Positions 1 to 35,294 of a stretch of DNA of 35,294 nucleotides are shown in pieces. The stretch spans positions 69,285 to 104,578 of the forward strand of contig NW_003126389.1 of assembly GCF_000003605.2 (NCBI RefSeq), given 5' to 3'. Source of the DNA: Saccoglossus kowalevskii (lineage: Eukaryota > Hemichordata > Enteropneusta > Harrimaniidae). The translations under genes were made by a program, and so were the position numbers. Position 1 is the first letter of the stretch; each line of letters starts with the position of its first letter. The notes under the pieces are model-generated. The model worked only from the letters and a program-made list of their open reading frames with translations, was not told where the DNA came from and did not search any database.

Positions 1-102
1 GACGAAAACAAGCTTTTCCATAATGGCCACCTTAATTTGCATATTGTGCGTATTGCCCAAGGGTGACAGAGTGGCATCATCCAGATTCTTAAAGAGCACA
101 CC

Positions 103-1077
103 TCAGAGGTATAGAAACAGCAAAAATACTTTGTATGGACCGCATTGCACGCTTTTTGGTCTTTGCCACCAGACTATATGATGTACAGTGCTACTTGCAG
201 TTTTGTCAACTGGTGACTGGGCTTCTTGAACCGATTTGCTTTTATTGTCCTTGTGACTTGTGTAACTGCCCCTTTTGTCTGGATTGTAACGATCAGCTGA
301 AAATATTTTTTTTAAATTTAGTGAACTTCCCTGCTGACTGGCATTTTCATACCGCTCGTAAGCTTCTATTTTGGTACTCTCGGCGGCGATCTTAGTCTTC
401 AGCTCCAACATTCGCTTCTCACTGCATATCTCTTCTAATTCATACTTGTCTTTTAAGTCACGTTCTTCTCTTTGCCTACGCAATAGCGCTTCTTTACGTT
501 CAAGCATCCGCCTTTCTTCCATTGACGCCATTTGTCCTAGCAATTCTGCTCGTTTAGCAACTGCGCTAAATTTAGATGTATTACTGGCATGAGAGGAAAC
601 CCTACTTCCTGATGATTTGTGAGATACCTTACTTGTCTTGTATTTCACTTGTGAAACGCTGTCATCGGGAGTAATGCCATCTGTTCTGCCAACTGGAAGA
701 TGACACTGATTTTCTTGCAACCAGGTTTCTGTAGCTAATCTAAACTGATCAAAATCAAACAAACGTGGTAATGTCCATATTTCATAATCATGCTGCTTGT
801 CTGCAGGATCCAAAACACTTTGATACATGCTGTCAGCATTTATAAAGCTATCATAGGCAGCATGCCACTCCTGAAACTTATGCTTGACCTCAGAAATACT
901 GCTGCCCTGCTTAATCAAAACATTAACTTGATTAATTTTCTCGGTGACCTTGCCACAATATGCTGGTCGACTGGCTTTCAAACGTCTTCTCTCCTCCTCT
1001 ATTGCCTTTTCAGTCTTGATGGAAGTACGTTTGTGAACACTGGACTCATTTGATATTACTGAGCTAGTTCCATCCAT
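103..1077 (-). CDS. BEL/Pao-like gag fragment, N-terminal part
   Basis: The 324-residue open frame starts at an ATG at 1077. Residues 1-125 are a charged helical region with Trp-containing segments. The middle is Ser/Thr/Lys-rich. Residues of about 170-245 form a strongly charged coiled coil (EERRMLERKEALLRRQREER). This order is typical of the amino-terminal half of BEL/Pao gag proteins from aquatic animals. The zinc knuckle and any pol are absent; the last 25 or so residues look like unrelated sequence, so the element is broken near 150-200 or runs off the left edge in another frame. The assignment rests on composition and general resemblance, not on a diagnostic motif. A host coiled-coil protein is the alternative. 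Confidence 0.5.
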   Translation of the reverse strand: MDGTSSVISNESSVHKRTSIKTEKAIEEERRRLKASRPAYCGKVTEKINQVNVLIKQGSSISEVKHKFQEWHAAYDSFINADSMYQSVLDPADKQHDYEIWTLPRLFDFDQFRLATETWLQENQCHLPVGRTDGITPDDSVSQVKYKTSKVSHKSSGSRVSSHASNTSKFSAVAKRAELLGQMASMEERRMLERKEALLRRQREERDLKDKYELEEICSEKRMLELKTKIAAESTKIEAYERYENASQQGSSLNLKKIFSADRYNPDKRGSYTSHKDNKSKSVQEAQSPVDKTASSTVHHIVWWQRPKSVQCGPYKVFLLFLYL

Positions 1078-2040
1078 TTCATGTTGTACACAAGTAGATG
1101 AACAGGAGCCAAAATACAGTACAACAACGGAATAGTCGAAGAGAACAAAGATACGAAACCAACGCCAAAGTGCACCAAATAAACAAAGTACAGAAGTGCC
1201 CTAGTATGACATAAAATGTAAAAACATTTATCAACAGAGAAGTCTAACCTGATAACCCTCTAAAAATATTATAAATATAGCTACATGTGTGCAGTGAGGA
1301 CACCAACCAAAAAGAACATAAATACATGAAGCAAGATCTTGGTTCAGTACCAAGGAAATGTGTACATGGGGAGTACACACTACAGGATTAACAAGACCAT
1401 AGTGACTGTACTACAAATACACCAACACGCAATAAGGCACACCCGAGAACACAGAAATCACCAGAGAATCAATTATCACTGGATAGCTATTTACCTTATG
1501 TGAGTGCAATGTCTGAACTTAAAACGACGGTAGATAATGATTACACCCTCATAGAGCCGTTCGGATACAGTATTCAAACAAAGGAAACGGGAGTCAACTG
1601 TAAGTCTAAGAAGGGTTCTGGATCAATAATACTAGGCGACAGGAGCAATTATGACGCACCTACACAAGGACGCAGTACAATTAAAATGCCTTTAATACTC
1701 ACGCCGTCCAACATCAAATTACAGAACTGTCAGCAACCAACAATACAAACATCCAGAGAACTTGTAAACCAGACAAAACTCTGTAGACTATGTTAACCAT
1801 ATCAATCTTCGTAAATAGCTCTATCCGCCTGTAGGAAATCTACCATCGAAGCCGTGATTAAGAAGTTTTCTTTAACTTCCTGTTTGTTTGTTTGTGTGTT
1901 TGTAATTGTTTCCTTCAAATATTCATACAGCACACAGAGGGCGCTGTGACCATCTTGCTAAACTTACATATGCGTAGTAAAGATTACAAACGAATACAAG
2001 TAAATTAATAGTAAACGATTGGCAGCTACAAACGCATTAC
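1078..2040. other. Unassigned region upstream of the minus-strand gag-like frame
   Basis: If the gag-like frame is part of an LTR element, its 5' leader and LTR should lie here, but no matching LTR copy is visible in the window. A 98-residue plus-strand frame at 1500-1796 resembles nothing I know. A near-palindrome around an AGGGCGC core lies at about 1931-1947, a motif common in short transposons. A GTTT-rich run lies near 1880-1905. Confidence 0.3.
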
Positions 2041-2049
2041 AAATGTGTG

Positions 2050-2420
2050 ACCAGTAAAAACACTTTTAAAAGTGTTGTGATAATAAGCACTTTATATACA
2101 TGTTTCTGGTGGTAACACTTTTAAAAACGTGTTTCTAATGGCACCACTTTACATAATGTGTTATGGGCAAAGACATCCCTGAAATGTTCTAATAAAAGTG
2201 TTTTCATAATATACACTTCTCGCAATTATGCAGATTATATGTACTATATGTGTTTTTAAAAGTGGGGACAAGCTTATAAACACTTTAAATGTTTCATCAC
2301 AAAACAGTGAAAATGTTTTATTTTAAAACAGTAAGTAGTGTTGTAAAATAACTTATTTGTGATTTTAAGAAAAAAATTAATTAGAAATCACTTAAAAGTG
2401 ATTTTAAAGTGGAGACAAAA
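2050..2420. repeat. Cluster of CACTTTTAAAAGTG-type palindromes
   Basis: A perfect 18-bp palindrome (AACACTTTTAAAAGTGTT) lies at 2059-2076. Half-site or near copies follow at about 2114-2126, 2193-2203, 2251-2266, 2280-2290, and an 18-bp one with an AA centre (aatcactt/aagtgatt) at 2386-2403. The stretch is AT-rich with no coding potential. It may be the core of a small non-autonomous transposon or a local iteration. No clear terminal repeats or target duplication were found. Confidence 0.5.
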
Positions 2421-3960
2421 ATGTGTCATATTTTGAAACACCTATATTTACCGTGTATTTAAGAGTACGATGTTTATTGTGGTTAGCAGCGTGAATGGGT
2501 AAATCTTCGTTTCGACAATGAGTTGTTATCACCGTAAAATTTAAAATTGGTCAGTTTATCTTTGAAAACAACTAATTTCTTGATTTAAAAATATTATGCC
2601 GTTTTCCCATTAAAATCAAAGGTAAAAAATCGTACTAAAACATCGGCAAATCTCTTCCGTGGTGCGTTCATTAACATCAACATATTCAAATGAGCTATGG
2701 TAATTTTTGAACACGTTGGCATCATCCAGCATTTTGATATGTTGAAACAAGCCGATACCACCCCTGCACATACAGGCTCGGCTTCACGGAAGACATATCA
2801 TATTACTAATGATTTTAAACTTTTTCATTGTCGCCGCTCGCAATTTGTTCATATTATATGAAAATTTGAATGCAATAGTAAATTCACGTTTGTTAACCGA
2901 CTTGCGACGATAATCGGTTGGTATCTAATGTAAGAAATAGACAAGAGATGAATGCTCAAGCAAGCACATATCTTCAGGAATAATTAATAAAGCTTGTTCA
3001 GAATACCATTTATTTCCGACATCATATTCAGTGGCTAGTTATCAGGATCTACAACAGTAAATAAATAAACAGAAGTCATTGTGATGCCATGTTTTTAGAA
3101 AATACCGCCATATCAAATTTTGATTTGGACCATACCATTTCAAGCTGCGGAGTGTCAAAACAATGACTCAACAACCAATAAACACATCATCCACCCACCA
3201 CAAAAATTGTAGCCATAATTGAAAAACCAAAAAACAACAAATATCAGACTGCATTCTGAAAACAACGAGATAGTACATTACAACCAGTCATTACAAACAT
3301 GAAATCCTGCACCCCTCCCAATACACCCTACAGCATTAATGGATCGTATACTCATTTGCATCTATGTACAACAGGCTTAGCCAATAGATGCACCTGACTC
3401 ATTAAATTTTTGACCAACCACTCATTCTAATTATTATTGAGTGAGAGCGCTATTTACTGATGAGAGGAATCTTTTAAATGAATTAAACAGATAACTAAAT
3501 ATATAAATATATAAATATAAAACAGATATATATATATGCATATGAGTTAAAACTACATGTAAATGCATACAAATACAATGTGCTAGCAGCGTACGACCTA
3601 TTAGTAAATATAATTAAAATCAATAATTAATTCTAAATATATGTATATAACTGCATGGACCCAATCGATAAGATATAAAATGTATGTGTGGTCAAAACTA
3701 TTTCCGGGGGTGCGAATGGCGTCCGACTCTCGCCCACCGTATATTTCATACATATTACAATTATCTTATTGCAATTATCTTTTATTGGCACCCCCTCTCC
3801 CCATTATTGACATCGCTAGGATCCATAAGAGAAATTATAATTTGCTGCAAGGAAGTACTCCTGATGCTGCTGCCCTGCGCAGAACTCCGCGTAGGGCAGC
3901 ACATCACGTGAAGACACGTCAGATTAAGAGGAAACCTCACAGCCCAAAACAGCGCCGCCG
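2421..3960. other. AT-rich non-coding stretch with no gene seen
   Basis: No exon, RNA gene or recognisable element was found. The piece from about 3490 to 3540 is low-complexity (ATAAATATATAAATATATAAA and a TA run). From about 3700 the composition becomes more GC-rich, which may mark the beginning of the non-LTR element that follows. Confidence 0.4.
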
Positions 3961-4318
3961 TTGGTGTCGGTGACATCATGGGGGTTCATGTGCTGGTGGT
4001 GCCGAGGTGTTGAATACCTCTCTGCAGCCGCCTTGACTGAATCTCTCACACTGCTTGCCAGCGATGTCATTGGAGCTTTGTTGACTTGGTATAAGCATGG
4101 GAGCATTGTTCAAGGTGCGCAGACCGGGTACTGGCCAGACAAGAAATAGGTGTAACTACTGGCGAGATCAGAGTAGTACACCTATTCCTGGTCTGGCCGT
4201 ACTGATGGTAGGCACACTGAGGGCATTGGTATTGCTGCCTCCGATAGACTGACCCCAATGATATCACAGGTCACACCTGTCAACAAGCGTATGATGTTGC
4301 TATGCATCTGTAATAGCT

Positions 4319-4690
4319 GTGTACGCCCTGACTGGGAGTAGCAACATTTCAGTGAAGGAAGCGTTCTATGCCCAACTCAATTCGGTGGTTGATGCCATTC
4401 TGAGAGAGACACCAGAGATATCGTGGGGGACTTTAATGCTACCACTGGTACTAGTAGGAATGGATACAAGGCATTTGTTGGACCCTATGCGTCTGGAATC
4501 TGGGACGAAAGTGCTTACCAACTTATATACTTCGCTAGGAGTCTGGGGTTGTGGATAGCGGGTTCCTGGTTCCAAAGACCCAACCTAAGACGCTGGTCAT
4601 GGTATTCCAATGACGGCGTCACAAGGAAGGAGACCGGCAATGTACTTGTAGATGAGAGATGGAGGAAGGTCATGAGCTGCTGAGTGTTCC
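4319..4690 (+). pseudogene. LINE endonuclease fragment
   Basis: The conserved core GDFNATTG is encoded from about 4426. It is followed by a region with GLWIAGSWFQRP and RRWSWYSNDGV, matching the endonuclease/exonuclease/phosphatase fold of LINE open frame 2. The frame shifts between the upstream piece (YALTGSSNISVKEAFYAQL, from 4322) and this one. A further piece reading HRLVVATLRL at about 4708-4740 is the carboxyl-terminal end of the domain, where the catalytic His is expected. The expected Asp before it is NDH here and appears kept. Confidence 0.7.
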
Positions 4691-5324
4691 GAAGCACTCA
4701 GTTCTTTAGCAACGATCATAGGCTTGTTGTTGCTACTCTTAGGCTACATTTCAGGGTCCCTAGAAAAACAACTGCAGCACCATGTTTGGATGTTCGCCAG
4801 CGAGGAACCCTGTCGTGGCTGGTGGGGAGGTGAATGTGCTGAGTGTGCTTGGTGACACAGATCGGCCCTGGTCAGACTTCAAATCATTGTTCTGAATGTG
4901 TGAGAGGAGCTTCTACCTAAGGAACCCAAGAAAAACAGGCTGGCGATCTCCAAGGAATCGGTTGAAACAATAAAAGCAAGTTGCTGGGCCTGACTTGATT
5001 GAGACATCGAACTGCACAGGGTGTTGGAGAGACAGGCTGTTAGAGTGGTGCGCCAAGAGATTCTGGAGCTCTGTGAGTCGGAGGAGAGGCACTTATCAAC
5101 AAGAGTCTCAAGCCTGGCTTATAGAGCAATCAGAAAACAATGCAACTCGGCATCTGTGGTGCGCTGCTCTGCATTGAAGGTGGCTGATGGATGGGTGCTG
5201 AAAGATTAGTCAGCACAGAGTGATGTGCTCAGTGTAGAGCACTGACGTCATCCCGACTGACTGAAGAAAAGGACTAATTGTCTCTAACTGGAAGGGAAAG
5301 GTGATGCTTAGGACTGTAGCAATT

Positions 5325-5882
5325 ACATAGGGGTGATGCTCCTGTCGGTACCCAGCAAGATTTGTTCATGGATTCTTCTGAACGATATCCGCCAACAGCT
5401 GCTTCTCCACCAGCATCATGAGCAGTTTGGCTTTACTCCCAAGCGGTCCACCTTTGACCACATCTTGGCGCTACATGTGCTGTCTGAGTGGATGCGGGAA
5501 TTCAATAGAGGGTTCTTAGTAGCCTAAATTGGTTTCCGCAAGGCCTTCTACTGCATGTGTAGAGAGGCCCTATGGAGAATCCTCAAGGTTTATGGTATCC
5601 CCACACCTCTGGTGGATCTGATCTTCTCTCTGTATTCTGTAACAGAGAGTACTGTTAAGTGTGCTGGTGGCGTGTCTGTCCATTTTCCTGTCGAGGCAGG
5701 AGTTAGACAGGGATGCACACTGGCTCATACGCCTGTCAACACTTGTATGGACTGGATTATGGGATGTGTGATGGAAAGCACAGCTTGCGGGGTCTCGTTT
5801 GGAAGTGTCAAGTTAACTGATCTTGCCTTTGCAGATGATGCCGCATTGTTGATCGAGTTGGTTGATTCTCTAGTGGGGGGCT
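5325..5882 (+). pseudogene. LINE reverse transcriptase fragment
   Basis: Fingers and palm of a LINE reverse transcriptase are recognisable: YRGVMLLSVPSKI near the start, EQFGFTPKRSTFDHI at about 5427-5470, then after a stop at 5525 VEAGVRQGCTLAH near 5690-5730, and the catalytic box FADDA at 5828-5842. The active-site Asp pair is intact, but the stop at 5525 and the next at 5882 break the frame. Downstream pieces in changed frames (about 6100-6536) give the thumb and tail region. Confidence 0.8.
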
Positions 5883-6542
5883 GAACTGCTTGCACTCCAT
5901 GTGTTAAGACCAAGATTCAGGCAATCGAGACAGCTTAGATAACCATGTCAGGTCCGTCTCAACGAAGGGTGGGAATGTGGATATCACTAATTTGTTTGTC
6001 TACACCAACAGCATGACTAGCAGCTCTACCAGCTGTTATGCTGAGGTCGCCAGACGTCTCAGCCTTGCACATGGTGCTATGAGATCGCTGGACAAAGGTG
6101 TGTGGCGATCGCGAGGTGTAGAGGTGTAAAGGTCCGGGTCTTCAAGTCCTTTGTGCTCTTGGTCTTACTATATTCTTGTGAGGCCTGGACACTTACTAAG
6201 GGGCCGGGGCAACACCTTTGTGACAACCTCCATGCGGCGAATCTTTGGGTACTCAGGGAGGCCGGCATGATGAAGGTCACTTGATTGATTCATGACCACC
6301 AGCTGCGCTTCTTCGGGAATGTTGCTCACTTCCCGGGGAAAAACTCTACTGGCCAAATTCTGCCTGCACAGTATCCTGTCCAGTGGAGATGCCCTGTGGG
6401 AAGACCGATAGCAACGTGGCTGACGCAGATTAGTGGGTTTCTCGACGAGTTATGGGGCATGAACACTTGCTCAGAGGAGGCCGAAGGAGTGAGCGCAGCA
6501 AGGTGCCACCCCGGAATATGCCCAATGAATGAATGAAAGAAT

Positions 6543-6866
6543 TGAGACACGTGTGTCAACGTCAACTACTATATAAATGTATTGTGTAAATATCACTACC
6601 AGTACAACAGTACAAAGAATGATTGTCTTTTGTAAAGAAGCATCATAATAGAATATTAAATATGTAATCCAATAAATGTAATTACTGACCCCAAAATGAA
6701 ATTCAGTAAAATTCGAAAAATCACAAGGGAATCACAAGGAATCTTGAATTTGCGTAAAAGTAATATTATTAAGGAACTTTGAAATTGCATAAAATTAATA
6801 TTGTTTAGTTTAACTCGCGTTATGAATTTCTTATAATGTGCGTCTTGAATTTGAATTACATTGTAG
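6543..6866. other. Intron or 5' flank before exon A
   Basis: AT-rich sequence between the end of the LINE and the exon A splice acceptor. No upstream exon and no signal-peptide-like frame were found here. Confidence 0.4.
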
Positions 6867-7480
6867 GTGATGGTGGTATTTCTGCAGTAGATGGCATGGA
6901 ATTTATGATAATAACTACTGATAATCAATTGTATCAAACAAATTTAGAAATGGATTCATTTAATGGACCATTAACACCCAATGTACCTTTGATTGATGTT
7001 GCAATGTCCCAGGATGGATGGTTTATTGGTGTGACGAATGCATACGAATTGGTACATATGCCGTCGTTAGAAAATGGAGCATGGTCAAACCCAATTCCAG
7101 GAAGTGCCAGTGTTATCAGTGCGTGTGTATATAAAGGGACTACTATTTATGGAATAACAGCGAATAACGAGATGAAAATAAGAAATGCATTAAATCATCT
7201 TGGTCTCTTGCAGCGGATGGGTATCCGGAACAGGTCATACAGATAGCTACTTCGTATTCAATCTTGTACGGAATAACACCTAACAGTGTTTTGTATTTCG
7301 ATCCATCTCGGTCATGGGTAGATATGGAAATCGACTTTGGTGGCAATACTGTTAATGACTTTACATTTGTTGACCAGGGATCCATTATACCAACGTTTAG
7401 ATATTCGGGCATAATAGCTATATGTTATACAGTAAGCACTGGTGGAAATAGTGGAGGAAGTGGTAGCAGTTCAGGTTCAG
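6867..7480 (+). pseudogene. Exon A: tectonin-like domain with 1-nt frameshift
   Basis: The exon follows a TTGTAG acceptor and ends at a GTATGTGAG donor, entering and leaving in phase 1. The first half reads TDNQLYQTNLEMDSFNGPL and then WSNPIPGSASVISAC, the latter identical to exon B. At about 7188-7195 one base is missing relative to B, and the frame leads to a stop at 7243-7245. In the shifted frame the match to B resumes (SWSLAADGYPEQVIQI, then ITPNSVLYF) and ends with IIAICYTV and a Gly/Ser linker. Either the exon is dead or the base is a draft-assembly error. Since it is a 1-1 exon, skipping it would leave the rest of the gene in frame. Confidence 0.75.
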
Positions 7481-7639
7481 GTATGTGAGTTTTTGTTGGT
7501 TGACACCTACGATGTGCATTTAAGAGTAGGTTTGCACATATGTTCTTGTTGAGTTGGTGAGTTTAATGATTGAAACCACACGAAGTCTACCACGATGTAT
7601 AATTGTTGTTATCGTATACCCCAGGAATCAAATTTTACC
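7481..7639 (+). other. Start of the exon A-B intron
   Basis: Short non-coding stretch between the exon A donor and the left copy of the flanking repeat. Nothing was recognised in it. Confidence 0.4.
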
Positions 7640-8085
7640 ACAGTATCATATGCGAGTTCAGAGTATTTCATAGGTATATTGATAATAACTGTCACAAAGT
7701 AAATTATACGGTTAGGTTTTTAGGTGTGGAAGAAATACAGAAATACAATGGTCAGAAGTACCGTCACCGACCTTATGATTGGGTTCTTTACCCCAAAATA
7801 CACAATATAAATAATGTATAGATATATTGGTGTTAATATATGATCATACACAGTAATGCCAGGGTAGAACGTTGTCTATGCACACCTGTAACAAACTTGC
7901 ACGCATTTCAAGAAACACAAGTTCATGTGAGCAACGACATATTTAATACAGGATAACCTCAAATAATATTTGTAATGCAAATCATCAAATTTGAACATAA
8001 ATAATTAAAGCAATGAATACATTATCATTTAAATGCAAATAACCATGGTTAATGCCCTAAACAACATAGTCAGTACATAATCTGC
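7640..8085. repeat. Direct repeat, left copy (possible gypsy LTR)
   Basis: From about 7685 to 8082 this stretch aligns with 13820-14192 continued at 16218-16258. Shared stretches include GTACCGTCACCGACCTT, AATAATATTTGTAATGCAAA and ATTATCATTTAAATGCAAAT. Similarity fades leftward to about 7640. The two copies lie on either side of the degraded gypsy element, so they may be its LTRs; they are well diverged, as expected for an old insertion. I could not identify TG/CA ends or a target duplication. A putative polypurine tract lies some 560 bp further right than this repeat, which argues for caution. Confidence 0.65.
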
Positions 8086-8640
8086 AAATACAAGTAGATA
8101 ACGTTTTACACTGTCACTGGTAAACTGTTAACATCAATCACTGTACTGTAATGACGAACAGAGTAACGTAGAAATGACTAATTAATGTCAGAGACTATTT
8201 AGCTTTTATAGTTGACCCAGTTCCATGCACAGTGTTTGTTGTATCGCACGATTTAATGTCTCCTAGGAATTTTGTCTCAGTGACGGTTTGTCAAATAAAT
8301 TTCAGCATGGCTATGGAGACTCGCCAACTTTATCATGTAGAATTTTTTAGTTGGTAGAAGCACATGTAGCTGGCCATGTGGTTTCCAACCCAAAGTACCA
8401 GGAACTGGCAACAAACTTCTCAAGATATTAACTGTGACAGGCAGCAAGGAGAAATGATCCCTTTGTTCCACGCAATGTGGCAAGTTAATTTATTCAGGAA
8501 GGTTTTATTTTCTGAAGGATTAGTCACACCCATTAAAGTGTCAAATACAGCGCCATCTCTGGCCAAAATAATCAAACATACTTAAACTGGAAAAATTTAC
8601 ACTCCAACTATTAAAGTCAAGTTACCAAGAAATGACCCTG
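8086..8640. other. Unassigned stretch between the repeat and the gypsy polymerase
   Basis: If the purine tract at 8649-8660 is the gypsy polypurine tract, this stretch would be the U3 part of the 3' LTR of the minus-strand element. No counterpart was found on the other side. A 68-codon minus-strand open frame at 8277-8483 is unrecognised. Confidence 0.3.
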
Positions 8641-8648
8641 TGACATAT

Positions 8649-8660
8649 GCCCCCCACTTA
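8649..8660 (-). promoter_or_regulatory. Possible polypurine tract of the gypsy element
   Basis: Read on the minus strand this is TAAGTGGGGGGC, followed at once by ATATGTCACAGGG. A G-run next to a TG-starting sequence downstream of RNase H is where the plus-strand primer and 3' LTR of a gypsy element are expected. It is based on position and composition only. Confidence 0.35.
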
Positions 8661-8939
8661 AAGACAAACCTGTATATATGACTGAACACATTCATTAGAG
8701 TCATTTTATAAAATTTACATTCCAATCAAAGTGCAGCACAAAAAACAAAATCAATCCATTTCATTCACAACTACTATGAAAAAAGACTTCATTAATCAGG
8801 ACAATTGTGCCAGTTTTTATTTACAACTACTAAGTGGCAATTTGTCTCTTGTTAAGCCATATTTGATACCTAAAATTAAATTCACTATATTTTACTCAGT
8901 GCTTGAGCTTCTACTCAAATAATTTGCTTTCAAATTGTC

Positions 8940-9260
8940 TGATTCTTTTATGGAAACAATTCTATCGCAAAGTCTATCGCATAAGTCGACCATTTGATAA
9001 TTTTACTATGTTTAGGTAGATGAGGGGTTGGTCTATATGATGAACTCTCGCCCATTCAAGTATTGTTGGAATTTGTGAATACCCCATACCAATGCGAGAC
9101 ATTCCTTTTATATCACTGCACAAGAAGTTTCATTCCCGCGTATTTTGCGGCTTGCATATGATACATGAAATTGATGTCCATCATGTGACTGCAAAAGCAC
9201 CGCACACAAACCTTGATCTGAAACATCTGAATAAATGAAGTATCAAATTTTAGGCTGACC
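8940..9260 (-). pseudogene. Gypsy RNase H fragment
   Basis: Minus-strand translation gives YSDVSDQGLCAVLLQ, then HDGHQFHVSYASRKI, then KECLALVWGIHKFQQYL, the typical gypsy RNase H sequence. The first Asp and the Glu of KECLAL are kept. A stop just before KEC and further stops near the end break it. Confidence 0.75.
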
Positions 9261-9397
9261 TTTATGCATCAGATCAGAAAGAGGAGCTGCCACAGATGCA
9301 AATTTAGAATAAATTTACGATAACAGCCAAGAAGGCCAAGCAATGACTTGTCTTCCTTAATTATGTTTTGCCATCATGGCCTTAACTTTATATGGCA

Positions 9398-9860
9398 TCA
9401 TGTGCAATGTCCCCTTCCAGCCTGATGTCCTACGAATTCCAATTTCTCAAAGTCACTGAAGCATTTGCTTGGCTTAGCCGTCAGCCCTACCTTTTCTAGT
9501 TTGTCAAACAATTCACCTACTACTGGTAAATGGTCTACCCATACCTTTATGTAGACCAAAATATCGTGTAACATGTTTTCTACCCGACTTTTAAATCCAT
9601 AAAGAACTGCACGCATCAAAGACAGTTATTCTAATTAGTTTACGAAAGCCGATGCAAAACCTTTAACTGCCATCTTTTCGCTTTATCAGAACAGTAGGGG
9701 AGGCATATGGCGAATCAGACAATTCAATTATACAAATTTCTAACATAGTTTGAACCTCTTTATTAACAATTCCCTGCATAGCAAAAGGCGAAGAATATGA
9801 CTTAGACCTAATAGGATCATCAGATGTTAAATGAATGTCATGGCAACCCACTTTTGACTA
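9398..9860 (-). pseudogene. Gypsy reverse transcriptase fragments
   Basis: Two minus-strand frames carry the pieces. The right one (9851-9663) has DDPIRSKSYSSPFAMQ, ELSDSPYASPTVLIKRKDGS, the entry to the fingers domain. The left one (9619-9398) has the active-site region reading MLHDILVYIKVW and then GLTAKPSKC and KLEFVGH. The canonical YLDD box has become MLHD, so the first catalytic Asp is His. About 45 bases or more between the two pieces are out of frame, and much of the palm is missing. Confidence 0.85.
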
Positions 9861-10199
9861 CTGCCCTGGACTATCTGTAAGGTTGTTACATACCTACGAA
9901 GAAGCTGTTTTTCTTCTCTAATTTGCACGTCATTCAACTCTTCAGAAATATTTATATCTTCTATTGACCCCTTACCCATTAGAAGAGTTGTTGGTACTAG
10001 GTCTACATCTGAACCATCACACTGTTCCCCTCAAGGGTCTGCACACTGGCTTACTGTCAACCCTCCACAAACACATTCTATTACACCCACTTGCGTTATA
10101 TCAGTCCCTCCAGTATTTTAGTTACGCGTCTGATATTTCTTTAATAAATTAGCATGGTAAAGTTTAATCTTTCTTTTTCTGTTTTTCAATTCTTTAATC

Positions 10200-10606
10200 C
10201 ATTAACGCAATTCTTTCTTTCACTATTACGGGCCCTGACACTGTATCATTTGCAATGGAAAGTAACAAAAGTACCTGGTCACCCACCTCAAACTTCCTAG
10301 GCCTAACATGCTTATCTTATAAACGCTTTTCAGATTTTGATAACTTGTGGTGTGCCAGCTTGCAAGTATCCTCTAACCGTTCCCGAACGTCCATTAAATA
10401 TTGACAGGTAGACTTGATCCCAGGAGGAGTTATCTCCGATGTCCACAATAGTCAAAGGGCCTCTCATTGTTATCCCATACAATAACTCAAAGGGTGAGAA
10501 CCCCAAACTCTTATGTGGGGCTTATCTGTAAGCAAAAAGCAAGGACCCCAAATATATGTCCCAATCCTCCATTAAATTATTCAACCAATCCATTACAGGC
10601 TGGATG
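10200..10606 (-). pseudogene. Gypsy integrase carboxyl-terminal part
   Basis: Reading leftward from the gap, the minus strand gives HPACNGLVE, stop, FNGGL, the end of the catalytic core (normally HPxxNGLVERFN, with the catalytic Glu). Later come RERLE-like pieces and RKFEVGDQVLLLLSIAND, the beta-barrel end domain, then a GPVIVKE piece. Stops and frameshifts are frequent. It runs directly into a linker and then the reverse transcriptase, which is what fixes the unusual domain order. Confidence 0.65.
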
Positions 10607-10656
10607 NNNNNNNNNNNNNNNNNNNNNNNNNNNNNNNNNNNNNNNNNNNNNNNNNN
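10607..10656. other. Assembly gap of 50 N
   Basis: Fifty undetermined bases. The round number suggests a placeholder, so the true distance between the integrase halves is unknown. Confidence 0.95.
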
Positions 10657-11226
10657 TGCAGTGACTATAATTACATACAAAATTATTCAAGACAACAGAT
10701 GATGTCATGGACTTCGAAGATCTATTGTTTAGCCTAATAAGAGTCTGTTGTTATGTTAAGTAGCTCACAGCTTGGGGTTGGAAACAATAGTAAGTGAGGT
10801 AATCTTTTGTTTCCTTTGTTCTGTGCCCACTTGTATTTGTTAGCTGATCATATGAAGCCATGTAATAAATGATTGTGGTTGCCAGAGGACGAGATACCCT
10901 TTGGTACACTCTTAAGGTGGCATTGAAGACATTATATACCCAATATAAAAATCGTGTGAATACATTGTTGTCTTCAACGGCGATTGGTATGCAAATTACG
11001 TTTGTCTGACGCATTACAAGACAAAAGTCGAGTCTGTCGCGGAACAATACACAACTCACGTACAAACGTCGTGATGAAACCTCTCCTTTATTAATTAAGA
11101 GAGGAAACGGCCATACAATATGTTGATCTTGTGGTCTGACCTTTAGAACCAAATACAGTATGACGATAGTGGGTCGCGTTCGAATAGTGGGGTGATTTCA
11201 GATGGAATAACAGACATAATCTGAAA
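10657..11226. other. Unassigned insert within the gypsy integrase
   Basis: This stretch separates the integrase core from its end. It has a 133-codon minus-strand open frame (11152-10751) with no resemblance I recognise. It may be part of another mobile element whose left end is hidden in the gap. Confidence 0.3.
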
Positions 11227-11588
11227 TAATGTAAAACATGTTGAAAAAGTGACGTGCAATTTTAGCGAATTGTGGTAAAATGACGTAATAGCGAAATGTT
11301 GTTTTAGCGAATCTCTCTTGTCATTGTTGATTTCCTGTTCTCACAATACTTGTCTGTCGCGTGCCAAATCAAATGCGCAGTTATTACCTCCATAAACACA
11401 AAGAAAAACTGTCGTCGTGTAATTAGGAAGTGCCCAGATTTTTATATTCCTAATTACCGGATTACTGTATACAAATCCCCAAGCCTTGGCCATTTTGAAT
11501 TTATAATAAAGTCATTAGCGACATCTTGAATTAGCGATTCAATTCTCTCGCTAAATTCGCTACACGAAAAAAACATGTTTTACAGTAA
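11227..11588. mobile_element. MITE with AATGTAAAACATG-type terminal inverted repeats
   Basis: The left end reads AATGTAAAACATGTTG and the right end, reversed, reads TACTGTAAAACATGTT, giving a terminal inverted repeat of about 14 bp with one or two mismatches. Inside both ends lie copies of TTAGCGAATT/TAGCGA motifs in inverted orientation. No coding potential. This TACAGTAAAAC-with-TTCGCG style is common among short non-autonomous elements of aquatic invertebrates. The exact ends and target duplication are not certain. Confidence 0.65.
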
Positions 11589-11955
11589 ATCTTATTTCAT
11601 GTTACTCCCTGTTGTTAATTGGATTAAAACAGTTATATTTGCCCAAAACTGTATCGTACATCTGTGTAAAAAAATTCAAGAATGTCAACGCTATTTTGGG
11701 CTGCGAATACTGCGTCTACTACTGCGTCAGTTACGTCGTCGAATTTATTGAACAAGCAAGTACAAACGAAGCGAACAAACTGAAGAGTCGTCTACGTTAT
11801 GGCAAATACATGGTGGTGGAGTTTTAATGGAAACATTTATCTGTCTATTACAAAGCACACACAAGTGAAAAAAAATGTAAACTCAAAATTAAATTTTGGT
11901 TTAATATATGTTCATGTAATGCATTCTCTATGGCAGATCATGTGATATTTAATTG
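11589..11955. other. Unassigned stretch between MITE and integrase core
   Basis: A 71-codon plus-strand frame (11612-11827) is the only open frame and is unrecognised. It belongs to the insert that splits the gypsy integrase. Confidence 0.3.
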
Positions 11956-12400
11956 ACAGGGAAGCACTGGCTACAGGCGGAAGTCGGCCATATTGTCCAC
12001 CCACTTCTGGCATCGTTTAATCGGGAGAAGGCGACTTATTTCTCTCTCATGAGGTCAGACAAAAAAATTGAGTTCCCAACTCAGAGAGTATCTCATCAGG
12101 AATTCCTACATGACTATAAATGTCTACTAAGGCCCAGCCACTGCTACAGTACTTATATATTTAAGTGGACATGCCTCTGGTAGCATAGTCGAATACAGTT
12201 AGAACATACCGATTTGTTCTGTCAGTGACAGGATTAAAGGGCCCCACAAGATCAACTGTGACACGCTTAAATGGTGTATCAATATAGGGGGGGACCCAAT
12301 GGCGCCTTACCCGCTTTTCCTTTAGGAAATATCCGCTGACACAAATCACAGGACTGGCAAATAGCGTTTGATAGATCCATGCATTACTGGCCAGTACAAT
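11956..12400 (-). pseudogene. Gypsy integrase zinc finger and catalytic core
   Basis: The minus strand shows MHGSIKR and CQSCDLCQR (the end of the zinc finger), then PYIDTPFKRVTVDLVGPF with the first catalytic Asp, RYVLTVFDYATRGMST, and after a stop VGIPDEILSELGTQF. The last motif is normally TDQGSQF, so the second catalytic Asp is replaced by Glu. The match ends near 11960 and resumes on the other side of the insert. Confidence 0.8.
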
Positions 12401-12713
12401 TGTGTATATTTTGTACAGTGTTTTCTTATTTCATCACCTCAACCTGGTATACCATTGGAAGAACCAACTGTTTGAATTATCAACCTCGATCTATAAAAAG
12501 GAGACTAAAAGACTCTATAAAACAAACCATTATCCAATATGACAGTGACAAGTTCTTTGGTCCCTCTATCATGCAACTTTGAAAACTCTTACACTCGTAA
12601 AGGATTGGCTTTTCTGATGATTTAACCTGTACCCTAATCTGAACTGCCTGTGTCAAGTCTGTTAAAGATGGCAAGACGACAGTCCAGTTGCAACCAACAT
12701 CTTCTTCAACCAT
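12401..12713 (-). other. Linker between gypsy protease and integrase
   Basis: A 77-codon minus-strand frame (12713-12480) continues from the protease with no clear domain. In this element group a non-conserved stretch joins protease to integrase. The remainder is degraded. Confidence 0.4.
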
Positions 12714-13088
12714 TCAGTCCCAACAGCTTTGAAATCTCAATTCTATACTACGGTTCTCAATTTCCGTTGAGTAAGGGTCCAAAGCACCATGAATATTTCC
12801 AACAATTAAATCATAAAGTCGAAATTTAATACAGATGACTGTAACCTCACCTTTATAATAAGGGGTGTCTATATGCAACTTTGCAACAGGAGCTCGCCTA
12901 CATGTCCCATCTAACAAGATGTATGTACGAGACTTCTTAGTAAGTTGATTCAGTTTGACTAATGCCTTTTTAACCACAACCCTGTTACACCCAATATCAC
13001 ACAAAATTGTTATTTTACAACCATTAGGTAGTCCCTCCACCCCAGGCATACTCGATACCACCCATGTTGGGCGTACTGCACTTTTCAT
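12714..13088 (-). pseudogene. Gypsy retropepsin-like protease
   Basis: The frame gives NGCKITILCDIGCNRVVVKK, where the retropepsin active site D-T/S-G appears as D-I-G, then PVAKLHIDTPYYKGEV and the second conserved motif YDLIVGNIHGALDP. This is the protease type of Mag/Gmr1-like gypsy elements. The active-site change and the interrupted connection to neighbours indicate a dead copy. Confidence 0.75.
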
Positions 13089-13667
13089 AACCTCATAATT
13101 GGTTGACCTGTCTTTGGGAAGGGTCCTGCAAACTGTGAGTGCCTTTTCGAAAGCAAAGCCCCGAAGTTAATTCCCCACATAGCAGCTGGCCAATGACAAA
13201 TCTCAAATCTTTCTAAATATGCATCTAAGTCATCTCCCTCTTTAAATAGAGTCATACTAGAAACCTTAACAATACCCTCATTGTATTTATGGTGAACCTC
13301 CCACGTCTCTTTCCTCATGTTCCCCTTTCCAAAGTTTGAACTTGTCAAACTCAAACTGTCGCTGGGCTACCTTCTCTCGTTCACGTGCCTCTCTCTCGCA
13401 CTGTGCGTCTTTATATTTCTCCTTTGCTAATTTTCGTTCTTCCCTTATCTTGGTTAATTCAAATTTATTATGCTTTTCCTCTCGTTCATTCTTTTCCCTT
13501 TCCCGTTTCACATTTATCCACCTGTTTCTTTCTTCTTTTGTAAAGTCTGTCAAATCATTATCATCTAATCCAATCTCTTGCCCTAACTGTTTAACTCTAG
13601 TCACATCGAAATTCATATTAATTATTAAGGAGATAAGTAGATGGAGGAATGAATATCTATTGACCAA
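13089..13667 (-). pseudogene. Gypsy gag fragments
   Basis: The first frame (13667-13287, likely true start at the internal ATG near 13617) has a short globular head followed by a charged coiled coil (EREKNEREEKHNKFEL). A second, shifted frame (13354-13085) contains FKEGDDLDAYLERFE, the start of a SCAN-like capsid segment found in this type of gag. The rest of the capsid and the zinc knuckle are missing or scrambled. Confidence 0.7.
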
Positions 13668-13779
13668 GAGTATAAAATATCTCAGAGGGGGCGCAAGAAG
13701 TAATTGGTGTTATTACACACTATGTTTTCACTACTGGCAATACAGTTTTTTTTAAAAAAAAAAGATGGTCACTTTAATT

Positions 13780-14192
13780 GAGCGATATCATCCTACCACT
13801 ATCACCAAAATGACAGAAGGTGAATTATACAGTGAAGTACTATGGTGCGGTGGAATTTCCAAACGAAATTCAGAAATACAATGGCCAAAATGTAGCAAAA
13901 GTACCGTCACCGACCTTGTGAATGGGTTCTTTACCCAAAATATACAATATAAATAACGTATAGATATATTGGTATTGATATATGATCAAATTGATTAACG
14001 CCAGGGTAGAACTTTGGAATAGAACACGCATAGCTGTAACAAACTTGCACGCACTTCAAGAAACATTCATGTGGTTAATGAAATTATTTAATACTGGATA
14101 ATTTCAAATAATATTTGTAATGCAAATCATCAAATTTGACCATAAATAATGAAGCAATAATTACATTATCATTTAAATGCAAATAACCATCA
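13780..14192. repeat. Direct repeat, right copy, first part
   Basis: Counterpart of 7640-8078. Similarity is strongest from about 13885 to 14190. The sequence stops abruptly after AAATGCAAATAACCAT where the Tx1/L1-like LINE is inserted, and resumes at 16218. In one frame both copies translate to a related peptide (NYTV....EIQKYNGQ), so the repeat may derive from a coding segment. Confidence 0.65.
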
Positions 14193-16217
14193 TTGATTCA
14201 TTGGGTGAAATCGTATTACTGTAATGTGGAAAGTTCGATTATCAATAATGGTTTACCACAGGTTATTGTAAAGTTCAGAAGGGGGTCAGACAACGGGACT
14301 CTTTGTCCCCTACATTGTTTATTCTGGCGTTGGAAGTGTTTTTAATCTCCATGCGGGCAAATCCAAATATTCAAGGTATTAAGTTGGGTGATGGAACTTG
14401 TAACATATGTAACAATTGCTGATGACCTATCATTTGTTTAAGCTTTTGAATTGCTTCCAAAAAGTAGGATTGAAAGTAAACACAGACAAAACTGAAGCCC
14501 TTTGGCTTAGGCCGTGGAAAAATCGAAAAGACACACTTTTTGGTATTAAATGTCCCAATGAGCCAATCAAGAATGTTGGTGTTTATGTTTCCGATGATGT
14601 TTCGGGCTGCTACTTTGAATTATGCCAAGCCAATGGAAAATTTACAGTTAACATTGAATCTGTGGAAGCAAAGAAATTTAACTTTAATTGGTAGAATGCA
14701 GATTGTGAAGAGTTTTGCAATATCAAAATTTGTGTATCTGTTGTAATTGTGTGAGAATGGTCTCTGTATCAAAGAAAGTTTTACTTGAGGTAAATAGAAA
14801 GTGTTTTAATTTTATTTGGCATGGCCATGACCGGGTTGCCCGCAATGTTTAGATCTCAGACATAGGAGAAGGTGGCTTGTAAGCCCCTGATATCTTTACA
14901 CTGTATGGTACATTTCGTATAATGTGGTTGAAAAGGTACGTTGACCCTTCAGTGACCCATGCATGGAAAAAAAATATTCCTCAACAAATTAAAGCCTGTT
15001 GGAGGCAACTTAATATTTAGTTGTAGCTACGGACTTGAATATTTGAAAATCAACCTGTCCGAATTGTATCGTGAAACCTTGTTAGCTTGTTCTACTCTTC
15101 ACAATTTAGATATTAAAAATCAAATATCACATAATATCATATAATTTGGAACAACAAGGATATCCTAATTGACAACAAATCCGTGTTTTCCCTACAATTG
15201 CCAATAAGGGTATCAGTTGCATTGGTGATTTATTTCCAAAAAACACACCCGTTAGTATTGCTGTCTTATCCGCTAAACATAACCTAACCAGACTTGAAAT
15301 ATATTTTCTGAGTTGTGTTTTTAATGTAATTACAAAAAACACGATGGAAGCTTGGTCACATGTTTTCTATCTTATCCAAGGATTTTCGTACGATTCGGTG
15401 CCAAATATTTTTAGTGATGGTGAGAATATAACGGTATCTGTGCTTAATACAAATTGTATAAAAAATAACTTTTTTTGTGCAAAGACTATTCATTCAAGTA
15501 GTTAAGATTTTAAACTCGACTTTGCTGCTATGTCTAAATATTGTGATTTACCATTTAGGATAGCAATTGACACGAAATCAAAAGAATTTCAATTTAAGTT
15601 ACTACATAAAATATTGTTCACTAATTATGATCTTTTTAAAATGAAATCAAATCATCAAAGGTCAGTAGTCCCAATTGTTCGTTCTGGCACCAGGAAACGG
15701 AAACTACTTACTTAACTACTTTTTTTTATTATTATTGTAAATATACAAACAAATGTCTGCACTTAGAGATGTATTTAAAAATATCTTAGGTCCAGATGCT
15801 CTTTCCCTCAAACAGATAACTTTAGGCTGTACTGACTTTTCAGTGTTGGCACATTATTTGGTACTTTGGGGGAAGCAATATATTGATAAATGTAAAATGA
15901 GTAAGAGTATACCGAGTGATGTATATTTTCGAAAGGCGGTAACTGAAACATGCTGGATTGAAAAGCATGTAGCTATATCTAAAAACAAATTGGAATTACA
16001 TTTACGGAAGTGGTCTATTATCTCTGATAGTGTGTAAACATTTTTCATTTCATTTCAGTGCATTAGCAATTATCCTTTCTTGTTTTCTTTTGTTTCTATT
16101 ACTTTTGTTTGCTTGTTTTTTCGCTTTGTAAGATGTAATTAATGTTTATTGTAATCTATGTAATGAAACTATATGGAACAAAATTGTGTAAAGAGAAAAA
16201 ATAACAAAAAAACAAAA
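14193..16217 (+). mobile_element. 5'-truncated Tx1/L1-like LINE inserted in the repeat
   Basis: Plus-strand pieces give the second half of a reverse transcriptase and the carboxyl-terminal region of a Tx1/L1-type LINE. They include LNCFQKVGLKVNTDKTEALW at about 14442-14506, LWKQRNLTLIGRMQIVKSF, FIWHGHDRV, and the last domain in a frame at 15753-16037. The catalytic box appears as IADDLSF near 14415-14435, partly out of frame. It ends in an A-rich tail (16190-16217). Both sides continue the same repeat sequence, so the borders are precise to a few bases. Target duplication is about AACCAT versus AACAAT, blurred by the tail. Confidence 0.8.
15753..16037 (+). pseudogene. Carboxyl-terminal region of the Tx1/L1-like LINE ORF2
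   Basis: A 94-codon open frame containing LSLKQITLGCTD, LWGKQYIDKCKMSKSIP and LELHLRKWSII, the pattern at the very end of Tx1/L1-type ORF2 proteins in invertebrates. It is followed by a stop and the short AT-rich 3' region of the element. Confidence 0.65.
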
Positions 16218-16258
16218 CAATGGTTATTGCCCTAAACAACATAATCAGTAGTAACATT
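16218..16258. repeat. Direct repeat, right copy, second part
   Basis: Sequence ATGGTTATTGCCCTAAACAA and the following AATCAGTA matches 8044-8082, continuing the repeat interrupted at 14192. Beyond about 16258 the two copies no longer align. Confidence 0.7.
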
Positions 16259-17159
16259 ATTGCTGTATGGCTACCTATTTCACAAATAAAACGATTTGTG
16301 ATTACATAACTTGTTTCGTCCCAAAATTGCAAAAATCACTAAAAAAGAAACTTCTTCAGAACTAAACATGGATCTGAAAGTCGTTTTTATCATCCATGTA
16401 TACTCCTCAGTCTGTGAAGCTCTTTGTGAGTGATCACGTGGTTTAACTGCCATATTTGATTTCTTCTACACAAGATTTTTTTTACTGATGCCACATAATG
16501 CTCCATTGGATTGTTTCTAAGGGATGCTTTTTAAACAATCAGCTGGATTGTTGTCATGTAGCATTTACGTCAAATGTTTTAGCTACCATTTGGACTTTTG
16601 ACCAAAATGACAAAAATTATTCAAAGAATATTTCCTTCTAAAGAGTGTTTTAAGCGATGAACTGAATATTTGGCATATAGCATTGATAACCATATCTTCT
16701 AACAAGAAAAAAGACTTTATTTTGATCGACCACATGGTTTGGCCACCAACTTGAATGTTCGCCAAACATGACCTTAATTTGAGGTACTTTTGGGTGCTTT
16801 TAGCAATCAAATTGTTATTTTTCATGTAGCTGAATGACCGAATACTTTTCTAAAATAAATAACATTTATATCACTGGGAAAATATTTAAGCATATGCAGC
16901 CTTCCAATTCCAAGACTCAAAAAAGCTATCTGTAGTTTCATTTTTATGTCATGGCCTGAGGTTAATAAGTGAGGAATTATTTTCCTCTTAGTATGAGTTC
17001 TAGACCATGATTGAAAGGATAGACTGACGTCCCAAGACCGTCAATCCGTGATAAAAACGAATTTAAAATATACAAGACATATACGTATTATTTAGGAAAC
17101 CGCAAGAAAACAGGTGTTGTTTACGTAGCTTGTAATATTGAATTTGCATCATGTTTTAG
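16259..17159. other. Intron sequence before exon B, no feature seen
   Basis: AT-rich sequence without recognisable element or exon. An 80-codon minus-strand frame at 16583-16825 is unrecognised and probably chance. Confidence 0.4.
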
Positions 17160-17795
17160 GTTCTACTGGTTCATCAGTGGCAGATGGCTTTGACACATTA
17201 GTAATAGATATTGATAATCATTTATATCAAACAACATTGGAAATGGAATCATTTAATGGACCATTAACACCTTATGTTCCTTTGATTGATGTTGACATGT
17301 CCCCTGATGGATGGCTCATTGGTGTAACAGTTGGATATGAATTAGTACATATGATGTCATTGGAAAATGGCATGTGGTCAAACCCAATACCAGGAAGTGC
17401 TAGTGTGATTAGTGCATGTATAGGTGAACAGGAACTCATTTTTGGTGTAACAGCAAATAACCAGTTGAGAGTGCGAAATGGGGTCCAATCATCGTGGTCG
17501 CTTGCGGCCTATGGGTACGCGGAGCAGGTTATACAAATAACCGCCACCACAATGCTTTTCGGACTTACACCAAACAGTCTCCTGTATTTTGATCAACCTA
17601 CTGGTTCCTGGATTGATACTGGAGTTGATTTTGGTAGCAACGTTATGGTAGATATTTCATTTATCGATTCAGAAAATATTGTTCCAGTAATAGCGGATAT
17701 TTGTGTGATTGCTGTATGTTACATTGGACAACAAACATCATCACAACTATCAGAACCATCACAGTCTAATGAAGAATCTAGCAGTACAAATTATG
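17160..17795 (+). CDS. Exon B: tectonin-like propeller domain
   Basis: It starts after the acceptor TGTTTTAG and ends at ATG/GTAAAT; both borders are phase 1, giving 212 codons. The protein shows about four to five blade-like units: DNHLYQTTLEMESFNGPL to DGWLIGVT; GYELVHMMSLENGMWSNPIP to LIFGVT; NNQLRVRNG to MLFGLT; and NSLLYFDQPTGSW onward. It closes with DICVIAVCYIG and a Ser/Glu/Gln-rich linker. The repeating G-W, V-I and I-x-G-V pattern is that of tectonin-type propeller repeats. It is the sister of exon A and more distant from C and D. Confidence 0.8.
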
Positions 17796-19908
17796 GTAAA
17801 TATAAACAATTATGTTTTTGCTTATTTTATTTATTTTATTTTTTTATCACTTCACAGAACCACTACTGTATCACGATAGCTTGTAATACAAACTGGGTTA
17901 TTGAAAACTAAAGTTTTGTCATCTCCATACTTAGGATAGTCATTATGTTATGTAATACTCCGAGAAATGACATCTACATTACAGACCCAGTGATAGAATA
18001 CGTCAATATATTGTTTAACAATGGGTTTAAAGAAGGCTAAATATGTAATGTTGATATATTCACAAATACATCAACTTTTTGTTTATGAAATCAATTAACT
18101 ATGGTATTCCAAAAAAAAAACTTATTTTATTGATGGAAATGTCTTCAAAAGGTTAAAGTACCTTACCATACTGGTAAACTGTCAGCTGGTGCATTGTGTT
18201 CCATAAATATGATTAATGTCCCAATTCATTGTTTTGTTACCCAACACAGTATCTCATATGATAAATGCATATTATAAACTTTGATCCAAGAACTAACGTT
18301 ACTTTAATGTGATCTGATTTCGTGGGTATTTTGTGCTAAAATGTACCCTACAATTGTAAAGCAAATTCATATCACACATCTGGTGATTATAACAGTGTGT
18401 ATGATATGTTGTTAAATTGTTAAAAGTTAAATGGCTAGTGATATGTCATGTGTATGCCTTCGGAAGACGCATTTGATAAGATCATTCTAGAGACAAACAT
18501 ACTCAAATATTATGCATATTTTCGGCTGTGTTTTAAACTATTATATAAGTGTATCCCCAACTCCATATAAGGAGTTCTAGAACACTTAGCACGGCTTTGG
18601 AATTTGTGTTTTCCACATATACAGTTCTAATATCCAATTGTGTCTTCTTATAATGTTTTAGTGAAACATATGATTGTTTTTCTAGCGCGCCATTTCGATA
18701 AAAAAAGATAGACCCTTCATATAGTTTACTCACGCACATTAAAGTTAAGTGTTCTGGAATTTCAAATATAGCATCGGGATACACCCATATAATCGTTTAA
18801 TACTTCAGACTGAGAAATGTACTGATCTTGTTCTTTTTGTCAGTACACACACAATATACAACAACATTTCAAAGTAAATATAATTGAAATTGTCGAAAAT
18901 CCCTAGTTAACAATTATTGAACACATATATAAAATAAGTGAGTTGAGATTCACTTGGTCGCTTTCATTATATGACAGACGACGCGATAAGCATAAACTAA
19001 TTACTTCTGATATTCTGTCCTGGTAAAGTGTGTTTATTGGGTAAGATACATTCCATGACAGCAAGCACGCACCCAATCTTTATAGTGAGGCTATCTTTAT
19101 AGAACATAACACTATACACCAGCATACCCTTTGTCATATAATTCATTTTATTTGACCTTTGAACAGCGACTTTTAAATCAATCAGAAAATATTTTTGCTT
19201 CATCATAAACAATGTAATCCAATAATAATAATGAAATCACAACGTTATTTAACATGATATTTTATATTTTATGTGTAGGTACCATTGGTAGGACAATAAC
19301 ACATTTATTTTTACATTTTATTTTGACAATAATTTATAATGTGTTTTGGGGGAGTCGGATCCCTTCTGATATATTGTTTTCCATCAGTGGAAGTGTTTCT
19401 GTCGGTATGCCAGTTTGTATTACTGGTGTACAATGCAACATAATTCACTTCACATTTACACAACTTGATTGGGTTTTGGTAATATGTTTAGTGTTTTTTT
19501 TATATACCCGTACTTTCTTATCATCCATGCAGACAACATGGTGCAGTCATAAAGGCTCTGGTTTGATTTTGTCATCACAATGTTATTTTCATCTAGCTTG
19601 CACATATATTTGTCACCTTTCTAATTTGTTGAGGTTCATTTGTCCTAGTTTTATGGTTTCCAGGGCAACAGAAACAACATTGGTGATTTGGGGCTGCAGT
19701 TTAAAACCGATCATACATTGTGTTTCTGTGTTTCTTAATCTGGGGACGCTACATCAAAAAAGTCCTAATTATCATCAAGAGCAATTCTATTTATCTTTTC
19801 TGTGATTTTTTGAGTAATACCCACTTAAACTCTAAAGTCACAAAATTAAAGCCATAAGAATATTGTAATTCTCATGTGAATATTCTCTATTTTCCATTTC
19901 TTTCTTAG
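17796..19908. other. Intron between exons B and C
   Basis: About 2.1 kb. It contains a T-rich stretch right after the donor, an A-run at 18110-18120, and no recognisable transposon. One long plus-strand open frame, described separately, lies at 19254-19805. Confidence 0.5.
19254..19805 (+). other. Unrecognised 183-codon open frame within intron B-C
   Basis: The frame is long for this AT-rich sequence. The protein is rich in hydrophobic residues, Cys and His, with two or three stretches that could span a membrane (for example FLHFILTIIYNVFW). No motif is familiar. It begins inside a run resembling a splice acceptor (TATGTGTAG at 19269-19277). It could be chance, a remnant of a mobile element, or part of an alternative exon. 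Confidence 0.2.
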
Positions 19909-20586
19909 AAAAAACAACACTTCTCGTTGGTAATGACAACAATTTGTACACACGTGATCGACGTGGCTCTGTGTCCCTTGTTCCATATACCAATGGTATT
20001 ATCGATATTGTTGTCATGAGTGTCATGGTGCTAAAGTATACAATGGACGATCAAGGATGGACTGAGATAGTACCAAACTCTTGCTGTGTCATTAGTGTAG
20101 ATATTACAGGCAACTTCATAATTGGTGTCGGAATCGATAAATATCTGTATACAAAAGATACATTGGATGGTGTTTGGAATGGCCCTGTTGCAGACAGTGG
20201 ATTCGTGCAAAAGGTAATCGCATTCAATGAAGGACAACAAATTATATTAGCAGTGGATGCACATGGTGTTATAGTAATGCCAAGTGGTAGTGTACCCTTT
20301 TGGCAAGATGCAGAATTCAATGTCATTGTTAAAGATGCTATGGTGTTACCATCGGGTTCTCTTGATCCAATATTGCATGATGACCTTTTATTTCAAGCAA
20401 TATGCTATGGTAAATTGCCAGATAGTTCTACTGGTATGGATAGTTCTGAAGGATCTGGCATCTCTGACGGGTCGAGCAACTCTGATAATTCAGATGGATC
20501 TGTTGACTCTGGTTCTACTGGAATCTCCGACGGATCTGCTAAGTCTAGCTCCACTTCAAGCTTTGACAGAATATACCCAGCAACAG
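19909..20586 (+). CDS. Exon C: tectonin-like propeller domain with Ser/Asp-rich linker
   Basis: Acceptor TTTCTTAG, donor CAACAG/GTAAAC, phase 1 on both sides, 226 codons. Blade-like units include VGNDNNLYTRDRRGS, GWTEIVPNSCCVISVDITG followed by FIIGVGIDKYLYTKDTL, and GVWNGPVADSGFVQKV. The LYT(R/K) and GVG-D pattern is closest to the tectonin consensus of all four domains. The domain ends with FQAICYG, matching the ICY/VCY ends of A and B. A linker of roughly 50 residues of Ser, Gly and Asp follows (for example GSSNSDNSDGSVDSGS), probably extended and possibly O-glycosylated. Confidence 0.85.
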
Positions 20587-20726
20587 GTAAACAGTGATAC
20601 ATATATAAAATGAAACTTTTTCTCTATGCATATATTTCTCTATGATAATTTACATTTTAGAAAAATCAAAAAAATATTACTTACTTACAATAAATTGTCA
20701 TAAATTCTATTATAAATTTCTACAAG
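20587..20726 (+). other. Short intron between exons C and D
   Basis: A 140-nt intron, GTAAAC at the left and CTACAAG at the right. It is the shortest in the gene, and its phase is 1. Confidence 0.7.
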
Positions 20727-21392
20727 ATCCTGACACTGCTGTTGCTATGCCTGGTGCACCACATTCGGCAAGTCACTATATAACAGGAGAATTGGATCAA
20801 TGCAACGTGATTGCTGTTGGGAAGGATGGTTATCTATATACTGGAGTCTCAATGGGTGACCATGCATATCAATACCATGGCCCAATTCATGGCTCATGCT
20901 GTGTGATAGACATTGCTAGTCTACCTGACAAAACACTTGTAGGCGTTCAAAAGGACAATAGGTTATATGTTAAATCAAATTTAGTGGAAGGTAGTTGGAT
21001 TCGAAGTTATACAGATAGCTGCTGCATTGTAAGTGTGGACGTGTTACCTGATGGTGAAATAATAGCAGCCAGTATCGAAGATGTGTTGCTCATTAGATCA
21101 AGTATAAATGCTGAATGGGATCTAACAATTCCTATTGGCATGCACATTGCAAAACTTACCTTAATTCCAAACAGTTTTGATATAATTGGGATTAGTGAAG
21201 ATAGTACACTCATTATTCATACTGACGGTATGTGGAAGACACTCGACAATGACCTATTCGTTCTACCAATCACTGACTTGGCTGTTGATGAGGATGGCAA
21301 TTATGGTGCCTTGGTTCCGGGAATGTCAGAATTATCAAATGGGGACCAGATTCATATTGTCAGCATTGCATATGTCGATCTTCCTCTTCAAG
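20727..21392 (+). CDS. Exon D: tectonin-like propeller domain
   Basis: 222 codons between the acceptor TTTCTACAAG and the donor TCAAG/GTATTG, both phase 1. Units include NVIAVGKDGYLYTGVSMG, GPIHGSCCVIDIASLPD, LVGVQKDNRLYVKSNLVEG, GSWIRSYTDSCCIVSVDVLP, DGEIIAASIEDVLLI and IIGISEDSTLIIH. The paired Cys in GSCCVI, DSCCIV and (exon C) NSCCVI recur at the same blade position, which may indicate a conserved structural pair. The domain ends HIVSIAYVDLP, without the Cys of the other domain ends, and lacks a long linker, consistent with being closest to the membrane. Confidence 0.85.
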
Positions 21393-21639
21393 GTATTGTA
21401 TACACTTGTTTATGCAGCCCTCCATCCATTTTTTATTGTCAATGCTAACACCAAATTGTTTTGGCAGAGTGTAAGTGAATGAATTTAGTAATGTTTCTTC
21501 ATTCAATATTGGATATTAAACACACTAGAAGCTATTAGTTGAATACGAAATTGTAACAGGTACAATTTTACAATAGAACATATAAATTGATAAACGCTAC
21601 TCGGACTGATAAATATGATATGTAGAAGATAATATTTGG

Positions 21640-22600
21640 TAATCGTAGTCCTTAATAACTAATAAAAATAACTAGACGTTTCGAGCAATGGCTTTTTATC
21701 GATAGCATAGAAGAACATGTTTAAACGTACAGGTAGAACATAGGAACGTAAGAACGCGCAAGTACTATAAAATAGAATCACTAAAAGATTCCACAATAGA
21801 ACATATAACACGCCTTAGGTAGTAAGCTCAACAAATGAGTTGAACTGTTTGTTAATTCCATGGGGTTCTTTAGTTTCAAGGCGGAATATAGTTTCCTCTT
21901 CGACACGCCTGAGCTGATTCTCGTTGCCATTGACAACACATGCACCAGAAATAAACATATCTGTAATGTTATGTTCACTAGAATTAAAATGAAATGAAAC
22001 CGGATAAAAACATTTCTGTCTTGTTTGTCGTAGATGCCCAGTAAACCGATCACCCAATCGACGAACTGTAGAACCAATATAAAGTTTCCTCATGTGTTAC
22101 ATGAAATGCAATATACAACATTTATGGTAATACAGCTGAAAGCATATTTAACCTCAACATATCCCTTGGGACCTGAGTCTGTAATACAAGGACAAGTATT
22201 ACATCTGGGTCGATTACACGGGAGAGAACCATATTTCTCTGGGTCTCCCCTTTCACCCGTATGTACCAATAACCCCCTTAAATTAGTGTCACGGCGCCAG
22301 GCGGTAGTAGGCATTTGTGGAAACGTGGAACTAGTCTCCTCGCTGGTTTGTAAAATGTAAAAATGTTTGTACATAATGATTTTAATCTTGACATTTAAAG
22401 GATGGTATGTAAGTGCCAAAATTAAACGATCGTGATTGCCGCGGGAAACCGTAGAACCAATACAATCGATCTGATCTAGACATTGACATAACCTTGGCCA
22501 ATGCTTTCCCAGTAACATTACGCGGATAACCCCGTTTTGTGAAGTAAGCACAACAATAGAACACAACTAAGTTGAAAAAAGCACGTGTAACACAACTTTA
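21640..22600 (-). mobile_element. Penelope-like element, 3' part with GIY-YIG endonuclease
   Basis: Minus-strand pieces read FTKRGYPRNV, LALTYHPLNVKIK, then TAWRRDTNLRGLLVHTG, CNRPRCNTCPCITDSGPKG and INVVYCISC; after a 1-nt frameshift near 22090 they read KLYIGSTVRRLGDRFTGHL and later ETKEPHGINKQFNS. This is the end of a Penelope-like reverse transcriptase plus its GIY-YIG nuclease (YCI and YIG motifs kept). Downstream, at about 21650-21700, the minus strand has GCTCGAAACGTC, a motif seen near the 3' ends of such elements. The RT core itself is absent, so the copy is 5'-truncated. Confidence 0.8.
21815..22566 (-). pseudogene. GIY-YIG region of the Penelope-like element
   Basis: Two overlapping frames (22566-22090 and 22093-21815) together carry the Cys-rich linker (CNRPRCNTCPC) and the nuclease. 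The break lies between the Cys-x-x-Cys motif at the end of the first frame and the YIG motif of the second. A second frame difference near 22480 separates the FTKRGYP piece. The copy is therefore not able to make the full protein. Confidence 0.75.
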
Positions 22601-23329
22601 TTAATGCCCACTCAAATCTGACAGAATGCATAGTTCATGACAGTGGAAGTAATGAATACAAAATAGTTTTGGCAACCGTTCATGCTACAGACCAGAGATA
22701 ACATTTTTCAAACCCGGGCGTTAGGAACAGCTTCTCAACGACTGTTGCATTTTGCTCTTTCACTGTTACAATCTCAAACTTTCGACTCAGTGTATCTTCA
22801 ATTAGTAAGTTAAAATTTAAAGTAAGAAACAGCATCGTTGCATTACAAATATCACACTGAGCACACAATTGGATATTACAACAACAACATGTAATGAAAT
22901 ACCAAGTTCTGCCAAGTTCATTATTGAAATTATCGGCTGTCTTGTTTCAATGTCCATGACAACTATAATTAAAATTTGGAAGCTATTGCGACGAGACATA
23001 ACAATGTTGATTTACAGATCTTTCCTTGAAATGTAATGATTGAATATTTCGAGAGAAGTTATTGTAGTTTTCACTAATGTCTAAAGTTCCAGTGAATATT
23101 TGGTTTATAGATATTTCTTTGCATAATGAAATTTAATAGACGAAATAACATATGCAGATTCGAAACTTCTACTACTTATGACTTTGTCAGGAATTCTCAT
23201 CTCACAAGCAATTTGAACATATCTTAAATATTACCACATGAATTATCAACTTATACAAAAAAATACACAACAGGATTTTTCAAGACGAAGTCGAAAATAT
23301 CACTTTTTACCAACAATTGAATTCTCAAA

Positions 23330-23615
23330 TATAAATGAACAAATATGAGAGCGCTCAAGCTGAGGCACCTATATGTATAATATCCAAGCAATCGGATTTG
23401 CGGTTTTCATCAAGAATTCAAAAATATTACGTTTTACCAAAAAAGACATAATTTTTTCAAAATTGGAGAATGCGAGATATCATTATGAAATGAACAATTC
23501 AAGAGTAGTCTACACCAAGTATCAAAGAAATCAGATGATTTTCAAGTAGAAGATAAAAAAACGACGACGATGGACAACCATACCGACGTGATTTGGGCGA
23601 GTCACGTGGATTACA
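23330..23615. repeat. Degenerate interspersed repeat of the GACGACG type
   Basis: It contains two related pieces, CCAAGCAATCGGATTTGCGG with TTCAAG-like follow-up, and TCAAAGAAATCAGATGATTTTC, and ends with ACGACGACGATGGACAACC and GGGCGAGTCACGTGG. Repeats with this order (aa-atcgga pieces, then a GACGACGGACG run, then a short GC-rich end) are scattered in many marine invertebrate genomes. No coding potential. Confidence 0.45.
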
Positions 23616-23687
23616 TTTGCAGATGTGAATCAAGGACTACACAATTAAGGGATACTTTTAATTCAACTATATTTTCATTCATTTCAG

Positions 23688-23714
23688 ATTATATGGGGTC
23701 TCCTCAGACGATAG
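23688..23714 (+). CDS. Exon E: 27-nt juxtamembrane micro-exon
   Basis: Bounded by CATTTCAG and ATAG/GTAAGT. In phase 1 it adds nine residues, reading D-Y-M-G-S-P-Q-T-I with the first base of D from exon D and the last G passed on. Both splice sites are strong, and 27 nt keeps the frame. Its small size makes it a candidate for alternative use. Confidence 0.65.
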   Translation: MIWGLLRR

Positions 23715-23959
23715 GTAAGTTGGGAAAATCAAAATAAAGTCCATGAAAACTGGCCATAAAAACAAATATTCTGTATTTAGGTTTTAAGTATTGTTTTCGG
23801 TTTGCTTCGCTGTTATTTATTATTTTGTTTTCCGTTTAATTTCCAGAGAATAATTTTCACTGCACAAGTACAATATAAAAAACTGTATATAAACATTTTT
23901 TCAAAGGCCACTTAAATGTACATTTATTGGTTCTAGTTCAAATGTATCTTTAATTACAG

Positions 23960-24034
23960 ATGACCAGGACTTTTCTACTACTGGTACCTCCAAAGTCGAA
24001 CATGGTTTCATTTCTTCTGAAAACAGCGGATCAG
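23960..24034 (+). CDS. Exon F: stalk exon
   Basis: Acceptor TTAATTACAG, donor TCAG/GTAGGT, 75 nt, phase 1 on both sides. It encodes 25 residues rich in Ser, Thr, Asp and Gly (DDQDFSTTGTSKV, then SSENSGS), typical of an extracellular stalk next to a membrane span. Confidence 0.75.
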
Positions 24035-24146
24035 GTAGGTTAAGTCCAATACAAAGCATCCCTTATTCACGAATAGGAAGTAATACATGAGACAGTTTTA
24101 CCTAGATTCAAGTAAATTTCACTAGAATTTTTTTGCCAAATTCTAG

Positions 24147-24334
24147 GTACTTCGACCAAGATTGTAATGCCGGTGATTATAGTTGCTATACTGATCGCCG
24201 GATGTATTGGTGTATATTACTACAGAAGAAAACACTATGAAAAGATGGAAAAAGCTACAAATAAAAAAGAAAGTAAAATAAAAAACAATTTCAAGGCGTC
24301 GAACGAGATCAAGGCGGCCAAGCAGCCCGATTAG
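24147..24334 (+). CDS. Exon G: transmembrane helix and cytoplasmic tail, gene end
   Basis: It begins after TTCTAG, in phase 1. The first residues are GTSTK, followed by a hydrophobic helix (IVMPVIIVAILIAGCIGVYY), then the basic stop-transfer run YRRKHYEK and a tail of about 35 residues full of Lys, Asn and Glu, ending AKQPD and TAG. The charge pattern gives an outside amino terminus and inside carboxyl terminus. The tail has no ITAM, ITIM or other signalling motif that I can see, so signalling would need a partner. Confidence 0.85.
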
Positions 24335-25104
24335 AAAAAATAGGCTCCAGTTTACAGTTTGAATATCTTCACAGTTTTTAGCATGAATGGGACATTATAA
24401 TAGAATAATTCATTTATTCAGCGAAACACAGTGATCTGACTAATACGTCTCATTTATTTACATTAATCTTCATAGATTATGCTGTTAAATTGAAATTAGG
24501 CAAACCTGCAGTCTAGATTCTATGGTCAGAAAGACCGATAGTGTCAAGTAACACTTATTTGGGTATTTGTTTTAAATGTGTATTTTCTATAATGAATGCT
24601 ATACTGAGATAATATTCTACTGTGAATTATGTTGAGAACCGGATTGCTATCATTGATTTACGTTTCAATCCTGGAAAATAACTGAAACATACGAACCGAA
24701 ACATGATTCAAGCGACAATTATGCGATACTTTTGGAAAACATCCAACAAAAGTTGAGCTACATAGAGCCTCCGCGAAAAATGCATTATTTTTTTTACGGA
24801 AGGCCTTGACATTGCACGCTATTATAACTGATTCATTTTCAAAATAAAGTTCACATATGACATTTTACAAACTACGTGTAACACTTGGTTCTGCCAAGGT
24901 TACTTCTGTCATGCACTGAATTTGACATTGCTGTTCAAAAAAGTGTTTGTTTAGCGTTAGCGTTTACTGTAAGGAAGTTATTTAGTTCAGTGACAAATGA
25001 TTTATTAGAGAATGCTTTAACTTGTACTTATTGTTTTGGACGAGGAATAGAATAGGAGCAGCCACATCTCGTTGTTTTAGTTATACACAGAAATGTTAGT
25101 TTTA
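24335..25104 (+). other. 3' untranslated region and flank of the propeller gene
   Basis: AT-rich and free of coding potential. A consensus polyadenylation hexamer lies at 24843-24848, about 0.5 kb after the stop. Further AATAAA-like sites lie at 25126 and beyond, so the transcript may be longer. Confidence 0.5.
24843..24848 (+). terminator. Polyadenylation signal AATAAA
   Basis: First AATAAA after the stop codon of the propeller gene. The GT/T-rich follow-up is weak, so use of this site is only likely. Confidence 0.4.
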
Positions 25105-25432
25105 AGTGTATCTATTTAAACAATAAATAATACTTAATAAATAATACTTAATATACCACTGAGCAATAATCCCACTTAACTGATATTTCCTGGAGCCAGT
25201 GTGCACAGGCCTGTGATGTTCAGTGGACATGATCTCAGTTGTATTACAAGTAATTTCATATATTATTAACATCTATTTATTTGTGTTCATTGTGTTACAA
25301 TGCAGTTATTATATTTATGTATTTAATGTTATCTAATTTCCTAATGTTACTGACTATAGGATCGAATGAAAGAAATGATCACATTAAACATGTATGAACA
25401 CGGAATGATTCTATTTCAGAAATGATGACAAT
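25105..25432. repeat. Direct repeat, first copy, in the 3' flank
   Basis: It matches 25650-25945 closely, for example GATATTTCCTGGAGCCAGTG, GACATGATCTCAGTTGTATT, and GAAATGATCACATTA. There are small differences, including a short duplication of AATAATACTTAATA within this copy (25125-25152). The two copies are about 545 bp apart with unlike sequence between them. Confidence 0.85.
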
Positions 25433-25649
25433 CATTTTCGCCAAAAGTTAACATACTTTAATAAAAACGTGTTTTTTGACCACCAAGGTTATTGTTAAAA
25501 AAAATGTACGAAAAGGCAACAAAGTTTGCTCGCCACCCTTGAATTTTTTAGTTCAAAAATCCGTGCAGAAATTTTTATTTTGGTCTGGCCTAGTATAATC
25601 ATTTTAGAATAACATAATCATATCAGTTTACTTTATAATATGCCTAATA

Positions 25650-25945
25650 GGTGTATTTATTTAAACAAAAATAATACTTAATATACCACTTAGCATTACT
25701 CCCACTTAATTGATATTTCCTGGAGCCAGTGTGCACAAGGCCTGTGATGTTTAGAGGACATGATCTCAGTTGTATTACAAATATTTTACATATTATTTAT
25801 TTGTGTTCATTCTGTAACAATGCAGTTATTTTATTTATGTATTTAATGTGATCTAATTGCCTAATGTTATTGACTACAAATCGAATAAAAGAAATGATCA
25901 CATTAGACCTGTATGAACACAGACTGATTATATTTCAGAGATGAT
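25650..25945. repeat. Direct repeat, second copy, in the 3' flank
   Basis: Second copy of the segment at 25105-25432, shorter by a few small deletions. No open frame. It may be a dispersed non-autonomous element or a local duplication. Confidence 0.85.
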
Positions 25946-27365
25946 GACAGTCCGATAGGTAATGTGTTGTTCAATCGCCTACATTCTTTCAATCGCATCT
26001 CATATTTTCCTGTTTTATAGTGACAAATCATACACAGTCCAAACCTTGATTATTTTGATAAAAACTATCTATATGCAGGCCACAATGTGTGTTGGGGAAA
26101 AAATGAAATGCTAATAGATTAATAAGCAATAAAATAAAAAATCGCAAGGAAATTTATAATTCCAGAAAAACAATGGCGACAAACGGAAAACACAAACCAA
26201 CGAAGAGGTGATGTCAAGCGGATTGAAAAAAAAAGAGAGCACATGCTGTCCAATTAATATTTCGACTTTTTCAAATGCTCTTAACCGTTTTAATAAGAGA
26301 CTCGTTATACATTGAAACTAGGTTGTGTGTTTTTTACACAGAACAACATGGTGTGCTGAACAAGGAAAACATTGGTCATTTCAATACCAACATTTACTTA
26401 CACCCTACACAATTAGTCAGTATACTCTCACTCAGGTAATGTCACTTCAAAATAGAAGTAGTAGAACTAGTAGTGTAATATACCAAGCAATAACTAATAT
26501 CTGAAAATAACAGCTGTGGGTTGTTCCAGTTGAGAGTAGAAATAACAACATGATGGTGTGCTAAATTCAATCATAAATGTCTTAGAATAGAAAACAAATG
26601 ACTGACAAGTATACCACATGGAAAATGGTCCACATATTCTGGTAATTTGAATGATTGAATGGAAATCACTGAGTTATTGTGATAAACACATGTGATAGTG
26701 CATGTTATTATTTGCTTAGAATCCTGATGTTTTTATTGTCGTTATTTTTATTCATTCTTCCAAAACGAAAAAGAACTGTTAAAAATGTATGAAGCATTAC
26801 TTGTGAAGTCATATAGTAGAAATGTAAAGTACTGTCTTTACTTTTCATGGAACACACACCCCCATACATATACATGGAGGCATTCACGTGCAGGCACACT
26901 CGCACCCTACCCATAACATAAGACTCCATTTCGTCAAATGGTGACTACAAATTAAACAGTTGTATAGCTGTAATGAATTTTCATGGATACTACACGCATT
27001 TACTTCTTATGAAAATAATTCAAGCATTACCGAATAAAAAAATTGAATAAATGGCCAGTTTTGCATTTTTAGCCAGTTTTGGAAAAAACGGGTATTAAAT
27101 GTAGTTATGAATGTCTCGTATCCATCAATGCCTTTAAAGTATACATAGTCGACTACCTGTCCACAGGTACGAAATCTCATTTACTTAGTGCACCCCACAT
27201 CCCCCATTTTCATATAGACTGACTTAAGTTAAGTATAATACTCAATTGTTACGTCTTTGACGGCATAGATAAGAAGAACGGATGGCTAACCATATGTAGT
27301 CTCTACGACTTAAGTATTATGCAACATCCTGATACCCTACAATTTCTGTTTGCACAAATATTGAC
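25946..27365. other. Non-coding stretch with no feature seen
   Basis: AT-rich sequence between the direct repeats and the BEL/Pao remnant. The only open frame (26708-26929, minus, 73 codons) resembles nothing. Confidence 0.4.
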
Positions 27366-27470
27366 ATGTAACAGTATAAATATATGCCTAATTTCAACGA
27401 TTAAATCAGTTGCTGCTCTGTGTTCTAATTAGGCACGCCTCATTTTAGTCTCCCCTACTCCACGACCCGA
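27366..27470 (+). repeat. LTR-like copy, left side of the BEL/Pao remnant
   Basis: About 105 bp nearly the same as 28836-28938, from ATGTAACAGTATA through ATTAAATCAGTTGCTGCTCT to CTCCACGACCCGA. It includes a TATA-like run and lies just before the gag-like frame. The sequences upstream of the two copies differ, so only the R/U5-like part is shared. Confidence 0.7.
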
Positions 27471-27500
27471 GTCCCCAGTCAAGACTAAGACACATTCGAC

Positions 27501-28625
27501 ATGCCTACCGAAACAGAAGAACAACACAGACCAAATGTCCAAGCAACTCAACAAAGCTGAAGAGATTATGAGAAAAAAAAACTTCTTGCGTCTATCAAAA
27601 ACGTAATTGTGACAAAAATTCGAGACATCAAGAAACTCATAGAAACCATCCAGGAATGCGACGAAATAATAATTGAAGAAATTGAAAACGAAGACGAATA
27701 CACAGTACTTTGAAGAAGCGGATGATTATGTTATAATTATCAACGAACATGTTACACGTTACGAAAACTTCATAGAGAGAAACACTCAGCAGAGATCGAT
27801 ACCCGAAGTAAGCTCAACGCATGATACCTCCATGACATCGTCTACAACAAGATGGACGATCAACCTCCCCAAACTGCAGTTACCAATAGTTGAAGGTAAC
27901 ATTCTAAAATGGACTACGTTCTTTGACATATTCACATCGTCACTAGATAAGAACCTTAACTTAGAAGACGTCCAGAAATTTCAATACTTGATTGCTCAGC
28001 TAGGAGGTGACGCATGAACGATCGAGGGCTTCCAGTTGACCAATGACAACTATTCAGAAGCGTAAGCTATCTTGAAACAACGGTATGGTCAACAACACGA
28101 AATTATTTCAAGCTACAAGAAGGCATTGTGGGAACTACCGCCACCAGATAATACGTTATCCAGCATGACGAACTCTTATGACAATCTCCAAACTCACATC
28201 GGTGAAAGTGAAGATTCGTATGGTGATTTACTTGTGCCATTCATTTTTAAGAAATTACCGGCAAACGTTAAAACCCAGATTTTCTGCAATCATGGCAACA
28301 CAGTGTGGTCACTACACGAATTAAAGGAAGCGGTCAACGAAGAAATTCAAGCAGATAACCCCATAGAACACTTCAATGTCAATTTCTCCAATGAAAGGTG
28401 TATACCCTCTATAACATCGTTTCATATTGGGTACAAATCTCCAAGATCTACGGTCGCTAAACATATGAGCTCCTTCAAGTTCGCCTACTGCAAAAGGCCC
28501 CACTCACACGTTTGTGAAACCGTTGTCGGACTTAACACGTAATGCAATTGTGAAAAGAGACAGATTGTGTTTCAAATGCTTAGGACATCATGAGGTAAAT
28601 GACCGCAAATCCAAATTTCATTGTA
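27501..28625 (+). pseudogene. BEL/Pao gag with DUF1759-like segment, broken
   Basis: From an ATG at 27501 the frame is interrupted by a stop at 27558, a shift near 27700, stops at 28015 and 28062, and one after 28540. The first part has a short coiled coil (KLLASIKNVIVTKIRDIKK). The middle has NLPKLQLPIVEGNILKWTTF and LNLEDVQKFQYLIAQLGGDA, the DUF1759 signature of BEL/Pao gag; after it come AILKQRYGQQ and ALWELPPPD. The end has RLCFKCLGHHEVNDRKSKF followed by HCRI, a zinc-knuckle remnant with changed spacing. Confidence 0.8.
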
Positions 28626-28835
28626 GAATAACCTGAGATGTAACCATAGACTTATATAATATTCATTTTTTATAGTATTATGTTTTTAATATTCATAATT
28701 GTACATATTATTCGAATTGTGATTCGTTCAAGTTGTGCTATTCATTTATTTAGAGTGTTCGTGCCGCGTCACATTTTCGTTAATATATACTGTATCAATA
28801 TATTTTATGTTTCTGTTTAAATATTACTTTCGATT

Positions 28836-28938
28836 ATGTAACAGTATATAGATGCTTCGTTTTAACGATTAAATCAGTTGCTGCTCTGTGTTCTAACTAG
28901 ACACACCTCGTCTTAGTCTCCCCAACTCCACGACCCGA
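28836..28938 (+). repeat. LTR-like copy, right side of the BEL/Pao remnant
   Basis: Partner of 27366-27470, differing at about a dozen positions. If it is the R/U5 part of a 3' LTR, the U3 part would lie between the end of gag (about 28630) and here. Confidence 0.7.
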
Positions 28939-29707
28939 ACCTTTCCCTACACTGAACCATTCTCTCTGCCAAGACCTGACGGTTTCTAACCTCCAATTGC
29001 AATCTCTGATGATGTTAAATTAAACGAATTGATCAAACATGTGCATCTTCCAGTTTAGATACCACTTTCTTTCTTCGGATTACTATTAATATATTATAAG
29101 TGACATAAAAAAATAATTACCAAGGTTCCTATTTCTATTCTTGCTGAACCAAAGATGCAATTATTAATCTTGGCTGTATCATTGTGAGGTAATTATTTAT
29201 TGTATTAATATCAGATAAACTAAGATAAACCAAACCAAACAGAAGCAGTTTCTTATGAAAGCACTGTTGCGTGTTGAATGAATAGCAAAAGCCAGTGTTT
29301 ACCTAGATATTCTTAGAATAAATGGCATTGCATGAAGTGAACATCTGTTTCACTTAATGAGGGCGTGGTTAATATTCTTAATTTTTAAATATTTAAATCA
29401 GTTCAGTTTATTCGTCAAATTATCAAAATTAGCTGTGGTAAAAAACTGAACAACTTGTTTATGTGTAGAGAATTGTGAATTATTCTACATTTGCGTTGAA
29501 CACAGTCGGCAGCATGACACTAGTTACTGTGAAAGCAAAAGCAATTCAAACTGTTGTGTGAACATAGATATATAGAATTAAATAAAAGCAGCGTGAGAAG
29601 CGTCTTGTCTTATTTGGGGGAGGGGGGTAATCCTAAATGGATATCCGAATTATGTGTGTGGGACCGTGATCACCATACAACTGGGATTCAAATTTGTGTT
29701 CAATCTG
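28939..29707. other. Non-coding stretch with no feature seen
   Basis: AT-rich sequence between the BEL/Pao remnant and the hairpin element. A 61-codon frame at 29554-29739 runs into the hairpin and is judged accidental. Confidence 0.4.
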
Positions 29708-29826
29708 TAGATATTTACTCGCCTGACATGTTGGCGTGAGTGGCGCCCTCGCTGGCCGAACGGCACCGGACCCCACTGGAGCACCGCAGAGGGCGCAACT
29801 CAGGCGACCTTGTCAGGTTAGATATT
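29708..29826. mobile_element. Small GC-rich hairpin element with 8-bp target duplication (MITE candidate)
   Basis: Arms 29722-29750 and 29789-29817 are inverted repeats of 29 bp matching at 24 positions, around a 38-nt loop. They contain CCTGACA at the outer ends and GCGCCCTC/GAGGGCGC at the inner ends. The whole is flanked by TAGATATT at 29708-29715 and 29819-29826. An 8-bp duplication fits a hAT-type insertion. The GC-rich body stands out in AT-rich DNA. The left arm begins about six bases inside the duplication, so the ends are not perfectly symmetrical. Confidence 0.55.
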
Positions 29827-32800
29827 CATGTATTAGCAGAAGAATGAGGTCACACCACCTGACCTATGAACTCTTCTTGTTTTCTCAAACGAATTAGGCA
29901 TATTGTATAAAATACAAATATGAACAAAAGGTGCTAAACACGTCATTTAAATGTAGATTCGTAGGTCGTCGTAGATTGGCTCCTGAATTGTGAATTCGGC
30001 TGTGAAAGTTGTTATTTTTTTTCTGGTTTGTAGGAATTTGAAAAACCAGTTTCTAAAATTGTCTCTATAATTAGTTTCAAGTCGTCTTCAAGATGCCTTC
30101 CCCCATATAGTAAATAGCAATAAATTGATTTTATTATCGCCTGTACGCTAGCTGACTGTGACTACGACGTTACGACCATTGACTGTCTTGCTCGATTTCA
30201 TGCATAAAGCGGAATCTCGCAATGAACGGAAAATGATCACTTTATCAATTGAGAATGGGTGTATATTCTTGACAGGAGCGACACCTGTAATGTTGTACCT
30301 GTATCTCTCTATTTTGAAAAAAACTATTTTTGTTAGTATTCAAAATGATTTAATAAAGATGATTCCGTAACAATTTAACGTATATGGAATTTTAAACGGA
30401 TAATTCATATTTAAGAAAGAACGTACAACAAACCGGATGGAATGGATAGCTCCGTAGCAATCGCTGATTTTACAAAGCTCACTTTCCTAGTGGTCAACAT
30501 ACATTTAGTTCTCTCAATCGTAGAATTCCATGTGATGTACACTTAATATGCCAAACATGTTGCTGAACAATTTGAACCGGATAACAATAACACACGAAAA
30601 TGTGTTTAAATAATGCCAATGGTACTCTGAATTGACTACTTTGTTTGCTCTCAGACCTCATTTGCATATGGGGTGTAGAAATACCGATTTAATAAAATGT
30701 TAACGAAACCCGATCGGTTTTGAAAAAAAGCATACTTGGACATTTAGCGCTTTGAAGTTTCATGATAACAGGTGACATTTAGCAAGTCACGACGACTTGA
30801 CTCTCGATATGTGGCTTCACCTTATGTTTTTGCTCAACTCGGCGATGCAGCATCATGTGTACGTACAAGTGAGTACGTAAAACAATTTACATGTTCGTAA
30901 TATTTGTTTTTCTTTTGTATTTGTTCTAGTTCCAATGTAGTATTTCTCTGTAACCTCCACACTGTATTAGTATACGAACGCACATTTTGCATAACTTTAC
31001 ACCATATGTTTGACTGTGCACTTTCTACTTGAAAAGCAAGTAATCCAAGATTTCGAAAATGGAAGTCTACACGAATTCTTCAAAATCATACCGAAAGTTC
31101 GTTTTTCTCTATAATGAGGCCTTTGGAGAGACCAGGAAAGAGAATCCATACTTCTTTAAAAAGTTTAAAAAAATGAATAGCTCCATTTACGAAAATCATG
31201 GAGTTACTTTCTGAATACAAGAAATTTGGGTAAATTTGTGTCATTTGTCTGCGCCTGCGAGTGTTGCTCATGATCTTTGTATCGTCGAACTGAGCCACAA
31301 TGCGCTCCAAATTGCTCTATATTGACGCCTATTATTTCATAATAAAAATATATATTTTCTTCCCATGAAATGCATTCTGAAATTCATTCCCACATTGCAC
31401 GAATGTTCATAGAATATTTTAATTAACTCATATAAATAGAATACGCAAAAATTTAATGTATTATTATATCCAGTTACAATTTCAAAATATGTCAATGTGA
31501 TCATAGTACGTGTATTGGTGGAGAAAAACAGTTTGAAAATGTAAACATTTCTCGTTCATCTAGACATGATCGAAAGTACCATTCGTTTTTTTTATAGCCA
31601 TATGTTCATCCAGCATCGTCCATATGTTTGGATGTACGTGTGGCACTTCAATTGTGTTGAGTAAGTACTACTTGGTGCTGAGAGCAAATTTCTTAATGTT
31701 GGTTTGCGGCAGAGCGCTCCTTTGGTAGATTTCGATTATGCTTTTGCTTGACCTGATCCTTTGCTGTATTTATCCCTCTGATTTTCTAGTGAGAGTAGTT
31801 GCTGTATTTATCTCTCTGATTTACTGATTTATGCACAGCTTTGTAATTCCATATCTTCAGAAATAGTGTATTTGTTATGTTCTATGGGACTATAGAACGA
31901 CATTATGGAGTGCAAAATGTGCTTGAGCTCATTATGAGCCGGCGGGCAGTACATTATTGTTATTATTTTGTTGCATTGGCAATGCCAGTGATTTTTACAA
32001 GTTAAAACTAAGTTAATTTGAAAGAAACGACCGAAAAAATTCAACAGAATCGCGTCTATATTATATGGGCATTCGAATCTGTATACTGTATATAACGTCA
32101 ACGCGTTTAAGCAACGATTCCCATTCACACATACACACAAACACAATACAGTATGCAACGGTCATTTCAACATAACACGTACACAAAAATTAGACAAACT
32201 TGGAACTCCCATCCTACATGATGTTAATTTTGTGATGATCGAGAGGACCAGTGATGGATTGAAGCTCGTAAACCAGAAAGCGACGGCTTGCTGTATTACA
32301 GAAGCGTAAAATTCCCTCAGTAAGTCAACGAGCTCAACGACAAGAAGGTCTTCAAAATTGGTGGCGCATGCCCCTTGCACTCAAGCCATTCTACGAAGAA
32401 AACACGTACTCCCCATTTAGTCCACTGTGAAGTATTTTTTTTCATTTCTTGCATTTTCGAGTACATTCGTCGACATCGATAAAACGGGCCATCGTGTTGG
32501 TGAGCTACTTTTATTTACGCATTGGGTGTCGGTACCGCGTGTTTCTCGCGAAGTCGGGATCAGCCAGACGCCGATTTGTGTTTGTCTTTATGGCGGGAAT
32601 GATATTTTTCATGTAAACTGAGAGCAAATAATTATTTGTCATATAGCTCAGAGTTATTCGGTTTCAACCCATAATTCCCCTTATTATTAAATGCCTGTCT
32701 CTTTATTTGTTTTCCGAACTCAACATTCTATTCACATGCATGGTACGGGGCCTTGATGCTCAATGATGCAATACATTATCACGAATAATCTGTGGCAATG

Positions 32801-33477
32801 ACGTCATAAACTTCTCTGGTATTGACAATGCTATAATATAATATATTTTATTGGATTGTATTTTCTTATGTGACTTGTACATGTACATGCCTATGTATGG
32901 ATATTTATGTTTGTATTTAAAGAATAATCAAGTACTGTATTTAGTGATTTCTTTGTATATCTTTTCAGTTAATTGTATCGTATCGCATGTAACGCATGGT
33001 TATGTGATAGATGGTGCGCATTAAAGACATTATATCCTTCAGATCAAGCCTCCATGCTGTCATTTAATGTTGTTGCATGAAAGGGACCCACAACTTGGTG
33101 TAAATTAATTGTGCAGGAAACGCCCAAATGGCCATTTACATATACTGCTTTTGGTCGACGTAATGATCAGGCAATCTGCTCTCTTGATTGCACAGACGGC
33201 AACATACATTCATAGATGTTCCTGAACTGTTAATTGATCTCAAGGAGCAGGTAGGAAACGTGAGAAATTGATCAAACATGCAATTATAAACGCAATTACA
33301 AACTCTACAAATGGTTTATTGTATAACTGGATTAATTTGGCATAGTAGCAGCTAACTCTACACATTAACGGGACTGCCATTTTTATTCTTTTTTATTTTT
33401 TACATGGCATAACCACATCATGCCGACTGTTCAAATAGTGTTTTCATTTTCATGACATATTTTTATATTTTGTATAG
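29827..33477. other. Long gene-poor stretch
   Basis: No exon or element could be recognised over 3.6 kb. Open frames are short; one at 32380-32162 (minus, 72 codons) has a leucine-rich start (EDLLVVELVDLLREF) that faintly resembles the amino end of some retroelement gag proteins. A CA-rich run lies at 32128-32150. The promoter and first non-coding exon of the gene starting at 33478 probably lie in the right part. Confidence 0.35.
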
Positions 33478-33567
33478 GATCCTACGTCAGTGTAGTCATG
33501 AAGCTGTTGGTAGCTGTGTTCTGCTTCCAGTTACTGATGACAATGTCTGTCGTCAAACCAATCACAG
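33478..33567 (+). CDS. Signal-peptide exon of a second gene (5' end)
   Basis: A likely acceptor (TATTTTGTATAG) precedes 20 bases of untranslated sequence and an ATG at 33498. The reading is MKLLVAVFCFQLLMTMSVVK then PIT, a classic signal peptide: Lys, hydrophobic core, polar end. It stops at a donor ACAG/GTTTGT after 70 coding bases, so the intron is phase 1, the same as every intron of the propeller gene. The rest of the gene is beyond the window or unrecognised. It could equally belong to an unrelated secreted protein, as phase 1 after a signal peptide is common. Confidence 0.6.
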
Positions 33568-35294
33568 GTTTGTTACCCAGTCATGATGTTTCGCTATCAT
33601 ACTCTGTCTTCGTTCAACTGTCCAATCTTCGATGAAGTAAACAGTTTTTTTCAATAACACTTCTTGTCTTGCCTGTGAGTGATGCATTCATGCACCCATT
33701 CTTAAAGTATAGATGCAGGTTCTTGGGGACTTGGGAGTATTTTTTTGTGTTGTTTTTTATTATTCAAACAGTCTTGGCTATAGACTGTTAAAGTTTCTCA
33801 GCAATGTGAATAGTGGAACATACTCAAAAGACGATTTTAAAATATAGAAAACGGGTACAAACATTCTCTCTTTTGAATGCTTAGCAAGATTTAGCTGTAC
33901 ATAAATAATCAAAAGAAACAAGGTGAAACAATTAAATGACGGAATATCCATATTATGCACTATATTTTTTAAATTTTTACAAAACGATAATAGGTTTAAA
34001 TTTGGGACTGTTACAGCCATTTTACTTATGAGCATTAGCAAACTTCTTTTTGAGCGACTAGTTATGCAAATTATTATCTTTTCAGTGTGCCAGGGAATTT
34101 CAAATCTGAATAGCTCTCACAATTATTGTTTATTTCAGATGAGACTTTCACACTACGTTTATCAGTTATTTATTAACGAATCGGCGTCTGAGAACATTCA
34201 ACATTCAATGCTTTTTGTGAACACGTAACGCATTTTTGTATGTGTGTATGTCCAGTTGTTTTCGTTCATTTTGATAAAAATGCGTCTGATTAAAAAGAAC
34301 ACATATTGGGTGTGGTTTGGGTGTGGTCGCAGTTAGATCTGAAGGGTAAATCACATTACTGAAACCACTTTAACATTTCTCTGCCTGTGGCGAACGCATT
34401 TATGTTTTATTCTGTGTCTTATTTATCCATTATCCATTTTTCCTAAATCTAGTTTAAAATTGTATGTCACTGCATGTATGTAAATAGTATAAACATTTTA
34501 ATATACCGTCTATTCATTACATTACTACTGTTTTAAACACAAATCCTTGATTTACACTACCGATATTTACAAATACAGTCTACAACTCAAAACAAAGTTC
34601 GTTCATGACAGATGGCAGTAAGTTGTTAGTTTTGAAGCATTGTAATGTACGATGATCCAAATATACAGTAAACAAGTAACCTGTAGAATGCTGTGTGGGT
34701 CATATTTTTATATTGATTTTTGTTGCATTTGCAGCAAATAGTTACCAAACAATGAGAAATCTATAGGATTGAATATTAGACCTCTGAGGTGGCTTCACAT
34801 GCATAGTTCAAGACTGCCCAACAGGTGCTTAGACCAGGTTTTAGTTACAGCACCTAGACGGTCTGTGGTTACAACTTCATGTTCCGAGTAATCGCAAGAA
34901 ATTGACATGACAATAGAAATTCATGAAAGACTGGCACCCCCCTGCAATTAACAGCAAGTGAAATTCCTGGGATTGAAACATATATTTTGAAGTCACTGAT
35001 GTAGGCAATGAAAAACTTCAAGTTGACATAAAAACGAGGTAGTTTATTTAATCAGTGCTCAACTAGATTATAATTAATTTGTTTATTTCAATTTCTCCTG
35101 AAGTCAAATAGAATACACTGGTGAAACACTGACCGTGGGTGAAAGGATGTTTTGTGGTGTGTTTACATTGTGTATGGAGTGGTAGGGTCGGGTGTAGTTT
35201 GTTCATTTCCAACTCTTATGAAGTCACGTAGAATTTCACTTAATTTATTTTTGCTGACATGTTTTCAAGCATTACATGTGAATCCATTTTCACT
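33568..35294 (+). other. Intron of the second gene, no further exon seen
   Basis: No propeller-like or other recognisable exon follows before the window ends. A possible acceptor at 34129-34138 (TTTATTTCAG) leads to a stop after 12 codons in phase 1, so it is not supported as an internal exon. Confidence 0.4.

Follow-up and report, generated by a model that had tools for sequence, protein, structure and literature searches.

Propellers of the tectonin and tachylectin types occur mainly in soluble lectins or intracellular proteins, and tachylectin-1 and carp egg lectin are soluble, single propellers. Tandem propellers serve as binding heads in the surface proteins LRP5/6, LRP4, LDLR and megalin; YWTD propellers are six-bladed and alternate with EGF-like domains, and those of LRP6, LRP4, megalin and nidogen bind other proteins. 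In the literature, tachylectin-1 and carp egg lectin are classed as 6x β-propeller/tectonin and tachylectin-2 as a 5x β-propeller lectin (PMC3269628), eukaryotic tachylectins-2 are secreted single propellers (PMC8023676), Physarum tectonins are described at the surface of the organism (PMC2707011), and accounts of TECPR proteins concern autophagy and lysosome damage. Binding of bacterial LPS is reported for several tectonin-type proteins (PMC2707011), and positive selection and an immune role are proposed for coral tachylectin-2, with one of four tests not significant (PMC2880987). No membrane-anchored multi-propeller lectin appears among the matches listed in the tectonin and tachylectin literature, as represented by titles and the starts of abstracts.

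The window analysed here, a 35,294-nucleotide stretch of the Saccoglossus kowalevskii contig C1914 (NW_003126389.1), probably holds the 3′ portion of a gene from a tandemly duplicated animal family of type I multi-propeller surface proteins, for which multivalent recognition is the presumed function; we place the probability of this reading at about 0.6. Its features are listed with positions counted from the first letter of the window, apart from the window itself.

Whole window, C1914:69285-104578: runs of N (gaps or withheld stretches) at both ends
Run of N, 50 bases: within the window
Exon A, 6867..7480, + strand: domain exon, B1 type by position and similarity, with a 1-base deletion near 7204
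Exon B, 17160..17795, + strand: predicted β-propeller domain (B3 type) and Ser-rich linker; 212 codons; phase 1-1
Exon C, 19909..20586, + strand: propeller-type domain by sequence and Ser/Gly/Asp-rich linker; 226 codons; phase 1-1
Exon D, 20727..21392, + strand: predicted membrane-proximal β-propeller domain; 222 codons; phase 1-1
Exon E, 23688..23714, + strand: stalk, 9 codons; phase 1-1
Exon F, 23960..24034, + strand: Ser-rich stalk, 25 codons; phase 1-1
Exon G, 24147..24334, + strand: single transmembrane helix and 36-residue basic tail; stop codon TAG at 24332-24334

Exons B to G are open, are bordered by AG and GT (exon G by AG only) and join in phase 1 throughout. A preliminary description of this DNA had proposed that exons B, C and D encode related domains of 212, 226 and 222 codons, joined in frame by phase-1 introns to two stalk exons and an exon with a transmembrane helix and basic tail, and the coordinates, codon counts and borders bear this out. 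The joined reading comprises 755 residues, counted from the first whole codon of exon B. Of these, 694 form the outer part, which is followed by a single hydrophobic span and the basic tail of 36 residues. The Ser/Gly/Asp-rich linker behind domain C is 56 residues long, and no EGF-like domain was seen between the exons of the window. The left end of the feature noted previously (6867) is the start of a fourth domain exon of the same family, exon A; by eye it resembles the B1 exons that genes 3 and 4 of C1914 carry intact, and it stands outside the domain tree described below.

A search of the 572 Mb assembly (4830 contigs) with exon B returned at least 47 matches at E ≤ 1, exon B included, and at least 34 at E ≤ 0.001. 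C1914 carries four tandem genes, of which the window holds gene 1. The other genes that were read are arranged as follows.

Gene 2, C1914: B2-B3-C-D-E-F-G, preceded by a run of N
Gene 3, C1914: X-B1, a run of N, then F-G
Gene 4, C1914: X-B1-B2-B3-C-D-E-F-G
C805 gene: X-B-C-D, two stalk exons recognized by eye, a transmembrane exon
C4561 gene: X-B-B and a transmembrane exon

In the C4561 gene, C or D domains were not found at the threshold used. The transmembrane exon, sought in the four C1914 genes and in the C805 and C4561 genes, is present in all four of the former, and the exons of genes 2, 3 and 4, C805 and C4561 are like exon G. Exon E recurs in genes 2 and 4 with its splice sites included, exons F and G recur in genes 2, 3 and 4, and genes 2 and 4 and C805 keep the succession of exons from D through to the transmembrane exon, part of which is also kept in gene 3. 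These sequences point to a family plan of X-B(1 to 3)-C-D-E-F-transmembrane. The single membrane span, the Ser-rich linkers and the multigene family of the preliminary description are all supported. The gene extends beyond what was described there: exons B to G were correctly given, whereas the X and further B exons, the furin-type site and the depletion of sequons were missed.

In the domain tree, which has 33 rows (35 were chosen, and C3425_2 and C3950_1 were dropped as too short), the X (4), B (14), C (5) and D (5) domains each fall on one side of a branch, and each group has members from more than one contig. The clustering of X, B, C and D together was matched in none of 200 label shuffles, in a tree for which the program warned of long branches. 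Because each type groups across contigs, the X-B-C-D order is probably older than the gene duplications, and B alone probably multiplied within genes.

The relationship between the domain types was assessed with profiles of five types, covering 30 rows (X 4, B 14, C 5, D 4 and a type from contigs C2388 and C3160 3) that had first been trimmed and aligned by the family profile. With the profile of any one type, every row of the remaining types outscored all 700 shuffled controls, and by this comparison B, C and D are remote homologues. For the C2388/C3160 profile, 4/4 X, 14/14 B, 5/5 C and 4/4 D rows outscored all 700 shuffles, and hhalign linked the window domains to C2388 with a probability of 99.1. 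Two C2388 exons narrowly clear the 30-bit cut-off of the Pfam Tectonin model (PF19193), scoring 33.2 and 31.3 bits; their counterpart of this type on C3160 has no Tectonin match at E ≤ 1. None of the five window pieces was listed for the model at E ≤ 10, in a search whose HMMER filters discard most matches above about 0.1, and among the 14 members of alignment A5 only the C2388 one matched at E ≤ 1. Since Tectonin is unmatched and the link to C2388 runs through hhalign and the profiles, the window domains appear to be remote relatives of tectonin-type blades that lie outside the Tectonin family. The earlier term 'tectonin-like' therefore stands in the sense of remote homology through C2388 and fails as a direct match to the Pfam family.

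The Pfam Tachylectin model matched neither the five window pieces (E ≤ 10) nor the 14 A5 members (E ≤ 1), and comparing the window exons directly with Pfam and PDB sequences gave no useful match. When the C2388 exon was searched against PDB, 14 weak matches appeared that were not relied on; the best was to a bacterial outer-membrane/pilus construct (E 0.0042), and fish-egg lectin was among the others (E 0.019). Among 28 pattern matches, no prokaryotic relative of the C2388 exon was confirmed. The best matches to the Tectonin model in the genome lie in a gene on C1938, which we take to be TECPR2-like.

Structure models were built from five window sequences for domains B and D, and that of exon B has a pLDDT of 77.8 and a pTM of 0.76. 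In both, four-stranded blades form a ring closed by the terminal strands, the arrangement that defines a β-propeller. The models predict propellers of roughly five blades, the fifth of which is incomplete in both; the C2388/C3160 exons have four whole blades and one split blade. The preliminary description had proposed tandem propellers and named a non-propeller fold as the contrary outcome, and B and D were both modelled as propellers. Structural matches of the two models include the propellers of LRP6, LRP4, megalin and nidogen, with an identity to YWTD propellers of 4 to 10%. Tachylectin, tachylectin-2 or tectonin structures are absent from the best 50 structural matches listed for each model and may be present lower down.

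Each of the known systems shares part of this organization. The tectonin-type lectins (Physarum tectonins, tachylectin-1 and fish-egg lectin) likewise have a propeller of 40- to 50-residue repeats; the window gene differs from their six-bladed, single, soluble propeller in having several domains ahead of a transmembrane exon with one membrane span, by sequence, and about five blades per domain, by the models. Human TECPR1 and TECPR2 (hTectonin) carry several tectonin repeats per protein and, unlike the protein proposed here, to our knowledge lack a signal peptide, a furin site and a membrane span. Tachylectin-2 is five-bladed but is a secreted single propeller, and its Pfam model is unmatched by the window exons. 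LRP5/6, LRP4, LDLR and megalin bear tandem propellers of similar fold at the surface, but with six YWTD blades, EGF-like domains and the low identity given above.

The X exon and the composition of the domains are consistent with a secretory route. In all six X exons examined, a motif R-x-K/R-R ahead of Q, which we take to fit furin, lies in the first approximately 20 residues downstream of a plausible acceptor; it reads RSRRQ in two C1914 exons, RLRRQ on C805 and C3425, RFRRQ on C4561 and RYKRQ on C3950. Four of these exons are the X rows of the tree, that of C3425 is their sister and that of C3950 was assigned by eye; further X exons may exist among the weaker matches of the exon B genome search. 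Upstream of X, no convincing candidate for a signal exon was found for the C1914, C805 and C4561 genes, and the C3950 copy has a candidate signal exon with weak donor sites.

N-x-S/T sequons number 3 in 15 C1914 exons against 30.2 expected, and none of 3000 shuffles gave a count as low, although this and the other shuffle P values overstate the case because the rows are related paralogues and the blade motifs are fixed. Fixed blade motifs around Asn could themselves contribute to the low counts. The reversed motif S/T-x-N is not depleted in the same exons (34 against 30.3 expected). By gene, the sequon counts are 0 against 5.3 expected for gene 1 (P 0.0028), 0 against 8.1 for gene 2, 2 against 4.5 for gene 3 (P 0.14, alone not significant) and 1 against 12.2 for gene 4. 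In 20 domains from other contigs there are 7 sequons and 33 reversed motifs, each against 25.5 expected; when each type is represented once per contig (12 rows) the counts are 3 against 17.8 and 22 against 17.7, respectively, and the C2388/C3160 rows alone contain no sequon against 4.8 expected (P 0.0047). Depletion of sequons without depletion of the reversed motif fits passage through the ER, and together with the furin-type site in the paralogue exon X it would agree with a type I membrane protein.

Whole-domain dN/dS is lowest for D at 0.35 (0.21 to 0.62), followed by B2/B3 at 0.57 (0.40 to 0.78), B1 at 0.62 (0.31 to 1.37), X at 0.64 (0.37 to 1.30) and C at 0.80 (0.57 to 1.14). Because the values are below 1 for every type (0.35 to 0.80), they do not show positive selection. 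With strand borders taken from the D model and transferred by alignment, amino-acid change is greater in loops than in strands for B2/B3 and B1 (P 0.0004 each) and for C (P 0.0014), without a clear difference for X (P 0.12) or D (P 0.24). The faster loops agree with contact through the outer domains and equally with relaxed loops.

In the mechanism that we propose, a secretion signal, presumed also for the window gene, would direct the protein to the surface, and a propeptide would be removed at the furin-type site. The mature chain would run from the N-terminus through X, one to three B domains, C and D, followed by a short stalk, a single transmembrane helix and a short tail. The domains would each be encoded by one exon between phase-1 introns and fold as a roughly five-bladed β-propeller, so that the reading frame would survive if such an exon were duplicated, lost or skipped. 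The resulting elongated string of propellers, with presumably glycan-free faces, could make many weak contacts with repeated ligands, most likely glycans; the faster-changing outer B and C domains would make contact, and the constrained D domain would lie near the membrane. No signalling motif was recognized by eye in the tails, so any signalling would pass through a partner or clustering, or there would be none, as in adhesion or capture. With the reported LPS binding by tectonin-type proteins (PMC2707011) and positive selection on coral tachylectin-2 (PMC2880987), recognition is the leading guess, and by analogy the function may be multivalent surface recognition, of microbes or other cells. 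The plan, the conservation among paralogues, the remote homology, the furin-type motif and the depletion were read from sequence, and the folds of B and D from models.

A fuller version of this reading is more tentative, and we hold it at less than even odds: the genes may represent a previously undescribed family of animal recognition receptors that are anchored in the membrane and carry several propellers. Such a family would have been built by duplication of single-exon propellers between phase-1 introns, its proteins would be furin-trimmed and N-glycan-free so that sugar-binding faces avoid the coat of the protein itself, and tandem duplication of genes and exons would have diversified the outer domains. 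If true, this reading would define a new class of animal surface recognition receptor, with membrane-anchored, multi-domain, tandemly duplicated propellers, and the sequon depletion would suggest a simple rule by which a glycan-binding receptor keeps from binding to itself. The proteins could instead be structural or adhesive, acting in cell-matrix or gamete-coat adhesion rather than immune recognition, which the matches to LRP6, LRP4, megalin and nidogen propellers, the short tails in which no signalling motif was recognized by eye and the whole-domain dN/dS below 1 would all suit; tandem duplication, variable B number and fast outer loops are more suggestive of recognition than of structural families, and we regard the adhesive alternative as doubtful. 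Much less likely still is that the exons serve secreted lectins, with a transmembrane exon that is rarely used or belongs to another gene. Similar domain exons do occur on C2388 and C3160 with no known membrane exon, in loci where the domain exons alone were examined, but genes 1, 2 and 4 all have D followed, without a change of phase, by conserved stalk exons and then the transmembrane exon, and in C805 stalk and transmembrane exons come after D as well.

The preferred reading, a type I multi-propeller surface protein, leaves the condition of the window copy to be considered: this copy is imperfect, and either a functional shorter protein or decay is possible. Exon A is read in two frames owing to the 1-base loss near 7204, no B2- or X-type exon was found within the window, exon C is without 11 residues, probably a strand's worth of structure, that the C exons of genes 2 and 4 carry, and the tail is unlike those of genes 2 to 4, which stop after ten residues. 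That gene 1 is a decaying member of a real family, with B1 frameshifted, B2 and X missing, C shortened and the tail divergent, seems unlikely to us, though with an appreciable chance. The frameshift may be a read error, X could sit in the run of N directly upstream (C1914 60248-69284), and the window itself is interrupted by 50 bases of N. Exons B to G are, moreover, all open with intact splice sites, and a faulty exon of phase 1-1 can be skipped in frame, so a shorter working protein is possible from this copy. For pairs of D exons, dN/dS is 0.31 and 0.38 with the window copy and 0.37 without it.

The propeller domains of the window gene (17160-21392) and its paralogues on the same contig, C1914, are depleted of N-glycosylation sequons, with 3 seen against 30.2 expected. 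Sequons are likewise depleted in the paralogues on other contigs (7 versus 25.5 expected), and the reversed motif, counted in the same propeller domains, occurs at or above its expectation.

Vicinal Cys-Cys pairs, one in exon C and two in exon D of the window gene, are located at the start of a blade inner strand, as is the single pair in a domain exon of contig C2388 (L003). No such pair at this position was found among the B exons and N-terminal-type X exons counted. The pairs in C, D and the C2388 exon possibly form vicinal disulphides. This C2388 exon, a second on the same contig (L032) and one on contig C3160 (L027) have highly regular blades of 40 residues, and the C2388 exons are the nearest to the Pfam Tectonin model. 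Two near-identical copies are present on C2388.

The basic inner tail encoded by exon G (24147-24334) comprises 36 residues, unlike those of the three tandem neighbour genes, which stop ten residues past the span. It contains the tetrapeptide Y-E-K-M, which resembles an endocytosis motif (YxxPhi).

On contig C2808 (11.9 kb), four full B-type exons and one partial are spaced at approximately 2.5 kb (loci L011 to L014, L022 and L050), and the two later full exons, as compared in the tree, are almost identical. Either these exons were amplified recently, or the array is an artefact of the assembly.

The window also contains probable retroelement fragments and a run of N:

5528-5884, reverse-transcriptase fragment (E-value 2.6e-6, slightly under the Pfam cut-off)
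10607-10656, run of 50 N between exons A and B
27673-28542, two adjacent fragments of DUF1759, a domain that occurs in BEL/Pao-type retroelements
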